Assembly: GCA_030041515.1 (NCBI GenBank)
Contig: JASHNS010000039.1
Span: 1 to 64,000, forward strand
Direction of reading: 5' to 3'
From: Acidobacteriaceae bacterium
GTDB taxonomy: Bacteria > Acidobacteriota > Terriglobia > Terriglobales > Acidobacteriaceae
Length of the DNA stretch: 64,000 bases
The notes beneath the pieces were generated by a model. It did no database searches. It was not told the DNA's origin and saw nothing but the letters and a program-made list of their open reading frames with translations. The translations under genes were made by a program, and so were the position numbers. Within the stretch, counting starts at the first letter, position 1. Each line of letters opens with the position of its first letter. Below, in pieces: positions 1 through 64,000 of this stretch.

Positions 1-496
1 GGCGGCTGGAGCCGTCGAGCGCGGCGGACTCCAGTGTGAAGCCGGTCAGGTCGCGGCGCGCGTAAACGAGGCGGTTGCCGGGCATCCAGAGGGGGCGGAT
101 GAGATCAGCGGGGGCGGAGAGGACTTGTTTGGGCTGGCCGCCAGTTGCGGGGATCGTCCAGATTTGCCAGGGATCGGAGGGGGATATTTTGCCGGCGAAG
201 AGGATGGTTGTGCCGTCGAAGGAGACACTGGGGTCGGCACTGGCGGCGAGTTGCGGGACGAGGGAGGTGAATTGTCCGTCGCGGAGGAGCATCAGGTGCG
301 CGCCGTGGGGAAAGCGCTCGGCTCCGTGGAGAGCGGCGAGGGAGTCATAGACGGGGGCGGCGGTGAAGACCATGGGGGGCGGCGGCGCGGAGGGCGCGGG
401 TTTGGATTGCGCGGCGCAACGCGTGGAAAAGAACGCAGCGGCGACGGCAACAGCGAACAACCTCGCGTGAAGGTGAGTTGAAATGCAGGTCCCCAT
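1..496 (-). CDS. Secreted PD40/TolB-like beta-propeller protein (partial, C-terminus off the left edge)
   Basis: The frame stays open from an ATG at 494-496 to the window edge (165 codons seen). Residues 13-31 form a hydrophobic Ala-rich stretch followed by Cys-Ala-Ala-Gln, which fits a signal peptide cut before about residue 32, and then a Pro-rich linker. After that come blade-like repeats of the PD40/TolB type: SVSFDGTTILFAGK, then DPWQIWTIPATGGQPKQVL, then IRPLWMPGNRLVYARRD. PD40 propellers are usually periplasmic and mediate binding; no catalytic domain is visible because the C-terminus is missing. The start is uncertain: the ATG and the first six codons lie inside a dispersed repeat (477-583), so the ancestral start may have been different, although no well-spaced alternative is evident. 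Confidence 0.6.
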   Translation of the reverse strand, partial: MGTCISTHLHARLFAVAVAAAFFSTRCAAQSKPAPSAPPPPMVFTAAPVYDSLAALHGAERFPHGAHLMLLRDGQFTSLVPQLAASADPSVSFDGTTILFAGKISPSDPWQIWTIPATGGQPKQVLSAPADLIRPLWMPGNRLVYARRDLTGFTLESAALDGSSR

Positions 497-583
497 TCGA
501 CTCGGTTGGTGCGCGCCCTCGCTCAGGGCAGGCTTTCGACTGCGTGAGCCGCACACGTGCGGTTTACTCCGCTCAGGATGACC
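477..583. repeat. Dispersed repeat, CATCCTGAGCG family, two tandem copies
   Basis: Read on the minus strand this is two head-to-tail copies of one element. The first runs TCATCCTGAGCGGAG, then the palindrome CCGCACGTGTGCGG, then CAGTCGAAAGCCTGC. The second runs CCTGAGCGAGGGCGCG, then GAGTCGAATGGGGACC, TGCATTTCAAC. The same left end, palindromic middle and right end recur at 53590-53654. It is non-coding apart from the overlap with the start of the leftmost gene. Confidence 0.7.
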
Positions 584-621
584 GGCCTCTGCCAATGACT
601 GGAAGACTGACGCGGGCCGGC

Positions 622-1488
622 TCACGCGACGGTCTCCAGAGCGCAGGCGGGCTGGAGACGCCGGGCGCGGAGTTCGCACCAGGGAGCGAGGTCCGCCATC
701 ATCGCGTCGAATTCGCCAAGTGAGAGCGACTGCTCGCCGTCGCTCCAGGCCTGGTCGGGGTGGGGATGGACTTCGACGAGGAGGCCGTCGGCTCCGGCGG
801 CGAGCGCGGCACGCGCGAGCGTGGGGACCAATTCGCGGATGCCGGCGGCATGGCTGGGATCGGCGATGACGGGCAGGCGGGAGACGGACTGGAGGACAGG
901 GATGGCGGCGACGTCAAAGGTGTTGCGGGTGGCCGTTTCGAAGGTGCGGATGCCCCGCTCGCAGAGGATGACCTGCGCGTTGCCGTGGCTCAGGAGGCAC
1001 TGCGCGGAGCGGAGCAGGTCAGCGACGGTGGCGACCATGCCGCGCTTGAGCAGGATGGGGCGGCCGGTGTGGGCGGCGGCTTCGAGCAGCGCGTAGTTCT
1101 CCATGCTGCGCGAGCCGATTTGGAGAATGTCGGCATAGTCGGCGACGAGCGGGGCGTCGGCGGCAGCCATCACTTCGGTGACCACGGCGAGGCCAGTGGC
1201 TTCGCGGGCACGGGCGAGGAGCCTGAGGCCTTCGAGGCCGAGTCCCTGAAAGGAATAGGGCGAGGTGCGGGGCTTGAAGGCTCCGCCGCGAAGCACCTGA
1301 GCGCCGGCGCGGGCGACGCGCTCGGCGGTATCGAGGAGCTGGCGCTCGGTTTCGACCGAGCACGGGCCGGCCATGGTGACGAAGCCGCCGTCGCCGATCG
1401 TGACCCTGCCGGCGTGGACGATAATGCGATCGTCAGGCGAGCGCTTCAGGACATCCGGCGCATCAGCAAACTGATCCTTCCAGGACAC
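622..1488 (-). CDS. aroF: 3-deoxy-7-phosphoheptulonate (DAHP) synthase, type I-beta
   Basis: Condenses phosphoenolpyruvate and erythrose 4-phosphate, the first step of the shikimate pathway, in the cytoplasm. Family motifs appear in order: [61 protein letters not shown] and [18 protein letters not shown]. The length of 288 residues fits the short KDO8PS-like class, and there is no chorismate mutase or ferredoxin-like regulatory domain, so feedback control through a fused domain is not expected. No ATG precedes the AGPCSVE motif at a sensible distance; the GTG at 1486-1488 with GGAG just upstream is the best start. The frame stays open far upstream, but that part is low-complexity Arg/His-rich sequence antisense to the next gene. 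Divergent from the glycosyltransferase at 1648. Confidence 0.9.
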
Positions 1489-1647
1489 CTCCGCTCCACT
1501 TCTCCGGGGAAAAGATGAGGGTAAGCCGGGAGGCGCGGAATCGCCTCCATCGAAAGGTGGAATCTGCCCGAAGAGCGAGTCTCGGCGGTAACATGGTGGC
1601 CTCTGACGAACATCCCCGGGGGGTACCCGGAACGGGGGCCGGCGCGG

Positions 1648-3321
1648 ATGATTGCTGCCACGGGTCAGATGTCCAGCAGAAGGAGGATTTCTGCTGTGGC
1701 GATTGCGAGGATGACCGCGGTGGCCATCCTGCTGGCCTGCGCAGCCGTGTTCGCAGCGTGCACGATGCGCTGGCCGCTGGTGGGCGACCCGGCCATCATG
1801 CACTACGTGGCGTTCCTGACGGCGCATGGGATGGCGCCGTATCGCCAGATTGCGGATATCAATCTGCCCGGATCGTTTCTGGTGGACTCCGCGGTGATGC
1901 ACACGCTGGGCGGCGGAGCGCTGGCGTGGCGGATTTTCGACCTGCTGCTGCTCGCCGCCGCGACGCTGGCGATGATGGCGATTGGGCGGGACTGGTTTGC
2001 GGGCCTGCTGGCGGGCGTCGTGTTCGCGGCAATTCACGGTGCGGATGGGATCTTCAACGTGGGGCAGCGCGACTTCGTGATCGCGGTGCTGGTGCTGGCG
2101 GGGTATGCGGCGTTGTTTCGAGCGACACGAGGTGGGGCTGCGGGGTGGGTTCTGGGGTTTGGGCTTTGCGCCGGCGCGGCGACGACGATTAAGCCGACGT
2201 TGGTCCTTCTGGGACCTCTGGTGCTGGCGGCGCTGGCGATGATGAGGCGCAGACAGGGGCGGAGTTCGCACCGGCTGATGGCCTATGGATGGGTGGGGTG
2301 GGTCGTGCCGTATCTGGCGATGCTCGTCTATCTGGAGCGAGAGCGGGCGGTCGGGGCGTTCTATCGGGTCATGACGGGGATCGCGGCGTATCACGCGAGC
2401 CTGGCGCGGCACTCGGTGGGGTATCTGGTGCTGCACTCGGTTTCGCCGCTGGTGCCGCTGGTGGTCCTGTGGATTCTGCTCGAGATTCCCGAGATGCGGC
2501 GCGCGGTGAGCTGGGAACGGCTGGCGATGTTGATGGGGCTGGCGTGCGGAGTTTTTTCCTATGTGTCCCAGGGAAAGGGCTATCCGTACCAGCGATATTC
2601 GTTCATTGCGCTGCTGCTGTTGATGATGGCGATGGACTATGTGGCGGCGACGCGGAAGGCGGGATGGGTGCGGGCGCTGGGATGGGCCGGGGTTGCGTGC
2701 CTCGTCTTTCTTGCGCCGTACTCGGTGTGGAGGGCGAGCCGCTACGACTGGCGGTATACGGGGATGGTCGCGGCTCTCGACGATGATTTGGGCCGGCTAG
2801 GAGGACCCAGCCTGTCGGGGCAGGTGCAGTGCATCGATACGGTGGGTGGCTGCTATAACGCGCTGTACGATGCCGGGATCGTGCAGCAGACCGGATTTCT
2901 GTACGACGAATTTCTCTTTGGGGCGGAGCGGTCGCCCGCGATTGCGGCGAACCGGCAGGCGTTCTGGACGTCCGTGGTGGCCGATCCGCCGCGGGTGGTG
3001 ATTGTGGTGGAGGGGCTGTTTCCGTCGGGGCCGCCGGGGTTCGCCAAGCTGCAGCTGTGGCCGGAGTTCGACGGATTTCTCGCTGCACATTATGCGCTCT
3101 ACGACGAGGTCACACCGGCGCGGGCGACGTACTGGTGGGCGCGGAAGGATGCGCCGCGAAGCTATCGAATCTACGTTTTGAGGAACGCCGGCGGCAAACC
3201 CCAGGCAGGAGGGAGGAGCGAGAAGGCCTGCACGGTTTGGAATGAGCTCAGACCAGAGAACGTGCGACGAGCGGTCCTCCACGAATGCCCGGAAGTAACT
3301 ACCATGGCGAGCCTGGAATAG
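1648..3321 (+). CDS. Multi-pass membrane protein, probable GT-C (GT39/RgtA-like) glycosyltransferase
   Basis: 557 residues with a hydrophobic N-terminal helix (about 20-40) and roughly ten further membrane segments up to about residue 360, followed by a soluble C-terminal domain. The first loop carries an acidic pair in the context [13 protein letters not shown], and VPYLAMLVY and [12 protein letters not shown] occur in later helices. This architecture and the early loop acidic residue are typical of GT-C enzymes that use polyprenyl-phosphate sugars on the periplasmic face. Acceptor and donor cannot be read from the sequence. A start at 1669 is also possible. The last 40 residues look unlike a family domain and end at a GGGGGTGCGCCCCC palindrome (3321-3334). 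No partner glycan genes are adjacent. Confidence 0.65.
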
Positions 3322-3418
3322 GGGGTGCGCCCCCAGCGACACGTTCGCGAGCCCGATGGCCGTGAGCGTGTTGGGCGGGGTAAATTCGGGCTTGCAAATC
3401 ATATTCGCCAAGAAGTAT

Positions 3419-3838
3419 ATGTTGGATGTGGCCCGCAAGGCTCAGTTCGAGATGGACCGGTTTTTCCAGGCCCTGGGAGATACGACACGCCTGCGCCTGC
3501 TGAACCTGATGGGAGACCAGGAAGTCTGCGTTTGCTATTTCGTGGAGATCCTGAGGACGCCGCAGCCCAAGGTTTCCCGCCACCTCGCGTATTTGCGCCG
3601 TGCGGGAATTGTGTCGGCGCGCCGGGAAGGCAAATGGATGCACTACCGCATCGTCGTGCCCGCCCACAACGGGGCGGCGCAGATTCTGAGCCAGACGCTC
3701 GGCTGGATGAAAGAGGACAAAGCGATGCAGGCGGACCGGGAGCGGCTGGCGGCGGTGTGCTGCGCCCCTGCAAAGTACGCGCTGGATGGAGCTCCTCTGC
3801 CGGCCTCTGCCTGCGAGGAGTGTTGTAAAGCTTATTGA
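3419..3838 (+). CDS. ArsR/SmtB-family metal-sensing repressor with extra C-terminal cysteines
   Basis: 139 residues as annotated. A winged helix runs from residue 10 to 80: FFQALGDTTRLRLLNLMG, then EVCVCYFVEIL (Cys37 and Cys39), then a recognition helix QPKVSRHLAYLRRAGIV and wing REGKWMHYRI. The Cys-Val-Cys in the alpha-3 position is the classical arsenite/antimonite site of ArsR repressors. Unusually, the C-terminus adds five more cysteines (114, 115, 132, 135, 136). The open frame reaches back to 3356, but the domain begins only after residue 21 of that version, so the ATG at 3419 is preferred. An AT-rich imperfect palindrome (3392-3411, TTGCAAATCATATTCGCCAA) just upstream is a candidate operator. 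It leads two genes for secreted Cys-rich proteins on the same strand, which it probably controls. Confidence 0.85.
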   Translation: MLDVARKAQFEMDRFFQALGDTTRLRLLNLMGDQEVCVCYFVEILRTPQPKVSRHLAYLRRAGIVSARREGKWMHYRIVVPAHNGAAQILSQTLGWMKEDKAMQADRERLAAVCCAPAKYALDGAPLPASACEECCKAY

Positions 3839-3961
3839 GGGCGAAGGCTCAATGCCTTCGGATACGGCATGGCATGCAGGCCGGGAGTACACCAATACGG
3901 AGTTTGCGGTCAGGCGCGGCCATCCGCAGCGGGGCGAAGGGTATGGCTCGGTAACCGTCCG

Positions 3962-4315
3962 ATGAGTTCGCGCCGGCGGTGGCTGGGTCGACTCCTGACA
4001 GTGGCTTTGTCAGTGGCCTGGATCGCCACGGCAGCCTGCGCCAATGCTGAGCGAGTCCCGGCCATCCACCATCATCCGATGCCCTGTTGCCCGCCCGAGG
4101 CCGGGTGCCAGGGATGCTCTGCCGCGGCCTGCGCCGCGGAGCAGGCGCCGGAAAAGAGAGAGATCCAAAAGAGCGTGTCCGTCGTCCGAATGGCTTTGGC
4201 CGTGGATGTTTCTCGCGAACGCGAGACTCGGCTGACGGAGAGGCTGAGGGAGCTTACGCCTGGGCTGCGCTTTGCGGCGGCAGTCTTCCGGCTCAAAGAG
4301 GATTTGCGTATTTAG
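3962..4315 (+). CDS. Secreted small His/Cys-rich protein, unknown function
   Basis: 117 residues. The open frame extends upstream to 3869, but the ATG at 3962 starts a proper signal peptide (SSRRRWLGRLL then a hydrophobic core, with a likely cut near Ala-Asn-Ala, residue 29). The mature N-terminus has a metal-ligand cluster: three consecutive His (36-38), Cys42-Cys43, Cys49, Cys52 and Cys57. The rest is an amphipathic basic/acidic region ending VFRLKEDLRI. I do not recognise the family. Position between an ArsR repressor and a second secreted Cys-rich peptide suggests an envelope role in binding or buffering a thiophilic metal(loid) such as As, Sb or Cu. That role is inference. Confidence 0.6.
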   Translation: MSSRRRWLGRLLTVALSVAWIATAACANAERVPAIHHHPMPCCPPEAGCQGCSAAACAAEQAPEKREIQKSVSVVRMALAVDVSRERETRLTERLRELTPGLRFAAAVFRLKEDLRI

Positions 4316-4384
4316 ATCTCAATGTGCGCGCGCATCCCTGCGCCTCGGCGCATGACGATCCCTCTCACATTGAAAGGAACATTT

Positions 4385-4540
4385 ATGAAAACGAGAATCC
4401 TGGCAGTGGTGGCAACGTCTCTGCTGGCTCTGTCCGCATTTGCGGTGACGGGAGCGAGCAAGTCCAGCGCGAAGTGCTGCTCGGGCAACAGCTGCCCGAG
4501 ACACTCCTCGTGCTGCGCCGATTGCTGCAACCACAAATAA
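4385..4540 (+). CDS. Secreted 51-residue Cys-rich peptide
   Basis: A clear start: GAAAGGAAC lies seven bases before the ATG at 4385. Residues 1-20 are a signal peptide (MKTRILAVVATSLLALSAFA). The mature part is only about 30 residues and contains seven cysteines (31, 32, 37, 43, 44, 47, 48) and two His (40, 50), arranged as three Cys-Cys pairs and one single Cys. This resembles a metallothionein-like or disulfide-bonded knot, but no named family is recognised. It is the last gene of the ArsR-led run and is followed 20 bases later by a strong terminator. A longer in-frame start at 4322 would place the signal peptide internally and is rejected. Confidence 0.65.
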   Translation: MKTRILAVVATSLLALSAFAVTGASKSSAKCCSGNSCPRHSSCCADCCNHK

Positions 4541-4560
4541 ACGGGACAGAGGAAGCAGGA

Positions 4561-4592
4561 CTCCGCGCCTCCCAGGAGGCGCGGAGTTTTTT
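4561..4592 (+). terminator. Rho-independent terminator of the ArsR/Cys-rich gene run
   Basis: A perfect 11-bp stem (CTCCGCGCCTC at 4561-4571 pairing with GAGGCGCGGAG at 4576-4586), a four-base loop, then six T. It ends the plus-strand transcript between two convergent genes. Confidence 0.9.
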
Positions 4593-4645
4593 CGCGCGCA
4601 ATCGGGCTGGGGAGAAGTTCAGAGCCGGGAGCCGAACGGAACGAG

Positions 4646-5974
4646 TTATTCGCCGACCGGCAGGACGGCGGAAGCGGCCGCGTTCACGATCTCGCCGCGG
4701 CGGGCCACGGTATGGGGCAGGACGCGGCAGTCAAAGCGGCGGGCGTGCAGCGCGGAGCAGGCACGCTCAGCCATGGGATAGCTGAGGTCGGAGAAGCGGG
4801 CCAGGTAGTCCGCGCGGCGCACGTGGACGACCTCGGCATGGCTGCGGCGGAGGGGTGTGGGCGCGCAGCGGCGGGCGCTGCGGAGCACGCGGTCGACGGA
4901 ATAAGGACTGCGGAAACCGGCGCCGACCTGGATGGTCCAGCCGCGACCGCGGACGTACTCGCGATACAGAGCGGCGGGGCGGACTCGTTCCGGGGCGGGA
5001 CGGAGCGGCTCGGTCGCGGCGCGAAGAGCCTCAGTGGGTGGGCGCGAAAGTTGCTGCGCGACAACGGCCGGAGTGGTGGTCGGAGCGGGAGCGACGGCGC
5101 TGGCCACCAGCGGCGTGTTCGGCGCCGGCGTGGCAAAGCCCTGGTTGAGCAGGCTGATCATCTGCAGGTCACGCGCGTGGGCGGTGCGGCCGCCGAGGAC
5201 GACGCCGACGAGGCGGCGATTGTCGCGGACCGCCGAGGTCACGATATTGAAGCCGGAAGAATTGATGTAACCGGTCTTCATGCCATCGGCGCCAGGGTAT
5301 TCCTCAAGGAGCCAGTCGTGCCCGTCGACAACATGCCCCTGGAACGTGAAATCCGGAGTGTCGAAGAAGTGATAGTACTGCGGGAAGGTGTGGATGATGG
5401 CCATGCCCAGCGTGGCCATGTCGCGGGCGGTGGTCCACTGCTGGTAGTTGGGCAGGCCGGACGCGTTGTAGAAGGTGGTGTCCGTCATCCCGAGCCGATG
5501 GGCTTCCTGATTCATCAGGGCGACAAAACGGGGCTCGCTGCCACCGAGATTTTCGGCCAGGACCACGGCGGCGTCGTTGGCGGAAACGGTCGTGATGCCG
5601 AGGATGGCGGACTGGACCGTGATCATGCTGCCGGGACGCAGCCAGAGCTTCATGGGCGCCTGGGCGGCGGCATGGCGAGAGACGTAGAGTTCGCTGTCCA
5701 GACTGAGCTTGCCTTCATCGAGACGCTGAAAAGTCAGGTACAGCGTCATGAGCTTGGTGAGGGAGGCGGGATGCGCTGGGGTGTCGGCGTTGTCGGCCTC
5801 GAGGACCCGGCCGGTTCGGGCGTCCACCAAAATGGAGGCGTGGGTAATGGCGTGAGCGGGCCGGGCGGCGACGAGGAGAGCGGCCAGAAGGATCGGCAGG
5901 CACCGGAGAACGGGCTTTGCCGGGGTTGAGATGACATCCAGCCTGCCGCTGGCAGAGCCACACCGAAATACCAT
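4646..5974 (-). CDS. D-alanyl-D-alanine carboxypeptidase (S11 family) with SPOR-like C-terminus
   Basis: Trims the terminal D-Ala of peptidoglycan stem peptides in the periplasm. The three penicillin-binding motifs are present: Ser71-Leu-Thr-Lys74, Ser131-Ala-Asn133 and Lys233-Thr-Gly. A signal peptide covers residues 1-42 (cut after AHA). Residues about 285-335 are a Pro/Ala-rich linker, and the last ~100 residues (from GWTIQVGAGFRSPYSV) look like a SPOR domain, which binds denuded glycan and targets septal peptidoglycan; that fusion is less common than the usual PBP5 C-terminal domain. The start is supported by AGGAGG ten bases upstream. It lies downstream of the phosphoesterase at 6218 and converges with the Cys-rich gene run. 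Confidence 0.9.
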   Translation of the reverse strand: MVFRCGSASGRLDVISTPAKPVLRCLPILLAALLVAARPAHAITHASILVDARTGRVLEADNADTPAHPASLTKLMTLYLTFQRLDEGKLSLDSELYVSRHAAAQAPMKLWLRPGSMITVQSAILGITTVSANDAAVVLAENLGGSEPRFVALMNQEAHRLGMTDTTFYNASGLPNYQQWTTARDMATLGMAIIHTFPQYYHFFDTPDFTFQGHVVDGHDWLLEEYPGADGMKTGYINSSGFNIVTSAVRDNRRLVGVVLGGRTAHARDLQMISLLNQGFATPAPNTPLVASAVAPAPTTTPAVVAQQLSRPPTEALRAATEPLRPAPERVRPAALYREYVRGRGWTIQVGAGFRSPYSVDRVLRSARRCAPTPLRRSHAEVVHVRRADYLARFSDLSYPMAERACSALHARRFDCRVLPHTVARRGEIVNAAASAVLPVGE

Positions 5975-6146
5975 GAACCGCTAGCCTCCTGCTTGAAGTT
6001 ACCATCCGCGGTTGTGTATTTGAATACCTATTTGGTGGTGGCCCGTAAACGCGCTGATACCTCGCAGTGCGTAGGATGCGCCCTGGATCCCTTGTGGCCT
6101 CTCACAAAACCGTTGCGGCGCGGTCCGCAGCGGCAGGATCGTGCTC

Positions 6147-6198
6147 GCCCACCCTGTCGCCGGATTGCGGCGACAGCGGTGGGGCACCTGGCACCCGG
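6147..6198. repeat. Dispersed repeat with hairpin, CCCACCCTGTCGCC family
   Basis: Starts GCCCACCCTGTCGCC and folds into a 9-bp perfect stem (CTGTCGCCG 6154-6162 with CGGCGACAG 6168-6176), followed by GGTGGGGCACC. A degenerate copy lies at 21128-21177. Sits in the 243-bp gap between two minus-strand genes. Confidence 0.6.
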
Positions 6199-6217
6199 GA
6201 TGGATACGATACCTGCA

Positions 6218-7933
6218 TTACGGCAGGGGGTTGGTGAAGCCTTTCGGCCAGGCGAGGGAGGCTCCGGGAATCGCAATGGGTTGAACACCCGTGTCTTTGC
6301 AGGTCATGGAGGGCGGGAAGTGGTTGACGATGGTGTCGGGGATTTCGGCCTGGGAAGCGGGGATGGGCGGGACAGCGCCGTTGAGGCGGGCGGGATCGAA
6401 GCCGCCGGTGAGATCGCTGAGGCGGGTATTGGTATCCCGCGGGCCCTGCGGGAGATAGGGCTTCTCGTCGGGGAGGGAGCCGAGCGGGGGCAGGTCGAAG
6501 AGAACGTCGAGGAATTTGGCGAACGAAGCGTGGTCGCCAGGGCTGGAATCGATGCCGGCCGCGCGGGCATACGGCGAAATGAGAATAAGCGGGATGCGGG
6601 GGCCGTCGCCGCAGGGATTCCTGTCGGGGCACATTTCAAACTGGGGCGGAGGGACATGGTCGTAGAAGCCTTCTGAGTCGTCCCAGAGGATGATGATGGC
6701 GGAGCTGGACCAGTAGGGACTGCGGGCGATGGTGTTGACGACCTTCGCGGCCAGGGATTCGGAGAGCTGCGAGTCAGAGTAGCCGGGGTGATCGTCGTCG
6801 CCGAGGAAGCTCTGCGCATAGAGGCTGGCGGGCTTCCAGCCGAAGGGGTTTTTGCGGCCACCTTTGATAAAGACGACGCTCCTCGGGGGCAACTGGCGGT
6901 TCTGCATCACGGTGAAAAACTGGAGGAGGTCGTGGACGCCGTTCCACATCTTCGGGTTCTGTCGGATATAGCCGAAGTACTGGGGCGAGTCGTGGTGCGG
7001 GATAAAGCCGGGGTGGTAGTCGCCCTGGCCGGTGCCGAAACCTTCCTGGTACCAGGCCCAGGGGATGGCCTGATAGTCGAGGCGGGCCAGTTCCCCGATG
7101 TCCTTCTTCACGTCGTCGATGTCGACTTTGGCGTCTTTGCCCGCTTCGCGGCCCTTGAGCGTGAGCATGAGGGTGGCGTAGGTCTGGTCGAGTTGGTGCG
7201 GCTGGGTCGCCTGATCGGGGTAAGCGTAAGGGCCGAAGGCGGGATTGAAGTCGTTGACGACGGGATCGCCGGTGGCGAAGGGAGACTTCCACTGGTCCTG
7301 GGGGTGGCGCGCGGCTTCGGTTTCGCCGGTCTGGCCGGCAATCAGGTCGAGATTGCCGGGAGTGGAGGGCGCGTACATGCCCTGGAAGATGTGGTCGTAC
7401 AGGGTGAAGTGGTGGGCGTACATCCAGAGAAAGGGGACGGTGCGACAGTCGTTGTAGCCCATGGTGAGGAGTCCGATCTGGCGGGCGAACTGCGGGCTGG
7501 CGAGGCCGACATCGACGCGTTCTTTTTCCTCGTAGCCGATGAAGTCGTCCATTTTGCCGTGGTCGGCCTTGGCGAGCAGGGCGGGGCGGGAGTGGTCGGC
7601 GTCGGAGGTGTCCGAGGCATTGAGGGGAAAGGGCGTGATCCAGGTTTTGCCGATGGAATCCCACTGGCGGAAGCCGTGGGCGCGGGCTTCGGGCGTAGCG
7701 AGATTGTCGACGCCCGGGAAATCGCCGAAGTAGGAGTCGAAGGAGCGGTTCTCCTGATAGATGACGAAGACATGGCGGATGTGGGCGCGGAGGTCGGCGA
7801 TGAGCTGCGCCTGAGAGTCGGCGGGCGTGGGATGATGCGCCGACTGGGCGCGGGCGATGGCCGGGAGGGCGAGCGAGAACGCGAGCAGAAGCAGCGGAAG
7901 GCGCGGGCTGAGCCGAGAGCTGAGGCGAGTCAA
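6218..7933 (-). CDS. Secreted phosphoesterase, AcpA / phospholipase C superfamily (PF04185)
   Basis: 571 residues with signal peptide 1-29 (cut after AIARA). The superfamily N-terminal metal-site motif is VFVIYQENRSFDSYFGDFPG. Further motifs are YAPSTPGNLDLIAGQTGE, IIILWDDSEGFYDHVPPP and GPRIPLILISPYAR, which hold the metal ligands in the acid phosphatase AcpA and bacterial PLC families. Expected activity is periplasmic or extracellular hydrolysis of phosphomonoesters or phospholipids; which one cannot be decided. Starts with TTG at 7931-7933, with AAGGAG six bases upstream. The divergent neighbour is the GH44 lipoprotein; the carboxypeptidase follows downstream on the same strand after a repeat. 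Confidence 0.85.
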   Translation of the reverse strand: MTRLSSRLSPRLPLLLLAFSLALPAIARAQSAHHPTPADSQAQLIADLRAHIRHVFVIYQENRSFDSYFGDFPGVDNLATPEARAHGFRQWDSIGKTWITPFPLNASDTSDADHSRPALLAKADHGKMDDFIGYEEKERVDVGLASPQFARQIGLLTMGYNDCRTVPFLWMYAHHFTLYDHIFQGMYAPSTPGNLDLIAGQTGETEAARHPQDQWKSPFATGDPVVNDFNPAFGPYAYPDQATQPHQLDQTYATLMLTLKGREAGKDAKVDIDDVKKDIGELARLDYQAIPWAWYQEGFGTGQGDYHPGFIPHHDSPQYFGYIRQNPKMWNGVHDLLQFFTVMQNRQLPPRSVVFIKGGRKNPFGWKPASLYAQSFLGDDDHPGYSDSQLSESLAAKVVNTIARSPYWSSSAIIILWDDSEGFYDHVPPPQFEMCPDRNPCGDGPRIPLILISPYARAAGIDSSPGDHASFAKFLDVLFDLPPLGSLPDEKPYLPQGPRDTNTRLSDLTGGFDPARLNGAVPPIPASQAEIPDTIVNHFPPSMTCKDTGVQPIAIPGASLAWPKGFTNPLP

Positions 7934-8268
7934 GTCTTCTCCTTCGGGAACATGGAAAGTGTAGAAGACAGAGCGCGTTGGCGGGCGGGATCTGGAACGC
8001 GGGGTGAATGAAAATCCCGCAAACGCGGTGCAGGCGCGACAGAAGAAGAGTGTGGAAGCTAGATCATCGATCGGTGTGGGTTCCTGCTTTCCCAGATCTG
8101 CCTGGATCAGGCAGAGCCATTCGACTCCGCCGCTGTGCGGCTTCGCCGAGGCCGGGTCCCGAGGCGCCCGGCCGACGTCCGCTGGTGAGGTGGCGCACAG
8201 GAAAACCGGCTGAAAACGCGTACAATTCCTGCAAATTTCCAGTTTTGCGGGCAGAAGGGCGGAGAGCG
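7934..8268. other. Divergent intergenic region between phosphoesterase and GH44 genes
   Basis: 335 bases without a supported gene. It holds the start signals of both flanking genes and a small perfect hairpin CTGCCTG-GAT-CAGGCAG (8098-8114). The frame of the GH44 gene is open across it, but the sequence there is Arg/Pro-rich and untypical of a protein domain. Confidence 0.5.
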
Positions 8269-10968
8269 ATGCGGACGATACGGGGGGCCGGTATTGGCTT
8301 TTCGTGTGCGGTGGTGTGCGCGATGCTGGCGGCAGGATGCGGGAACAGCCCCTGGCACAGCTTGCCGGCGCCGCAGATCACGTCGGTTTCGGTGACCGTG
8401 AGCCCGGCGTCGATCAGCACGGCCCAGACGTCGCAGGCGACAGCGACGGTGGAGGGGATCGGCAGCTACTCGAGCGCGGTGACATGGTCGGTGAGCCCGT
8501 CGAGCGCAGGTACGGTGACAAGCGCGGGCGTGTTTACGCCGGCGACGACGGGAACGGCGACCATTACGGCGACTTCAACCGAGGACACGACGAAGTCGGG
8601 CAGCGCGACGGTGACGGTGACCGCGGTGCCGGCGACGATTACGAGCGTGACGGTGGGGCTCGCAGCCACGTCGATCACGACGGCGCAGACGGATCAGGCG
8701 ACGGCGACGGTCCTGGGCACGGGGGCATTCAGCACCGGGGTGATCTGGTCGGTGAGCGGGTCGGCGGGGGGCACGATTTCGACGACGGGACTGTATACGC
8801 CCGCGACGACGGGGACGGCGACGATCACGGCGACTTCCACGGAGGACACGACGAAATATGGAACTGCGACGGTGACAGTGACTGCGGCGGGGCCCACGAT
8901 TACGGTGACCCCGACGACGGCGACCATCGGGACGACGCAGCAGTTCACGGCGACGGTGAGCGGCCTTACCAGCCAGGCGGTAACGTGGTCGGTGAGCGGG
9001 CCGTCGGGATGGACGGGGAGCATTGGGTCCATCAGCACCACGGGGCTGTATATGACGCCCTATCCGGCGCCGGCGACCGTGACGGTCAAGGCCACGTCGG
9101 TGAGCAACACCAGCGTGAGCGGGAGTGCGACGGTGGCGCTGGTGGCGCCGGCGACGACGACGGGGCCGGCGCTGACGGTGGATGCAACGGATCCGCTGCA
9201 CGCGATCAATCCGCTCATCTATGGAATGAACGGTTACACCATCACCAACAACGATGTGACACAGGGGAATATTCCGCTGGTGCGGTGGGGCGGCGACGCC
9301 ACCTCGCGCTACAACTATCAGACGAACGTCACCAACTCGGCCAGCGACTGGTATTTCGAGAACGGGCAGGGCTCGGGGGGCATGCCGGGCGCCGGCAACT
9401 TCACGGGATTCGTAAGCGCGGTGCACAGCCTGGGCGCGGTGCCGCTGGGCACGGTGCCGGTGCTGGGCTGGGTGTCGAACAGCAGCACGACGGCGTGCAG
9501 CTTCCCCGTATCGACGTATCCGGGGCAGCAGAGCGTGGACCCGTACAGCGGCCTCTGCGGGAACGGCGTGTATCCGGATGGCACGAACGGCTGCACCAGT
9601 TCGGGCGGATGCAATATTCCGGGCGGCACCGCGGAGCAGGCGCTGACCAGCATTGCAGAGCCGCCGCCGGCGAATGCGGCGGCAACGATGCCGGCGGCGA
9701 GCGCGGCGACGACGACCTGGGCGCAGAACACGTGGGCGGGCGGATGGGTGAATTCGCTCGTGACGAACGCAAGCTATGGACCGGCCAGCGGCGGCACGGG
9801 CGTGAACATCTGGGATTTGGACAACGAGCCGGCATGGTGGGACGCGGTGCACCGCGATGTGCATCCGCTGCCCTCGACGTACGACGAGGTGACATACGGC
9901 GGAATCAGCACGGCGCTGGCGATCAAGACCATCGACCCGAGCGCGGAGGTGAGCGGGCCGGTGATCGACTACTGGTGGAACTATTTCTACTCCAAGCAGG
10001 ACATCGAGAACGGTTGGGGGCACGGGCCCTGCTATCAGCCCTGGGACGATCCAACGGATCGCGAGGCGCACGGCGGGGTGCCGATGATCGAGTACTACCT
10101 GCAGCAGTTCGCGGCGGCGCAGACAACCTACGGCATGCGGCTGCTGGATTACGTGGATATTCATGGCTACGATGCGGCGACGTACAACGGAGCGTCGGTG
10201 GGGTTTGCGACGGCGGGCGACACGGGCGAGCAGGAAGCGCGGATCAATTCGACGCGCGCGCTGTGGGACCCAACCTATACGGATCCGAATCTGCCGCAGC
10301 CGAACTATCCTGGGGCGACTGGTTCCACGACCAGCTGCAACGTGCCGCTGCAGGCGCCGCAGCTGGTGCCGATGCTGCGGAAGTGGGTGGCGAACGATTA
10401 TCCGGGAACGAAGACGGCGATTGACGAATATAACTGGGGCGGTCTGGAGAGCATCAATGGCGCGCTGACGCAGGCGGACGTGCTGGGGATCTTTGGGCAG
10501 TACGGGCTGGATTTGGGAGCGCTGTGGGGCGCGCCGACCACGTCGCAGGTTCCGGGGCTGATGGCGTTTGAGATTTACCGGAACTACGACGGGCATGATT
10601 CGACATTCGGCGATACGGCGCTGGCATCGTGCTCGGGGACGGCGGCGTCTTCGTGCGATGCGACGGGAACGAATGCAACGGCGCAGAATCAGCTGGCGGT
10701 GTATGGGGCGCTGCGAACGTCGGACAGCGCGGTGACGGTGGTGGTGATCAACAAGAGCTATGGCGCGCTCACGAGCACGCTGTCGCTGGTGGGGGTCACG
10801 ACGACGACGGGATCGGCGGCGGTGTATCAATACAGCGCGGCAAATCTAAATGCGATTATGGCGGAGACGAGCCAGACGGTGACGGCGCCGAGCGGCGGCG
10901 GGACGACGAGCACGATCAGCTATACGTTTCCGGGGCAGTCGGTGACGCTGTTTGTGGTGCCGCAATAG
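8269..10968 (+). CDS. GH44 glycoside hydrolase lipoprotein with three Ig-like domains
   Basis: 899 residues. Residues 1-24 are a lipoprotein signal with lipobox LAAGC (Cys24). Three bacterial Ig-like (BIG2-type) modules follow at about 35-120, 122-207 and 208-295. The catalytic part begins near ALTVDATDPLHAINPLIYGM and matches GH44 endoglucanase/xyloglucanase: WDLDNEPAWW with the likely acid/base Glu520, and AIDEYNWGG with the likely nucleophile Glu720. The far C-terminus is a beta-sandwich. Role: extracellular, surface-tethered attack on beta-1,4-glucan or xyloglucan. The ATG at 8269 with GGAG upstream is chosen because it gives the lipoprotein signal. The GH3 beta-glucosidase at 60 kb could act on its products. 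Confidence 0.88.
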   Translation: MRTIRGAGIGFSCAVVCAMLAAGCGNSPWHSLPAPQITSVSVTVSPASISTAQTSQATATVEGIGSYSSAVTWSVSPSSAGTVTSAGVFTPATTGTATITATSTEDTTKSGSATVTVTAVPATITSVTVGLAATSITTAQTDQATATVLGTGAFSTGVIWSVSGSAGGTISTTGLYTPATTGTATITATSTEDTTKYGTATVTVTAAGPTITVTPTTATIGTTQQFTATVSGLTSQAVTWSVSGPSGWTGSIGSISTTGLYMTPYPAPATVTVKATSVSNTSVSGSATVALVAPATTTGPALTVDATDPLHAINPLIYGMNGYTITNNDVTQGNIPLVRWGGDATSRYNYQTNVTNSASDWYFENGQGSGGMPGAGNFTGFVSAVHSLGAVPLGTVPVLGWVSNSSTTACSFPVSTYPGQQSVDPYSGLCGNGVYPDGTNGCTSSGGCNIPGGTAEQALTSIAEPPPANAAATMPAASAATTTWAQNTWAGGWVNSLVTNASYGPASGGTGVNIWDLDNEPAWWDAVHRDVHPLPSTYDEVTYGGISTALAIKTIDPSAEVSGPVIDYWWNYFYSKQDIENGWGHGPCYQPWDDPTDREAHGGVPMIEYYLQQFAAAQTTYGMRLLDYVDIHGYDAATYNGASVGFATAGDTGEQEARINSTRALWDPTYTDPNLPQPNYPGATGSTTSCNVPLQAPQLVPMLRKWVANDYPGTKTAIDEYNWGGLESINGALTQADVLGIFGQYGLDLGALWGAPTTSQVPGLMAFEIYRNYDGHDSTFGDTALASCSGTAASSCDATGTNATAQNQLAVYGALRTSDSAVTVVVINKSYGALTSTLSLVGVTTTTGSAAVYQYSAANLNAIMAETSQTVTAPSGGGTTSTISYTFPGQSVTLFVVPQ
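8377..8886 (+). repeat. Internal tandem repeat encoding the first two Ig-like domains
   Basis: Two adjacent ~255-bp units inside the GH44 gene encode nearly identical modules; both contain FTPATTGTATITATSTEDT or YTPATTGTATITATSTEDT. The similarity at DNA level suggests a fairly recent duplication. A third Ig module further on is diverged. Confidence 0.7.
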
Positions 10969-10971
10969 AGA

Positions 10972-10999
10972 GGAGACCGGAGACAGTAGACCATAGGCC
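10972..10999 (+). repeat. GGAGACAG..TAGACC repeat, left flank of the four-helix-bundle gene
   Basis: The sequence GGAGACCGGAGACAG then TAGACCATAGGCC follows immediately after the GH44 stop codon. An inverted copy lies at 11431-11466, so the pair brackets the gene at 11040-11426. Further members occur at 21085, 21771, 56519 and 56604. Confidence 0.6.
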
Positions 11000-11039
11000 G
11001 GAAAGTCGAGGTGAGCGAGAGGTTCAATTGGAGGAGGCC

Positions 11040-11426
11040 ATGGGAAGATCGTATCGGGATTTGCGGGTCTGGCGTGAAGCCGTGGCGCTTTTCGTGGTCA
11101 TTTACGATTTGACGCGGGGCTTCCCGAAGGACGAGTTGTACGGTCTCACGTCTCAACTCCGGCGCGCGGCTGTTTCGGTCGCGAGCAATCTCGCCGAAGG
11201 TTACGGGCGAGCGTCGAGACCTGATTTCCGGCGCTTCGCCGCTATAGCTCGGGGATCGCTGCTCGAAATCCAGACCCAGTTAACAATCGCCCTTCGGCTT
11301 GGATTTGCCGACGAGAGTCGTGTGCAGCCGGCGCTCGCAAAGACGGAGGATGCTGGGAAGATGCTGTGGTCGCTGATGACGAAGTTGGACTCCGAACGCC
11401 GGATCGATGCCGTCTCCAAAGCCTGA
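11040..11426 (+). CDS. Four-helix-bundle protein (S23/IVP-like, TIGR02436 type)
   Basis: 128 residues with the family pattern: YRDLRVWREAVALFVVIYDL at the start, LTSQLRRAAVSVASNLAEG in the middle, then FRRFAAIARGSLLEIQTQL. These proteins pair helices into a pentameric bundle; relatives are encoded in 23S rRNA intervening sequences and the related Avd protein works in diversity-generating retroelements, but the role of free-standing copies is unknown. The ATG at 11040 has GGAGGAGG two bases upstream. No reverse transcriptase or rRNA is nearby. The gene sits between inverted copies of a dispersed repeat, so it may be a mobile cassette. Confidence 0.85.
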   Translation: MGRSYRDLRVWREAVALFVVIYDLTRGFPKDELYGLTSQLRRAAVSVASNLAEGYGRASRPDFRRFAAIARGSLLEIQTQLTIALRLGFADESRVQPALAKTEDAGKMLWSLMTKLDSERRIDAVSKA

Positions 11427-11430
11427 CCAC

Positions 11431-11466
11431 GGTCTACGGTCTACGGGTTCCTGTCTCCTGTCTTCG
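11431..11466 (-). repeat. GGAGACAG..TAGACC repeat, right flank of the four-helix-bundle gene
   Basis: Read on the minus strand it runs GAAGACAGGAGACAG, GAACCCG, TAGACCGTAGACC. It matches the left flank at about 12 of 14 and 11 of 13 positions around a 7-base insertion. It starts five bases after the gene's stop codon. Its CGGTCTACGGG core (11437-11447) recurs exactly at 56618-56628. Confidence 0.6.
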
Positions 11467-11503
11467 GATTGACGTTGGCTCGGATTCCTGATCTGCTGCT
11501 CCC

Positions 11504-12649
11504 ATGCATCTTCTGCGGCTGATTGCCGGCATCGCTTGCCTCGTCTCCGTTCTGCTGGACGCGTTTGAGACGGTGATTCTGCCGCGCCGCGCGACAGGGC
11601 ATTTCCGGCTGACGCGGCTGTTCTACGGGCTGACATGGCGGCCGTGGCGATGGGCTGCGATGCGCGTGAGGCATGCGCGCAAGCGCGAGACGATGCTCAG
11701 CTTTTATGGGCCGCTGTCGCTGGTCTTTCTGATTGCGACGTGGGCGGCGGGGCTGATCGTTGGATTCGGGCTGATCTACTTTGCGTTCCCGGCGCCCTTC
11801 GTCGATCCGCGCGGGATGGCGCATCCGCTGCTGACGGACCTGTACGCGAGCGGGACGACACTGTTTACGCTGGGGCTGGGCGACGTAGTGCCGCGCCAGC
11901 TGGTGATTCGCGGGTTGATGGTGCTGGAGTCGGGCGTCGGACTGGGATTTGTGGCGCTGGTGATTGGGTATTTTCCCGTTCTGTACGGCGCGTTTTCACG
12001 GCGCGAAGTGAGCATCGCGCTGCTGGACGCGCGCGCCGGCTCGCCGCCAACGGCCTTCGAGCTGATCAAGCGGCACTCCTTCGAGGGTGGCAGCGTGGCG
12101 CTGACGAAACTGCTGGAGGAATGGGAGCGATGGTCGGCGGAGCTGCTGGAGAGCCACATTTCGTATCCGCTGCTGTGCCTTTTTCGGTCGCAGCATACCA
12201 GCCAGAGCTGGCTGGGCGCGCTGACGGCGATTCTGGACACGTGCGCGCTGCTGATCGCGGGCGTGCAGGAGCAGAGCGCACGCCAGGCGCAGCTGACCTT
12301 TGCGATGGCGCGGCACGCGCTGGTGGACATCGCGCAAATCCTGTCGGCGAAGCCGGCGACCGACCAGCCGGATCGGCTGCCGGCGGAGCGCTTCAGCAAA
12401 ATCTACGACGAGCTGTGCCGGATGGGCGTGCGCGTATGCCGGGACGAGCGATCGCTGGAGCGGCTGAAGGAGCTGCGGGGGCTGTACGAAGGCTACGCGC
12501 AGACGCTGAGCCGCTACGTGGCGATGCCGCTGCCGCCGTTTTTCCTGGATCATCCGAAGAAAGACAACTGGCTGACGGTGGCGAAAGTCCGCGCTGACGC
12601 AGAAGCGAGCACGGCGCCGGCCCGCGAATTCGACGAACATATTTTTTAG
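11504..12649 (+). CDS. Two-TM potassium channel family protein (Ion_trans_2)
   Basis: 381 residues. Membrane segments lie at about 5-25, 70-97 and 134-160. The pore helix and filter read YASGTTLFTLGLGDVVP (filter 122-127), a variant of the canonical TVGYGD with Leu in place of Tyr. The C-terminal ~220 residues are soluble, helical and rich in charged pairs; they lack the Gly-rich Rossmann motif of RCK/TrkA-N gating domains. Role: inner-membrane ion channel, most likely for K+. Not in an obvious operon; it ends 14 bases before dapA on the opposite strand. Confidence 0.75.
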   Translation: MHLLRLIAGIACLVSVLLDAFETVILPRRATGHFRLTRLFYGLTWRPWRWAAMRVRHARKRETMLSFYGPLSLVFLIATWAAGLIVGFGLIYFAFPAPFVDPRGMAHPLLTDLYASGTTLFTLGLGDVVPRQLVIRGLMVLESGVGLGFVALVIGYFPVLYGAFSRREVSIALLDARAGSPPTAFELIKRHSFEGGSVALTKLLEEWERWSAELLESHISYPLLCLFRSQHTSQSWLGALTAILDTCALLIAGVQEQSARQAQLTFAMARHALVDIAQILSAKPATDQPDRLPAERFSKIYDELCRMGVRVCRDERSLERLKELRGLYEGYAQTLSRYVAMPLPPFFLDHPKKDNWLTVAKVRADAEASTAPAREFDEHIF

Positions 12650-12651
12650 CG

Positions 12652-12679
12652 AGTGATCAGGAGTCAGTGATCAGGAGTC
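12652..12679. repeat. Tandem 14-bp repeat at the dapA 3' end
   Basis: Two perfect copies of AGTGATCAGGAGTC (12652-12665 and 12666-12679). The second copy encodes the last residues of DapA (minus strand), and the stop codon TGA at 12664-12666 is formed at the junction of the two. Confidence 0.85.
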
Positions 12680-13572
12680 AGGGCGTGCGCAAGCAGGCCC
12701 AATTCGGCGGCGAGCTGCTCCAGATACGCGCGCGTGGCGGGCTGCACGGGCACCATGGGCAGGCGGTAATGCTCGCCAATGCGGCCCATCATGGCGAGGA
12801 CGGACTTCACGGGGCCGGGGCTGCTCTCTTTGAAGAGGCCCTGCATGAGGCGGAAGTACTTCTTCTGGATCTGTTGTGCGGCGCGCCGGTCGCCGTGCAG
12901 GGCGAAACGGATCATCTGCGCGGTTTCGGCGGGGATCAAATTCGAGACCACCGAGACGAGGCCAGCGCCGCCGACGCCGAGCGTGGCCAGGGCCAGCAGA
13001 TCGTCGCCGGAGTAGACGCGGAAGCCGGCCGGAGCCTGCGCGATGAGGTCGGCGATCTGGACGATGTTGCCGCTGGATTCCTTGATGCCTTCGATGTTGG
13101 GCGCGGCATCGATGAGGCGGAGCACGGTGGCGGGCTCCAGATTGACGCCCGAGCGCGAGGGAATATTGTAGAGCACGACGGGCAGGGGGACGGCGCGCGC
13201 GATGGCGCGGAAGTGCTGGAACTGGCCTTCCTGGGTGGGCTTGTTGTACCAGGGATTGGCGGTGAGAATGGCGGTGACGCCGGGCACCTGGGCGGCGGCC
13301 TCGGCTTTGGAGACGGCGATGCGGGTGGAGTTGTGGGAGCAGCCGGCCCAGACCGGCACGCGCCCTGCGGCGGCTTCCGCGACGATGCGGATGACGCGCA
13401 GCCACTCGGCGTCGTCGAGGGTGGGCGTTTCGCCGGTGGTTCCGCAGGCAACGAGCCAGTCGATGCCGCTCTCGACCTGCCAGCGGACCAGCGAGACGAG
13501 CGCCGGCTCGTCGATGCTTCCATCGGCGTGGAAGGGCGTGACCAGCGCGGTGCCGCAGCCCTGAAGCTCCAT
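12664..13572 (-). CDS. dapA: 4-hydroxy-tetrahydrodipicolinate synthase
   Basis: Condenses aspartate semialdehyde with pyruvate, the first committed step of diaminopimelate/lysine synthesis. It is a TIM-barrel lyase of 302 residues, normal for the family. Key residues are Thr45-Thr46 in GTTGE, Tyr135 in VVLYNIPSRSG, and the Schiff-base Lys164 in EGIKESSGN. The final residues (LTPDH) come from a tandem intergenic repeat, so the very C-terminus is probably not conserved. The other lysine genes asd, lysC and dapB lie upstream on the same strand, separated by two genes on the plus strand. Confidence 0.95.
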   Translation of the reverse strand: MELQGCGTALVTPFHADGSIDEPALVSLVRWQVESGIDWLVACGTTGETPTLDDAEWLRVIRIVAEAAAGRVPVWAGCSHNSTRIAVSKAEAAAQVPGVTAILTANPWYNKPTQEGQFQHFRAIARAVPLPVVLYNIPSRSGVNLEPATVLRLIDAAPNIEGIKESSGNIVQIADLIAQAPAGFRVYSGDDLLALATLGVGGAGLVSVVSNLIPAETAQMIRFALHGDRRAAQQIQKKYFRLMQGLFKESSPGPVKSVLAMMGRIGEHYRLPMVPVQPATRAYLEQLAAELGLLAHALTPDH

Positions 13573-13651
13573 ATGCCCCTGAGTCTACACCGGGCGCGGA
13601 CGAGGCGGAGCAACGAAAAACCGCGCGCCAGGGCCGTGTTTAGAATGAGGC

Positions 13652-14494
13652 ATGATCTCGGTTCTGATCCTGACGAAGAACGAAGAGCAGGACCTGCCCG
13701 GGTGCCTGGAGAGCGTCGCGTGGAGCGACGATATTCATGTGTTCGACTCGTTCAGCAGCGATGGGACGGTGGAGATCGCGGAGGCGCGTGGCGCTCACGT
13801 CAAACAGCGCGTCTTCGACGGCTACGCGGCGCAACTCAACGTCGCGCTGCAGACCTTGCCGTTTCGTTACGACTGGCAGCTGATTGTGGATGCGGACGAG
13901 CGCGTGACTCCGGCGCTGGCCGCGGAAATGCGCGGCGCCGTGGCCGATGCTCCAGCGAACGTCGGCGCCTGGCGCATCCCGATCGATTATTTTCTCGGCG
14001 ATGCGCCCCTGCGCCACTCGCAGATGACCCCCGTTTACATCCGGCTGGTGCGGCGGGGCAAAGTGCGGTGGGAGCGCGAGATCAACCCGGTGCCGAAAGT
14101 AGACGGCGAGACGCTTGACCTGAAGAGTCCGATCAACCACTTCCCTTTTTCAAAGGGTGTGGCGCACTGGGTCCAGCGCCACAATTCGTACTCGACGATG
14201 GAAGCCGAAGTGATTGTCTCGGGCGAGCCCCTGCGCGCGGCTTCCCTGAGGAGTGCTTTCTTCGGCAAGACCTATCACGAGCGCCGCGCCGCCCAGAAAG
14301 CGCTCTTCTATCGGATGCCGGCGCGGCCACTGATCAAATGGCTTTATATGATGTTTGTGCAGGGAGCGATTCTGGACGGAAAAGCCGGGCTCCAGTATGT
14401 GAACCTGCAGACGATCTATGAATACCTGATCGTTCTGAAGACCCGCGAGATCCAGCGCAGGCAAGCAGCTCGCGAGCGGGATGGAGAGCCATGA
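13652..14494 (+). CDS. Glycosyltransferase family 2 (lipopolysaccharide core WaaE/KdtX-like)
   Basis: 280 residues with a GT-A fold. The N-terminus ISVLILTKNEEQDLPGCL is the nucleotide-sugar binding strand; the metal-binding motif is in LIVDADERVTP. The acceptor half contains INHFPFSKGVAHWVQRHNSY, typical of the WaaE/KdtX subgroup that adds a sugar to lipid A core heptose. The C-terminus is basic. It overlaps the next gene by four bases (ATGA), so the two are translationally coupled and probably act on the same glycan. Confidence 0.85.
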   Translation: MISVLILTKNEEQDLPGCLESVAWSDDIHVFDSFSSDGTVEIAEARGAHVKQRVFDGYAAQLNVALQTLPFRYDWQLIVDADERVTPALAAEMRGAVADAPANVGAWRIPIDYFLGDAPLRHSQMTPVYIRLVRRGKVRWEREINPVPKVDGETLDLKSPINHFPFSKGVAHWVQRHNSYSTMEAEVIVSGEPLRAASLRSAFFGKTYHERRAAQKALFYRMPARPLIKWLYMMFVQGAILDGKAGLQYVNLQTIYEYLIVLKTREIQRRQAARERDGEP

Positions 14495-15084
14495 ACGGGA
14501 TCGCCAGGCACAGCGCAGCCGACCCTTCCCTGCTTCCCTCGTTCTCGCTGCGCAATCGATGCGCGCGAGCGGCGTGGGCGGTAGCGTACGCGCTCCTTTA
14601 CCGGCTCTCTCCCCGGCCTTTCAATGCATGGCGCCAGTTTGTGCTGCGGCTGTTTGGAGCAAAACTCGGATATCGCTGCCACTTCCACCGGACGGCGCGC
14701 ATCTGGGCTCCCTGGAATCTGCACTGCGGCGACCGAGTGGCGATTGCCGACGACGTGGAGATCTACAATCCGTCGCCGCTGCGGATGGGCGCGCACTGCA
14801 TCGTTTCCCAGGGGGCGTATCTCTGCGGCGCAACGCACGAGTACGACCGGCCGGATTTTCCGCTCGTGCATTTTCCCATGACTCTGGGACCCTATTCGTG
14901 GATTTGCGCGCGGGCGATGGTCGGCCCGGGGGTGAATGTGGGGGCGGGAGCAATTCTGGGGCTCGGATCGGTGGCCACGCGGGACCTGGAACCGTTTGGG
15001 ATTTACGCGGGCATCCCGGCGCGCAAAGTGAAGATGCGGCTGCGGAGCGCGGTGCCGCTGACGGACGCGGAACTGGGGCTGTAA
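14491..15084 (+). CDS. WcaF-like hexapeptide-repeat O-acetyltransferase
   Basis: 197 residues. An amphipathic N-terminus (about 20-50) is followed by a left-handed beta-helix with hexapeptide spacing, from GYRCHFHRTARIWAPWNLHC through IADDVEIYNPSPLRMGAHC to VGPGVNVGAGAILGLGSV. The motif THEYDRPDFPL is characteristic of the colanic-acid acetyltransferase (WcaF) branch of the LbH family. Role: acetyl-CoA dependent modification of a surface polysaccharide or LPS sugar. Its ATG overlaps the stop of the GT2 gene. Confidence 0.85.
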   Translation: MNGIARHSAADPSLLPSFSLRNRCARAAWAVAYALLYRLSPRPFNAWRQFVLRLFGAKLGYRCHFHRTARIWAPWNLHCGDRVAIADDVEIYNPSPLRMGAHCIVSQGAYLCGATHEYDRPDFPLVHFPMTLGPYSWICARAMVGPGVNVGAGAILGLGSVATRDLEPFGIYAGIPARKVKMRLRSAVPLTDAELGL

Positions 15085-15086
15085 GG

Positions 15087-15770
15087 CTACTGCAGCTCCT
15101 GGAAGATCTCCTGGAAATCCCAGCAGCCGGACTTTCCGGCGATCCATTCGGCGGCGCGGACGGCGCCTTCGGCGAATCCGCGGCGGGAATGTGCGTCGTG
15201 CGCGAGCGTGATGCAGTCGTTGGCGGAGCGCGCTTCGATGAGATGCGTTCCGGGCACTTCGCCTTCGCGCTTTGAGGTGATCTCGACGTTGAGGCCTGGG
15301 CTGGCGGCTTCCAGAATCCGCTGGAGGGAGAGCGCGGTGCCGGAGGGCGCGTCTTTCTTGGTGGCGTGATGCGTTTCCGTGATGTGGAACCGATAGCCGG
15401 GCGCGGCAAGGGCCAGCTCGCGCGCTACGCGAAAAAGAGCCTGGACGCCGACGGAGAAATTCGAGCTGTACAGGAGCGCGCCGCCCCTGCGCAGGGCGAG
15501 ATCGCGCATGTCGGCGAGATGGGCGTACCAGCCGGTGGTGCCGACGACGACGCGGGCGCCGTTGGCGAGGCAGGCGCGCATGTTCTGGACGGCGGCCTCG
15601 GGCGTGGTGAAGTCGATGACGGCGTCGAATCCGGCAAGGAAGGGAGCGGTGAGCGCGGCGGCCCTCGGGTTCTCTTCTTCGCCGACAACGCGGACGCTGT
15701 GGCCGCGCTCGCGAGCGACCTGAGCGACCTGGCTGCCGGTTTTTCCGCGACCGAGAATGAGGAGAAGCAT
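15087..15770 (-). CDS. dapB: 4-hydroxy-tetrahydrodipicolinate reductase
   Basis: Reduces dihydrodipicolinate with NAD(P)H. 227 residues, shorter than the ~270 of E. coli DapB, but key elements are present: a Gly-rich nucleotide loop GRGKTGSQ near the start, VIDFTTPEA, VVGTTGW, SSNFSVGV, and the substrate motif ETHHATKKDAPSGTAL. Third gene of the asd-lysC-dapB run; 37 bases separate it from lysC and that gap holds a member of the GGAGACAG-type repeat family (15773-15798). Confidence 0.92.
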   Translation of the reverse strand: MLLLILGRGKTGSQVAQVARERGHSVRVVGEEENPRAAALTAPFLAGFDAVIDFTTPEAAVQNMRACLANGARVVVGTTGWYAHLADMRDLALRRGGALLYSSNFSVGVQALFRVARELALAAPGYRFHITETHHATKKDAPSGTALSLQRILEAASPGLNVEITSKREGEVPGTHLIEARSANDCITLAHDAHSRRGFAEGAVRAAEWIAGKSGCWDFQEIFQELQ

Positions 15771-15807
15771 AAATCAGGAGACAGTCATCCGTAATCAGTA
15801 AATGCGG

Positions 15808-17256
15808 CTAGGCTTTAGGGGCCCGGGCTTCGACATCGAAAATTTCGGGGTCGGGATCGCTGAAGAATTCGGCGTGCAGGGAGCGGACCGCTTCCTCGGC
15901 ATCGTCCTCTTCGATCATGAAGCTCATATTAATTTCGGATGCGCCCTGGGAAATCATGCGCAGGTTGATGTGGCGCACGCTCTGAAAGACACGCGCGGCG
16001 ATGCCGTTGTGGCCGCGAATGTTTTCGCCCACCATGCAAACCAGCGCCTTGCGCCCTTCATATTTGACGTCGGCAAGCTTGCTGAGGTCCGCGGCGATGG
16101 CGGGGAGCTTCTCGTTGGAGTCGACCGAGAGCGAGACGCTGACCTCGGAGGTCGAGACCATGTCGACCGGGCACTTGTGCTTGTCGAAGACCTCGAAGAT
16201 GGCGCGCAGATAACCGTGCGAGAGGAGCATGCGGCTGGCGACGATATCCATGATGGTGAGGCGCTTTTTCACCGCGATGGACTTGAACGGGCTGCGGCAG
16301 TGCGCGGCGAGCGCGGTGATGCGCGTGCCGCCGTTCTCGGGATTGCGGGAGTTCAGGACGAAGACGGGGATGTTCTTTTTGACGGCGGGCAGGATGGTGG
16401 CAGGGTGCAGTACCTTGGCGCCGAAGTAGGCGAGCTCCGCGGCTTCCTCGAAGCTGATGGTTTTGACGCGGAGGGCATCGGGGCAGACGCGGGGATCGGC
16501 GGTCATGATGCCGTTGACGTCGGTCCAGATTTCGATGGCGCCGGCGTCGATGCCGCCGCCGATGAGCGCGGCTGTGAAGTCGGAGCCGCCTCGGCCGAGA
16601 GTGGTGGTGACGCCCTGCTCCGTTGAGCCGATGAAGCCGCCCAGAACGGGGACACGGCCATCGGTCAGATGCGGTGCGACGTGCTGCTTGAGGCGCTGCT
16701 CGATGAGTGTGTCATGCGGGACGGCCTTGCCGTACTGCGCGTCGGTGACGATGCATTGGCGCGCGTCGACATGGACGGCTTTGAGACCGAAGCGCACGAA
16801 GGCTTCGGCGATCATGCGGCTGGAGACGCGCTCGCCCCAGGAGACGATCATGTCGGCAATGCGCGGCGTGAGCTCGCCGACAGCGGCGAGGCCGCGCAGG
16901 ATTTCGTCGAGCGAGTCGAATTCGGCTTCGATCCAGGCGTGCGCGGCAACTTCTTCGGGATCGGGATGCGGCGCCGGCTTCTCCGCGGTTCGCCGGGCAG
17001 TGACGAGCTGTGCTGCCGTGTCCTTGTGGCGGATGCGAAGGCGTTCGGTGATGGCGAGGGCGCTCGAGCGATCGCCGCGAGCGGCGCTGTTGGCGGCGGA
17101 GATCAGCAGATCCGTCACCTTCGCCATGGCGCTGACCACGACAATGGGTTGCAGGCCTTTGGCGACGCGGCCGGCGACGATCCCGGCAGTCCGCTGGATC
17201 GCCGTCGCATCCTCGACGGAGGTCCCGCCGAATTTCATCACGAGGAGCCGGTTCAT
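15808..17256 (-). CDS. lysC: Aspartate kinase
   Basis: Phosphorylates aspartate, the entry to lysine, threonine and methionine synthesis. 482 residues with the kinase domain first (VMKFGGTSVEDA, then GFIGSTEQGVTTTLGRGGSD, then EIWTDVNGIMTADPR) and two ACT domains in the C-terminal 150 residues, which normally mediate feedback inhibition by lysine or threonine. No homoserine dehydrogenase is fused. Start overlaps the asd stop in ATGA at 17253-17256, so the two are coupled. Confidence 0.95.
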   Translation of the reverse strand: MNRLLVMKFGGTSVEDATAIQRTAGIVAGRVAKGLQPIVVVSAMAKVTDLLISAANSAARGDRSSALAITERLRIRHKDTAAQLVTARRTAEKPAPHPDPEEVAAHAWIEAEFDSLDEILRGLAAVGELTPRIADMIVSWGERVSSRMIAEAFVRFGLKAVHVDARQCIVTDAQYGKAVPHDTLIEQRLKQHVAPHLTDGRVPVLGGFIGSTEQGVTTTLGRGGSDFTAALIGGGIDAGAIEIWTDVNGIMTADPRVCPDALRVKTISFEEAAELAYFGAKVLHPATILPAVKKNIPVFVLNSRNPENGGTRITALAAHCRSPFKSIAVKKRLTIMDIVASRMLLSHGYLRAIFEVFDKHKCPVDMVSTSEVSVSLSVDSNEKLPAIAADLSKLADVKYEGRKALVCMVGENIRGHNGIAARVFQSVRHINLRMISQGASEINMSFMIEEDDAEEAVRSLHAEFFSDPDPEIFDVEARAPKA

Positions 17257-18314
17257 GCGGGCACGGCCACCGGGTCGAGTTTGCCGAGGGAGACGAGCAG
17301 CTCGGCGTTGAGCAGCGCCGCACCGGCCGCGCCGCGGATGGTGTTGTGGGAGAGCACGGTGAATTTCCAGTCGAGCAGGCCGCAGGGGCGCAGGCGGCCG
17401 ACGGTGGCGGCCATGCCAGCGCCGCGCATGCGATCGAGACGCGGCTGCGGGCGATCCTGCTCAGGGGCAAACTCGACGGGCTGCGCGGGCGCGGTGGGCA
17501 GGTCGCGGCCGGCAAGCGGAGTAAATTCCGCCCAGGCGGCGAGGAGATCTTCGCGGGTGGCTTTGCGCGTCAGCTGGATGCTGACGCTCTCCGTGTGGCC
17601 GTCTTCAACGGCGACGCGGTTGCAGTGGGCGCTCATCCTGGCGGGCAGCGGCTCGATGAGGCGGCCGTTGAGGCGGCCGAGGAGCTTCAGCGTCTCCTCC
17701 TGCATTTTTTCTTCCTCGTTTTTGATGAAGGGGACGACGTTACCGAGGATGTCCATGGAAGGCACGCCGGGATAACCCGCTCCGCTGATGGCCTGCATGG
17801 TGCTGACGAAGATGGCCTCGATGCCGAAGCGCTCGACGATGGGTTTGAGTGCAAGGACCAGGCCGATGGCCGAGCAGTTCGGATTGGTAACGATGTAACC
17901 GCCGGATTGTTTGCGCCAGCTTTGGTTTTCGACGAGGGGCAGATGCTCAGCGTTGACCTCAGGGATCACAAGCGGGACATCAGGCTGCATGCGGAAGGCG
18001 CTGGAGTTGGAGATGACGGCGCAGCCGGCGGCGGCGAATTTCGGCTCCAGGTCGCGGGCGATGTCGGCGTCGAGCGCGGCGAAGATGATTTTGGGCGCGC
18101 CTTCCGGCGTCGCCGGGGAAACAGGCATGGCGGCAACGCGCGCGGACAGCGGCGTGTCGAGCTTCCAGCGAACCGCCTCTCCGTAGGTGCGGCCGCTGGA
18201 ACGGTCGCTGGCGGCGAGCCACGCGACCTCGAACCAGGGATGGTTCTCGAGAAGCTGAATGAAGCGCTGGCCGACCATGCCGGTCGCACCGAGAATGCCA
18301 ATCTGCTGCCGCAT
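17253..18314 (-). CDS. asd: Aspartate-semialdehyde dehydrogenase (archaeal/fungal-type clade)
   Basis: Reduces aspartyl phosphate to the semialdehyde using NADPH. The Rossmann motif is GILGATGMVGQRFI at the start; the catalytic Cys147 is in IVTNPNCSAIG; MSAHCNRVAVEDGHTE holds the catalytic His240. NPNCSAIG, the 353-residue length and SGAGYPGV fit the clade shared with archaea and fungi. First gene of a compact asd-lysC-dapB transcription unit. Confidence 0.93.
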   Translation of the reverse strand: MRQQIGILGATGMVGQRFIQLLENHPWFEVAWLAASDRSSGRTYGEAVRWKLDTPLSARVAAMPVSPATPEGAPKIIFAALDADIARDLEPKFAAAGCAVISNSSAFRMQPDVPLVIPEVNAEHLPLVENQSWRKQSGGYIVTNPNCSAIGLVLALKPIVERFGIEAIFVSTMQAISGAGYPGVPSMDILGNVVPFIKNEEEKMQEETLKLLGRLNGRLIEPLPARMSAHCNRVAVEDGHTESVSIQLTRKATREDLLAAWAEFTPLAGRDLPTAPAQPVEFAPEQDRPQPRLDRMRGAGMAATVGRLRPCGLLDWKFTVLSHNTIRGAAGAALLNAELLVSLGKLDPVAVPA

Positions 18315-18498
18315 GTTCCCTGCCCTTTTTCGGCGGTTCCAATGGATTGGAACCGCAATAGATACACCGCAGGCCGGGCGCCGAGGCGCGACGAACCTGG
18401 GTTGTGCCGTTTGACGATAGTGTAAATGGTGGAAGCACGGCGCGTCGGGCCAAAGTGCCCAATTATCCGCGCCTCAAGGCGCAATTGCTATCGGCCGC

Positions 18499-18528
18499 GA
18501 AGTTCCCCGGCTTAAAAGCCGGGGCTTC
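18499..18528. repeat. Palindromic intergenic hairpin
   Basis: CCCCGGCTT-AA-AAGCCGGGG (18505-18524) with outer GAAG/CTTC pairing. There is no T-run on either side, so it is not a standard terminator. It sits in the 271-bp gap upstream of asd, which contains nothing else recognisable. Confidence 0.55.
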
Positions 18529-18585
18529 TGCCGCCGTCCCGCTTTGCGAAACCGCTTCGCACGGTGATCCAGGTCAGATGAGGCT

Positions 18586-19362
18586 TCATTTCGCCGCCCC
18601 TGCACTCCCGTAGGTGAAGTCCTGCGTCACGGTCTGCCTGGGTACCACGGTCACGGTGACGGTCTTCTCGCCCATGGTTTCCTGGTCGGCGGCCAGCGTG
18701 TAGGTTCCCGGAGGCACGCCGCGGATGACGTAGTGTCCCGTCGCGTCGGAGACTGCGTAGAAGGGGTTTGCGACCACGTTGATGAAGCCCTGCATCCAGG
18801 GATGCATGTCGCAGCGGACAGGGATCATGAGCTCGGGTTTGGGGAAGGCCTTCTGATCGGAACCTGGACCGGGAGCCTGGGAGAAATTCACCGTGGGATT
18901 GCCAGCCACCTTCGGCGCGATATCGATGTTGTGCGCGGTTTGATCGCTGTTGACGAACTCGACGGGCTGGCCGGCCATGACGCCGATGACGTGCGGGACA
19001 TAGCGGCAGCCTTTTTGATCGAGGACGACGGGCTGCGAAGGCGGCGCCCAGGTCTTGCCTTCAAGGCCGGTTTTGACGTAGAGGAAGACGTTGGCGAGAC
19101 CGCCGTGGTTGACCACGACGCCTTCCGTGTAATTCGGCGGTGCGGCGGCGCAGGCCGGGTCCTGCGCCATATCGATGCGGATGGGCGCAGGCGGGGTGCC
19201 GGCGTAGTGGATGGTGCCCTGGATGGTGCCGGCGGTGCTCCAGTCGATGGTGGCGAGCTTCGTGACGGGAGCGGCGGTTTTGCTTTTGCAGCCCGAGGCG
19301 AGCAGCAGCATGCAAAGCGCCGCTGCGGCAGCCATTGACCCAACTTTCATTCCTGGCCTCAT
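18586..19362 (-). CDS. Lipoprotein with cupredoxin-like domain and carboxypeptidase-regulatory tail
   Basis: 258 residues; lipobox LLASGC gives lipidated Cys25. Residues about 45-200 form a plastocyanin/cupredoxin-like beta-sandwich with a complete set of candidate type-1 copper ligands: His144 (QTAHNID), then Cys184, His187 and Met190 in RCDMHPWM. Residues about 200-258 (YAVSDATGHYVIRGVPPGTY) are a CarboxypepD_reg-like module. Role is probably periplasmic electron transfer or copper binding; no partner oxidase is adjacent. Start supported by GGAGG eight bases upstream. Confidence 0.75.
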   Translation of the reverse strand: MRPGMKVGSMAAAAALCMLLLASGCKSKTAAPVTKLATIDWSTAGTIQGTIHYAGTPPAPIRIDMAQDPACAAAPPNYTEGVVVNHGGLANVFLYVKTGLEGKTWAPPSQPVVLDQKGCRYVPHVIGVMAGQPVEFVNSDQTAHNIDIAPKVAGNPTVNFSQAPGPGSDQKAFPKPELMIPVRCDMHPWMQGFINVVANPFYAVSDATGHYVIRGVPPGTYTLAADQETMGEKTVTVTVVPRQTVTQDFTYGSAGAAK

Positions 19363-19411
19363 CTTTGTGCCTCCGCTGGTGAGATCGATCGCAACTTCGG
19401 TTTGAAACAGA

Positions 19412-19497
19412 ATCCCTCAGGGACTCAAGCCTGAATCTTACTCGCGCCGTATCGGCACGAGATCGTGCCCTGATACAGGACAGGACTGAAGCCCGTC
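19412..19497. repeat. Dispersed palindromic repeat, GGCACGA..TCGTGCCCTGAT family
   Basis: Contains CCCTCAGGGACTCAAGCC and the hairpin GGCACGA-GA-TCGTGCC (19454-19469) followed by CTGATACAGGACAGGACTGAAG. The same modules, in the same order, occur at 46806-46870, and a half copy is at 47680-47694. Confidence 0.65.
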
Positions 19498-20511
19498 CTA
19501 CTGCGTTTGCAGAGCCTGCACGACAGCGTCGGCGAAGGCGCTGGTTCCGGCGGTGCCGCCGACGTCGCGGGTGAGCGATTTCTTCGCGGCATAGGTTTTC
19601 TCGAGCGCTGTCTGCACGCGGTCCGCCGCACCGGCTTCGTCCAGGTGGCGCAGCATCAGGATGGCGGATTGCAGCAGCGCAGTGGGATTGGCAATGTCTT
19701 TGCCCGCGATATCGGGCGCCGATCCGTGCACGGCTTCGAAGATGGCCGCGTGATCGCCGATGTTGGCGCCGGGAACGAGGCCCAGCCCTCCGACGAAGGC
19801 TGCACAGAGATCGCTGACGATGTCGCCGTAGAGGTTTTCGAGCAGCAGCATGTCGTACTGGTAGGGATTCATGACGAGCTGCATGCAGGTGTTGTCGATG
19901 ATGTGCTCGGCGTAGGTGACTTCCGGATAATGCTTCGCCACGTCGCGGGCGCAGCGCAGGAAGAGGCCATCGGACATCTTCATGATGTTGGCTTTGTGGA
20001 TGGCGTGGATTTTTTTGCGGCTGTGCTTCTGCGCATAGGCGAAGGCCCACTTCGCGATGCGCGTGGAAGCCTTCTCGGTAATGACCTTGAGCGATTCGAT
20101 GACGCCGGGGACGACTTCATGCTCGAGGCCGACGTAGAGGCCCTCAGTATTTTCGCGAACGATGATGAGGTCGACACCGGGATAACGCGTTTCGAGGCCG
20201 GGAAGGTTTTTGATGGGCCGGAAATTCGAGTACAGCTCGAACTTTTTGCGCAGGGTGACGTTGATGGAGGCGAATCCGCCGCCGACGGGGGTGGTGACGG
20301 GGCCTTTCAGCGCCACGCGGTTGCGCTCGATGGAGTGGACCAGCTCTTTGGGGATGTATTCCTTGTGCTTCTCATAGGCGCCGGCGCCGGCGGCGAAGCG
20401 CTCCCAGGTGAAGTGGACGCCGGTGGCTTCCAGAATGCGGACGACCGCGTCGGTGACCTCAGGACCGATGCCGTCGCCGGGGATGAGCGTGATGGTGTGT
20501 GTCTTCGGCAA
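19498..20511 (-). CDS. NAD-dependent isocitrate dehydrogenase (isocitrate/isopropylmalate dehydrogenase family)
   Basis: Oxidative decarboxylation of isocitrate in the TCA cycle. 337 residues starting LPKTHTITLIPGDGIGPEV. The substrate region LYSNFRPIKNLPG, the motif DLIIVRENTEGLYVGLEH and the Mg2+ site in YDMLLLENLYGDIVSD with GSAPDIAGKDIANP fit the short NAD-type IDH (IDH3-like) rather than leucine-pathway LeuB, but the paralogues are close and homoisocitrate dehydrogenase cannot be excluded. Start is a TTG at 20509-20511 with AAGGAG five bases upstream; longer upstream frames are antisense noise. Lies 47 bases after nrdR. Confidence 0.85.
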   Translation of the reverse strand: MPKTHTITLIPGDGIGPEVTDAVVRILEATGVHFTWERFAAGAGAYEKHKEYIPKELVHSIERNRVALKGPVTTPVGGGFASINVTLRKKFELYSNFRPIKNLPGLETRYPGVDLIIVRENTEGLYVGLEHEVVPGVIESLKVITEKASTRIAKWAFAYAQKHSRKKIHAIHKANIMKMSDGLFLRCARDVAKHYPEVTYAEHIIDNTCMQLVMNPYQYDMLLLENLYGDIVSDLCAAFVGGLGLVPGANIGDHAAIFEAVHGSAPDIAGKDIANPTALLQSAILMLRHLDEAGAADRVQTALEKTYAAKKSLTRDVGGTAGTSAFADAVVQALQTQ

Positions 20512-20558
20512 ATTTCTCCTTGGGGAAGCCTGATGGCGACGCTTGCTGCCGCGGGGGA

Positions 20559-21044
20559 TCAGGCCCTGGTTTTCTTCGTTGGCTTGCCGGAGTGCTGCAT
20601 GAGCAACTGCTCCAGTTCTTCTTTGAATTCGCGGACGTCCTTGAAGTCGCGGTAGACGCTGGCGAAGCGGATGTAAGCGACGGTGTCGAGGACGCGCAGC
20701 TTGTCCATGAGCAGCTCGCCGATTTCGGTGGTGGTGCGCTCGCGCTCGCCGGACTCGGTGACAAAGGATTCGGCTTCGGTGACGAGCTGCTCCAGTTTGG
20801 CTGCGGAGATGGGCCGCTTTTCGCAGGCGTGGAGCAGGCCGCTGAGGACTTTCTGGCGCTCGAACTTCTCGCGGCGGCCGTCTTTTTTGACGACCATGTA
20901 CGGGATCTCGTCGATGCGTTCGTAGGTGGTAAAGCGGCGGTTGCAGCGCTCGCATTCCCGGCGCCTGCGGATGGAATCGGCTTCCCGGCTTTCCCGCGAA
21001 TCAATCACGCGGTCCTGGGCGAAACCGCAGTAAGGACATTTCAT
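20559..21044 (-). CDS. nrdR: Transcriptional repressor NrdR
   Basis: 161 residues. An N-terminal zinc ribbon (MKCPYCG and CERCNRRF; Cys3, 6, 31, 34) binds DNA, and an ATP-cone domain (about 49-140, starting MVVKKDGRREKFERQKV) senses dATP/ATP. Represses ribonucleotide reductase genes, which are not in this window. Upstream of the isocitrate dehydrogenase gene on the same strand. Confidence 0.95.
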   Translation of the reverse strand: MKCPYCGFAQDRVIDSRESREADSIRRRRECERCNRRFTTYERIDEIPYMVVKKDGRREKFERQKVLSGLLHACEKRPISAAKLEQLVTEAESFVTESGERERTTTEIGELLMDKLRVLDTVAYIRFASVYRDFKDVREFKEELEQLLMQHSGKPTKKTRA

Positions 21045-21084
21045 CTGGCTAATGTTGATTTTAGCAGCGGGGCAAGGAACGTAG

Positions 21085-21177
21085 ATCGTGGTCCGCAGAC
21101 ATCCGTAGACAATAGTCCGTAGTCAAAGCCCACCCTGTCGCCAACGGCGGACGACAAGGGCGATGTACCCGGCGCCC
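21085..21177. repeat. Two adjacent dispersed repeats upstream of the YagU-like gene
   Basis: Bases 21085-21125 carry GTCCGCAGACATCCGTAGAC and AATAGTCCGTAGTC of the GTAGACC family; 21128-21177 begin GCCCACCCTGTCGCC like the hairpin repeat at 6147. The GTCCGCAGAC segment recurs in direct orientation at 21782-21791, on the other side of the YagU-like gene. Confidence 0.5.
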
Positions 21178-21297
21178 AAGAGAGCTGCTGCCTCCCACAT
21201 CTGCCAACACCGGGGGGATAGGGGGCGCCCCGCACCCGGGCGTTTGTCACAGCGGAGGGAACGGACTATCGTGGGAGCCGGTGCATCCTATACGAGC

Positions 21298-21765
21298 ATG
21301 AGCAAGGGCAAACCCTCTCCCGATCTGGTGAAAGGCGCGCTGGCCGGCATGGTGGGCGGCCTGGCCGGAGCCGGCGCCAAGATGGCCGCCGAGCACTTCT
21401 TTCCGCCGCGGCCGGATGGGCGCACGCCTCCCCCGGTGGCGCTGACGGAGAAGGTGGCGGGGCGCAACCTGGAAGGCAAAGAGCGCGAGGTGGCGCAGCA
21501 AACGATTCACTTTGTCTTTGGGGCGCTGGCGGGCGCGGCGTATGGGGCGATGGTGGAGTTTGAGCCATCGCTCGCGGCATGGCGCGGCGCCGCCTTCGGC
21601 GTCACGCTGAACCGCATCACGCATGAGTGGCTGTTGCCGAAGATGGATTTGAGCGAGGAGCCGGATCGGCAGCCGACGCAGGAACGCATCAGCGAGTGGG
21701 TGACGCACGCGGTGTATGGCGTGATCACGGATACTGCGCGTCGCGTGGTGCGGAAACGGATGTGA
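21298..21765 (+). CDS. YagU-like (DUF1440) membrane protein
   Basis: 155 residues. Gly/Ala-rich segments (VKGALAGMVGGLAGAGAKMA and VFGALAGAAYGAMVEF) look like short membrane helices, followed by FGVTLNRITHEWLLPKMDL and a C-terminal THAVYGVITDTARRVVRKRM. This matches the DUF1440/YagU inner-membrane family, whose E. coli member affects acid tolerance; its biochemical role is unknown. The open frame extends to 21163 but that part covers intergenic repeats, so the ATG at 21298 is chosen. Confidence 0.7.
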   Translation: MSKGKPSPDLVKGALAGMVGGLAGAGAKMAAEHFFPPRPDGRTPPPVALTEKVAGRNLEGKEREVAQQTIHFVFGALAGAAYGAMVEFEPSLAAWRGAAFGVTLNRITHEWLLPKMDLSEEPDRQPTQERISEWVTHAVYGVITDTARRVVRKRM

Positions 21766-21770
21766 AGCTG

Positions 21771-21794
21771 CAGAGACCGTAGTCCGCAGACCTC
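21771..21794. repeat. GTAGACC-family repeat at the 3' end of the YagU-like gene
   Basis: Reads CAGAGACCGTAGTCCGCAG then ACCTC. It starts six bases after one stop codon and runs into the stop codon of the convergent flippase-like gene (21793-21795). Confidence 0.5.
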
Positions 21795-22872
21795 ACGCCT
21801 GGCGGGCGGGGTGCTCGGGAGTGTGGTGGTGCACGAGATCTTCGCCGGCGTGCTCACTTTCCTCCGCCACGCGGATCAGCGAGACGCGATCCAACCGCGC
21901 CCACGCGAGACCCACCGGCACAATGCCGACAAAGGTGACCAGAAGCAGGGCGGCGGCGCAGCCCAGGGAGGCTTCCGGCGAGGCGCCGAAGAAGTTCCCG
22001 ATGGCCCATGCCACGCTGCCGATTTGCGTGAACCAGCCAAGGATCGGCAACTGCAGCGCGCTGGCGCCGCCGCTGAACAGCATGAGCAGCACGGCGCGAG
22101 CGGGCGTGATGGCGGCCAGCGGCGGACTAGCCACGAACGCGCGCAGCGTGAACAGATAGGCCAGCGCGATGAGAACCCACATGACCAGAGAGCAGGCCGC
22201 AACGATTGCGAAATCGGAAAAGGTGCGGATAGTGTCCAGGCCGGAGTGAAACGTCTGGATCTTCTGTTCGACCGCGTGTCCGGCTTTGGGAGAGATGACT
22301 GTAAAGAGCCTTCCGAACAGCGCAGCTACGCGATCGCCCGCCAGACGAACCGCAAGCAGGAAGAGCCCGCCGGCGACGGTGAGGCCCAAACCGACGAAAC
22401 CCGCCTTGCGAACGACCTCAGGATGCGGCAGCGCGCCCGCCGGCGAAAACACGATGACCGAAAACGCGATGAGGCCCATGGCGCCGAAATCGAAGAGCCG
22501 CTCCACGATATACACGGCGATCTGTGAGGTGAGCGGCTGGCCGGTTTTTTTTGCGACGAGATAGGGGCGGGACAAATCGGCGGCGCGGCCGATGAGCGCC
22601 ACGGCGGTAAAGCCCATCACCTGCGTGCCGACCAGCGAGAAGGGCGGCAGCTTCTCACTGTGGCGCATGAGCCGCGCCCAGCGATAGCCGCGAAGAACGT
22701 AGCCCACGTAGATGCAGGCGAGGCCGAGCAGGATCAGTCGCCAGTCGGCGAGGCGCAACTGCCGGCCCACGACGGCCCAGTCAAAGTGGATGTGGTGAAA
22801 GACGTACCAGAAAAGGGCGGCGAGAAGAATCAGGGCCGCGAGCCACAGAATCCGGCGGGTGCGTGGGCTCAT
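21793..22872 (-). CDS. Lysylphosphatidylglycerol synthetase TM region / UPF0104 flippase-like membrane protein
   Basis: 359 residues with about eight membrane segments, beginning RRILWLAALILLAALFWYV. The family signature is visible in GLACIYVGYVLRGYRWARLM, LIGRAADLSRPYLVAKKTG and VYIVERLFDFGAMG. Members resemble the flippase half of MprF without the aminoacyltransferase domain. Likely substrate is a lipid or polyprenyl carrier, but that is inference. Last gene of the seven-gene minus-strand run that starts with aguB; 6 bases separate it from the transglycosylase. Confidence 0.8.
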   Translation of the reverse strand: MSPRTRRILWLAALILLAALFWYVFHHIHFDWAVVGRQLRLADWRLILLGLACIYVGYVLRGYRWARLMRHSEKLPPFSLVGTQVMGFTAVALIGRAADLSRPYLVAKKTGQPLTSQIAVYIVERLFDFGAMGLIAFSVIVFSPAGALPHPEVVRKAGFVGLGLTVAGGLFLLAVRLAGDRVAALFGRLFTVISPKAGHAVEQKIQTFHSGLDTIRTFSDFAIVAACSLVMWVLIALAYLFTLRAFVASPPLAAITPARAVLLMLFSGGASALQLPILGWFTQIGSVAWAIGNFFGASPEASLGCAAALLLVTFVGIVPVGLAWARLDRVSLIRVAEESEHAGEDLVHHHTPEHPARQA

Positions 22873-22878
22873 CGAGGC

Positions 22879-23634
22879 TCAGCGAACCGGCTCGGAGGTT
22901 GGTGCGAGGCCGGCCACCTGGCGCTCGCGGCGGCGCAGCTCGTAGCGGCGGTTGTACTCATGGATGACGCGCTCGACGTAAGCGCGCGTTTCGGGGTAGG
23001 GAGGGATACCGTGCCAGCGATCCACGGCGGCGGGGCCGGCATTGTAGGCGGCCAGCGCCAGCGGAAGGCTGTCGTGGTAGCGGATCAGCATCTGATTCAG
23101 ATACGCCGTGCCGCCATCGATGTTCTGCCCTGGCGCGAAGGAGTTGGAAACGCCCATCTCGGCGGCGGTCGAGGGCATCAGCTGCATCAGGCCCCTGGCT
23201 CCGGCGCGGCTGACGGCGCGCGCATGGCCATCGCTTTCTTCGCGGACGACGCTGGCCAGCAGATCGGTGTCGATATCGTACGCAGCGCTCGCCTGCGCGA
23301 GCATGGGGCGCAGTTCCTGCGCAGAGAGCTTTTCCGGGATGGACTGGACCGGCGCAGCCGCCGCCGCTGCTCGTGCGGGAGCCGGCAGGTTGACGGTCTC
23401 GACGGAGGCGATCTGCGACGCGTCCACATCCATGTAGTTCGTGCCGGCAGCGTCCAGATAGAGGCGGACTTTGCCGCCGTCGGTGGCGCGATGGTCGCAG
23501 ACGAGATCGAACCCATTTTTCAGGGTAACGCGCTCGGCGGCATGAGCGGCGGGGGCGAGGCAGGCAAAGAGGCACGCGCCCAGGCAGACAGGGGCCAGCG
23601 CTGCAGAGCCAAATTTGGACCAGGGCCGCGACAT
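22879..23634 (-). CDS. Periplasmic lytic transglycosylase (SLT domain)
   Basis: 251 residues. Signal peptide 1-32 (cut after AAHA). A small beta-domain (LKNGFDLVCDHRATDGGKVR) precedes the SLT domain from about residue 115. The catalytic Glu is in LLASVVREESDGHARAVS, followed by the family motifs ARGLMQLMPSTA and LALAAYNAGPAAV. Cleaves the glycan strand to 1,6-anhydro products. A TTG two codons upstream (23640) is an alternative start. Lies between a HAD phosphatase and a flippase-like protein in one operon. Confidence 0.9.
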   Translation of the reverse strand: MSRPWSKFGSAALAPVCLGACLFACLAPAAHAAERVTLKNGFDLVCDHRATDGGKVRLYLDAAGTNYMDVDASQIASVETVNLPAPARAAAAAAPVQSIPEKLSAQELRPMLAQASAAYDIDTDLLASVVREESDGHARAVSRAGARGLMQLMPSTAAEMGVSNSFAPGQNIDGGTAYLNQMLIRYHDSLPLALAAYNAGPAAVDRWHGIPPYPETRAYVERVIHEYNRRYELRRRERQVAGLAPTSEPVR

Positions 23635-23640
23635 TCCCAA

Positions 23641-24528
23641 TTACTCTACCATTCCAGAGACGCGCGACCGGACCAGAACGCTCTCCAGCACCTGGGCGAC
23701 GCCGTCCTGGTCGTTACTGGCGGCGATCAACCAGCCGCGACGGCGTGCCTCGAGCACCAGATCGGCGGCGCCATTGGCCATGACAACGGGCTGGCCCGCG
23801 CACTCGAGCATCTCCAGATCGTTCCAGTTATCCCCGATGGCGAGAATCTCGTCCGACGAGACGCCGCGCTGACGCGCCAGGCGCCGCAGGGCTACGCCCT
23901 TGGAGCATCCGGGGGGCAGAATGTCGAGGATCGTGAGGTCGCGGGCCTCATACTCCGTGCGATGCATTTCGATGTGTGGCGCCAGATCGCTGGCGGCGAG
24001 CCACGCTTCGGCACCGCGCATCGCCAGGATCGTGCCGCAGACCATCCCCTGGACAGGGGCCTCGCCGGAATCGAAGGCGCGCTCCAGGGGGCGGACTTCC
24101 AGAATGGACGCGCGGTTGGCTTGCACCCAGGCGTCCATGCGCGGGTGCAGGCGATCGAGGGATTCGAGAACCATTTCACCGGGACCTTCGCGATCGAAGG
24201 TGAAGACGGTGGCGCCGAGCGGCCGCAGCGCGGGGCAGAGGGCGCGCGCGGTTTCGACAGGCAGCGTAAAGCGATCGATGGGCGCGCCGTCCATCGTTCG
24301 CGTTACCGCGCCGTTGGAGGTGATCATCACCGTGTCCCGCTTCAGCTCGACCGGGTCGATGAGCGGCGCGGCATAGGCCTGGCGTCGGCCGGTGGCGATC
24401 ACGATTTCGAGGCCGGCGGCTTCGGCCTCGCGCAGAGCGCGGATGTTGCGGGTGCTGATGCGGGTGCCGGCCGAGGGAAGGAGGGTGCCGTCGATGTCGA
24501 CGACGATCATCTTGATGGGAGGAGGCAT
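23641..24528 (-). CDS. Cof-like HAD-superfamily phosphatase
   Basis: 295 residues. HAD motif I is IVVDIDGTLLP (nucleophile Asp11, Asp13), motif II ITSNGA, motif III Lys in GCSKGVALRRL, and motif IV AIGDNWNDLEML. The large C2-type cap between II and III is typical of the Cof/YidA branch, which acts on sugar phosphates and flavin precursors with loose specificity. The ATG at 24526-24528 is preferred over the internal one at 24510. Starts 11 bases after tadA. Confidence 0.88.
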   Translation of the reverse strand: MPPPIKMIVVDIDGTLLPSAGTRISTRNIRALREAEAAGLEIVIATGRRQAYAAPLIDPVELKRDTVMITSNGAVTRTMDGAPIDRFTLPVETARALCPALRPLGATVFTFDREGPGEMVLESLDRLHPRMDAWVQANRASILEVRPLERAFDSGEAPVQGMVCGTILAMRGAEAWLAASDLAPHIEMHRTEYEARDLTILDILPPGCSKGVALRRLARQRGVSSDEILAIGDNWNDLEMLECAGQPVVMANGAADLVLEARRRGWLIAASNDQDGVAQVLESVLVRSRVSGMVE

Positions 24529-24539
24529 CTGCTTCCAGT

Positions 24540-25305
<766 letters not shown>

Positions 25306-25306
<1 letters not shown>

Positions 25307-26418
25307 CAGGACTCCGCCTCCGGCTGCTGCTGGGTCATGCAGTGAATGGCGCCCAGCCCCCAGATCAGGTCTCCGCAGTAAATGCCCACCACTTCGCGCG
25401 AGGGAAAAGCGTCGGCGAGAATGTTGAGCGCCTTGCGATCGACGGAGTGATTTAAGGTTGGCACGAGAACGCGCCCATTGGCAATGTAAAAGTTGGCATA
25501 ACTGGCCGGCAGCCGTTGTTTATCGAAGACTACCGGCTCCGGCATGGGCAGTTCAATCACCCGAAAGGGTTTGCCGTCGGGATTGCGCGCCGACCTGAGG
25601 CGGTCAAGGTTTTCCTGGAGGGGCAGGTAGTTTTCGTCGCCACGATTGCGCTCCACAGCAGCGACGATGGTGTTGGGGGCGACAAAGCGAGCGATATCGT
25701 CGACGTGGCCGTGCGTGTCGTCGCCGGCGATGCCGCGGTTGAGCCAGAGGACCTGCTCGACACCAAGGTAGTCGCGGAAGACGCGCTCCATCTGCGCGCG
25801 GCTGATGCCGGGATTGCGCGCCTGCACTTTGCTCAGCAGGCACTCCTCGGTGGTAACGAGGGTGCCCTGGCCGTCGACGTCGATGGAACCGCCCTCCAGC
25901 ACCACGCGATGCTGACCGCCGGGCGTCTCAACGCATGGCGTGCACTGCGGGAGGCGCAGCAGGTCGGCGACGCGGCCGGGAAGCTGATCGTCGTGGTGCC
26001 AATCAGGATACTTGGCCCAGGCGTTGAACTTCCAGTTCGTGATCGCGAGAGCGGGTTTGCTGTGCCCGAGAGCGTCCTTCTTCACGAAGATAGGGCCGGA
26101 GTCGCGCGTCCATACGCGATCGGTCTTCCAGACGTGGAAATGAACGCGGGAAAGGTTGGCGCCCACGCGCCGCAAGACGCCCTGAGCGCGCTTGCCAGCG
26201 GCCGCCGTGTTCACCAGGATATGCACATCCTCCGCGCGCGCCAGATGGCGCACAATCTCGGCGTAGACCCATGGAATGGGCAGCAGTTTGCCGGGCCAGT
26301 CCGTAGGATTGTGCGGCCAGGCGAGCCAGGTGGCGGCGTGCGGCTCCCACTCGGCGGGCATGCGGAAGCCGAGATCGCGCGGTGTGCCTGTGAACTGGGT
26401 AGCGTGCGTCTCCTTCAT
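25306..26418 (-). CDS. aguA: Agmatine deiminase
   Basis: Converts agmatine to N-carbamoylputrescine and ammonia. 370 residues of the peptidylarginine-deiminase fold. Motifs: WEPHAATWLAWPHNPTDWPG, VWTRDSGPIFV, VLEGGSIDVDGQGTLVTTEE, DDTHGHVDDIARFV, and the catalytic Cys360 in LGAIHCMTQQQP. Starts in a 4-base ATGA overlap with aguB and is followed by the coupled Imm53 gene. Middle step of the arginine to putrescine route encoded here. Confidence 0.95.
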
Positions 26419-27332
26419 TGCGCCTCGTCGTCGAGAAAGCGATTCACGATGGGCGCGTAGGCGTCGATGCGGCGGTCGCGCAGGAAGGGCCAGTTGCGGC
26501 GCGTGTCTTCCATCTGTTCCAGATCGATTTCTCCGATGAGGATTTCCTCGCGGTCGTGCGAGGCATTGGCGAGGACGCGGCCAAAAGGATCGGCGAGGAA
26601 CGATCCACCCCAGAACTCGAGCCCCGGGCCCTGCGCGCGGTTACCGCGGATGTCGCCGTGCTCGTGCCCTACGCGATTGACGGCCGCAACATAGACGCCG
26701 TTGGCAATAGCATGGGCTCGCTGGATGGTCTGCCATGCTTCATACTGCGCCACGCCGTATTCTTCCTTCTCATGCGGATGCCAGCCGATGGCCGTGGGAT
26801 AGAAGAGCACATTCGCTCCCTGGAGGGCGGTGATGCGGGCGCCCTCGGGATACCACTGGTCCCAGCAGACGAGCGCACCAATTTTGCCCTTCGACGTATC
26901 GAAGGCGCGGAAGCCGAGATCGCCAGGCGTGAAATAGAACTTCTCGTAGTAGAGCGGATCGTCTGGGATGTGCATCTTGCGGTAGATACCGGCGACGCGG
27001 CCGTCGCGCTCAAGAATGGCGGCGGTATTGTGGTAGAGGCCGGGGGCGCGGCGCTCGAAGAGCGAGGCAATGACGACCACGCCGGCCTCGCGGGCGATGG
27101 CGCCGAGTTTCTCCGTGCCGGGACCGGGGATGGGCTCGGCGAGATCGAAGAGAGCGATATCCTCCCGCTGGCAGAAATACTGGGCGCGGAAGAGCTCGGG
27201 CAGGCAGATGATGTCCGCGCCCTGGCGCGCGGCTTCGCGGACGCGGTCGGCGGCCTTCTCCAGGTTGGCGTCGGGATCGGGCCCGCAACTCATCTGGATG
27301 AGGCCCACGCGAAATGTTTTTTCAGACGGCAT
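26415..27332 (-). CDS. aguB: N-carbamoylputrescine amidase
   Basis: Hydrolyses N-carbamoylputrescine to putrescine. A nitrilase-superfamily enzyme of 305 residues with catalytic triad Glu46 (CLPELF), Lys119 (YRKMHIPDDP) and Cys156 (VCWDQWYPEGAR). IPDDPLYYEKFYFTPGD and GHEHGDIRG are typical of the plant/bacterial N-carbamoylputrescine subgroup. The ATG at 27330-27332 begins the conserved N-terminus; the frame is open further but unrelated. Confidence 0.93.
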   Translation of the reverse strand: MPSEKTFRVGLIQMSCGPDPDANLEKAADRVREAARQGADIICLPELFRAQYFCQREDIALFDLAEPIPGPGTEKLGAIAREAGVVVIASLFERRAPGLYHNTAAILERDGRVAGIYRKMHIPDDPLYYEKFYFTPGDLGFRAFDTSKGKIGALVCWDQWYPEGARITALQGANVLFYPTAIGWHPHEKEEYGVAQYEAWQTIQRAHAIANGVYVAAVNRVGHEHGDIRGNRAQGPGLEFWGGSFLADPFGRVLANASHDREEILIGEIDLEQMEDTRRNWPFLRDRRIDAYAPIVNRFLDDEAQ

Positions 27333-27417
27333 AGGGTGCTGCCAATTGTTCCTCGTTCCGTACCATGCGCGAACGGCGCAGGCCGCCAGGCCCACGCCGT
27401 GCTGGTTCCGGCGAACG

Positions 27418-27963
27418 CTACTCGAAAATCAGAATCGCTGCCGCGATCGTCGTGGTCCAGCGGCCGTGCTTGTCGCCGACGGCGGACTGCGTGACGTTAG
27501 CGGTGCGCACGATCTTGTTCGAGATGCGGTAGATCTCTTTTTTCTCGTCCCAGCTCTTGTCGGGGTCGAACTCGACGTCGAGGGTGGTGGCCAGCATCTC
27601 GGCGGCGAGTTCTTCGGCGTACTCACCGGCCTGCTCTTCGGTTTCGCCGAAGCTGTGGTGCTCGCTCAGGTAGCCGTAGGTATTGCGGTCGGCGGGAATG
27701 GCCACGCCGATGCTGGAGGCGACGAGGCGGTGGGGCTCGCGCGTGGAATTTTCCGCGACGACGGCAAAGACGACTTCGCCGGGGCTCAGATACTTCAGCC
27801 CTTCTTTGCGGCCGATCAGCTTTGCCTGCGGCGGAAAGATGGAGGAAACCCGCACCAGGTTCTGGGCGGCAATGCCGGCATCGCGCAGCGCCAGCTCAAA
27901 TGAGGTCAGTCTCTCTTTGTGTTTCCCAACGCCCTTGGTAAAGAACAGGCGGCGCGGGACCAT
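27418..27963 (-). CDS. pdaD: Pyruvoyl-dependent arginine decarboxylase
   Basis: Makes agmatine from arginine. 181 residues from the ATG at 27961-27963 (a TTG at 27975 is also possible). The proenzyme cleaves itself between two serines in [11 protein letters not shown] (Ser40-Ser41) to generate the pyruvoyl cofactor. The family start [17 protein letters not shown] and [20 protein letters not shown] are clear. Head of the pdaD-aguB-aguA putrescine route; 85 bases separate it from aguB. Confidence 0.93.
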
Positions 27964-28123
27964 GCTTTTTCCCAATGTTTGTGCTCCCTTCCGGTATCGG
28001 CTCGAACAGCGCAGTCCTAAGGATCGCGAACGGCATTGCGCCCAGGCAGAACTCCACCCCGATGAAAAGTATCACAGGCTGAGGGGTTGCGGGGGCTCTG
28101 AAGGTGCGAAATTTACGCTGTTT

Positions 28124-29053
28124 TCAATCATACGGCAGGCTGCCGCGGTGCGTTGCGGTTTCTGCGCCGCGGCGGCGGTACGGCTGGGTGGCAATGTCCA
28201 GGAATTCCTGGGCGGCGCGGGAAAGCTGGCGATCCTTGCGGAAGACGAGGGCCAGGTCCCGCGCCAGGCGGACGCCATCCAGAGAGAGAACGCTGAGCGA
28301 GCCGGCGCGCTCCTCCTCGGCGACGTTGGTGCGGGGCAAAAAGCCGAGGCCGAGGCCGACGCTGACATACCGCTTGAGCATTTCGCTGGATTCGACTTCC
28401 ATGGCCACGCGGGGACGGATTTCGTTCACGCGGAATAACTCGTCGAGCTGCTCGCGGCGGCGGCCGTGCGCGGGCAGCAGCAGGGGAAACTTCGCCGCCT
28501 CCTGAATTTTCACCGTGTCCCGGCCTGCCAGCGGATGCCCTTTCGGGGCGACCACGGCAAGCTCGTCGCGATGGATGGTTTCCACCGTGAGCCGCCCGTC
28601 ACGCACCGGCAGCGAGACGACGCCGAAGTCCGCCTCGCGATTGAGGACGTTTTCGAGCGTTTTGAGCCGCTCGGCGCGCACCACGTTGAGCATGACCCGC
28701 GGATACTGCCTGCGGAACTGCGCGAAGACCTGGGGCAGAACATACAAATGCGTGGCCTCGTTGGCGCTGATGCTGAGCTCACCGCGCGGGGAGCGCTCCT
28801 GCTCCGCAATGGCCAGCAGAATGTGGCGCTGGCGCTCCATGCAGGACTCAGCGAAGGGCTCGAAGAGCCGGCCGGCCGCCGTATAGGTGACTTTGCCGCC
28901 ATCGCGGTCGAAAAGCCGGACGCCGATTTCCTCTTCGAGGGAGCGAATCTGGGCGGAAATGGCGGGCTGCGTGCGCAGCAGCTTCTGCGCGGCGCGCGAG
29001 AAGCTCTTCAGCCGGCTGACCTCCAGAAAGGTCCGCAGTTGCTCGAAATCCAT
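28124..29053 (-). CDS. LysR-type transcriptional regulator
   Basis: 309 residues. The N-terminal winged helix is MDFEQLRTFLEVSRLKSFSR, then AAQKLLRTQPAISAQIRSL, then the linker helix and a periplasmic-binding-like effector domain from about residue 90. Its effector is unknown. Placed 160 bases upstream of pdaD on the same strand, so it could regulate the putrescine genes or be co-transcribed; LysR regulators more often face their targets, so the link is weak. Confidence 0.88.
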   Translation of the reverse strand: MDFEQLRTFLEVSRLKSFSRAAQKLLRTQPAISAQIRSLEEEIGVRLFDRDGGKVTYTAAGRLFEPFAESCMERQRHILLAIAEQERSPRGELSISANEATHLYVLPQVFAQFRRQYPRVMLNVVRAERLKTLENVLNREADFGVVSLPVRDGRLTVETIHRDELAVVAPKGHPLAGRDTVKIQEAAKFPLLLPAHGRRREQLDELFRVNEIRPRVAMEVESSEMLKRYVSVGLGLGFLPRTNVAEEERAGSLSVLSLDGVRLARDLALVFRKDRQLSRAAQEFLDIATQPYRRRGAETATHRGSLPYD

Positions 29054-29105
29054 GGCGTGTACTCAGAATAGCGCGATGCCGGACGATCGGAAGGCGCCTG
29101 GCAGA

Positions 29106-31064
29106 TTAGTTGGGGCCGGGAGAGACGGCTGGCGGGCGCGATTGCCGGGCCTGCGCCTGAAGCGACTGCGAGGTCTGTTCTTCTCGCTCCGCATCCGCGC
29201 TGCGGCCGACCGCCTGGTAAGCGCGGGCCAGCTCGCGATGACAGGCGGGGTTGCGGGACTCAAGACGGACGGCGGATTCAAGCTCAGGAACCGCCTGAGC
29301 GGGCCTGCCAGCGGTGAGGAATGCCTCGCCCAGTTCCAAATGCACGGAACCGATGTCCGGGTGGGCTTTCTCGAGCGCAGTCAGACGCTCGATGCCGGCT
29401 GCAATCTGGCCGGCCTTCACGAGGGAATCGGCATAGAAGAAGGCAACCTGCGGGGTGGAATCCATCTGCGCAGCGAGCGGCTGAAGCGTAGCCACGCAGG
29501 CGCGATAATGTTGCACCATATATTCGCTGATACCCAGCGCTACCCGCATGTCTTTGTCCTGGGGATGGGAGGTCAGATACATGCCAAGAGGCATGACAGC
29601 ATCGCCGAAACGCGCAGCGGCAAAAGCGGCGCGCCCCCAGTTGTAATTCAGCCCGGGCATCGAGGGATTCCATTCCGCGGCGCTCTGAAACCAGGAGGTG
29701 GCGGCGGAGAAGCTTTTAGCGGATGCCGCGATCACGCCCAGATTGTTGTAGCTGTCCGCAATGGCCGGAGCCATCTGCTGCTGAAATGCCGCCAGGCGCC
29801 GCACGGCCGCGGGATCGGCGCTGACCGTGGTGTCCCTGAGCGTGAGGGTGGTTGGAGAGCCGCCCATTCCCCCCTGACCCTGCATGCCGGTCAGGCGGTT
29901 CTTGTCGCGGGAGAGATCGCTCTGCATGAACATCCGGGCCATCTGCATCTGCGCGGCGGCGTCCTTCTGGTTACCCTCGCGCATGAGGATGCGGCCGAGC
30001 AGGTAATAGGCCTTCTGGATCTGATAGTGGTTGCGAGACGGGTCCGTGGTGAGCTGGATGGCCTGGCGCAGGGAATGTTCCGCCGCGGCCCACTGCTGCT
30101 GGTTGTACTGCATCTGGCCCTGGTAGAGCCAGGCGTCGGGGCTTTTCGGGTTGAGGGCGATCGCGCGGCTGAGGTATTTTGCCGCAGCGGGGTAGTTCTG
30201 CTGGACGACCGCCAGCTTGCCCAGCGCGGCATAGGTGAGGAAATCGTCGGGCGTGACGGCCAACTCGTCCTTCAGCTGTTGCTCGGCCAGGGGAACTTTG
30301 GAGGGTACGTTTTCTTCGAGGTACGTCGCGGCCAGGCAGTAGTGCGCTTCGGGAAAGTTGGGATCTTCGGCGAGGACCTTTTTGAATTCGACTTCGGCAC
30401 GCGGCTGGAAATCCGACTCGCCCCAGGCGCGCCCGAATTCCATGTGGATCTGCGGCGTATCGCCGTAAGTGGTTTCGAGCGAGGTGAACAGGCGTTCCGC
30501 ACACTTGTCGTCGTCCATGTCGAGGCAGGCGACGGCCAGGTTATACGCGTCGGAAAAGTCCGGCTTGAGGGCCATGGCCGCTTCCAGCTCGGTCCTGGCT
30601 TGCTGATCCTGGTTCATCCGGAGCAGGGTGCGGCCCAGGACCTCGTGCGCGGCGGCCAGGCCCGCGGGATTGCCGGCTTCTTCCTGGAGAAGCTGCTGCG
30701 CAAGAGTACGCGCGTGATCGAGGTCGCCGAAATCCATGGCGGTGCGGGCGTAATCGAGCCGCAGCTGGGGCGAATTGGGCTCCAGAGCGAGCGCCGTATC
30801 GAAATACGGAGCGGCTTTGGCGAAATCGCCCAGCTGCGTCTCGCCGAGCGCCAGTTCGGTGAGGGCGTCGCCAAGGAAGAGGCGATATTCGGCAGCGGCC
30901 TGATCGAGCTTGCCCTGGGACTGGAAATTCTGGGCTGCGTCGTAGTGGCGCTGAAGGATGGCGCCGACGTCGGGATGGCCGGCGCCTGGCGTCTGCGCCG
31001 TGACGGCGGAAAGAGCAGCCCCGAGAAGAAGAAAAGTTGCGGCGAATCGGCCCTGCATGGACAT
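29106..31064 (-). CDS. Secreted TPR-repeat protein
   Basis: 652 residues with a signal peptide (1-23, cut near AVTAQ). At least ten tetratricopeptide repeats cover most of the chain, e.g. EVEFKKVLAEDPNFPEAHYC, YLSRAIALNPKSPDAWLYQG and FQSAAEWNPSMPGLNYNWG. A Gly/Met-rich linker (LTGMQGQGGMGG) divides two TPR blocks. Presumably a periplasmic scaffold. It follows the TonB-dependent receptor gene but is separated from it by a strong terminator. Confidence 0.75.
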   Translation of the reverse strand: MSMQGRFAATFLLLGAALSAVTAQTPGAGHPDVGAILQRHYDAAQNFQSQGKLDQAAAEYRLFLGDALTELALGETQLGDFAKAAPYFDTALALEPNSPQLRLDYARTAMDFGDLDHARTLAQQLLQEEAGNPAGLAAAHEVLGRTLLRMNQDQQARTELEAAMALKPDFSDAYNLAVACLDMDDDKCAERLFTSLETTYGDTPQIHMEFGRAWGESDFQPRAEVEFKKVLAEDPNFPEAHYCLAATYLEENVPSKVPLAEQQLKDELAVTPDDFLTYAALGKLAVVQQNYPAAAKYLSRAIALNPKSPDAWLYQGQMQYNQQQWAAAEHSLRQAIQLTTDPSRNHYQIQKAYYLLGRILMREGNQKDAAAQMQMARMFMQSDLSRDKNRLTGMQGQGGMGGSPTTLTLRDTTVSADPAAVRRLAAFQQQMAPAIADSYNNLGVIAASAKSFSAATSWFQSAAEWNPSMPGLNYNWGRAAFAAARFGDAVMPLGMYLTSHPQDKDMRVALGISEYMVQHYRACVATLQPLAAQMDSTPQVAFFYADSLVKAGQIAAGIERLTALEKAHPDIGSVHLELGEAFLTAGRPAQAVPELESAVRLESRNPACHRELARAYQAVGRSADAEREEQTSQSLQAQARQSRPPAVSPGPN

Positions 31065-31158
31065 CAGCGTATCCAGTATCGACCTTACGGTTCGCGGCTG
31101 TCACGAGGAATCGCCTCACCAAAGCGGGTGAGCGCATGGCGTGGCAGCGGAGCGCGGC

Positions 31159-31190
31159 AAAAAAAGAAGGTGGCCGCGAACGGCCACCTT
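31159..31190 (-). terminator. Rho-independent terminator of the TonB-dependent receptor gene
   Basis: On the minus strand: AAGGTGGCCG, loop TTCG, CGGCCACCTT, then C and seven T (31159-31165). A perfect 10-bp stem closed by a UUCG tetraloop, 22 bases after the stop codon. Confidence 0.92.
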
Positions 31191-31211
31191 CCGGGTTGGG
31201 ATCGAGCCTGG

Positions 31212-34200
31212 TTAGAAGTTGTACTTGATGTTCAGCTCGAGGATTCTCTGCGTCGGGGTGCCGCTCTTCTCGTCCAGATAACCCGGGCTCGAAGAGTTGT
31301 GGCTATAGTCCGGCGTAATGGCGTGGGTAACATAGTCGACGTTATAGAACGGCGAGATCTGGTTACCGCTGCTCATCTGCGGGAGCGGGTGGTTCATCCA
31401 GTTGAAGGCCGAGATGCGGAACTGGACGTTCTGCTGCTCGTGGACGTTGAAGGTCTTGTAGAGCGCCAGATCGTTCTCCACATACTTGGCGTTGCCCATG
31501 AACGGGAAGTTCTGGCCGCCCTGCTGGCCGATCTGCGGAGCCGTGAAGCAGTTCATATTGAGGATCTGCTCCATGTGGTTTGCGCTCTTCAGGCCGGACT
31601 TCGGGTTGCAGGTGAGCGCGGGCAGGATGTCGAGACCGGCATCCGTGCCGTAGTAGGTGTTGGAGCCCAGACTGGTGCCGACGCCGTTGGCCGCCAGCGC
31701 CGCGGGCACATTGACGTACTCCAGGCCCATGCCGAAGTTGCCGGGAGCACCAGTCTCCTGCTGGAGGCTGCCGCCGCCCTGCAGCGAGGTGATGCCGGAG
31801 ATGGTCCAGCCGTTCACCGCACCGTCGACGATCCTGTTGGAGTGGAGCATATTGCCGAAGGTGTAGATGTAGTCGGAGTTGAAGAGCCACGGCCGATCGA
31901 CGTTCAGCACACCGTAGTCGTTCCGAAGGTTGAACGGGTCGACCTGGAAGGCCGCCGTGCCCAACTGCTTCTGCCAGGTGTAGTTGAAGTCGAAGACGAA
32001 GTGGCCGGAGCGTTTCGTCCACGACGCCTGGAGGGCGTTGTAGTTGGAGTAGGAGATCATCGAGTCCATGGTGACCGAATTGGCGCCATACTCGACGTTG
32101 TACGGATGATAGTCGGCTTCATTGTTCCCCGATGGAAGCCCATTTAGCTGGGTTCCGAGGTTTTCCGGGTTCTGCGAGATGACGCCAGTCACCGGGTCGG
32201 GTTGGAAGAAGGCCCCGATGGGAACCTTGTTCTGGTTGGCAATTCCGGCGAAGCTGGAGCCGTTGCTCGACTCGCCATTGTCGTCCATCTGGCTGCTGCT
32301 GCTGCCGACGTAAGCGATGTCGAAGAGCGAGTTCCACGGCAACTGCTGGTCGATGGTCAGGTTCCAGCTATAGGTGAGCGGGATGCCGTAGTCGGTAGGA
32401 TTAAGGCCCTCCTCACCGCCGCTGATGCCCGGCGTGCAAGTCGCCCCAGTCTCAGTCTTCGAGCTGACAGGGTTGCAGAACGTGGCGGTTCCTGCCACGC
32501 CCGCAGGAGCGAGGCCCAGCGACTGCCCGAGCGGCGTGTTGATGAAGCCGACCTCGCCTTCGGTGATGAACTTCTGGCTCGGCAGATTGTACGACTGGAT
32601 ATTCGTCGCCGTCTGAAGACTGGCGGCAAGATCGTTATACTGGTCGGCCCAGCGATAGGCGCCCCAGCCGCCGCGCACCATCGTCCTGCCAGTGCCGAAG
32701 ACGTCATAGGAGATGCCGAAGCGCGGCGAGAGGAAGAAGAGACGGTTCGGGAATCCGCTGAGCGGAACGCCCGAGTCGATACCGTGCCAGTAGTAGCCCG
32801 GTTCGGCTTTCCCCGCATAGTAGTCGGAGGCAACACGGTTCGCGTAGAAGACGGCCATGCCGTTGCCGGTGCGGTCGTACCAGTGGCCGACATGCTCGAA
32901 GCGCGCGCCGATTTCCACCGTCACGCGGCGACCGACCTTCCAGTTGTCGTTCAGGTAGCTTGCGATGGTCTGGTAGGCCATGTCGCTGTTGGGCGACTTA
33001 TTCGCCTCGCTGTAGCTGGGGACCACGCCCATGACAAAGTTCGCCGTCGGGTTGTTGGGCGAACCGATAGCGTAGCCCAGGAATGGATCGGTGTGAATGG
33101 TGCCGCCTGCGCTGAACGTGTTGAAGATGCCGTTCATCTGCTGGCCGCCGCCCTGGTAGTTCAGGGTGTTCTGCGTGAAGAAGCCCACCTTGAGGGTGTG
33201 CGGGCCGATGACCTTGGTGAGGTTGTCGGCGAAGGCCGGAACTTCCTTGCGGACCTGATAGATGCCCGAAGGCTCGTAATCATCGCCCTGGGAGAAGTCC
33301 GGTGCAATGTACTGGGTGTAGGAGTTGTTATACGCGGGAGCCAATTTCGATCCCGGCTTGAACACCTCGCCGTAGCCGGCGCCGGTGGGATAGCCGAGCG
33401 TACTGCGCCAGGCGCCCTGGGTGTTGGCCGGCTCGTTGGGCAGGTTGCCTTCGCCCCAGCTGGCGATCAGCTCGTTGGTCAGGGTGGGGCCGAACTCGTG
33501 AATCAGGTGACCCGCCGCCGTCTTCGTGTAGGAGTACTGATACAGTCCGCCGCCCGGATAGGGGATGGAGTCGCCCGGCGTCCAGTAGATGTGGGCGCCA
33601 TTGCCCTGATCGAGGGAAGAGCTGTATTCCTGCTGGTACGAAATGTAGGCCTGGGTCCTGTCGGTCCAGTGCCAGTCGACGCGAGCGCGCCATACCCATC
33701 CGTTGACGTGATTGATGATGGGCTCGTAGTAGTTGTAGTGGCCAGGAGTCGTGACGGGGTTGGACCATCCAGCCGCCGGATTGGGCGTTCCGTCCGAGTT
33801 GTAGACCTTCGGCCAGAAGCTGGACAGCGGTCCGGAAGCCGGGCTGATATCAGAGGCTGGAATCTTATTACCGGTCTGGCCAGCCGCGGCCGGGATGAGA
33901 GCAGCCTGATCCGGCGTGACCGTGCCTGTCAGATCGTTGCACCAGTGCCCGGTGTCGGACGACTGGAAAGATCCCGCAGGGGTGTTGTAGAAGCAGACGG
34001 ATTGATTGGCCGCGTTGTCGGAGGTGAAGTCACCCGCCATCATGGCCGGAGTCGGAATGTAGGATTCGAGGATGTTGGCGTTGCCCTGGTTCTGCAGCCA
34101 GCGCTCGTAGCCGCCCCAGAAGAAGAGCTTCTTGTGGGTCTTGGGCACCGGTCCGCCGACGTTGCCGCCGGGATAGTAATAGGCCGCTCCCGCCTTCGGA

Positions 34201-35129
34201 TGGCCGCCGTTGTTGTCCAGCCAGTCGTTGGCGTTCAGCACGTCGTTACGGGCGTCGAAATATCCTTCGCCGTGGTACTGGTCGCCGCCGGAACGGCTGA
34301 TGGTGGAGACCACCACCGGGCCGAATTCCTGATCCGCGCCGAAGTCGGAGGTCAGGACGCTGACTTCCTGGGTCATTTCCGGGGTCACGGTGCCGATGGA
34401 GCCGCCCATGTCGCCTGGGTCGATGACGTCGACGCCGTCGGAGAGGAGGCTTTGCGGACCGCGGTACTCAGCGCCGCTGATATTCAGTCCGTTGCCGACC
34501 GCGCTGGTCTGCGCCGTCACGGTAATGGCGCTGAACGAAGGACCGTTGCTGGTGCCGTTCGGGGTTTCGACCACGCCTGGGAGCACCTTGAGCAGTTCGG
34601 TGACGTCGCGGCCCTGGAGGTCGATGTTCTGAATATCGCTGTAGTCGAGCACGTCGGAACGCGAGCCGGTGCTCATGGGAATCATTTGCGTGATGGCCTG
34701 CACGGTCACGGTCTGGCTGGCGCTGCCGACCGCGAGCTCCAGGGGCGGCATTTCTTTGGTGTCGCCGGCGTTCAGGACCACCCCGGTCAGTTCCTTAGGG
34801 GCGAATCCCTTGGCGATGGCGCGGATCGTGTAGGTGCCGGGGATCAGAGACGGGAATGTATACAGACCGGAGCTGGTGCTGACCGTATCGATCTGGGTAT
34901 GCGTCGCGTCGTTGATCAGGGTGACGGTCGCGCCAGGGATGACAGCCGCCGTTGTATCTTCTACCGTGCCGGAGACCGTCGCCGTGGTCTGGGCCTGCAT
35001 CCGGGTGGGGGTCCCCAGGCACAGCAGCATGAATACGGCCGGCAGGATGCCCAACAGCAGGCGGCTTCTCCCGCGCAGAACGCCGGTGAGGCTGATCACC
35101 GGCTGAGCTAGCCTTAGCTTCTTAGTCAC
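31212..35129 (-). CDS. Oar-like TonB-dependent receptor with carboxypeptidase-regulatory domain
   Basis: 1305 residues. A long signal peptide (RSRLLLGILPAVFMLLCLG, cut near MQAQ, about residue 46) is followed by a CarboxypepD_reg domain (ATVSGTVEDTTAAVIPGATV to GTYTIRAIAKGFAP), a plug domain (IDLQGRDVTELLKVLPGVVE, LLSDGVDVIDPGDMGG) and a ~1000-residue beta-barrel ending in an aromatic ILELNIKYNF, as outer-membrane proteins do. This size class is hugely expanded in Acidobacteria and thought to import plant oligosaccharides or other large solutes; the ligand is unknown. The GTG start at 35127-35129 has AGGAGG with ideal spacing. Own promoter, leader hairpin and terminator. Confidence 0.93.
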   Translation of the reverse strand: MTKKLRLAQPVISLTGVLRGRSRLLLGILPAVFMLLCLGTPTRMQAQTTATVSGTVEDTTAAVIPGATVTLINDATHTQIDTVSTSSGLYTFPSLIPGTYTIRAIAKGFAPKELTGVVLNAGDTKEMPPLELAVGSASQTVTVQAITQMIPMSTGSRSDVLDYSDIQNIDLQGRDVTELLKVLPGVVETPNGTSNGPSFSAITVTAQTSAVGNGLNISGAEYRGPQSLLSDGVDVIDPGDMGGSIGTVTPEMTQEVSVLTSDFGADQEFGPVVVSTISRSGGDQYHGEGYFDARNDVLNANDWLDNNGGHPKAGAAYYYPGGNVGGPVPKTHKKLFFWGGYERWLQNQGNANILESYIPTPAMMAGDFTSDNAANQSVCFYNTPAGSFQSSDTGHWCNDLTGTVTPDQAALIPAAAGQTGNKIPASDISPASGPLSSFWPKVYNSDGTPNPAAGWSNPVTTPGHYNYYEPIINHVNGWVWRARVDWHWTDRTQAYISYQQEYSSSLDQGNGAHIYWTPGDSIPYPGGGLYQYSYTKTAAGHLIHEFGPTLTNELIASWGEGNLPNEPANTQGAWRSTLGYPTGAGYGEVFKPGSKLAPAYNNSYTQYIAPDFSQGDDYEPSGIYQVRKEVPAFADNLTKVIGPHTLKVGFFTQNTLNYQGGGQQMNGIFNTFSAGGTIHTDPFLGYAIGSPNNPTANFVMGVVPSYSEANKSPNSDMAYQTIASYLNDNWKVGRRVTVEIGARFEHVGHWYDRTGNGMAVFYANRVASDYYAGKAEPGYYWHGIDSGVPLSGFPNRLFFLSPRFGISYDVFGTGRTMVRGGWGAYRWADQYNDLAASLQTATNIQSYNLPSQKFITEGEVGFINTPLGQSLGLAPAGVAGTATFCNPVSSKTETGATCTPGISGGEEGLNPTDYGIPLTYSWNLTIDQQLPWNSLFDIAYVGSSSSQMDDNGESSNGSSFAGIANQNKVPIGAFFQPDPVTGVISQNPENLGTQLNGLPSGNNEADYHPYNVEYGANSVTMDSMISYSNYNALQASWTKRSGHFVFDFNYTWQKQLGTAAFQVDPFNLRNDYGVLNVDRPWLFNSDYIYTFGNMLHSNRIVDGAVNGWTISGITSLQGGGSLQQETGAPGNFGMGLEYVNVPAALAANGVGTSLGSNTYYGTDAGLDILPALTCNPKSGLKSANHMEQILNMNCFTAPQIGQQGGQNFPFMGNAKYVENDLALYKTFNVHEQQNVQFRISAFNWMNHPLPQMSSGNQISPFYNVDYVTHAITPDYSHNSSSPGYLDEKSGTPTQRILELNIKYNF

Positions 35130-35162
35130 AATTCCTCCTGAAATAAGTGCTCGTGCCAATCG

Positions 35163-35196
35163 GGAACCGACAAATACACTCTGCAAAATCGGTTCC
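35163..35196 (-). promoter_or_regulatory. Inverted repeat in the receptor 5' leader
   Basis: GGAACCGA (35163-35170) and TCGGTTCC (35189-35196) form a perfect 8-bp inverted repeat with an 18-base spacer, between the predicted start of transcription and the ribosome-binding site. It could be an operator or an RNA hairpin. Confidence 0.5.
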
Positions 35197-35227
35197 GCAA
35201 GTACTTCTAGTTATGTGCGCCGCCAAC

Positions 35228-35255
35228 TATATACGGCTGAATTCTCCACAGTCAA
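35228..35255 (-). promoter_or_regulatory. Sigma-70-like promoter of the TonB-dependent receptor gene
   Basis: On the minus strand TTGACT (35250-35255), a 16-base spacer and TATATA (35228-35233). It implies a leader of about 90 bases before the GTG at 35129. Confidence 0.55.
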
Positions 35256-35978
35256 GAAAGAAAATTTGCCCGTCCTCTGCCGGATCATCCCTGCAAAAAC
35301 GTTTTAGAAGGTCGCCGGACAGATCGGATCGATCAGCCGCGCTGGCTGCAAAAAACAAGCCGGACTGAGAGAGATTGATCGGGGAAGTCAGGATGCGGAG
35401 CCGTCGAGCGGCTTGCCGTCCTGTGCCCGGAAAAGGGCCGCGCCCAAAGCCAGCCCTGCCGGCTGAACCTCCATCCCGCAGCGAAGAACGAACGCCCGGA
35501 TGCGTGCGCGCAGGCTGTTCCAGCCTGAATGACTGCATTCCTGTGCCTCCCAAAAGCTGCAAGGTCTCTATCGACGCCGCGGATCTTTCTGTTCTGTTCA
35601 ACAGGCGCATTCCCAAACGAGACGTCCGCAGCTACGTCTGCCGGTGAAGCACCGCGACCTCAGAACCGCTCGCCAGGTCAGCAGCCTGAGTCTGGCTAAT
35701 TCGGTTTACCTGTGAGCGCTCAACCGTTTTACGCTCAGCCGATCCGCCTTGTCAATGAAAAATCGGAGCCCTCGGCGCGGCGCCCTTTGGGTCTGTTATC
35801 GCATGAGTAACTTCTGTCGCGCGGTGAACCGGGCGGCTCACCTGCGGCAGAGGAGAGCAAGTAGATGAAATCCAGTCTGTTACTCGATGATTAATGTATT
35901 TACCAGAACGGTATTAATAACCTGGCATAAAACCGGCAGGATGGGCCGGTATCCAGGCGAGCCAGGGGCGCGCACAGC
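35256..35978. other. Long intergenic region upstream of the receptor promoter
   Basis: About 720 bases with no supported gene on either strand. Short frames here are Arg/Pro-rich and lack ribosome-binding sites and protein-like composition. The left part of the gap is the leader and promoter of the receptor. 35870-35930 is distinctly AT-rich (CGATGATTAATGTATTTACC). I see no strong hairpin with a T-run for the PpiC gene that ends at 35979. Confidence 0.5.
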
Positions 35979-37073
35979 TTACTGCGCGCCGTTCCTGAAG
36001 ATCTCTTCGGCGTAGTAGTTCACCACCCGGGCCTGATCGCGCAACATCTCGAGGTAGGCGTTCTTGAGCAACTGCTCGCGGCTGTCGCGCAATTGCTGGC
36101 GGATGAACTGCTGGACACGGGGATCGTTCAGTTGGCGCTGGCCGGCGGATTCGCGGTCGATGAGCTTATAGATGGCGTAGGCAACGGGCTTCTTCGGATC
36201 TCCCGGCGCGTAGACCGGAAGCACATCCGTGATCTGTCCGGGCTTGAGCTTCGTCACGGCGGCGTAGACCTGCGGATCCTGCCGAAGCTGCGACTCCGAG
36301 ACGGTGCCCATATCGCCGCCGTTGCCGGACGTGTTGGGACTCTCGGAAAAGTTCATGGCCAGCGAGCTGAAATCGTCGCCGGCTTCGAGGCGATTGTGCA
36401 GCATCTCGATTTTGCGCTTCGCCTCGGCGTCGTTCATGGCTTTGCTGTTCTGCAGATTGCCGACCTGCTGCGGAGGCTCGGGAATGGATGTGACCACGAT
36501 CTGCGCCAGATGATATTGCGGCTCGGGGAGATCGAAATCGGCTTTGTGCGAGTTGTAGTAGGCGCTGATATCGGCGTCGGTCACATTGATGCGCGAAGTG
36601 ATCTCTTTGTTGAAGAGCTTTTCCTCGGTGCGGTTGCGGCGGATCTCGCGCTTGAGGTCATCGAGGGTCATGTGCTGGGCGTCCAGCCGCTTCTGGAACT
36701 CATCCGGCGTAAAGGGCGCCTTGAGCTGGTTCAGCTGCTCCTGCACTTCGTCGTCTGTGGCGGTCAGATTCAGCTTCGCCGCGCGCTGCATCACAATCTC
36801 GGTATCGATGAGCTCGCGCAGGATGTTGAGGCGCATGATTTCCGCCTGCTCGACGGAGGGGTGCTGATGGGAGTCGCCCAGATTGGCCTGGTACACCTGT
36901 TCCATTTCCGAGCGCAGGATGGGTTTGCCGTTGACGGTCGCCATCACGTTGGCGTCATGCGACCGGCCGCAGCCGCCTGCCAGCGCCAGCAGCGCAATGG
37001 CGCAGATCATCCCGATTGTGCGGTGGGAAAAACGAGCGCTGGAGGCGCGGGACGAAACCTTACTGAATGACAA
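35979..37073 (-). CDS. SurA/PpiC-type peptidyl-prolyl isomerase lipoprotein
   Basis: 364 residues from a TTG at 37071-37073 with GGGAGA just upstream; an ATG at 37154 is an alternative. The lipobox LALAGGC sits about 40 residues in. The middle is a helical SurA_N-like chaperone region (IMRLNILRELIDTEIVMQRA, DDLKREIRRNRTEEKLFNKE), followed by one parvulin domain with the signature FSSLAMNFSESPNTSGNGGDMG then ITDVLPVYAPGDPKKPVAYA. Role: folding and delivery of outer-membrane proteins in the periplasm. Lies directly after the DsbA-like gene and one gene from lptD on the same strand, echoing the lptD-surA adjacency of E. coli. Confidence 0.85.
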   Translation of the reverse strand: MSFSKVSSRASSARFSHRTIGMICAIALLALAGGCGRSHDANVMATVNGKPILRSEMEQVYQANLGDSHQHPSVEQAEIMRLNILRELIDTEIVMQRAAKLNLTATDDEVQEQLNQLKAPFTPDEFQKRLDAQHMTLDDLKREIRRNRTEEKLFNKEITSRINVTDADISAYYNSHKADFDLPEPQYHLAQIVVTSIPEPPQQVGNLQNSKAMNDAEAKRKIEMLHNRLEAGDDFSSLAMNFSESPNTSGNGGDMGTVSESQLRQDPQVYAAVTKLKPGQITDVLPVYAPGDPKKPVAYAIYKLIDRESAGQRQLNDPRVQQFIRQQLRDSREQLLKNAYLEMLRDQARVVNYYAEEIFRNGAQ

Positions 37074-37158
37074 ACTCTTCTCCCTGCTGCTGCGCCGCCC
37101 ATCTGGCCGGCAGCGCGCACGTTTCAGAATAAAGCGGGCGGAGTGCGCTGGCATAGAA

Positions 37159-38163
37159 CTATTTCCGGCCCGCGCCGTCTGTATCTCCATGTTCTGCTCC
37201 CGCGGCGGGAGCAGGCGCGGGGGCTTCCGCGGGCGGCGGCGTAATGCCCTTCTCCCGGAGAGCGCGATCAATCATCGTCCACAATTGCGGCTCGTCCAGG
37301 ATGCCGGACCAGCGCTCGCCGTTCACGAAGAACGTGGGGGTGGCGTCGACGCCGATTTTGTCGCCCGCCTTCATCTCCGCGCGGATCTGGCTGTCGTCCT
37401 GTTTGGTGGTGCAGGCGAGCAGTTTGGCGGTGTCCAGATGATCGCGTTTGGCTTCCTGAACGGCCAGTTCATCCAGCCGCGTTGCCGCTTTGGCCGGATC
37501 GTTGTCCGATCCGCTGACCTCGGCGCCATGGTCGTGCAGATAATCGACGTAATTCCAGTAGGCTGTGCCGTTCTGCGCTGCCAGGCAGTTCGCGTTCACG
37601 GCCGCGTGCATGGCCCAGGGATGAATCGACGTCAGCGGGAAGTCGATGTAGATAAACTTCACGAGGCCTTTGTAGTGATTCAGCGTATCCGGGAAGAATT
37701 CCGCGTGCAGGCGCGCGCAGTAGGGGCACTCCAGATCGTCGAAGTTGATGATGGTGACCTTCGCCTGGGGATTGCCGCGCACTGGGCGGCCCGCCGTGGG
37801 CACGTCGGCCATAGGATCGCCGGCGATGTCCCATTTGGACAGACGGGCGAGGGTGTTTCCATCGGTCGAGAGAAGGAAGTCGAGGCTCTGCGCCCGACTC
37901 GATTCTCCGGGAAGAGAGAAGGTGACCGAGATGGTGTCGAAGCCGGATACATTGCTCTTCTGGCGCGGGCCGATGGAGATGTTGTATTGCGGCGGCACGC
38001 CCAGCTCGGAGCGGATCATGATCTCGATTTTGCGGCTCAGGGCAGCGGGCAGCGTTTGCGATGCCGCGTTGGACGCCGGAGGCGGAGAGGCCGCCTGCTG
38101 GGCAGCGCAAAGACCCGCCGCCATGGAAAGGGCGAAGACAAGGACAAGTATTTTTTTCGGCAA
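37159..38163 (-). CDS. DsbA/DsbG-like thiol-disulfide oxidoreductase (thioredoxin_4)
   Basis: 334 residues. Signal peptide 1-20 (cut near LCAAQ). An N-terminal ~110-residue domain (IEIMIRSELGVPPQYNISIG) precedes the thioredoxin fold, whose active site is DLECPYCARLHAEF (Cys146-Cys149). The cis-Pro loop is GVDATPTFFVNGERW. The C-terminus is Pro/Ala-rich. It should introduce or shuffle disulfides in periplasmic proteins. Position between lptD, whose product has the conserved cysteines, and a SurA-like gene suggests LptD is a client. Confidence 0.88.
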   Translation of the reverse strand: MPKKILVLVFALSMAAGLCAAQQAASPPPASNAASQTLPAALSRKIEIMIRSELGVPPQYNISIGPRQKSNVSGFDTISVTFSLPGESSRAQSLDFLLSTDGNTLARLSKWDIAGDPMADVPTAGRPVRGNPQAKVTIINFDDLECPYCARLHAEFFPDTLNHYKGLVKFIYIDFPLTSIHPWAMHAAVNANCLAAQNGTAYWNYVDYLHDHGAEVSGSDNDPAKAATRLDELAVQEAKRDHLDTAKLLACTTKQDDSQIRAEMKAGDKIGVDATPTFFVNGERWSGILDEPQLWTMIDRALREKGITPPPAEAPAPAPAAGAEHGDTDGAGRK

Positions 38164-38405
38164 ACAAATCCGCCTTTTGGCCGTTGAAGCCGTGATGGAC
38201 AGCTCTCCTGAAGCGAAACAGTGGAAAACCCGCGCCCCACACGTGCCTGGAGCGGCCGGCGTTTCGCAATCCGCATGGGAAACGCTGTCCTGAATTGCTT
38301 CTTCCTATTATCGCAGTTCCGGGGAGGCGCGGCGGAGCCTCGATTTTGTGCCGGCTCCCGGGGGGAAGGACCGGGAGAGGATGCCGGGCGCAGGGCGTCC
38401 ACAGC

Positions 38406-40997
38406 TCAGAACAGGCTGATCCAGCGCTTGAGATCCCCGACGTTCGTCAGCCCGGCAAAGTTCACGCTGCCCATATATTCGGTGTCGTCGCGAATGGATC
38501 CCAGGGAGAACCGGCGGTACTGGAAGTCAATGCCGCAGCAGTTCAGGTTGTACTGGGCCTGTGCCGCGCCGAACTGCAGCTGCTGGTGGACGAGATCGTA
38601 GACGGCGCTGACCCCTTCGCTCAGCCCCAGTTTGTTCGCCGCACCGCGGACCGCGGTCAGGTGAATCTGGTTGAACTGGTCGGGCAGGTCCTCGGTGCGC
38701 ACCCGCGTCGTGCTCAGCGGGGTGAGGCCCAGGGGCACGTTCATGTAGGCATCGCCCATCTGGAGCCGGTACAGCCCGCGCCGGAAGGATGCATAGAGAT
38801 TGCTGGAGTCGATTTTGCCCTTCTTCACGTCGTAATCCAAATCCCACTCGACGTCGGTTGCCTGGGTAGTTTGCACGCGCAGGCGCGAGATCACGGGGCT
38901 GGCACTCCGGGGCCCGGTGAGGAAGTCAACACCTGTAAAGTCCAGCGTGGTCTCCAGAGGGTTGGGGGTCCCGCGCGTGATGGCATGATCGAAATCGGGC
39001 TCGAAATAGAACTGCTGGGCGACGCGCCACTTCACCCAGTCGCGCACAGATTCTCCACACATCGGCTGCACACCGGCGGCGCGGCCGGGCGGAGCGGCGG
39101 CGCCGATGCCCCATCCCATGACGGCAGCCAACCCCGAGGACTGGCCATTTTGGTTTGTGGTGTCCTCCTGGCCGCCGGCCTCCGAACCGACGGAGCCGGG
39201 GGCTTCCCCCTCCCTGCAGGGGTGAGGTTTGCGGTTGCGGATGAAGAAGCGCTGGGTCAGGCCATACTCAATCTGATTGGTATTGCTGGCCACGTCGGTC
39301 TGGTCGAAGCGCAGAATCTCCCGAAAGTTGTTAATGCCTGTGACGTAGCGGTACTCGATGGCCGGCTCAATGACATGGCGCAGATCGCCGCCGGTCAGGC
39401 GGCGCAGCCAGGGCGCGGAAAAATCCCGCTCCAGGGCGGGAGGACGCAGGTCGAATCCGGTTTCCACATCTGTTCGCGCAATTCCCGCCGTTCGCACCAC
39501 GGGAATCTGCTCGAGCGTGGTCGGATACTGGCTCTTGCCGTACCAGGTTTCGCGCAGGGCGGCGTGCGGCCTGAAGGTCCATCCCCCGAAATGCAGGGGC
39601 ATCGACAGGCGCGGGTAGAAGTCCACGCGGGGCACCTCGGCCGTGGTGCGAAAGCTCGGATAGTCATAACGGGACAGCGCCCCCGCCGAGCCGGTGAAGT
39701 TCCACGTCAGGCGCGAATCTCCGAGCGAATGATCGGCCGCTTCGAAGTCGATCTGGGGCAGGTGCAGAATTCTGACTTCGTCGCCCGGAATCGTCGAGCT
39801 TTGGAAGTCCTGGTACCGGCCCATCCGCAGGCTTGCCCACATATCGTGGTCCTGGTGGGTGGCGAAGATCTGCGATTTCACCTCGGAATCGATGGCGACG
39901 GCGAAATTCTCCTGGAAGACCAGGCGGTAGACGTAGGAGCTGAGATATTCAGCGTCGACAACGCCGCGGGTGTGGGGCGTGAAGTCGTAGCGACCGTCCG
40001 CGGCGACGTCCACACCGCCCTGGTTCACTCGAATGGGGGGCTGCCCTTTTGGAAACTCCAGCATGCCGTGGTCCAGGAGGCTCTGGAAGCGCACGTTTGC
40101 GAAGTTGCGGCCCAGGCCGCGGTAACGGAACATCCCATTCGGCGCGAAGCCCCGCTTCGACCAGTACTGCGTGGCCATGGTGAGATCGGCGCTGCGGCCC
40201 AGGGTGAGATAAAAGCCCTCGCCGACGATGAATCCCCGCGTGGTGTCGTCGCCGAAATACGGCAACAGGATGCCCGACGAGCGCTGCGCGTCCACCGCGT
40301 GCGTGACGTAGGGCAAGTAGACCAGGGGCACGTGGAAAAGTTCGAACCACGCGTCGCGGGTGCTGGCTACGCCCTGTTCCATGCGGATGTTTTCGGCCAG
40401 GATGCGCCAGTCCGGCTTCGGCAGCCGGCATGAAGTCATGGTTCCGTGAATCACCTGGTATTGCCGCTTACCCAGCTGGCGGACTTCCTTCCCGGTGATG
40501 GCGAAGGGGTTCGGCGCCATAAAGACCATGCGGCCGCGCGGCGTTCGCTCCACGCCAATCGTGCCCACGACGTCGAAGAAATCGCCGGTATCCTTCTTCA
40601 CATTCAGCGTGCCGTGGGTGGCGGTGAAGTGCTCATCGTCGGGGCCGCCATCGATCATCATGTGGCCGCGGCCGACGATGTCGCCGGTTCCGCTGTTGTA
40701 CGTGATGTGATCCGCGTGAACGATGTAGCTGCGGTAATGGATGACGGCGTTGCCGTCGAGCGTGTAGAGGCTGCCCACCTTCAGGGATTGCCGGGTCTGG
40801 TTGTCTGCGATGATCTCAACCGGCACACCGGGCGCGGGCTGCGACACCACATGCGCGACCGGCAGCGTGCTCTCCTGGCTGGGATCGCTGGGCAACGCTT
40901 GGGGAGACGGAGGAACCGCGGTGGTTACCTTCTGTCCCCAAACCTGCGGATGACACAGCAGGCACAGCGTGATACACCAAAACAAGCGGCTTTTCAT
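38406..40997 (-). CDS. lptD: LPS-assembly outer membrane protein LptD
   Basis: 863 residues from the ATG at 40995-40997. Signal peptide to about residue 21. An OstA/LptA-like beta-jellyroll covers about 55-200 (IIADNQTRQSLKVGSLYTLD, DHITYNSGTGDIVGRGHM), and a C-terminal barrel ends in ISLF. The disulfide cysteines of E. coli LptD have counterparts: Cys190 in TMTSCRLP and adjacent Cys820-Cys821 in YNLNCCGID. A ~70-residue disordered insertion with Gly/Ala/Pro and two extra Cys lies in a barrel loop (KPHPCREGEAPG to GVQPMCGES). Inserts LPS into the outer leaflet. An ATG seven codons upstream is a possible start. Confidence 0.92.
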   Translation of the reverse strand: MKSRLFWCITLCLLCHPQVWGQKVTTAVPPSPQALPSDPSQESTLPVAHVVSQPAPGVPVEIIADNQTRQSLKVGSLYTLDGNAVIHYRSYIVHADHITYNSGTGDIVGRGHMMIDGGPDDEHFTATHGTLNVKKDTGDFFDVVGTIGVERTPRGRMVFMAPNPFAITGKEVRQLGKRQYQVIHGTMTSCRLPKPDWRILAENIRMEQGVASTRDAWFELFHVPLVYLPYVTHAVDAQRSSGILLPYFGDDTTRGFIVGEGFYLTLGRSADLTMATQYWSKRGFAPNGMFRYRGLGRNFANVRFQSLLDHGMLEFPKGQPPIRVNQGGVDVAADGRYDFTPHTRGVVDAEYLSSYVYRLVFQENFAVAIDSEVKSQIFATHQDHDMWASLRMGRYQDFQSSTIPGDEVRILHLPQIDFEAADHSLGDSRLTWNFTGSAGALSRYDYPSFRTTAEVPRVDFYPRLSMPLHFGGWTFRPHAALRETWYGKSQYPTTLEQIPVVRTAGIARTDVETGFDLRPPALERDFSAPWLRRLTGGDLRHVIEPAIEYRYVTGINNFREILRFDQTDVASNTNQIEYGLTQRFFIRNRKPHPCREGEAPGSVGSEAGGQEDTTNQNGQSSGLAAVMGWGIGAAAPPGRAAGVQPMCGESVRDWVKWRVAQQFYFEPDFDHAITRGTPNPLETTLDFTGVDFLTGPRSASPVISRLRVQTTQATDVEWDLDYDVKKGKIDSSNLYASFRRGLYRLQMGDAYMNVPLGLTPLSTTRVRTEDLPDQFNQIHLTAVRGAANKLGLSEGVSAVYDLVHQQLQFGAAQAQYNLNCCGIDFQYRRFSLGSIRDDTEYMGSVNFAGLTNVGDLKRWISLF

Positions 40998-41300
40998 CGC
41001 GCGGGGCAATTCCAGCATAGCAAAGCAGCATGGGCAGCTTCCGTCGATCTCAATCCGCGTCGCTCTGGCTTGAAATCTCCGCGATCTCACTCTCATTGGA
41101 GCCTTGCCAGTGATCGCCTGCTCATGGACTGACGCCGCTCGCCTGGCATCCGGCGCGCCGTCGCGCCGTTCTTCGCGGCCTTCTTTTTTGTCTCGCATTT
41201 CATTGAGCGCACGTCTTCATCAGACGCCGATTCGCGGCCGGAGTTGCGTCACGCCCGGGCCGCCGGCCGAGCTTCAGCAGGAACTTCAGCGAGGATCGTT
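40998..41300. other. Divergent region between lptD and the RDD gene
   Basis: About 300 bases holding the start signals of both genes. No additional gene, hairpin terminator or repeat family member is evident. Confidence 0.4.
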
Positions 41301-42584
41301 GTGAGTCTGTCGTCACTCCACCCATCTGTGCTCGACGCCACGCAGCCGCCACCGGACGCGCCCTCTCCCGCGTGGAAGAACGAGGTGAGCGCGCGCATCC
41401 GCGCCCATCGCACGCGCCGCGGACATGCGCCGGAGAACCAGCCGGCACTGCCCGGAATGGAGAGCGCCGTCTCCGCGTCGTCCATTGCGGCGCGTGTAGC
41501 GGAGCGCTACGCCCGGGTTCCCTCCTACAAGGACATGCTCGCCGCGCAGGCAGCAGCCGCTGCCAAAGCAGCGGAGGCGGCCGCCGCGGCAGCGGAAGCT
41601 GCCCACGCCGCAGCCGCCGCCGTCCAGGCACAAATGGCGACGGTGGCGGAGGAAATGGAGGCCGTGCCGCTCATCGCCGAGCCCGAACCGGAACCGGAGC
41701 CGTATCAGCCGGACCTGCTCCGCTACTTCGTGAGCGAGGATTCTCTGCCGGCGCCGCGTTCCGCGCCCGCCCAGGCTCACCCCGAGTCGAGAGCTCGCTC
41801 GCGCTCGGCCGCACGCGATCTGGTTGATACGATGGTCGATCCGATGGAACAGGCCATCGTCGAGCCGGACCGCCCGCTGCCCGCCCGCGTGATCGAATTT
41901 CCGCGCGAGCTGGTGGCCCCGATCAAGGCCCGGCCCCGTCTGGCAGAGGCGCCGATCGGCGCGGAAACAGCCGCTGAGCCCGCCGCAGCGCGTCCTGCTG
42001 AAACTGTACCCTCACCGTCTCCCGACGACCCTGCGGAGCTGCGTATCTTCGAGGCTGAGCCGGAAAGCAGGTTCCGCTCCGAATGGCTCTCCATCCGTCT
42101 CGATCCGGAAAAGCCTGCGGGGCCGGCGATGCCGCCCGCACCCTCCCGGCTCGTCGACGATCTGCCCCTGCACGTCGCGTCGCTTGCCGATCGCATGATG
42201 GCCGGAATCGTCGATGTGGCGCTCACGCTGGCGGCGTTCCTGCTCTTCGCCGTGGTGTTTGTGGCGTGCACCACGCATCCGCCCGCCGGACGAACGGCGG
42301 TCGCCGGCGCCGCTGCCAGCCTGCTGGCCATGTGGGTTCTTTACCAGTACCTGTTCTTCTCGCTCTCCGGCGCCACGCCGGGCATGCGCTACGCGAAGAT
42401 CGCGCTGTGCACCTTCGAGGACGAGAATCCTACGCACCACGCGATGCGCGTGCGCATCATTGGGCTGTTGCTGTCGGCGCTGCCGCTGGGGCTGGGCTTT
42501 CTGTGGATCTTCTTCGACGAGGATGGACTGAGCTGGCACGACCGGATTACACAGACCTACCAGCGCAGCTATCGGGAGATGTGA
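41301..42584 (+). CDS. RDD-family membrane protein with long Ala/Pro-rich N-terminal region
   Basis: 427 residues from a GTG at 41301 with GAGG upstream. The first ~290 residues are soluble and low in complexity: an Ala-rich coiled coil (KDMLAAQAAAAAKAAEAAA) then acidic Pro/Glu repeats (EPEPEPEPYQPD). The last ~140 residues are an RDD domain with three membrane segments: LADRMMAGIVDVALTLAAFL, then the conserved Arg/Asp, then SGATPGMRYAKIAL and FDEDGLSWHDRITQT. RDD proteins are of unknown function, possibly transport. Divergent from lptD. Confidence 0.8.
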   Translation: MSLSSLHPSVLDATQPPPDAPSPAWKNEVSARIRAHRTRRGHAPENQPALPGMESAVSASSIAARVAERYARVPSYKDMLAAQAAAAAKAAEAAAAAAEAAHAAAAAVQAQMATVAEEMEAVPLIAEPEPEPEPYQPDLLRYFVSEDSLPAPRSAPAQAHPESRARSRSAARDLVDTMVDPMEQAIVEPDRPLPARVIEFPRELVAPIKARPRLAEAPIGAETAAEPAAARPAETVPSPSPDDPAELRIFEAEPESRFRSEWLSIRLDPEKPAGPAMPPAPSRLVDDLPLHVASLADRMMAGIVDVALTLAAFLLFAVVFVACTTHPPAGRTAVAGAAASLLAMWVLYQYLFFSLSGATPGMRYAKIALCTFEDENPTHHAMRVRIIGLLLSALPLGLGFLWIFFDEDGLSWHDRITQTYQRSYREM

Positions 42585-42599
42585 CGCGGGACGGCGCTC

Positions 42600-43292
42600 T
42601 CAGTCCCGCTGCATCGCTCTGCGGCAAAACTCCAGCACCAGCGGATGCGGCTGCCCGCGCTCCGACCGCGCCTGCGGCACAAACAATGTCCCGATGCAGA
42701 ACGGGTGCACAGGCAGCTCCGCGATCCGCGCTTCGCCATCCGCATCGGCTCCACTGATCGCCACTCCCGCCTCTTCCAGACCCTCCTGATACGCAGGATT
42801 CAGCCCGAAGTTGCAGTAATACTGCTCCACCACGCGCTCTGCGCCGTACACAGCCGCCGCCCGGCTTCCTGGCTTCAGCCGCACCTCCATCGTCCTGCCC
42901 TTCAGCGAGCAGCTCAGCGGCGTAATGAACAGGCACAACGCATACGGATTCGACTCCGCATGGTCCGCCTCCCGAATCCCCATCACATTGCGCGCATATT
43001 CCAGCACCAGGTGCTGTAAACCTGCGCACGTTCCCAGGAACGGCACGCCGTTCTCCCGCGCATACCGAATCCCCTCCAGCGCTCCATCGAGGCTCTTATA
43101 AGGGCTCCCTGGACTGCAGAACAATCCCTGGAACGCCCCGAAATCGTGCGTCTCGTCCGTCGGCAGCCACACCGCTTCGAACCCCCCGCCGAGCGCCTCC
43201 GCGGCATGGTCGATCCCCGCATTCGTCGCCACGTGCGTGGGATTCTCCGCATTGAAATCCCCGATGATCCCGATCCTCGTCACTCGTTTCAT
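42600..43292 (-). CDS. CTP-synthase-like class I glutamine amidotransferase domain protein
   Basis: 230 residues, only the amidotransferase half of PyrG; there is no synthetase domain. The N-terminus RIGIIGDFNAENPTHVATNA and FCSPGSPYKSLDGALEGIRY resemble CTP synthase, and the nucleophile elbow is FLGTCAGLQHLVLEYARN (Cys89). In CTP synthase the triad ends His-Pro-Glu; here it is VHPFCIGTLFVPQ, so the usual Glu is absent. A family named CTP synthase C-terminal region-related (seleno)protein fits; this copy has Cys codons and no in-frame TGA. Activity unknown. Starts 15 bases after the ASPIC/UnbV gene. Confidence 0.8.
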   Translation of the reverse strand: MKRVTRIGIIGDFNAENPTHVATNAGIDHAAEALGGGFEAVWLPTDETHDFGAFQGLFCSPGSPYKSLDGALEGIRYARENGVPFLGTCAGLQHLVLEYARNVMGIREADHAESNPYALCLFITPLSCSLKGRTMEVRLKPGSRAAAVYGAERVVEQYYCNFGLNPAYQEGLEEAGVAISGADADGEARIAELPVHPFCIGTLFVPQARSERGQPHPLVLEFCRRAMQRD

Positions 43293-43306
43293 GTTCTGCG
43301 CCCTGC

Positions 43307-46300
43307 CTACTGAATCGGCTTCTCCTCGACTGGCTGATAATCGAAATCCCATCGCTGGAATTTCTTCCCGGACTCATAGCGCGTGTCCCAGTTAAGCAGG
43401 TAGTTCTGCATCGCGGGCGTGTCCGGGAAATGCTCGCCGGCTGGGTAGGGATACGTGCTCATGCCATGGAAGGGCAGCTGGCCGACGGTGTACGGCTCGG
43501 CCTCCCAGAAATCCATGTCCTTCACGAATCCGTTGGCGTAGAAGAAGTAGTCGCGCGTCCAGCCGGGCGGCAGCGGCGGCAGGGCCGTTGCGCGAAACTC
43601 CGCGTCGATCTCCTCGCCGGTGCCGAAGATCACGTACTGGTTGTCGACTTTGCGCAACAGCGGCGTCACATCGCCATAGCGCGTGTAGAGGCCGCGCGCC
43701 CACAGGAACGGCCCGGTCTGGCTGATGCGGTTGTAGTTGTACGTCAGTTCGCCGGGCGATTTCAGCTCGATCTGTTGCGGGTAGCCGCGGAAGGCGAGAT
43801 GCGCCATGGCCAGCGGAACCTCGGTTTGGCGGACTTCAGCGATTTCGTTCGGGCCGTTGTCGACGAGCGCGCGATCCCAGTAGATCTGCAGGTTGGTCGT
43901 GATGCGAATCCTGCGCACGCCAGGCGGCAATTTGCCGGTCAGGTCGACGACGATGGTGCGCGGCAGCCCCGCAGGAAAGCCCATGTCCGGGATGATCCGC
44001 TTCCAGCGGCCGTCGGGGAGTTGCGCGTCCACGTACGGCGGGATCGGCTTGAGCCCCGCCTGCCACGCCGCGTACATGGAGCTGGCGCTGAAGTAGTCGA
44101 CGTAACCGTGCAGCAGCAGGCGCAGCGGATGCGACGGCGTCCACGAGCCCAGGTCCAGCGTGAGCGCGTGCAGATTGGCGAAGCCGTCGTAACTGAGCGC
44201 ATGGAAGTCGGACAGGTACCCGTGCTGGCGGCCGTCGAGCAGCGGCAGGACGTCGCGACCCTCGTTGTCCCACGCGGCCGCCGGCGGATGCGGCGCTGAG
44301 ACCGCAATGGCTTTGCCGGTGGCGAAGGGCGGCTCGCTGAGGAATTTTTCGTCGGGATAGACGGAGATGCCAGCCGGATGATCGATGGCGACGAGGCGCA
44401 GCTGGTCAATGTAGTTCACTTCCTCCATCGGCTCGCCGAAGCGCACGCTCAGCATCCCGTGCAGCGGCTGCAGATCGCCGCCCGGCACTTTGATCCACTC
44501 GCCGGGATCGTTCCGGTTGGTCGCTCCCGGCGCAACCCAGTGTCCGACAACCGCCGCGCCGATGACGTCGGAAATGAACTTGTATTGCTTGCCGTCCCAC
44601 GTAAAGAGCACGGGGCAGGAGCTGCCCCGGCGATCGAGCTCGTGCAGCACCAGCGGCTTGCTCGGGTCCACGTCGATCTCGTCCTGTGGCACGCCGGTGG
44701 GCCACAGCAGCCGCACCACATCGACGCGGCTCGCCTGGCCAACGCCGGCGATCACCTGCATTGAATTCTGGCCGAGATAGCCGGAACCGCCAGCCACTTC
44801 GAATTTCTGCCACTGTCCGCCGGCGAGCACGGAGACCTTCGTGCCGATGCCGGATTTGTTGTCCGCCAGGCCAATCAGCGTCAGACGCAGCGAGTGGTTC
44901 CTGTTGCCTCCGACATTGTGCAGGACAACGGGCGGACGCCCCAGTTGCGTCACGATCAGATCGGCCGCGCCGTCGCCATCCACGTCCGCCGTGGTCACAT
45001 CGCGCGCGTCGTGCAGACCCAGCTTGTCGAGGCCCAGCTGCCGGCTCACGTCCACCCAGCCCTTCGGCCCCAGGTTGCGGAAGACGTGCAGCTCCGTACC
45101 GTGCTTCGTTTGCAGAACGGCCGCGAGATCGACCCATCCGTCGTTGTCGAAATCAATGGGCGTGACGCCCCATCCGCCGATGACGCCCTTCGGCAGGGGC
45201 AGAGGCACGCGCTCGAAGTGCGTGCCTTCAACGTTGCGCCACAGCGTCAGGCCGGGCGCGCCGTCGTGGGTCACGGCCACATCCATCCAACCATCTTTGT
45301 TGAAATCGAAGACAGCGACGCCCCGCGTCGGCGGCAGATGCTCGCTGGAAAGAGGCATGGGCCGAAAGGGATTTTCGCGCTGATTGAAGTAGATCGTCGG
45401 CGCGCCGCTCGCGCCCGTGACGACCAGGTCCACCGCGCGATCGTTGTTGATGTCCGACAGCTCCGCCTGGACCGTGCTTCCCTGCCCGGTCAGACCTTTT
45501 TGTGCGGTCACGTCCGTGAACGTCGAGTTGCCGTTGTTCCGCCACATCACGTTGGGGCCGGAGCTGCCGATCGCCCTGCCGGTCACAAACAAATCCAGAT
45601 CGCCGTCGTGATCGAAGTCCACAAACGTCAGCCCGGCCGCGTCATTCGTCTGCGTGATCCCGACCTTCGCCGTCACATCCTCAAAATGTCCGCCACCGAG
45701 GTTGTGATAGAGGATGACGCGCCCGCGGCCATCCGCTCCGCGTACCACCACCGCCAAATCCGGCTTACCGTCGTTGTCGTAATCGCCGACCGCGCAGGCC
45801 ATGCCGTCGCCGCTGGCGTCGAGACCGGTGTCGCTCGCCGGAACCAACCCGAACGACCCATTGTGCAGGTTCTTATAGACCGCAATGGCACGGTCGCCGT
45901 CCGACATCGCCACCAGGTCCTGAGAGCCCGCAGCGAAGATGTCCATCACGCAGGCGCCTCCGCCGGCCCCCGGCGGCCCCAAGAGCGGCTCGGCTTGGAA
46001 TTTGACCTGAATCATCGGCCCCGCCGCCTCCGCGGCCAGCGGCATTTCCTCCATCGTCGAAAAATGCCCACGGTCGCCATAGCCCAGCGCCAGGGGCGAC
46101 GAGATCTTCGCGTTCACCAGATGCTGGAACTTCTCCACTTCCGCGTGGGCGGCCTGCGGCTGGCCAGAGCGCTGCAGCGCGCGCGCCAGCCCGAACTCCG
46201 CCGAGGCGTGGTTGGGGTTGATGGCGAGCGCCGCGCGGAATTCCGCAATCGCCTGCGGCGCGTTGCCGAGGCTCATCTCCAGCTGGCCGGCAAAGTAGTG

Positions 46301-46729
46301 CGAGTCTGCGTCCTTCGGATCGAGCGTGAGGACATGCTGCATGTCCGCCAGAGCCTGCTTCTGCTCGGCCGAATCCATTTGTACCAGGCCGAGGTTGTAC
46401 CAGACGCGAGGATCGTTCGGGGACATCTGCGCCGCGCGGTCCAGCTGCTGCTCGGCCTCGGACAGATGCTCCTCGTAGAGCAGGGCGATGCCGCGATTGA
46501 GTACCGGAATCGCGGCCGTGGGATCGGCGGCCTGGGCCAGGGCGAACTCCGCCGCAGCCTTCTCAGTGAGTTGCTGGTTCATCAGCGCGATTCCGATCGA
46601 GTTCAGGCGCGCGGCCTCGGCGGGGTTTTTCCTGGCGCTCGGCGTTTGGAAGGCGGAGGCGAGGGCGGCAGCCGCAAGGGGGGCAAGGAGCAAGGGGGTG
46701 AGACTGCGGGGAGTTTTTCCGGAAGGCAT
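43307..46729 (-). CDS. Secreted CRTAC1-like protein: TPR, VCBS/FG-GAP repeats and ASPIC/UnbV domain
   Basis: 1140 residues from the ATG at 46727-46729. Signal peptide about 1-27. TPRs occupy about 35-190 (VWYNLGLVQMDSAEQKQALA). Integrin-like VCBS/FG-GAP repeats with Ca2+-binding acidic loops follow to about 640 (DYDNDGKPDLAVVV, DFDHDGDLDLFVTG, DFDNDGWVDLAAV). The ASPIC/UnbV domain is NHSLRLTLIGLADNKSGIGT to VDVVRLLWPTGVPQDEIDV. The last ~450 residues are unassigned beta-rich sequence. Such proteins are abundant in Acidobacteria and Planctomycetes and are thought to be surface-associated; function unknown. Probably co-transcribed with the amidotransferase. Confidence 0.85.
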   Translation of the reverse strand: MPSGKTPRSLTPLLLAPLAAAALASAFQTPSARKNPAEAARLNSIGIALMNQQLTEKAAAEFALAQAADPTAAIPVLNRGIALLYEEHLSEAEQQLDRAAQMSPNDPRVWYNLGLVQMDSAEQKQALADMQHVLTLDPKDADSHYFAGQLEMSLGNAPQAIAEFRAALAINPNHASAEFGLARALQRSGQPQAAHAEVEKFQHLVNAKISSPLALGYGDRGHFSTMEEMPLAAEAAGPMIQVKFQAEPLLGPPGAGGGACVMDIFAAGSQDLVAMSDGDRAIAVYKNLHNGSFGLVPASDTGLDASGDGMACAVGDYDNDGKPDLAVVVRGADGRGRVILYHNLGGGHFEDVTAKVGITQTNDAAGLTFVDFDHDGDLDLFVTGRAIGSSGPNVMWRNNGNSTFTDVTAQKGLTGQGSTVQAELSDINNDRAVDLVVTGASGAPTIYFNQRENPFRPMPLSSEHLPPTRGVAVFDFNKDGWMDVAVTHDGAPGLTLWRNVEGTHFERVPLPLPKGVIGGWGVTPIDFDNDGWVDLAAVLQTKHGTELHVFRNLGPKGWVDVSRQLGLDKLGLHDARDVTTADVDGDGAADLIVTQLGRPPVVLHNVGGNRNHSLRLTLIGLADNKSGIGTKVSVLAGGQWQKFEVAGGSGYLGQNSMQVIAGVGQASRVDVVRLLWPTGVPQDEIDVDPSKPLVLHELDRRGSSCPVLFTWDGKQYKFISDVIGAAVVGHWVAPGATNRNDPGEWIKVPGGDLQPLHGMLSVRFGEPMEEVNYIDQLRLVAIDHPAGISVYPDEKFLSEPPFATGKAIAVSAPHPPAAAWDNEGRDVLPLLDGRQHGYLSDFHALSYDGFANLHALTLDLGSWTPSHPLRLLLHGYVDYFSASSMYAAWQAGLKPIPPYVDAQLPDGRWKRIIPDMGFPAGLPRTIVVDLTGKLPPGVRRIRITTNLQIYWDRALVDNGPNEIAEVRQTEVPLAMAHLAFRGYPQQIELKSPGELTYNYNRISQTGPFLWARGLYTRYGDVTPLLRKVDNQYVIFGTGEEIDAEFRATALPPLPPGWTRDYFFYANGFVKDMDFWEAEPYTVGQLPFHGMSTYPYPAGEHFPDTPAMQNYLLNWDTRYESGKKFQRWDFDYQPVEEKPIQ

Positions 46730-46805
46730 TCGCCGTCCATTATAGGGAGCGGACCGGCAGGGCAGAACGACCTGCAGAGAGAAAGCCGATACGAGGCCAG
46801 CCAAT

Positions 46806-46870
46806 TCCTCAGGGGCTGAAGCCCAACTCAAACGGGCGGCTTATCGGCACGACTGAAGTCGTGCCCTGAT
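46806..46870. repeat. Dispersed palindromic repeat, GGCACGA..TCGTGCCCTGAT family
   Basis: CCTCAGGGGCTGAAGCCC followed by CGGCTTATC and a perfect hairpin GGCACGAC-TGAA-GTCGTGCC (about 46846-46865), then CTGAT. Same modules in the same order as at 19412-19497. Confidence 0.7.
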
Positions 46871-46929
46871 TGCAAGGAGCTATCGCAAGCGCTTTACTTT
46901 CAAGGGATTGTCTTTGGCAACCCAAAATC

Positions 46930-46947
46930 TGCCTTTATTTTGCCTTA
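46930..46947. repeat. Left copy of a ~17-bp direct repeat around the low-GC gene
   Basis: TGCCTTTATTTTGCCTTA here and TGCCTTTATTTGCCTTT at 47583-47599. They differ mainly by one T and flank the gene at 47028-47468 in the same orientation. Confidence 0.5.
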
Positions 46948-47027
46948 CCACATTTGAACGGCGCCTCAAACCAGGGATCAACGCAACTCCGAAAAGCGAC
47001 CACACCGGAATCATGAGCAAAGGCGTT

Positions 47028-47468
47028 ATGCTGGCGAGCATGGGCAGTGCTCCGTACTCTGTTTCCATCGTTTTGGATCGCAACTATGGGTCGCGCCTTC
47101 GAGAACTATTGAAAGGCGGCCCTGTGTGGGCAATAGATTCACCAACAAACAGAGAATGTGCCCAACAGCTATGGGCCGAACTTCCGGACCGGGACCATCT
47201 GGATGGCATCACCGTGTTTAGGTCGGCAGAGGATCGCTCTGCAGAGCAAATGCTGATCCATGAGATGGGAACAATCGATGAGCATCACGGCATATACTCT
47301 GCGGACCCACCGTACACGGTCATCCGCGTGGTTGGAAGCACCTTAACTCCCGAAGTTCGACAGCTTCTTGAGAGTTTCGGCTTCGATTCCTTCTCAATCA
47401 CCAGCGGAGGCTTCGATGCTGCTCGTCCACTGCCGCAGCCGCTGGGTAGCCGACAGATGGGCGTATGA
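47028..47468 (+). CDS. Hypothetical protein in a low-GC islet
   Basis: 146 residues from an ATG with AAGG upstream; 47040 is a possible alternative. I do not recognise a family. The chain is mixed alpha/beta: SVSIVLDRNYGSRLRELLKG, then PVWAIDSPTNRECAQQLW, a variable acidic middle, then PPYTVIRVVGSTLTPEVRQL. No signal peptide or membrane segment. Third codon positions are far less GC-rich than in all neighbours, indicating a different origin. It stands alone, flanked by near-identical 17-bp direct repeats and by copies of the TCGTGCCCTGAT repeat. Confidence 0.55.
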   Translation: MLASMGSAPYSVSIVLDRNYGSRLRELLKGGPVWAIDSPTNRECAQQLWAELPDRDHLDGITVFRSAEDRSAEQMLIHEMGTIDEHHGIYSADPPYTVIRVVGSTLTPEVRQLLESFGFDSFSITSGGFDAARPLPQPLGSRQMGV

Positions 47469-47582
47469 CCGGAATTGCGGGAGCCTAGAGAGGGCTCGCA
47501 GCAGAAAAGCAGCCGCAGATCAACGTCAGGATTACAGCTTCTGAGGGGTTCGGCTGGTTGCGATGAGCCGACAGCGAGGATT

Positions 47583-47640
47583 TGCCTTTATTTGCCTTTC
47601 CAACCTGCTAATCCTGCTAATCCTGCAAATCTAGCTAATT
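47583..47640. repeat. Right direct-repeat copy followed by short tandem repeats
   Basis: TGCCTTTATTTGCCTTT (47583-47599) is followed by CCTGCTAATCCTGCTAATC and CTGCAAATCTAGCTAAT, imperfect tandem 9-mers. Non-coding; the rest of the gap 47469-47752 shows only a half copy of the TCGTGCCCTGATAC repeat (47680-47694). Confidence 0.5.
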
Positions 47641-47752
47641 TTGGAATCAGCAAGTTAGGTATTTTCAACGCGCCCATGAATCGTGCCCTGATACAAATCC
47701 CCCAAATCCGCGGGTTGCGCGGCGAACGGGCCTCCTCGCGGGCGGCCAGTGC

Positions 47753-48799
47753 TTACCCCCCGATGTGGACCATGCTGCGCGAGGGCTTCAGGAAGCCCGG
47801 CTCGCCGATGTGGTGGCGCGCTTCCTTCTGATCGACGGTGCGGCGGATGAATGCCGCCAGATCGTCGTTGCTGCCGCCGCGCTGAAGCACGCCGTAGAGG
47901 TCGTGGTCGGACTGCGAGAAGAGGCAGGTGCGAATCTTGCCGTCGGAGGTAAGGCGGACGCGGCTGCAATGTCCGCAGAAAGCCTGGGTGACCGGCGCGA
48001 TGATGCCGATCTCGCCCAGGCCGTCGTCGAAGCTGTAGCGGACAGCGGTCTCGCTGGCGGCGTTGGGCGCGAGCTTTCGCACAGGCCGGAACGTCTCCAG
48101 CGCGGCGACGATTTCCCGCAGTCCCACCACGGACTCGGGTGTCCAAAGCCGGTCTTCTTCGAGCGGCATGAACTCGATGAAGCGCACGATGACGCCTTCT
48201 TCGCGGGAGAAGCGGGCGAAGGGGACGATTTGATCTTCGTTGAATCCGCGCAGGAGGACGCAATTGACCTTGACGGGATCGAGACCGGCGCGTTTGGCGG
48301 CGCGAATGCCGGCCAGGACGCGGTGATAGCTGCCGGGCACGCGGGTGATGCGGGCGAATTTGTCGGCATCGACAGCGTCCATGCTGACCGTGATGCGGCT
48401 CAGACCGGCGGCCCGCAACGGCTCCGCCATCTCTTCCAGGAGATGCCCGTTGGTGGTCAGCGCCAGGTCCAGCGGCTCGCCGTCGAGAGTGCGCAGAGCG
48501 CTCAGCTCGCGCAGCAGTTTCGGCAGCTCGCGCCGCAGCAGCGGCTCCCCCCCGGTCAGGCGAATCTTCTCGATGCCGAGGCTCACGAACACCCGCGCCA
48601 TGCGGAGGTAGTCGGCGATGGGAAGCTCAGCGTAGACCGCGCCGTCGTTGCCGGTGCGGCAATAGACGCACTTATAGTTGCAGCGGTCGGTGATGGAGAT
48701 GCGCAGATCGGTGATCCGGCGACCGTGGCGGTCCGTCAGACGCTGCCACGGCCGGGCAGCATCGTCGGGATTTTCGCGCAGGACTGGAACGGTCAGCAT
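47753..48799 (-). CDS. moaA: GTP 3',8-cyclase MoaA
   Basis: First step of molybdenum cofactor synthesis; a radical-SAM enzyme of 348 residues. The N-terminal cluster motif is RCNYKCVYC (Cys40, Cys44, Cys47). LTGGEPLLR is the SAM-binding GGEP motif. The second 4Fe-4S site is FCGHCSRVRLTSDGKIRTCL near the C-terminus, and the chain ends in the Gly-Gly tail (HIGG) needed for activity. The longer upstream frame is antisense to nothing recognisable and the ATG at 48797-48799 gives the family N-terminus. No other moa genes are in the window. Confidence 0.95.
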   Translation of the reverse strand: MLTVPVLRENPDDAARPWQRLTDRHGRRITDLRISITDRCNYKCVYCRTGNDGAVYAELPIADYLRMARVFVSLGIEKIRLTGGEPLLRRELPKLLRELSALRTLDGEPLDLALTTNGHLLEEMAEPLRAAGLSRITVSMDAVDADKFARITRVPGSYHRVLAGIRAAKRAGLDPVKVNCVLLRGFNEDQIVPFARFSREEGVIVRFIEFMPLEEDRLWTPESVVGLREIVAALETFRPVRKLAPNAASETAVRYSFDDGLGEIGIIAPVTQAFCGHCSRVRLTSDGKIRTCLFSQSDHDLYGVLQRGGSNDDLAAFIRRTVDQKEARHHIGEPGFLKPSRSMVHIGG

Positions 48800-48873
48800 G
48801 AATGAATACTTTATTCGATGCGGTCCGCCCCACGCCAGACGCTTTGTCTGGCAGAAGGATCCTCGTCCCCGCC

Positions 48874-49077
48874 TCAGGCGCCGCCGTTTTGGGCCATTTT
48901 TCCTACGTGCACCCGCCGCCCCGCGCGCTTCCAGGTGTGAAAACGCCGGTAGCACAACAGGCAGCGGTACGGCCGCATGCCAATCAGCAGGAACGGAATG
49001 TCCCGCAGGCGCAGGTGGGAGCGATGGATAACCTCCGCCTCATGACACGCCGGACACTTGATATACCAGGTCGTCAT
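48874..49077 (-). CDS. Small zinc-ribbon-like protein
   Basis: 67 residues from an ATG at 49075-49077. Two Cys-X2-Cys knuckles, WYIKCPACHEAEVIHR and RPYRCLLCYRRFHTWK, frame a short segment RLRDIPFLLIGM; the tail is basic. Probably binds one zinc and perhaps nucleic acid. No family name is certain. The frame is open to 49257 but that part is not protein-like. Between ETF-QO and moaA on the same strand, with 210 and 74 bases either side. Confidence 0.6.
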   Translation of the reverse strand: MTTWYIKCPACHEAEVIHRSHLRLRDIPFLLIGMRPYRCLLCYRRFHTWKRAGRRVHVGKMAQNGGA

Positions 49078-49287
49078 CGAAGACACCCGCGTTTCATCCG
49101 GGCGACCGGTGGGGGAAACCGGCCTGATCCCGGGGACTCTGCGAAAAACAGCGGCGAATACAGGGGAGGCCCTTTTTGCCCAGCCGGTCTCAGCTGTCGA
49201 AGGGCGATCAGGGAGCGAAGACGCCTTCACTATCTCACAGCGGGCAGGGCGCCGCAACGCGCCATTCTGCGCCGATTCTCAAAGGCT

Positions 49288-51018
49288 TCACATACCGTCG
49301 TAGTTCGGTCCGCCGCCGCCTTCCGGCGGGACCCAGGTGATGATCTGGTACGGGTCCATGATGTCGCAGGTCTTGCAGTGGACGCAGTTGGTGAAGTTGA
49401 TCTTCAGTTCGCGTCCGCCGTTTTCACTCTCGGCCATCTCATACACGGCCGCAGGACAGAAGTACTGGCAGGGATTGCCGTACTCGCGGGTGCAGCGCTC
49501 GCGGCAGAGGTTGAGATCCTCCACGACCAGGTGCACAGGCTGGTCTTCGTCGTGGCGCGTGCCGGAGTGGAAGACGTCCGTCAGGCGGTCAAAGGTGAGC
49601 TTGCCGTCGCCCTTTGCGTTGCAGACGATGGGTGCGCGTTCCCAGTCCGACGGGCCCAGATCGTCGATCCGGCGCATGCAGGTGTAACCGGGAGGGTTCG
49701 TCTTGTCCGGACCGAAGACGCCGCCGCGCATGATCTGCTGGATTGCTGCGCTGACCATGCCTTCGATGCGACCGTGCTCGAAGCCCTGGTGGAAATTGCG
49801 CACCGGCCACAGCTCATCGTGAATCCAGCTCTCGTTCACGGCGGTTTTGTAGTCGCCGAGGGTCCCCGCGGAGCTGTCGCCGGTGAGCATCGCTTTGAAG
49901 GCTGCTTCGGCGGCGAGCATGCCGCTCTTCATGGCCAGGTGGATGCCTTTCAGGCGCTGCGAGTTCAGGAAGCTGGCCGAGTCGCCGAGCAGCATCCAGC
50001 CGTTGCCGTAGATGCGCGGCATGGTCAGCCAGCCGCCGTAGGGCAGGCTCTTCGCGCCGTAGCGGATCATCTTGCCGCCCTCGAGGATCCGCCGGGCAAA
50101 CGGATGCTCCTTGAAGCTCTGGAAGACGTGGTGCGGGTCGGTGCGCGGATCCTGGTAGTCGAGACCGGTGACGTAGCCGACGCTGATGAGCGTGTCGGAC
50201 ACGCCGTAGATCCACGCGCCGCCGTATTCGCGGCTGGTGAGCGGATAGCCGAGCGTGTAGATCACCTCGCCTTTGGCAACACGGCCCATGGGGATTTCCC
50301 ACAGCTCTTTAATGCCCTGGCCGTACGTCTGTGCGTGTTCGGGATCTTCGAGGCCGAGCCGGTCGATGAGCGCCTTCGCGCAGTTGCCGCGGGTGCCTTC
50401 GGCGAGGATGGTGACTTTCGCGCGCAGATCGTAGCCGGGTTCGAAATTCGCCTTCGGATGACCTTCCTTGTCCACGCCTTTGTCGTCGGTGCGGACGCCG
50501 GCCACGCGCGCCGCGTCCCAGTCCGTGCTGTCGTTGGCCCACAGCAGCTCCGAGCCGGCAAAGCCGGTGAAGATGGTGATGCCGGCCTCTTCCACCTTCT
50601 GGCCCATCCACTTCACGAATTTGTTGAGCGAGATGACGTAATTGCCGTGATCGCGCAGCGGCGGGGGCACAATGGGGAATTTGCGCTGCCCCTTCGCCAT
50701 AAGGAAATACACCGACTCCTTCGTGACTTCGGCATCGAGCGGCGCTTCCTTCTCGAAGCCGGGCAGCAGCTCGCGCATGGCGCGCGGATCGAGGAGCGCG
50801 CCGGAGAGGCAGTGCTGGCCCACCTCGCGGGACTTCTCCAGCATGCAGATGTTCTCTTTGGTCAGCGGCTTATCGGGATGCACCACATTGTGCGCATCGA
50901 TGAGCTGCGCCAGCCGGAGCGCGCAGGCCATGCCCGCGGGTCCGCCGCCAAGGATCACGACGTCCGCTTCCATCTGCGGACGCTCCACGCCTTCGATTGG
51001 TTTTCTAAATGTAATCAT
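49288..51018 (-). CDS. Electron transfer flavoprotein-ubiquinone oxidoreductase
   Basis: Passes electrons from ETF to the quinone pool at the inner membrane. 576 residues. FAD-binding motif DVVILGGGPAGMACALRL, ubiquinone-side motifs GQHCLSGALLDPRAM and TILAEGTRGNCAKALIDRLG, and a C-terminal 4Fe-4S site: CRERCTREYGNPCQYFCPAA upstream, then NCVHCKTCDIMDPYQIITW and PEGGGGPNY, the ETF-QO ending. The start ATG lies in CAGGATGATTAC, close to a possible repeat remnant; the Met at residue 16 is an alternative. Same strand as etfA and etfB, with an MFS gene between. Confidence 0.95.
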   Translation of the reverse strand: MITFRKPIEGVERPQMEADVVILGGGPAGMACALRLAQLIDAHNVVHPDKPLTKENICMLEKSREVGQHCLSGALLDPRAMRELLPGFEKEAPLDAEVTKESVYFLMAKGQRKFPIVPPPLRDHGNYVISLNKFVKWMGQKVEEAGITIFTGFAGSELLWANDSTDWDAARVAGVRTDDKGVDKEGHPKANFEPGYDLRAKVTILAEGTRGNCAKALIDRLGLEDPEHAQTYGQGIKELWEIPMGRVAKGEVIYTLGYPLTSREYGGAWIYGVSDTLISVGYVTGLDYQDPRTDPHHVFQSFKEHPFARRILEGGKMIRYGAKSLPYGGWLTMPRIYGNGWMLLGDSASFLNSQRLKGIHLAMKSGMLAAEAAFKAMLTGDSSAGTLGDYKTAVNESWIHDELWPVRNFHQGFEHGRIEGMVSAAIQQIMRGGVFGPDKTNPPGYTCMRRIDDLGPSDWERAPIVCNAKGDGKLTFDRLTDVFHSGTRHDEDQPVHLVVEDLNLCRERCTREYGNPCQYFCPAAVYEMAESENGGRELKINFTNCVHCKTCDIMDPYQIITWVPPEGGGGPNYDGM

Positions 51019-51135
51019 CCTGAACCAGAGTCAGATGCATTGGCCGGGGCTGGCGAATGCCGGACTCATTGTTCTAGCGGACCGTGGGCAGTTCGCGCAA
51101 CCGCGGCGCACGACCACCAGCCCTTGCGCGACGCT

Positions 51136-52482
51136 TTACGCGATCAGCCGCCGCTGGGAGTATCGATGCATGATCTCCATCAACAGGGCGCAGAGCAGGA
51201 CGGGCGCTGCGAGCACGAGCAAGCCGCGCTGGAAGCCGCCGGTCCAGTCGGTGAGCACGCCCATCACGTACGGGCCGACAAATCCGCCGAGGATGCCGAT
51301 GGTGTTGATGGCCGCGATGCCGGCGGCGGCCGAGCGTCCGCGCAGGAACTCCGGGGGGTACGTCCAGAAGGGTGCCAGGACCGCGGTGAGCCCGCAGAAG
51401 ATGACGGCGAGGGCCGGCAGGACCATCTCCGGGCGCGTGGACGAACCGGCTGCGAGATACCCTGCGGCGATCAGCAGGATCGGCAGCACGAGATGCCAGC
51501 GGCGGTCGCCGGTTTTATCGGAGTGCCAGCCGTTGAGGAGCATCGACAGCGTACCGAGGATTCCGATGCCGGCGATGACCATCCCCGTACCGGTCGCGCC
51601 CAGCCGCGTGACCTGCCTCACCAGTTGCGGCGCGCTGAAGGTGTAGCCGTAGGCCGCGATGAGCAGGAAGAAGTTGAAGCCTCCCAGCAGCCAGACGCGC
51701 GGATCGCGGAAGGCCCGCCCCAGCTCGTGTTCGCTGTGCGCGCCGCGCCGCGGTTCGTTCGCCAGACGACCCGCGATCCACTCCCGCTCCGGCTCCGTCA
51801 GCCATTCCGCTCGGGCCGGCCCGTCCGGCGACCCCAGCAGAAAGACCGCGCTCATGGCCACCGCCGGCAATCCCTCCGCCAGCAGCAACCATTGCCAGCC
51901 CGCCAGGTGCAGCGTTCCATTCAGATGGAGCAGCCACCCGGCGATGGCGCCCATCACGACCGTGGAGAGTGGGAAGGAAATGTAGAAGCGGCTGACCGCC
52001 CTGGAGCGCTCGCCCGCGGGAAACCACTGCATCAGGTAGAAGATGACACCGGGAAAGAATCCGGCCTCGGCCGCGCCCAGCGCCAGCCGGCCGGCGTAGA
52101 ACTCCGCAGGCGTTCGCACCAGCATCATGGCCATCGAAATCAGGCCCCACGTGAGCATGATCCGCGCCAGCCAGCGGCGCGCGCCGAATCGGACGAGCAG
52201 CAGGTTGGAAGGGATTTCCAGCGCGGCATAGCTGAGGAAGAAGAGGCCTGCGCCGAGGCCGAAGACCGTCGCGGAAAAATGCAGATCGCGGTTCATCTGG
52301 AGCGCGGCAAAGCTGATGTTCACGCGATCCATGAAGGCAATGCCGTAGCCGAGGCCGATCAGGGGCAGCAGCCGCAAGCTGGCCTTACGCAGCGCCGAGC
52401 GGCCAATCGCCCGCTCGCTCCGCGGCGGGACCACCGCAAGCCCGGACCGGTCGGGTTTCCGCGCAAACCTGGTTGTGGGCAT
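51136..52482 (-). CDS. MFS transporter, anion:cation symporter (ACS) family
   Basis: 448 residues with twelve predicted membrane segments. The first loop region reads LIGLGYGIAFMDRVNISFAA, the ACS signature with the conserved Asp-Arg, followed by FFLSYAALEIPSNLLLVRFG. A charged central loop lies between segments 6 and 7 (EWLTEPEREWIAGRL). Likely carries an organic anion (hexuronate, tartrate or phthalate type); the substrate is not readable. It lies 114 bases after etfA and 117 bases before the ETF-QO gene, all on the minus strand. Confidence 0.88.
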   Translation of the reverse strand: MPTTRFARKPDRSGLAVVPPRSERAIGRSALRKASLRLLPLIGLGYGIAFMDRVNISFAALQMNRDLHFSATVFGLGAGLFFLSYAALEIPSNLLLVRFGARRWLARIMLTWGLISMAMMLVRTPAEFYAGRLALGAAEAGFFPGVIFYLMQWFPAGERSRAVSRFYISFPLSTVVMGAIAGWLLHLNGTLHLAGWQWLLLAEGLPAVAMSAVFLLGSPDGPARAEWLTEPEREWIAGRLANEPRRGAHSEHELGRAFRDPRVWLLGGFNFFLLIAAYGYTFSAPQLVRQVTRLGATGTGMVIAGIGILGTLSMLLNGWHSDKTGDRRWHLVLPILLIAAGYLAAGSSTRPEMVLPALAVIFCGLTAVLAPFWTYPPEFLRGRSAAAGIAAINTIGILGGFVGPYVMGVLTDWTGGFQRGLLVLAAPVLLCALLMEIMHRYSQRRLIA

Positions 52483-52596
52483 AAACGATGCCGGGGGATG
52501 GGCGAGTATAGCCCCGCGGGTGAACGACTGTCCGCCAGATTTGGAGGGATTTTTGCTGATCCCTCCTTCGCCGACCGGACCTAAGCTGACCGCCTC

Positions 52597-53583
52597 TTAG
52601 CTCGACTTCGCTTTTTTGATTTCTTCGGTCAGCGCGGGGACCACCTGGAAGAGGTCGCCGACCACGGCCACGTCGGCGATTTCGAAGATGGGCGCTTCGG
52701 GGTCCTTGTTGATGGCGACGATGGTGCGCGCGCCCTTCATGCCGACGATGTGCTGAATCGCTCCGCTGACGCCGAGGCCGATGTAGAGCCTGGGCGCGAC
52801 GGTCTGACCGGACGAGCCGATCTGGCGCTCCAGCGGCAGCCAGCCGTTGTCGCAGATGGGCCGCGAGGCGCCGATTTCGCCGCCCAGCGCAGTAGCCAGA
52901 TTCTCGACCAGCGGCATATTTTTCTGCTCGCGGATGCCGCGTCCGACGGCGACAATCGTTTCCGCCTGCGACAGGTCCACCATCTGCTTCGCTTCCTGGA
53001 AGACCTCGTGCGGGGTGACGCGCGGCGCTCCGTCACCACCGGCAGCAGCCACGGTTTCGACCGGCGTCTGGCCCGGCGCAGCCTGATCGCCGCGGAAGGC
53101 GCCGATCTGGATGGTGGCCATCCACGGCGCATCGCCGCCGAAGGAGACGTCCGCCGCGAACTTGCCCTGGAACATTTGCCGCGTGAAGAGCAGCTTGCCG
53201 CCTTCGTACTTGTATCCGGTCGCGTCGGAGATGAGCGTCCGGTCCAGCGCCAGCGCCAGCCGGGGGGCAAAGTCGCGCACCTGGTAGGTGTGCGGGAAGA
53301 GCACCAGCCTTGGCTGTTTTTGCTGGATGAAGGCCTTCAGCGCGGCGACGTAGGCGTCCGACGTGTACGCCTGGAGCGCCTCGCCCTCGAGCGCGTAAAC
53401 GTGGGTCGCGGCTTTTCCGGCCAGTTCCTGCGCCTGCGCGCCGATCCCCGCACCCGGCAGCGCCACTTCGACGGCCCAGCCCGTGTCGCGCGCGATGGCC
53501 TGCGCCGCTGCGATCGTCTCAAAGGAAACGCGATTCAGCTTGCCTTCCCGCTGCTCCGCTACGACAAGAATTGTGTCTGCCAT
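52597..53583 (-). CDS. etfA: Electron transfer flavoprotein alpha subunit
   Basis: 328 residues. The N-terminal nucleotide-binding-like domain begins DTILVVAEQREGKLNRVSFE. The C-terminal FAD domain carries VAVGRGIREQKNMPLVENLA, RPICDNGWLPLERQIGSSG then PRLYIGLGVSGAIQHIVGM, and INKDPEAPIFEIADVAVVGD, all diagnostic of EtfA. Pairs with EtfB to carry electrons from acyl-CoA and other dehydrogenases to ETF-QO. The only ribosome-binding-like sequence is the AGGA inside a dispersed repeat ending just before the start (CTCAGGATGACTTTTTT). Confidence 0.95.
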   Translation of the reverse strand: MADTILVVAEQREGKLNRVSFETIAAAQAIARDTGWAVEVALPGAGIGAQAQELAGKAATHVYALEGEALQAYTSDAYVAALKAFIQQKQPRLVLFPHTYQVRDFAPRLALALDRTLISDATGYKYEGGKLLFTRQMFQGKFAADVSFGGDAPWMATIQIGAFRGDQAAPGQTPVETVAAAGGDGAPRVTPHEVFQEAKQMVDLSQAETIVAVGRGIREQKNMPLVENLATALGGEIGASRPICDNGWLPLERQIGSSGQTVAPRLYIGLGVSGAIQHIVGMKGARTIVAINKDPEAPIFEIADVAVVGDLFQVVPALTEEIKKAKSS

Positions 53584-53589
53584 AAAAAA

Positions 53590-53654
53590 GTCATCCTGAG
53601 CGAAGAAGCGCGAGCCAGGCTCGCGCTTCGCAGTTGAAGGAGCTGCATTTCAAC
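53590..53654. repeat. Dispersed repeat, CATCCTGAGCG family, inside the etf operon
   Basis: GTCATCCTGAGCGAAG, then a perfect 12-bp palindrome GAAGCGCGAGCC-A-GGCTCGCGCTTC (53605-53629), then GCAGTTGAAGGAGCTGCATT TCAAC. Same ends as the element at 477-583 with a different palindromic core. It fills the gap between the two-TM miniprotein gene and etfA. Confidence 0.75.
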
Positions 53655-53656
53655 AA

Positions 53657-53935
53657 TCAATACTCGTGAATCCGCCCGCGCCGCAGCCAGGTGCCGTACA
53701 GGCCGAAGGAGACGGCCACGATCCCGCAGATTACGTCGTAATAGAACATGGGATGTACCCAGCCCGGGCCGTAGGTCAGGTCCTGCCCCGTCCACGCCAG
53801 CAGCAGGATGGCAAAGAACGCGAACTGGCCGGACATCACCTGAAACAGCAGCCCGCGCCGCCGCCGGTTGTCCAGCGCTTCCACCTGCGCCGGGGTCATG
53901 CTCCGTTCGTCCGCCGGGATACTCAAATTCGCCAT
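53657..53935 (-). CDS. Small two-TM membrane protein in the etf gene run
   Basis: 92 residues from an ATG at 53933-53935. A polar start (DERSMTPAQVEALDNRRRRG) is followed by two membrane helices, LLFQVMSGQFAFFAILLLAW and VICGIVAVSFGLYGTWL, and ends RRGRIHEY. I do not recognise the family. Its place between etfB and etfA, on the same strand with short gaps, suggests a role linked to ETF electron delivery at the membrane or a housekeeping membrane function; this is inference. Confidence 0.65.
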   Translation of the reverse strand: MANLSIPADERSMTPAQVEALDNRRRRGLLFQVMSGQFAFFAILLLAWTGQDLTYGPGWVHPMFYYDVICGIVAVSFGLYGTWLRRGRIHEY

Positions 53936-54028
53936 CGTCGCTTTGGCTCCTCGAAATTCCGTGTCCACCATATTAAGCAAATTGCCGCACGATTGTCAGG
54001 CGGGAATCGCCGCCACGTACTTTCCGCG

Positions 54029-54799
54029 TCACAGCGCGCGCGCCTCGTTCTTCAGGTACTCGACCAGTTCCTTGGCCGCCTGCGCTGCCGGGCCTTCGAT
54101 CTTTTTCGTCTGCTTCTGACTTCCGGGCACGTAGAGCTTCTCGATCTTCTGCATGTGCGGGCTCAGCTTGCCCTCGATTTCTGCCCATGCGACCTTGCGC
54201 ATTGGCTTCGTCTTCGCCTGCTTGATGCCGATCAGCGTGGCGTAGCGCAGCTTGTTGATGCCGCTCTGGATGGTCAGCACCGCAGGCATGGGCATCTCGA
54301 TGTACTGATAGTGACCGGCTTCCAGCTCGCGCTTGAGTTTCAGGCCGTTCTCCGCCTTTTCGATGCCAATGATGATGGTGGCGTGGGGAATGCCGAGGAT
54401 CTCCGCCAGCAGCACGCCGGTTTGCGCCGCGCCGAAGTCGTCGGACTGGAGACCGGTGACGATGAGGTCGAAGTTCTCGCCCGCAATCGCCGCGGCCATC
54501 GCTCGCGCCGTGTTGCCCGCGTCCAGCTGCGCAAAGCGGTCGTCCTCCAGGTGGATGGCCCGATCCGCGCCCTTGGCCAGCGCCTCGCGCAGCACCTGCG
54601 CCGCGCGCGCGGGACCCGCGGTCAGCGCCGTCACCTCGCCGCCGTGCTTCTCCTTCTGGCGCAGCGCCTCTTCCAGCGCGTAGGCGTCCGGCTCGTTCGT
54701 CTCCCACGACACGTCGTCGCGGATCCATGTGCCCTGCTCGTTGAGCCGCAGCGGCGCGTCCTTTTGCGGAACCTGCTTGATGCAAACCAGGATTTTCAT
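54029..54799 (-). CDS. etfB: Electron transfer flavoprotein beta subunit
   Basis: 256 residues. Starts MKILVCIKQVPQKDAPLRLN, the typical EtfB N-terminus, with the AMP-binding region LIVTGLQSDDFGAAQTGVLL and the EtfB recognition helix area LPAVLTIQSGINKLRYATLI. Helical Lys-rich C-terminus. First of the etfB, miniprotein, etfA series. Confidence 0.95.
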   Translation of the reverse strand: MKILVCIKQVPQKDAPLRLNEQGTWIRDDVSWETNEPDAYALEEALRQKEKHGGEVTALTAGPARAAQVLREALAKGADRAIHLEDDRFAQLDAGNTARAMAAAIAGENFDLIVTGLQSDDFGAAQTGVLLAEILGIPHATIIIGIEKAENGLKLKRELEAGHYQYIEMPMPAVLTIQSGINKLRYATLIGIKQAKTKPMRKVAWAEIEGKLSPHMQKIEKLYVPGSQKQTKKIEGPAAQAAKELVEYLKNEARAL

Positions 54800-54905
54800 C
54801 GACTGGCAAGTATAGCGAACCGGGGACGATGCGGGAAAACCGGCCAGCCAGCGGCAGGGCGCCGCATCTTATATTCTTGAAGTATCCCCATTTTTTGAGA
54901 GATTC

Positions 54906-56516
54906 ATGATTTCTGTTTCCGACGTCACCATGCGCTACGGCGCCAAAATCCTCTTTGAAGAGGTTTCCACCACCTTCACGCCCGGCCGCCGCTACGGCCT
55001 CACCGGCCCCAACGGCGCCGGCAAGTCGACGTTCATGAAGATCCTTTCCGGCGACCTCGACCCGCAGAAAGGCAATGTCGTCCGCCCCAGAAAACTCTCC
55101 GTCCTCAGCCAGGACCAGTACGCCTTCGACGCCTTTCGCGTGATCGACACCGTCATCATGGGCAACAAAGGCCTGTGGGCCGCCCTCGCCGAGCGCGACA
55201 GGATCTACGAAAAGTCCGAACTGACGGACGACGACGGCATGCGCCTGGCGGAATTGGAAGGGATCGTCGGCGACGAGGACGGGTACACCGCCGAGTCGGA
55301 CGCCGCCGTTCTGCTGCAGGGGCTTGATATCCCCGATGAGCTGCACGAGCGCAAGATGAGCGAGCTGCAGGGCGGCCAGAAGGTGCGCGTGCTGCTGGCG
55401 CAGGCGCTCTTCGGCAAGCCGCAGGCGCTGCTGCTGGACGAGCCGACCAACTACCTCGATCTCGACTCCATCCACTGGCTCCAGGATTTCCTCACCCGCT
55501 TTGAGGGCACACTCATCACCATTTCGCACGACCGGCACTTCCTCAATTCGGTCTGCACGCACATCGCCGACATCGACTACCAGACCATCATCACCTACAC
55601 CGGCGGCTACGACGACATGGTGCTGGCGAAGACACAGATTCGCTCGCGCCTCGAATCCGAAAACGCGCAGCGCGAGAAGAAAATCGCCCAGCTGAACGAA
55701 TTCATCGCGCGCTTCTCCGCCGGAACACGCTCCTCGCAGGTCACCAGCCGCAAAAAGGAAGTGGAACGGCTGCAAACCACCGAGCTGGCTCGCTCCAACA
55801 TCGCGCGCCCTTACATCCGCTTCGACCAGAACCGGCCCTCCGGCAAGTACGTCGCGGAGATCGACGGCCTGCGCAAGGCGTACGGCGACCTCACCGTCAT
55901 TGGGGGATTCTCGGGGGGCATCATGCGCGGCGAAAAGATCTGCCTGATCGGCCGCAACGCCCAGGGCAAGACCACGATGCTCAAATCGCTGCTGGCCAAT
56001 CAGCCGAATCTCGCGGAGAAGGGCTTCGTCCTCGACGCCGGCAATGTGAAGTGGGGGCACGAAGTCCAGATCGGCTACTTCCCGCAGGACACGACTGGCG
56101 TGATCGAGCCCGGGACCACCGTCCTCGACTGGCTGCGCCAGTTCGACCCGAAAGCCACCACCGAGGACATCCGCGGCATCCTCGGCCAGATGCTCTTTCG
56201 CGGCGAGGAGGGACTGAAGCCGACGGCCGCGCTCTCCGGCGGCGAAGCCGCCCGGCTGATTTTCTGCAAGCTGATGCTGCTCAAGCCGAACCTGCTCATC
56301 CTCGACGAGCCGACCAACCACCTGGACCTTGAAGCCATCAACGCCCTCAACATCGCACTGCAAAGGTACGAAGGCACCGTCTTGCTGGTCACGCACGATC
56401 ACGACCTCATCGACGAAGTGGCCACGCGCATCTGGCACTTCGACCAGGGCGCGATCGAAGACTTCAAGGGTCCGTACGAGGAATACCAGCAGGCAGCGGC
56501 GACGGCGCGGGGATGA
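54906..56516 (+). CDS. ABC-F family ATPase (YbiT-like)
   Basis: 536 residues with two ABC domains and no membrane part. Walker A motifs are GPNGAGKST and GRNAQGKTT; signature motifs LQGGQKVRVLLAQAL and LSGGEAARLIFCKL; Walker B LLLDEPTNYLDL and LILDEPTNHLDL. The linker between domains (about 235-310) is charged and helical, as in ABC-F proteins that act on the ribosomal E site as translation factors. The short arm and overall length fit the YbiT branch. Divergent from etfB. It ends at a hairpin shared with the convergent sedolisin gene. Confidence 0.9.
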   Translation: MISVSDVTMRYGAKILFEEVSTTFTPGRRYGLTGPNGAGKSTFMKILSGDLDPQKGNVVRPRKLSVLSQDQYAFDAFRVIDTVIMGNKGLWAALAERDRIYEKSELTDDDGMRLAELEGIVGDEDGYTAESDAAVLLQGLDIPDELHERKMSELQGGQKVRVLLAQALFGKPQALLLDEPTNYLDLDSIHWLQDFLTRFEGTLITISHDRHFLNSVCTHIADIDYQTIITYTGGYDDMVLAKTQIRSRLESENAQREKKIAQLNEFIARFSAGTRSSQVTSRKKEVERLQTTELARSNIARPYIRFDQNRPSGKYVAEIDGLRKAYGDLTVIGGFSGGIMRGEKICLIGRNAQGKTTMLKSLLANQPNLAEKGFVLDAGNVKWGHEVQIGYFPQDTTGVIEPGTTVLDWLRQFDPKATTEDIRGILGQMLFRGEEGLKPTAALSGGEAARLIFCKLMLLKPNLLILDEPTNHLDLEAINALNIALQRYEGTVLLVTHDHDLIDEVATRIWHFDQGAIEDFKGPYEEYQQAAATARG

Positions 56517-56518
56517 CG

Positions 56519-56551
56519 GGAAACCGCAGACCGTAATCCGTAATCGGGGAA
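56519..56551. repeat. GTAGACC-family repeat at the ABC-F 3' end
   Basis: Reads GAAACCGCAGACCGTAATCC then GTAATCGGGG, directly after the ABC-F stop codon. Together with the inverted copy at 56604-56650 it brackets the terminator hairpin between two convergent genes. Confidence 0.45.
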
Positions 56552-56560
56552 TCGCGAAGG

Positions 56561-56597
56561 AAAAAGGCTGAGACGCTCAACGCGGCTCAGCCTTTCC
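56561..56597. terminator. Bidirectional terminator between ABC-F and sedolisin genes
   Basis: AAAGGCTGAG (56563-56572) pairs with CTCAGCCTTT (56586-56595). There is an A-run on the left and TTT on the right; the T-run is better for the minus-strand transcript. Confidence 0.75.
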
Positions 56598-56603
56598 TGT
56601 CTA

Positions 56604-56650
56604 CTGACTCCTGTCTGCGGTCTACGGGCTGCCGTCTCCCGTTTCCTGAT
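56604..56650 (-). repeat. GTAGACC-family repeat at the sedolisin 3' end
   Basis: On the minus strand GGAAACGGGAGACGGCAG then CCCGTAGACCGCAGACAGGA. The 11-mer CGGTCTACGGG (56618-56628) is identical to that beside the four-helix-bundle gene (11437-11447), with further matches on both sides. Confidence 0.6.
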
Positions 56651-56652
56651 CC

Positions 56653-59619
56653 TCAATTGATCGTCAGGGTCAGGCTGGTTTGCGCGGTAATGGCTCCGTT
56701 CACCGTATCCGCCCCATACAGCACGAACGTATAGGTGCCGGCAGCCACGTCGGTTCCACCTCCTCCGGTGAGGCAGCTTTTCCCGGTGCAACCTGTCGTG
56801 CCGCCCCCACCCCCGCCGCACCCGGTGGCAAAGCCGCCCAGGGCGAGGGCCAGCATCAGGCACCCGAGCGTGGCCAGCAGTTTCGAGCGCTTCCGCCGGA
56901 AGCCGAAGAGCAGCAGCCCGGCGAGCGCGGATGCGCCAAGGGGCACCGCGCCGCCAAAGGGCGCGTGGCTCCTGGCCTGGCCGCCGTGGGCCGTCATCGG
57001 CTTGATGCGGAAGAATCCAGGCTGCATGCTGCCACTGGAGGAAGAACAATTCCCCGACGAGGTATAGAACGTCAGCGTGGCCGTCGTCCCGCCCGTCGGC
57101 ACCGTCACTTCGCCGGTTGAAGCGTCGGTGTTCGCGCCGCTCAGGCCCAGGCAGCCGTCGGTGTAGAAGCTGTTGGCGTTGCTGCTGGTTACCTCATAGG
57201 ACAACAGCACCGTTCCCGCATACGAGCCCTGCGAGCCGAACGCGATCGAAGAGGTTCCTGTGGCGCCCGCCGAAACCGTGACCGTCGACGGCGATGGCGT
57301 CATCGTGAAGGCAGGTGGAACCGTTCCGCCCGACACCGTCAGGTTCACCGTGGCGCTCGATCCGCTGAAGTTTCCTCCGCCGGAGTAGACCACTTCGAGG
57401 ACGTGCGTACCGTTGAAGGTTGAGGTTGTGGGTGCGTAAGGGTAGGTTGCCACGCCGCCCGCGTTCAGCGTCAGAGTCGTCAGCTGGAATTCGGTTTGCT
57501 CCGTCGTGCCGTCGTAGAGGGTTACGGTACCCGTGGGGGTTCCGGACGCGGACGCGACGGTAATGGTGAGCAGGTCGCTTGCTCCTTCCGCGACGCTCGA
57601 GCTGGCCGGCACGACCGTGGTCGTGGTCAGCAGATTCGATGTCCCGACGGGCCACTTGTTCAACAGGTTGTTGAGGTCGACCGAGCCCAGTCCCGTTGCT
57701 TCGTCATACCCGGTGGTCGTCGTATAGTCGTTGACCGCATCCCCGGTGCAGTAGCTGGAGCCCGCCGTGCAGTTGTTCCCGCTGCCCGTTGGCGTGTCGT
57801 GGAAGGCTGAGCCGTACGTGGAGGAAGTGGAGGCGAGCGAATACAGCTCCGCCGCCGCAATGCCCTGGTTCGAGCCGGTCTTCTGATCGATGATCGCCAT
57901 CATGCCGGCAAAGATGGGCGCCGCGAAGCTGGTCCCCCCCGCCGCCGTCAGGTCCTGAGAGGACGAATCGCGGAAGCCGGCGTTGCAGCTGTTCGACTGC
58001 CCGCTCTGCCACGCCGACTGATCGCCGGTGCAGAACAGATATGGAGCGTTCACGTTGGAAGAATCCAGCGAAATGTCCGGCACTTCGCGGTTGCCCCCCG
58101 ACGAGAGGCCGGTCACGCCGGTTTGCCAGGTGGGTTTCGAGGCGAAGGCACTGACGCCTCCGCCGCCGGAACAGATCGCGTCGCCTGGGGCGCTGTTTTT
58201 GGTGGCGTATGCGCCGCAGGTCACGTCGTCGTTCCACGCCGTCTCCGGGATATAGGAGAGCGCGGAGCTGTTGTTGGTGGCGTTGGACTGGGACCAGTAC
58301 TGGGAAGCGTTGGCTCCATTCCCGTTCGGGCCATTCAGGTCCGCTGAGGCAAACTCCGTTCCGCCCACGCCGGTTACGTAATCGCTGCTGGCCGGATAGT
58401 TGACCGCCAGCACATCCTCCTGCGCCAGGGTGAGGCCCGAATACCCGTAGCACGCGGTCGAGCCGCTGTCGCCCGCTGAGGCAACAATGGTCTGGCCCTG
58501 CGAAGCGCCCTGCGCGGTAATCTGCTCCAGCGCACTGAACTCGGTGGTGGTGAATCCGCTGCCCTGCTCGCAGGCCCCGTAGCTGATGCTGATGACCGAG
58601 CCGATGTCGTTATCCACCGCATACTGCAGCGAATCGAAGACGTCGTCGTTCGAGTTGCTGCCGGTATAGACGAAGTCGATGGTCGCGCCCTTCGCGATGG
58701 CCCCGGAGTATTCCGTATCCAGGTCCGACTCGGCCTCATCCCCCGGGGAAACGACCGACGCGCCCGATCCGGGCACCACGATCATGTTCGGCGTGTTGAC
58801 GGGAACGCCTGCGGCATTATCGAAGTTCTGGATATCCGAGGCCTCGATCTCCGACTGCCCCATGATGGCGATGGTCACGCCCGCGCCGGTCCCGCTGGAA
58901 TTGTAGGCGGCGTTGATGTCATAGATGGTGGCCACGTCCCCGGGGGTCATGTAATTGTCGCCGCTCTGGGATGAGGTATACGCCGGCCGCGTGACGTTGG
59001 CGGGAGCGCGGCGCATCATCGGGTGGGGGCGGAAATCGTTCAGGTTCCCGATGTTCAGCACGACGCCCTGGAGCGCCGCCGGAATCGAGAGGCTCGTCCC
59101 GTTGGACCAGTGGGCCTTGCCGTCGACGGTATAGCGGTTCATCTGCGTCTGGAAGGCGTTCTCCACCTGCTCCACCGTGCCGGAGAAAGTAATGCTGGTG
59201 CGGCTGTTGGCCACGCGGACGATGCTGAATCCCTGTGACTGCAGCCACTGTTCCACCTTCTGCACGTCCGCGGGGCTTAACCCGAAGCGGGCGGCGAAGG
59301 CGGCCGGCGTCAGCCACTGGTGGTACTCCGGATTGCCGGGCGTGAGCTGCGCCTGGATGAGCGCCTTCAGCTCGGCCTCCTGCTCCGGCGTCAGGGCAAA
59401 GGTGAGTGTGATCCCCTCAATCGGCGTAGAGGCCGCCATGCGTCCGGTCTGCATCTGCCGGGCAATGCGCGGGTTCACGCTCCCAGGCAGCACCACGGAG
59501 TTATTGGGGTTGATGTCTTCGAGAATCCGGCTCCTGACCGCCTGTGCGGAGACGAGACTCCAGCTTCCGATGAGGCAGGCTGTCACGGCCAAACGACGTG
59601 CAATCCACGTGCAATTCAC
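56653..59619 (-). CDS. Sedolisin (S53) serine protease with Ig-like repeats and C-terminal anchor
   Basis: 988 residues from a GTG at 59617-59619 with GAGG upstream; signal peptide 1-26. An activation prodomain (about 65-200, ALTPEQEAELKALIQAQL) precedes the catalytic domain. Catalytic residues are Glu297 and Asp301 (DEAESDLDTEYSGA), oxyanion Asp384 (SAGDSGS) and Ser564 in GGTSFAAPIFAGM. After about 660 come an Ig-like repeat (TPTGTVTLYDGTTEQTEF) and a second beta domain. Near the C-terminus a hydrophobic segment with FGFRRKRSK is followed by another hydrophobic segment, a Gly/Cys-rich tract and a final beta unit. An acid-active extracellular endopeptidase; self-processing is expected from the family. 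Confidence 0.9.
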   Translation of the reverse strand: MNCTWIARRLAVTACLIGSWSLVSAQAVRSRILEDINPNNSVVLPGSVNPRIARQMQTGRMAASTPIEGITLTFALTPEQEAELKALIQAQLTPGNPEYHQWLTPAAFAARFGLSPADVQKVEQWLQSQGFSIVRVANSRTSITFSGTVEQVENAFQTQMNRYTVDGKAHWSNGTSLSIPAALQGVVLNIGNLNDFRPHPMMRRAPANVTRPAYTSSQSGDNYMTPGDVATIYDINAAYNSSGTGAGVTIAIMGQSEIEASDIQNFDNAAGVPVNTPNMIVVPGSGASVVSPGDEAESDLDTEYSGAIAKGATIDFVYTGSNSNDDVFDSLQYAVDNDIGSVISISYGACEQGSGFTTTEFSALEQITAQGASQGQTIVASAGDSGSTACYGYSGLTLAQEDVLAVNYPASSDYVTGVGGTEFASADLNGPNGNGANASQYWSQSNATNNSSALSYIPETAWNDDVTCGAYATKNSAPGDAICSGGGGVSAFASKPTWQTGVTGLSSGGNREVPDISLDSSNVNAPYLFCTGDQSAWQSGQSNSCNAGFRDSSSQDLTAAGGTSFAAPIFAGMMAIIDQKTGSNQGIAAAELYSLASTSSTYGSAFHDTPTGSGNNCTAGSSYCTGDAVNDYTTTTGYDEATGLGSVDLNNLLNKWPVGTSNLLTTTTVVPASSSVAEGASDLLTITVASASGTPTGTVTLYDGTTEQTEFQLTTLTLNAGGVATYPYAPTTSTFNGTHVLEVVYSGGGNFSGSSATVNLTVSGGTVPPAFTMTPSPSTVTVSAGATGTSSIAFGSQGSYAGTVLLSYEVTSSNANSFYTDGCLGLSGANTDASTGEVTVPTGGTTATLTFYTSSGNCSSSSGSMQPGFFRIKPMTAHGGQARSHAPFGGAVPLGASALAGLLLFGFRRKRSKLLATLGCLMLALALGGFATGCGGGGGGTTGCTGKSCLTGGGGTDVAAGTYTFVLYGADTVNGAITAQTSLTLTIN

Positions 59620-60129
59620 AGGGGGATACCTCGTAATGGTTCCTTTGGATAGAGGGAATCGGCCTCCGGAGGAGCCGCTCCGCCCTATTGTTCTCGATCT
59701 CCGGACCTTGCCTCGGCCGACGTCGTGCCCAGCCATGCGCCAAATTGCCTGAACAGGCTCCTGCACCCCGCCCCATACCCGCAGGCGGACGGGTTCATTG
59801 GAAATCCTCGTCTGAAGACAATTCAGGCATCGTGTAGCTGGATTAGACAGCAAAACCCCAGGAATTGTCTCGCTTTTCATGAGCGAAATTCACAGCCCGG
59901 ACGCAAAAGAGGCCAAATCGGCGATCGGTTACGGATTCAGCCGCCGTTGCCCCCGTCCCAGGCCCCCGGGGCGGCGGCGCTTCCCCGTCCGGGAAGGGGG
60001 GCGCCCCCAACGCCTGGCGCCTCTGCCCAGGGCGATCGGCACCGCTGCCGGCCCCGCATTCGCTGCCAGACCTCGCCCGGGGTTCTCTTTCCTGATACCA
60101 GCCAAAGGACTCTGCTTAATCGATTCAGC
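59620..60129. other. Divergent region between sedolisin and GH3 genes
   Basis: About 510 bases without a supported gene. It contains the sedolisin start signals and a very GC-rich inverted tract around 59970-60020 (CTTCCCCGTCCGGGAAGGGG then GCGCCCCC), resembling GC-rich palindromes at 3321 and about 21212. Frames across it are Pro/Arg-rich noise. Confidence 0.45.
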
Positions 60130-60159
60130 TTGACGCTGGTTCTTCTGCGCCAGTAGCAT
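60130..60159 (+). promoter_or_regulatory. Possible promoter of the GH3 gene
   Basis: TTGACG (60130-60135), 18-base spacer and TAGCAT (60154-60159). The -35 is good and the -10 is weak. The ribosome-binding site CAGGAG follows at about 60173. Confidence 0.35.
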
Positions 60160-60185
60160 GACGAAATCCGATCAGGAGTTGTCCC

Positions 60186-62504
60186 ATGTCTTCTTCCGTA
60201 AAAAGGCTCCTCGTGTGTGCGGGGATGGTTTGCTTTTGGCTGGCGCTGAGTGCCTCCGCGCAATCGCCCGCGCCGCAGCCCCCTTCAGCGCACAACCGGC
60301 CCTGGATGAACAAGTCGCTCTCGGCCGACCAGCGCGCCGATCTTGTGATCCAGCAGATGACCCTCGACGAGAAGCTGAACTTCGTGCATGGTACCGGCTG
60401 GAACGGCCTTCGGCCGGGGGCCGCGGTTCCCCAGGGCTCGCTGGGCGGCGCCGGATACGTGCAGGGCGTCCCCCGGCTCGGCATTCCTGGCATCAATATG
60501 GCGGATTCCGCCGTCGGCGTCCGCCTCTCCGGTTCGGGCAGCCACTACGCCACCCTGCTGCCCTCCGTCCTCGGCGCGGCTTCGAGCTGGGATCCGCAGG
60601 CGCTCTTCCTCTTTGGCGAGGTGATCGGCCGCGAACTGCGCGAGACCGGCTACAACATGTCGATTGGCGGCGGCGTTGACCTCGCCCGCGATCCGCGCAA
60701 TGGCCGCAATTTCGAGTACGCCGGCGAAGATCCGCTCCTGGCCGGCACCATGGTCGGCAATCTCGCCAAAGGCGTGCAGTCCAACCAGGTCATGGGCGAC
60801 ATCAAGCATTACGCCTTCAACGACCAGGAGACCGGACGGACGATCTACAACGCCGAGATCACCCAGCGCGCTGCCCGCGAAAGCGACCTGCTCGCCTTCC
60901 AGATCGCCATCCAGATGGCCCATCCCGCCGGCGTGATGTGCTCCTACAACAAGGAAACTGTGACTCCGCCGAATACCGCTCCCGACTGGTCCTGCCAGAA
61001 CGATTACCTGCTGAACCAGGTCCTGAAAAAAGACTGGGGCTTCCAGGGATTCGTGCTCTCCGACTGGGGCGGGACGCACTCCAGTGTTCACGCGTTTATG
61101 TCCGGCCTCGACAACGAGGAGCCGGGATCGCAGTTCCTCGGCGATCCGCTGAAAAAAGCCATTCAGGATGGCCAGGTACCCATGTCGCGGCTGAATGACG
61201 CCGTCCACCGCGTGCTGCGCAGCATGTTCGCGAACGGCGTGATTGACAACCCACCGCAGATGGAAGAGGTGAACCCCTTCCTGGGCCGCCGCCAGGCCGA
61301 GCGCATCGCCGATGAGAGCATCGTCCTGCTGCGGAATGAGAACCACATCCTGCCGTTGTCGGCGAGCAGCGTCCATTCCATCGCGCTGATCGGCGCCCAT
61401 GCCGACGTCGCGGTCCTCTCCGGCGGCGGCTCCGCGCAGGTGGATGCGCCCGGCGGCGGAGCGGTCCATCCGCATCCCGGCTCCGCAATCTGGATGGAGC
61501 ATGTCTGGTTCCCCTCCTCGCCCGAGCGCAACATCCGCCTGCACGATCCCGGCGCTGACATTCAGTTCAACGAAGGCACCGATATCCAGGCTGCAGCCGC
61601 GCTGGCTGCGAAATCGCAGATCGCCATCGTCTTCGTGCAGCAGTGGATGAGCGAAGGCATGGATCGGCCTACGCTCTCGCTGCCCGACGCGCAGGAAGTC
61701 GTCGGCTGGAACGCCCAGGCTCGTCGCCCCATCCTCACCCCGCCCGTCGATCAAAACGCCCTCGTCGAGGCCGTGGCGAAGGCCAATCCCCATACCATCG
61801 TCGTGATCGAGAGCGGCGGTCCGGTCGCCATGCCATGGATCGATCAGGTGCAGGGCGTCCTCGAAGCGTGGTTCCCGGGCATTGGCGGCGCGCAGTCGCT
61901 GGCGAATATCCTCTTCGGGGACGTCGATCCCTCCGGCCGTCTGCCCATTACTTTCGCGAAAGACGATGCGCAGTTACCGCACCCGCAGGTTCCGGGCCTG
62001 ACGGCGGAAACCGAGCCCGGCGGCCTGCCCGAGAACGCCTACCATCACAAGCCGGTGCCCTTTAACGTCGACTACAACGTCGAGGGCTCGCGCGTCGGCT
62101 ACAAGTGGTTTGAGTCCGAGCACGAAACGCCGCTCTTTCCCTTCGGCTTCGGCCTCTCCTACACGACGTATTCCTTCTCAAACCTGTCGGTGGATTCCGC
62201 TCAGCACGCGGCCACGCTCACCGTCACCAACACCGGCTCGGTCGCGGGCACGGAGGTCGCGCAGGTCTACGCTATCCTCCCCGCTTCCACGGGTGAGAAC
62301 ACCTATAAGCGCCTGGTGGGATGGGATCGCGTGACGCTCGGTCCCGGGGAATCGAAGACCGTTACCGTGCCGATGAATCCGCTCACGCTGTCCGTCTTCG
62401 ACGTGCGGAAAAACGCCTTCCAGATGGCGCCCGGCGATTACACCATCGTCGCCGGCTCGTCCTCATCGGAGACTCCGCTGCACGCCACGATGCAAATTCA
62501 GTAG
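60186..62504 (+). CDS. GH3 beta-glucosidase, secreted
   Basis: 772 residues, signal peptide 1-25 (cut at ASAQ). The N-terminal TIM barrel holds GDIKHYAFNDQETGR and the nucleophile Asp293 in GFVLSDWGGTHSS. The alpha/beta sandwich contains IALIGAHADVAVLSGGGSAQ and VLEAWFPGIGGAQSLANILF. A C-terminal fibronectin-III-like domain begins about residue 665 (FSNLSVDSAQHAATLTVTNT). Releases glucose or related sugars from non-reducing ends of beta-linked oligosaccharides in the periplasm or outside. Strong ribosome-binding site AGGAG. The stop codon TAG lies within a short inverted repeat. Confidence 0.93.
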   Translation: MSSSVKRLLVCAGMVCFWLALSASAQSPAPQPPSAHNRPWMNKSLSADQRADLVIQQMTLDEKLNFVHGTGWNGLRPGAAVPQGSLGGAGYVQGVPRLGIPGINMADSAVGVRLSGSGSHYATLLPSVLGAASSWDPQALFLFGEVIGRELRETGYNMSIGGGVDLARDPRNGRNFEYAGEDPLLAGTMVGNLAKGVQSNQVMGDIKHYAFNDQETGRTIYNAEITQRAARESDLLAFQIAIQMAHPAGVMCSYNKETVTPPNTAPDWSCQNDYLLNQVLKKDWGFQGFVLSDWGGTHSSVHAFMSGLDNEEPGSQFLGDPLKKAIQDGQVPMSRLNDAVHRVLRSMFANGVIDNPPQMEEVNPFLGRRQAERIADESIVLLRNENHILPLSASSVHSIALIGAHADVAVLSGGGSAQVDAPGGGAVHPHPGSAIWMEHVWFPSSPERNIRLHDPGADIQFNEGTDIQAAAALAAKSQIAIVFVQQWMSEGMDRPTLSLPDAQEVVGWNAQARRPILTPPVDQNALVEAVAKANPHTIVVIESGGPVAMPWIDQVQGVLEAWFPGIGGAQSLANILFGDVDPSGRLPITFAKDDAQLPHPQVPGLTAETEPGGLPENAYHHKPVPFNVDYNVEGSRVGYKWFESEHETPLFPFGFGLSYTTYSFSNLSVDSAQHAATLTVTNTGSVAGTEVAQVYAILPASTGENTYKRLVGWDRVTLGPGESKTVTVPMNPLTLSVFDVRKNAFQMAPGDYTIVAGSSSSETPLHATMQIQ

Positions 62505-62525
62505 TCGGTGGTCAGTAGCCAGTCG
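62501..62525 (+). repeat. Left arm of an inverted repeat pair around a terminator
   Basis: GTAGTCGGTGGTCAGT then AGCCAGTCG. The 16-mer matches GTAGTCGTTAGTCAGT on the minus strand at 62632-62647 at 14 of 16 positions. It contains the GH3 stop codon. Confidence 0.6.
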
Positions 62526-62582
62526 TCCCCCGGGTGCCCCGCATCCGCCTGAATTTGGCAGATAGGAACAGCAGAAATACCA

Positions 62583-62615
62583 AAGGCTCCGCATCGCGTT
62601 CGCACCCGGAGCCTT
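62583..62615. terminator. Hairpin terminator between GH3 and bactofilin genes
   Basis: AAGGCTCCG (62583-62591) pairs with CGGAGCCTT (62607-62615). Short T-runs on both sides; lies between convergent genes. Confidence 0.6.
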
Positions 62616-62631
62616 GTACTGATTACAGGTC

Positions 62632-62655
62632 ACTGACTAACGACTACCCAGTCCT
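62632..62655 (-). repeat. Right arm of the inverted repeat pair around a terminator
   Basis: Minus strand GGACTGGGTAGTCGTTAGTC then AGT. Pairs with the arm at 62501 and ends four bases before the bactofilin stop codon. Confidence 0.6.
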
Positions 62656-62658
62656 GCA

Positions 62659-63063
62659 TCATCCCGCAAACAGAGCGCCCGAGGGCGTCGCGCTCGGGGT
62701 GGCCTGGGTTGCCGCCGCGGGCTTCTCTCCGGCGGCCGGAGTGTTCAGTTCCACCTTGCCGGAGAAGATCGCGTTCTCCTCGATCGAAAGCCGCGAAGCG
62801 TGGATATCGCCGGTCATGTGGCTGCCGGCGCGGAGTTCGACCCGTCCTGTGGCATGGGCATCGCCCTGCAGCGTTCCCTGCACCACCACGTCGCGCGCGG
62901 AGACGTTGGCCTGCACGCGCGCATTCGACCCGACAGTGAGCCGGTTGTCGTTCAGCGTGATCGTACCCTCCACCAGACCCTCCACCAGCAGGTCTTCGTT
63001 GCCCTTCACTTCGCCTCGAATCTGCACTGATTTCCCAATCACGGCTGCTGCCTCTCCCGGCAT
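62659..63063 (-). CDS. Bactofilin (DUF583)
   Basis: 134 residues forming a short right-handed beta-helix: VIGKSVQIRGEVKGNEDLLV, GTITLNDNRLTVGSNARVQA, DVVVQGTLQGDAHATGRVEL. A cytoskeletal polymer-forming protein that usually organises cell shape or envelope enzymes. The C-terminus is an unstructured Ala/Pro/Thr tail. The start has AAGGAG eight bases upstream; longer frames lack a plausible beginning. Convergent with the GH3 gene. Confidence 0.9.
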   Translation of the reverse strand: MPGEAAAVIGKSVQIRGEVKGNEDLLVEGLVEGTITLNDNRLTVGSNARVQANVSARDVVVQGTLQGDAHATGRVELRAGSHMTGDIHASRLSIEENAIFSGKVELNTPAAGEKPAAATQATPSATPSGALFAG

Positions 63064-63187
63064 GTCGGCTCCTTTATTCCCGCTGCTGCGCTTTGCTCGC
63101 ACTATACGCAACCGCGCCTCGGGCCGCAACCGCACTTTGTAACAAAATCCATCGAAAGTTGGTTGTGTGCGCGCCCCTGCCACAGGC

Positions 63188-64000
63188 ATGATGGCGAAAC
63201 TTATGCTCAAAGCCTGTGCGGGCATTTTTCTTATCGCGGCTGCGCTCTCCGCGCAGGCTCAAAACAACTTCTTCGGGAGGTGGGAAGCGCGCGCCACGGC
63301 GACCCAGTCAAAGCAGCCCGCGTGGACGCCGCCTCTGGTCACCACCTTCGTGCCCCTGATTCAGGTCTACCGCGGAGACTTCGTGCGCCAGATCGGCCCC
63401 ACCCACGCCATCACGTGGAATTACGACGGCAGCAAGGGACTCAACCTGATTCCCTGGGCGAAGACCGAATTCGACATCGATCTTCCGCCCCTGCTGACGC
63501 ACAGCAGCCCTGCCACGGTGGACGGCGCCGGCGACCTGTCTTTTCTGGGCAAGTACCGAATCCTCACGGGCAATGCGCATCACGGGAACTACGCCATCAG
63601 CGCGTTTACCGCTGCCACCGTTCCCACCGGGAGCTATAAAAACGGAAGCACGGATGCGACCGTCTCGCCGGGGATGGGATTCGGCAAGGGCTTCGGCAAT
63701 TTCAACCTGCAGAGCACGCTCAGCGCCGCTCTGCCCACGGGCGATACGACGAAGCTCGGCCGCCCGGTCACGTGGAATACCGCTGCCGAGTTCCACCTGG
63801 CCAAATACTTCTGGCCCGAAGCGGAGTTCAACGCCACCTACTTTCATGGAGGGCCGAACGACGGCAGGACGCAGGCCTTCATGACGCCGGGCCTGTTGGC
63901 GGCTCGCAAACTCCGCCCCTCCCGCGACCGCAGCCGTTTAGGCTTGTGCGTCGGCGCCGGCGAGCAGATCGCGACCAGCTCGTTCCACAGCTACAACCAT
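63188..64000 (+). CDS. Secreted, probable outer-membrane barrel protein (partial, C-terminus off the right edge)
   Basis: 271 codons in view from the first of two adjacent ATG codons. Signal peptide to about residue 20 (cut at SAQAQ). The mature part alternates polar and aromatic residues in strand-like segments: YAISAFTAATVPTGSYKNGS, VSPGMGFGKGFGNFNLQSTL, FHLAKYFWPEAEFNATYFHG. This resembles the family of transporter-like outer-membrane proteins annotated next to phenol MetA, but no defining motif is visible. No close plus-strand partner upstream. Confidence 0.65.
   Translation, partial: MMAKLMLKACAGIFLIAAALSAQAQNNFFGRWEARATATQSKQPAWTPPLVTTFVPLIQVYRGDFVRQIGPTHAITWNYDGSKGLNLIPWAKTEFDIDLPPLLTHSSPATVDGAGDLSFLGKYRILTGNAHHGNYAISAFTAATVPTGSYKNGSTDATVSPGMGFGKGFGNFNLQSTLSAALPTGDTTKLGRPVTWNTAAEFHLAKYFWPEAEFNATYFHGGPNDGRTQAFMTPGLLAARKLRPSRDRSRLGLCVGAGEQIATSSFHSYNH

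Follow-up and report, generated by a model that had tools for sequence, protein, structure and literature searches.

Inverted arrays of seven-base repeats flank four-helix-bundle (PF05635) genes in compact cassettes that appear to be mobile

RESULTS

A four-helix-bundle gene between two inverted repeat arrays

The window analyzed here (the whole stretch of DNA, 64,000 nucleotides) contains an intergenic cassette with a GH44 gene on one side and an ion-channel gene on the other, not inside 16S or 23S rRNA, in which a four-helix-bundle (FHB) gene is bracketed by two arms built of tandem 7-bp units (heptads; Table 1). Read inverted, the units of the right arm are GAAGACA GGAGACA GGAACCC GTAGACC GTAGACC, and their ungapped alignment with the left arm covers 34 bp with 27/34 positions identical (local score, 40). 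Of 2,473 alternative positions for a gap of equal size in this window, only 11 reach this score. The preliminary description had already placed the gene between inverted repeats, in a cassette spanning 10972-11466, and on both points we agree, since the span corresponds to the segment that is missing in the sister species G001 (10968-11464). It had matched mere fragments, because the arms are short arrays of degenerate 7-bp units, and had read these as inverted copies of one genome-dispersed repeat; the two arms instead have in common heptad arrays that are specific to the element. The FHB ORF lies between inverted repeats, as S23 ORFs of rRNA intervening sequences (IVS) do, and the window's arms and gene-free arrays are tandem 7-bp units in intergenic DNA, as in heptameric simple sequence repeats.

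Table 1. Cassette and repeat arrays in the window
Feature	Position	Strand	Remarks
Whole cassette	10968..11464	.	Limits from sister species G001, whose empty site has 4 bp against 497 bp here
Left arm, tandem heptads	10967..11000	+	GGAGACC GGAGACA GTAGACC ATAGGCC; starts at the GH44 stop codon
FHB (four-helix-bundle) gene, 128 aa	11040..11426	+	PF05635, TIGR02436, NF008911
Right arm, inverted heptads	11430..11463	-	Starts 3 bases past the FHB stop codon
Gene-free half-array past the ion-channel gene	12653..12683	+	Unit TCAGGAG/TCAGTGA; by eye, below the array-listing threshold
Gene-free heptad array, first half of inverted pair	56521..56558	+	By eye
Gene-free heptad array, second half of pair	56597..56646	-	Period-7 array search; the copy in the preliminary description

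Inverted arms at other FHB genes

This genome has three genes of the FHB family (PF05635/TIGR02436, also called S23), and inverted arms are found at 3/3, each with a unit of its own: about GTAGACC in the window, GGGGATA on contig C119, and a 15-bp (7+8) unit, AGCGGGTAGCTAAGA, on contig C9. The family is present in 47 of the 61 genomes searched (this genome and 60 relatives). With match levels derived from random pairs of flanks of different loci, inverted matches exceeded the 95% level at 66/72 main-family loci of related genomes (two duplicates and one short-contig locus left out), 18/20 low-scoring members, 7/8 plasmid loci (from 8 of 25 plasmid records), and 66/78 GTDB loci (those with enough flank among 80 kept from 579 confirmed matches), and the 99% level at 51/72, 15/20, 7/8, and 48/78, respectively, counts that include three duplicate or near-duplicate pairs (L027/L123, L098/L099, and L100/L101). 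Convincing arms were absent at 6/72, 2/20, 1/8, and 12/78 loci of the same sets, as well as at 5/20 loci of a further set that includes Nostoc paludosum (L270). The question of whether other FHB genes are likewise flanked can therefore be answered in the affirmative for this genome and for most loci elsewhere. The GTDB loci span Acidobacteria, Cyanobacteria, Chloroflexi, Proteobacteria, Bacteroidetes, Fibrobacteres, Planctomycetes, Gemmatimonadetes, Firmicutes, Nitrospirae, candidate phyla, and archaea (Methanophagales), not every locus being armed.

The arm rule extends past the main FHB subfamily, given the 18/20 divergent members. Several units of this divergent subfamily (L076-L095, low-scoring for PF05635) are richer in A/T, e.g., GATTTCG or ATTGGGTA. 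In a set from the family of Pseudoxanthomonas, with full flanks for 27 of 29 new loci, only 9/27 exceeded the 95% level of mismatched pairs, which is low because these loci share related units that raise the mismatched-pair baseline.

With respect to controls, we observed arrays in 252/356 flanks adjoining FHB genes versus 22/341 flanks 1 kb away, the array period at FHB flanks being lag 7 in 185 of the 252 and in some 14, 8, or 15. PIN genes from the same 61 genomes (30 loci returned, 25 with full flanks) passed the same threshold of inverted match in 1/25 cases, compared with 66/72 for FHB relatives; arrays, exclusively of period 9 or 12, were present in 5/50 PIN flanks (FHB relatives, 109/144), and none of the 50 held an array of period 7, 8, 14, or 15. 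Furthermore, 464 kb of this genome contain 10 period-7 arrays, three of which are arms of the two heptad-unit FHB elements in that sample, so that such repeats are too rare for bracketing to be expected by chance. Frequent repeats and a lack of flanks at other FHB genes were the two grounds for refutation named in the preliminary description, and neither applies. We reject chance bracketing on the placements in the window, the distant flanks, and the PIN genes.

Anatomy of the arms

A typical cassette measures ~0.45 to 0.6 kb and consists of one FHB gene between inverted arrays of mostly four or five 7-bp units. Across the 101 elements whose arms both contain heptads, the median unit similarity between the two arms is 0.84 in inverted orientation, 0.44 in direct orientation, and 0.47 between elements, and an element's own partner arm ranks in the top 5% for 93/101. 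A single conserved repeat dispersed through the genome is rejected, as arm units differ from element to element. Despite these differences, 142 rotation-aligned units share the consensus NNN[CT][AG]G[TG], i.e., a YAG core, with a logo of 3.28 bits (20 shuffles: average, 2.25; maximum, 2.38). The core points inward, and held-out units fit this polarity in 495/556 tests (139 elements, four repeats). The left array ends a median of 41 bp from the domain start, and the right array begins a median of 5.5 bp past the stop codon. The number of heptads per arm peaks at 4, then 5, and an exact count of five to suit a five-fold ring is not established. Units of 8 bp or alternating 7+8 (15 bp), instead of 7, occur at L003 (contig C9 of this genome, G000), L044, L110, L138, and L061.

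That heptameric microsatellites generated by polymerase slippage merely happen to flank FHB genes is highly improbable. A 2007 study, to which PMC4679880 and PMC4692102 refer, proposed slippage as the source of the excess of heptamers, and heptamer copy number does vary among Coxiella strains (PMC4990558), but slippage makes no inverted partner, whereas the arms are mirror images with a shared unit in 93/101 elements, a relation that is rare both at PIN genes and, as arrays, in flanks 1 kb away. Slippage may still be a source of copy-number drift within an arm.

Units are correlated with the proteins that they flank. Median unit similarity is ~0.46 at 40 to 45% protein identity, 0.57 at 60 to 70%, and 0.77 above 80% (6 pairs), and unit similarity follows protein identity overall with a Mantel r of 0.17 (2/1,000 permutations as high); the signal is weak in the 35 to 60% identity range, where 26/1,000 permutations reach it, and weak below ~55%. 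Two related proteins from distant hosts, L110 (Nitrospirae) and L138 (KSB1), both have the 8-bp unit AGGCACAA. Co-inheritance alone could account for the correlation. The window site is also occupied in G006, where neighbor genes are ~87% identical and the FHB gene 75.5%; here and in G006 the arms match within each species and do not match the other species' unit. Such joint divergence of both arms would be expected from recognition by the protein or from arm-to-arm conversion.

The FHB protein

The window protein matches PF05635 at 120.5 bits (cutoff, 33.8) and TIGR02436 at 115.1 bits (cutoff, 24). Its AlphaFold model (monomer; pLDDT, 93.7) is closest to Xcc0516 (2gsc; Z, 20.8; 1.6 Å over 117 residues), followed by BT_0352 (2rld; Z, 16.6) and Avd, the latter represented by 4dwl (Z, 14.3 at 1.6 Å) and 8ub7 (Z, 14.3), with entries of the ribonucleoprotein of diversity-generating retroelements (DGRs) at Z 13.8 to 14.3. 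The next matches are unrelated helix bundles with Z up to 12.9 at about 3 Å, so that the case for Avd depends on the small rmsd no less than on Z. This is in line with the resemblance of PF05635 to Avd noted in PMC10053308, and Xcc0516 is described as a homopentamer (PMC4990558). Among eight measurable FHB pairs (15 tried; 6 saturated and 1 with a stop), dN/dS is 0.05 to 0.13, i.e., the protein is under purifying selection in these pairs.

Profile matches to the window protein include no recognized nuclease or transposase domain. There is no RVT_1 match on the window's contig, the sole one of this genome being on contig C103, and 29/47 FHB-bearing genomes, some of them incomplete, have none. 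An obligate resident reverse transcriptase is rejected on this count. Taken together, the lack of a recognizable nuclease or transposase domain and the 29 genomes without an RVT_1 match indicate that the joining reaction is probably borrowed.

Empty sites and mobility

Empty sites, whose existence in sister strains had been raised as a question, were found in sister species for all three cassettes of this genome, and four plasmid sites have empty counterparts too. The 497 bp of the window site correspond to 4 bp in G001. Other congeners are not simply empty there: the interval measures 146 bp, with one-sided arrays, in G008, and 610 and 719 bp in G005 and G007, respectively. At the C119 site, G001 and G006 have 66 and 79 bp, respectively, without visible arrays, and the interval holds PF05635 matches in G005, G007, G008, and G009. 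G010 (L201, G010:C336) carries at this site a gene-free array pair with, by eye, an apparent vestige of an FHB gene between the arms, which is possibly a deletion derivative. The C9 site measures 8 to 25 bp in G003, G004, G007, G010, and G011 versus ~560 to 580 bp here.

The empty sites in Nostoc and Calothrix plasmids are sharper than that of the window. In a comparison of plasmids from 8 of 9 Nostoc records, three have a cassette with unit TCAGGAG between genes B and C of a four-gene operon, one of these copies having an annotated gene of just 240 bp, and five have none at that position; plasmid c of ATCC 53789 has no B-C cassette and a different one (unit, ~GGGAAAA) between C and D, a position without a cassette in the other seven. 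In addition, two plasmids of Calothrix brevissima carry a cassette that is absent in Tolypothrix PCC 7601, Aulosira laxa, and N. carneum, and in N. edaphicum a cassette lies between ribonucleotide reductase genes that are without it in Calothrix NIES-4105. By eye, the junctions of the genome and plasmid sites revealed no consistent target-site duplication. TTCTA at both ends of one Nostoc copy is not established as a target duplication, as it can also be read as heptad sequence. The pattern of presence and absence could in part reflect loss.

Several cassettes from the family of Pseudoxanthomonas (L297, L304, and L308) seem to share the same two neighbor genes, presumably accB and accC, which suggests preferred insertion sites.

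Gene-free arrays

Arrays also occur without an FHB gene. The gene-free copy reported earlier at 56604-56650 is indeed an array of related units, and it forms one half of an inverted pair with the array at ~56521-56558. Inside this pair, positions 56559-56596 form a hairpin resembling an intrinsic terminator (aaaggctgag...ctcagccttt). Gene-free arrays and pairs of the TCAGGAG type are site-polymorphic in the same Nostoc operon that hosts the cassettes. A gene-free inverted heptad pair is also seen at L323 2787-3046 in G057, a genome without a PF05635 match, and is perhaps the relic of a lost element.

The 309 kb taken from 10 chosen FHB-bearing genomes (one without readable sequence) contain 21 period-7/8 arrays, versus 4 in the 267 kb of 10 genomes lacking an FHB gene. 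Nine of the 21 come from one genome, their gene-free status is taken from an incomplete list of PF05635 matches, and 2 of the 4 in the comparison set look low-complexity, so that this is a weak indication that gene-free arrays are commoner in FHB-bearing genomes.

These observations make it improbable that the FHB gene is an autoregulated, immobile host gene with the arms as operators or attenuators and the apparent insertions as old gains and losses. The close spacing of the arms to the gene (medians of 41 bp on the left and 5.5 bp on the right) and the purifying selection on the protein in measurable pairs would suit such a gene, but not the site-exact presence and absence in relatives, the related plasmids with two different occupied sites and different units in one operon, the gene-free copies, or the element within 23S rRNA described below.

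rRNA intervening sequences and published heptamers

In Azospirillum lipoferum AZO_p2, an Rfam LSU match places the FHB copy within 23S rRNA, and its arms consist of GGACGGA/TGACAGA heptads; by BLAST, L103 is the only one of loci L001-L183 inside 23S rRNA. With an FHB cassette in this position, rRNA intervening sequences and FHB cassettes seem to belong to a single kind of element. Tandem GACAGAT heptamers, strain-variable in number, precede the S23 ORF of the Coxiella IVS, which also has a 28-bp stem that is cut by RNase III; the same account mentions an earlier suggestion that the ORF of the IVS had a role in mobility and describes IVS functionality and origin as still unclear in 2016 (PMC4990558). 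Likeness to IVS with an S23 ORF (Coxiella, Leptospira, and Brucella) extends to the protein family, inverted terminal repeats, a size of ~430 to 500 bp, and sporadic presence, whereas FHB cassettes mostly lie outside 23S rRNA, have element-specific heptad arms as the rule, and have gene-free derivatives.

This resemblance raises the possibility, which we consider tentative, that FHB cassettes are RNA-level parasites of the IVS type, with arms that serve solely as an RNA stem excised from transcripts by RNase III, spread through an RNA intermediate, and a protein acting as an Avd-like RNA chaperone. Such a reading accommodates the element inside 23S rRNA, the RNase III-cut stem and heptamers of the Coxiella IVS (PMC4990558), and the fold match to Avd, including DGR ribonucleoprotein chains, and the arms do pair in the predicted RNA of the window. 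The folding of the whole element, however, only modestly beats shuffles (z, -1.74; 4/100 shuffles as good) and is not decisive, and the 29/47 FHB-bearing genomes without an RVT_1 match count against it. Furthermore, a bare stem needs no 7-bp repeat with a conserved YAG core, and stemless gene-free single arrays are site-polymorphic too.

Heptameric repeats, among which the cyanobacterial STRR are counted, also include units identical to those of FHB arms. The published Nostoc heptamer forms FHB arms in Nostoc paludosum (L270; GGGGACT/GGGGATT), and GGGAATC or GGGATTC arms occur in several genomes of the family of Pseudoxanthomonas wuyuanensis (e.g., L288, L291, L296, and L302). GGGAATC of Xanthomonas and GGGGA[TC]T of Nostoc have been described as G-quadruplex or regulatory repeats that are "generally" not associated with mobile elements, the Xanthomonas heptamers being present mostly in four copies and forming 70 (Xcc) and 75 (Xac) convergent pairs; as of 2015, according to that study, heptameric repeats had not been treated in detail in the literature (PMC4692102). 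A further published heptamer, of Beggiatoaceae, is TAACTGA. Among the matches listed, open-licence PMC titles and abstract openings contain no link between the FHB family and heptad repeats, the Coxiella paper apart.

DISCUSSION

The general occurrence of the arms and the empty sites lend good support to the suggestion in the preliminary description that the ~0.5-kb unit is a non-autonomous mobile cassette, and we have little doubt that it is mobile. The explanation that we favor, and consider probable, is a compact mobile element with an Avd-like protein that recognizes its own heptad ends and a DNA-joining enzyme that is borrowed. That the FHB protein recognizes its own heptads, in keeping with the earlier suggestion that it binds the repeat as RNA or DNA, is likely, if somewhat less so than the explanation as a whole; from sequence and predicted structure, this is indicated indirectly by the co-inheritance of unit and protein, by the YAG core and its polarity, and by the Avd-like fold. 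The symmetric ends, their polarity, and the joint inheritance of unit and protein suggest that the FHB protein confers specificity at each end, and the relation to Avd would favor nucleic-acid binding together with a partner enzyme.

In the proposed mechanism, the FHB protein, a ring of five in its relative Xcc0516, would recognize the heptads of its element at both ends, in the form of single-stranded DNA, hairpin DNA, or an RNA stem of the two arms, and would bring the cassette ends together, with the DNA joining done by a host or other enzyme. TRAP was considered as an analogy. Gene-free arrays would be deletion derivatives or trans-mobilized copies, and in transcripts, including rRNA, the paired arms may form an RNase III-type stem that makes an insertion tolerable, as in IVS. 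Our confidence in any particular chemistry of movement is low.

Compared with known systems, the cassettes resemble miniature inverted-repeat elements (MITEs) and nonautonomous insertion sequences in being short, with inverted ends, site-exact presence and absence, and gene-free forms, and differ from MITEs in that their ends are tandem heptads, they have a small gene of their own without a recognized catalytic domain, and no target duplication was identified. They share the fold of their protein with Avd of DGRs (4dwl and 8ub7), from which they differ in being without a reverse transcriptase (none on the window's contig). With the heptameric repeats of Xanthomonas and Nostoc they share the 7-bp unit itself, identical units serving as FHB arms.

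We give an even chance to a wider proposal, that FHB cassettes in Bacteria and Archaea are transposase-less mobile elements in which an Avd-like ring protein reads tandem YAG heptads at the two ends as an address specific to each element, the unit drifts jointly with the protein, genome-wide heptamers are gene-free offspring, and rRNA IVS are members that landed in rRNA. FHB cassettes may thereby explain why 7-letter repeats litter bacterial genomes, and two puzzles would meet, the role of the S23/FHB protein and the over-representation of seven-base repeats in bacteria. Each FHB gene would predict its own candidate binding sequence, adjoining the gene, and the pairs of FHB protein and arm would form a natural panel for learning by what means a helical-bundle protein that forms rings might recognize nucleic acid.
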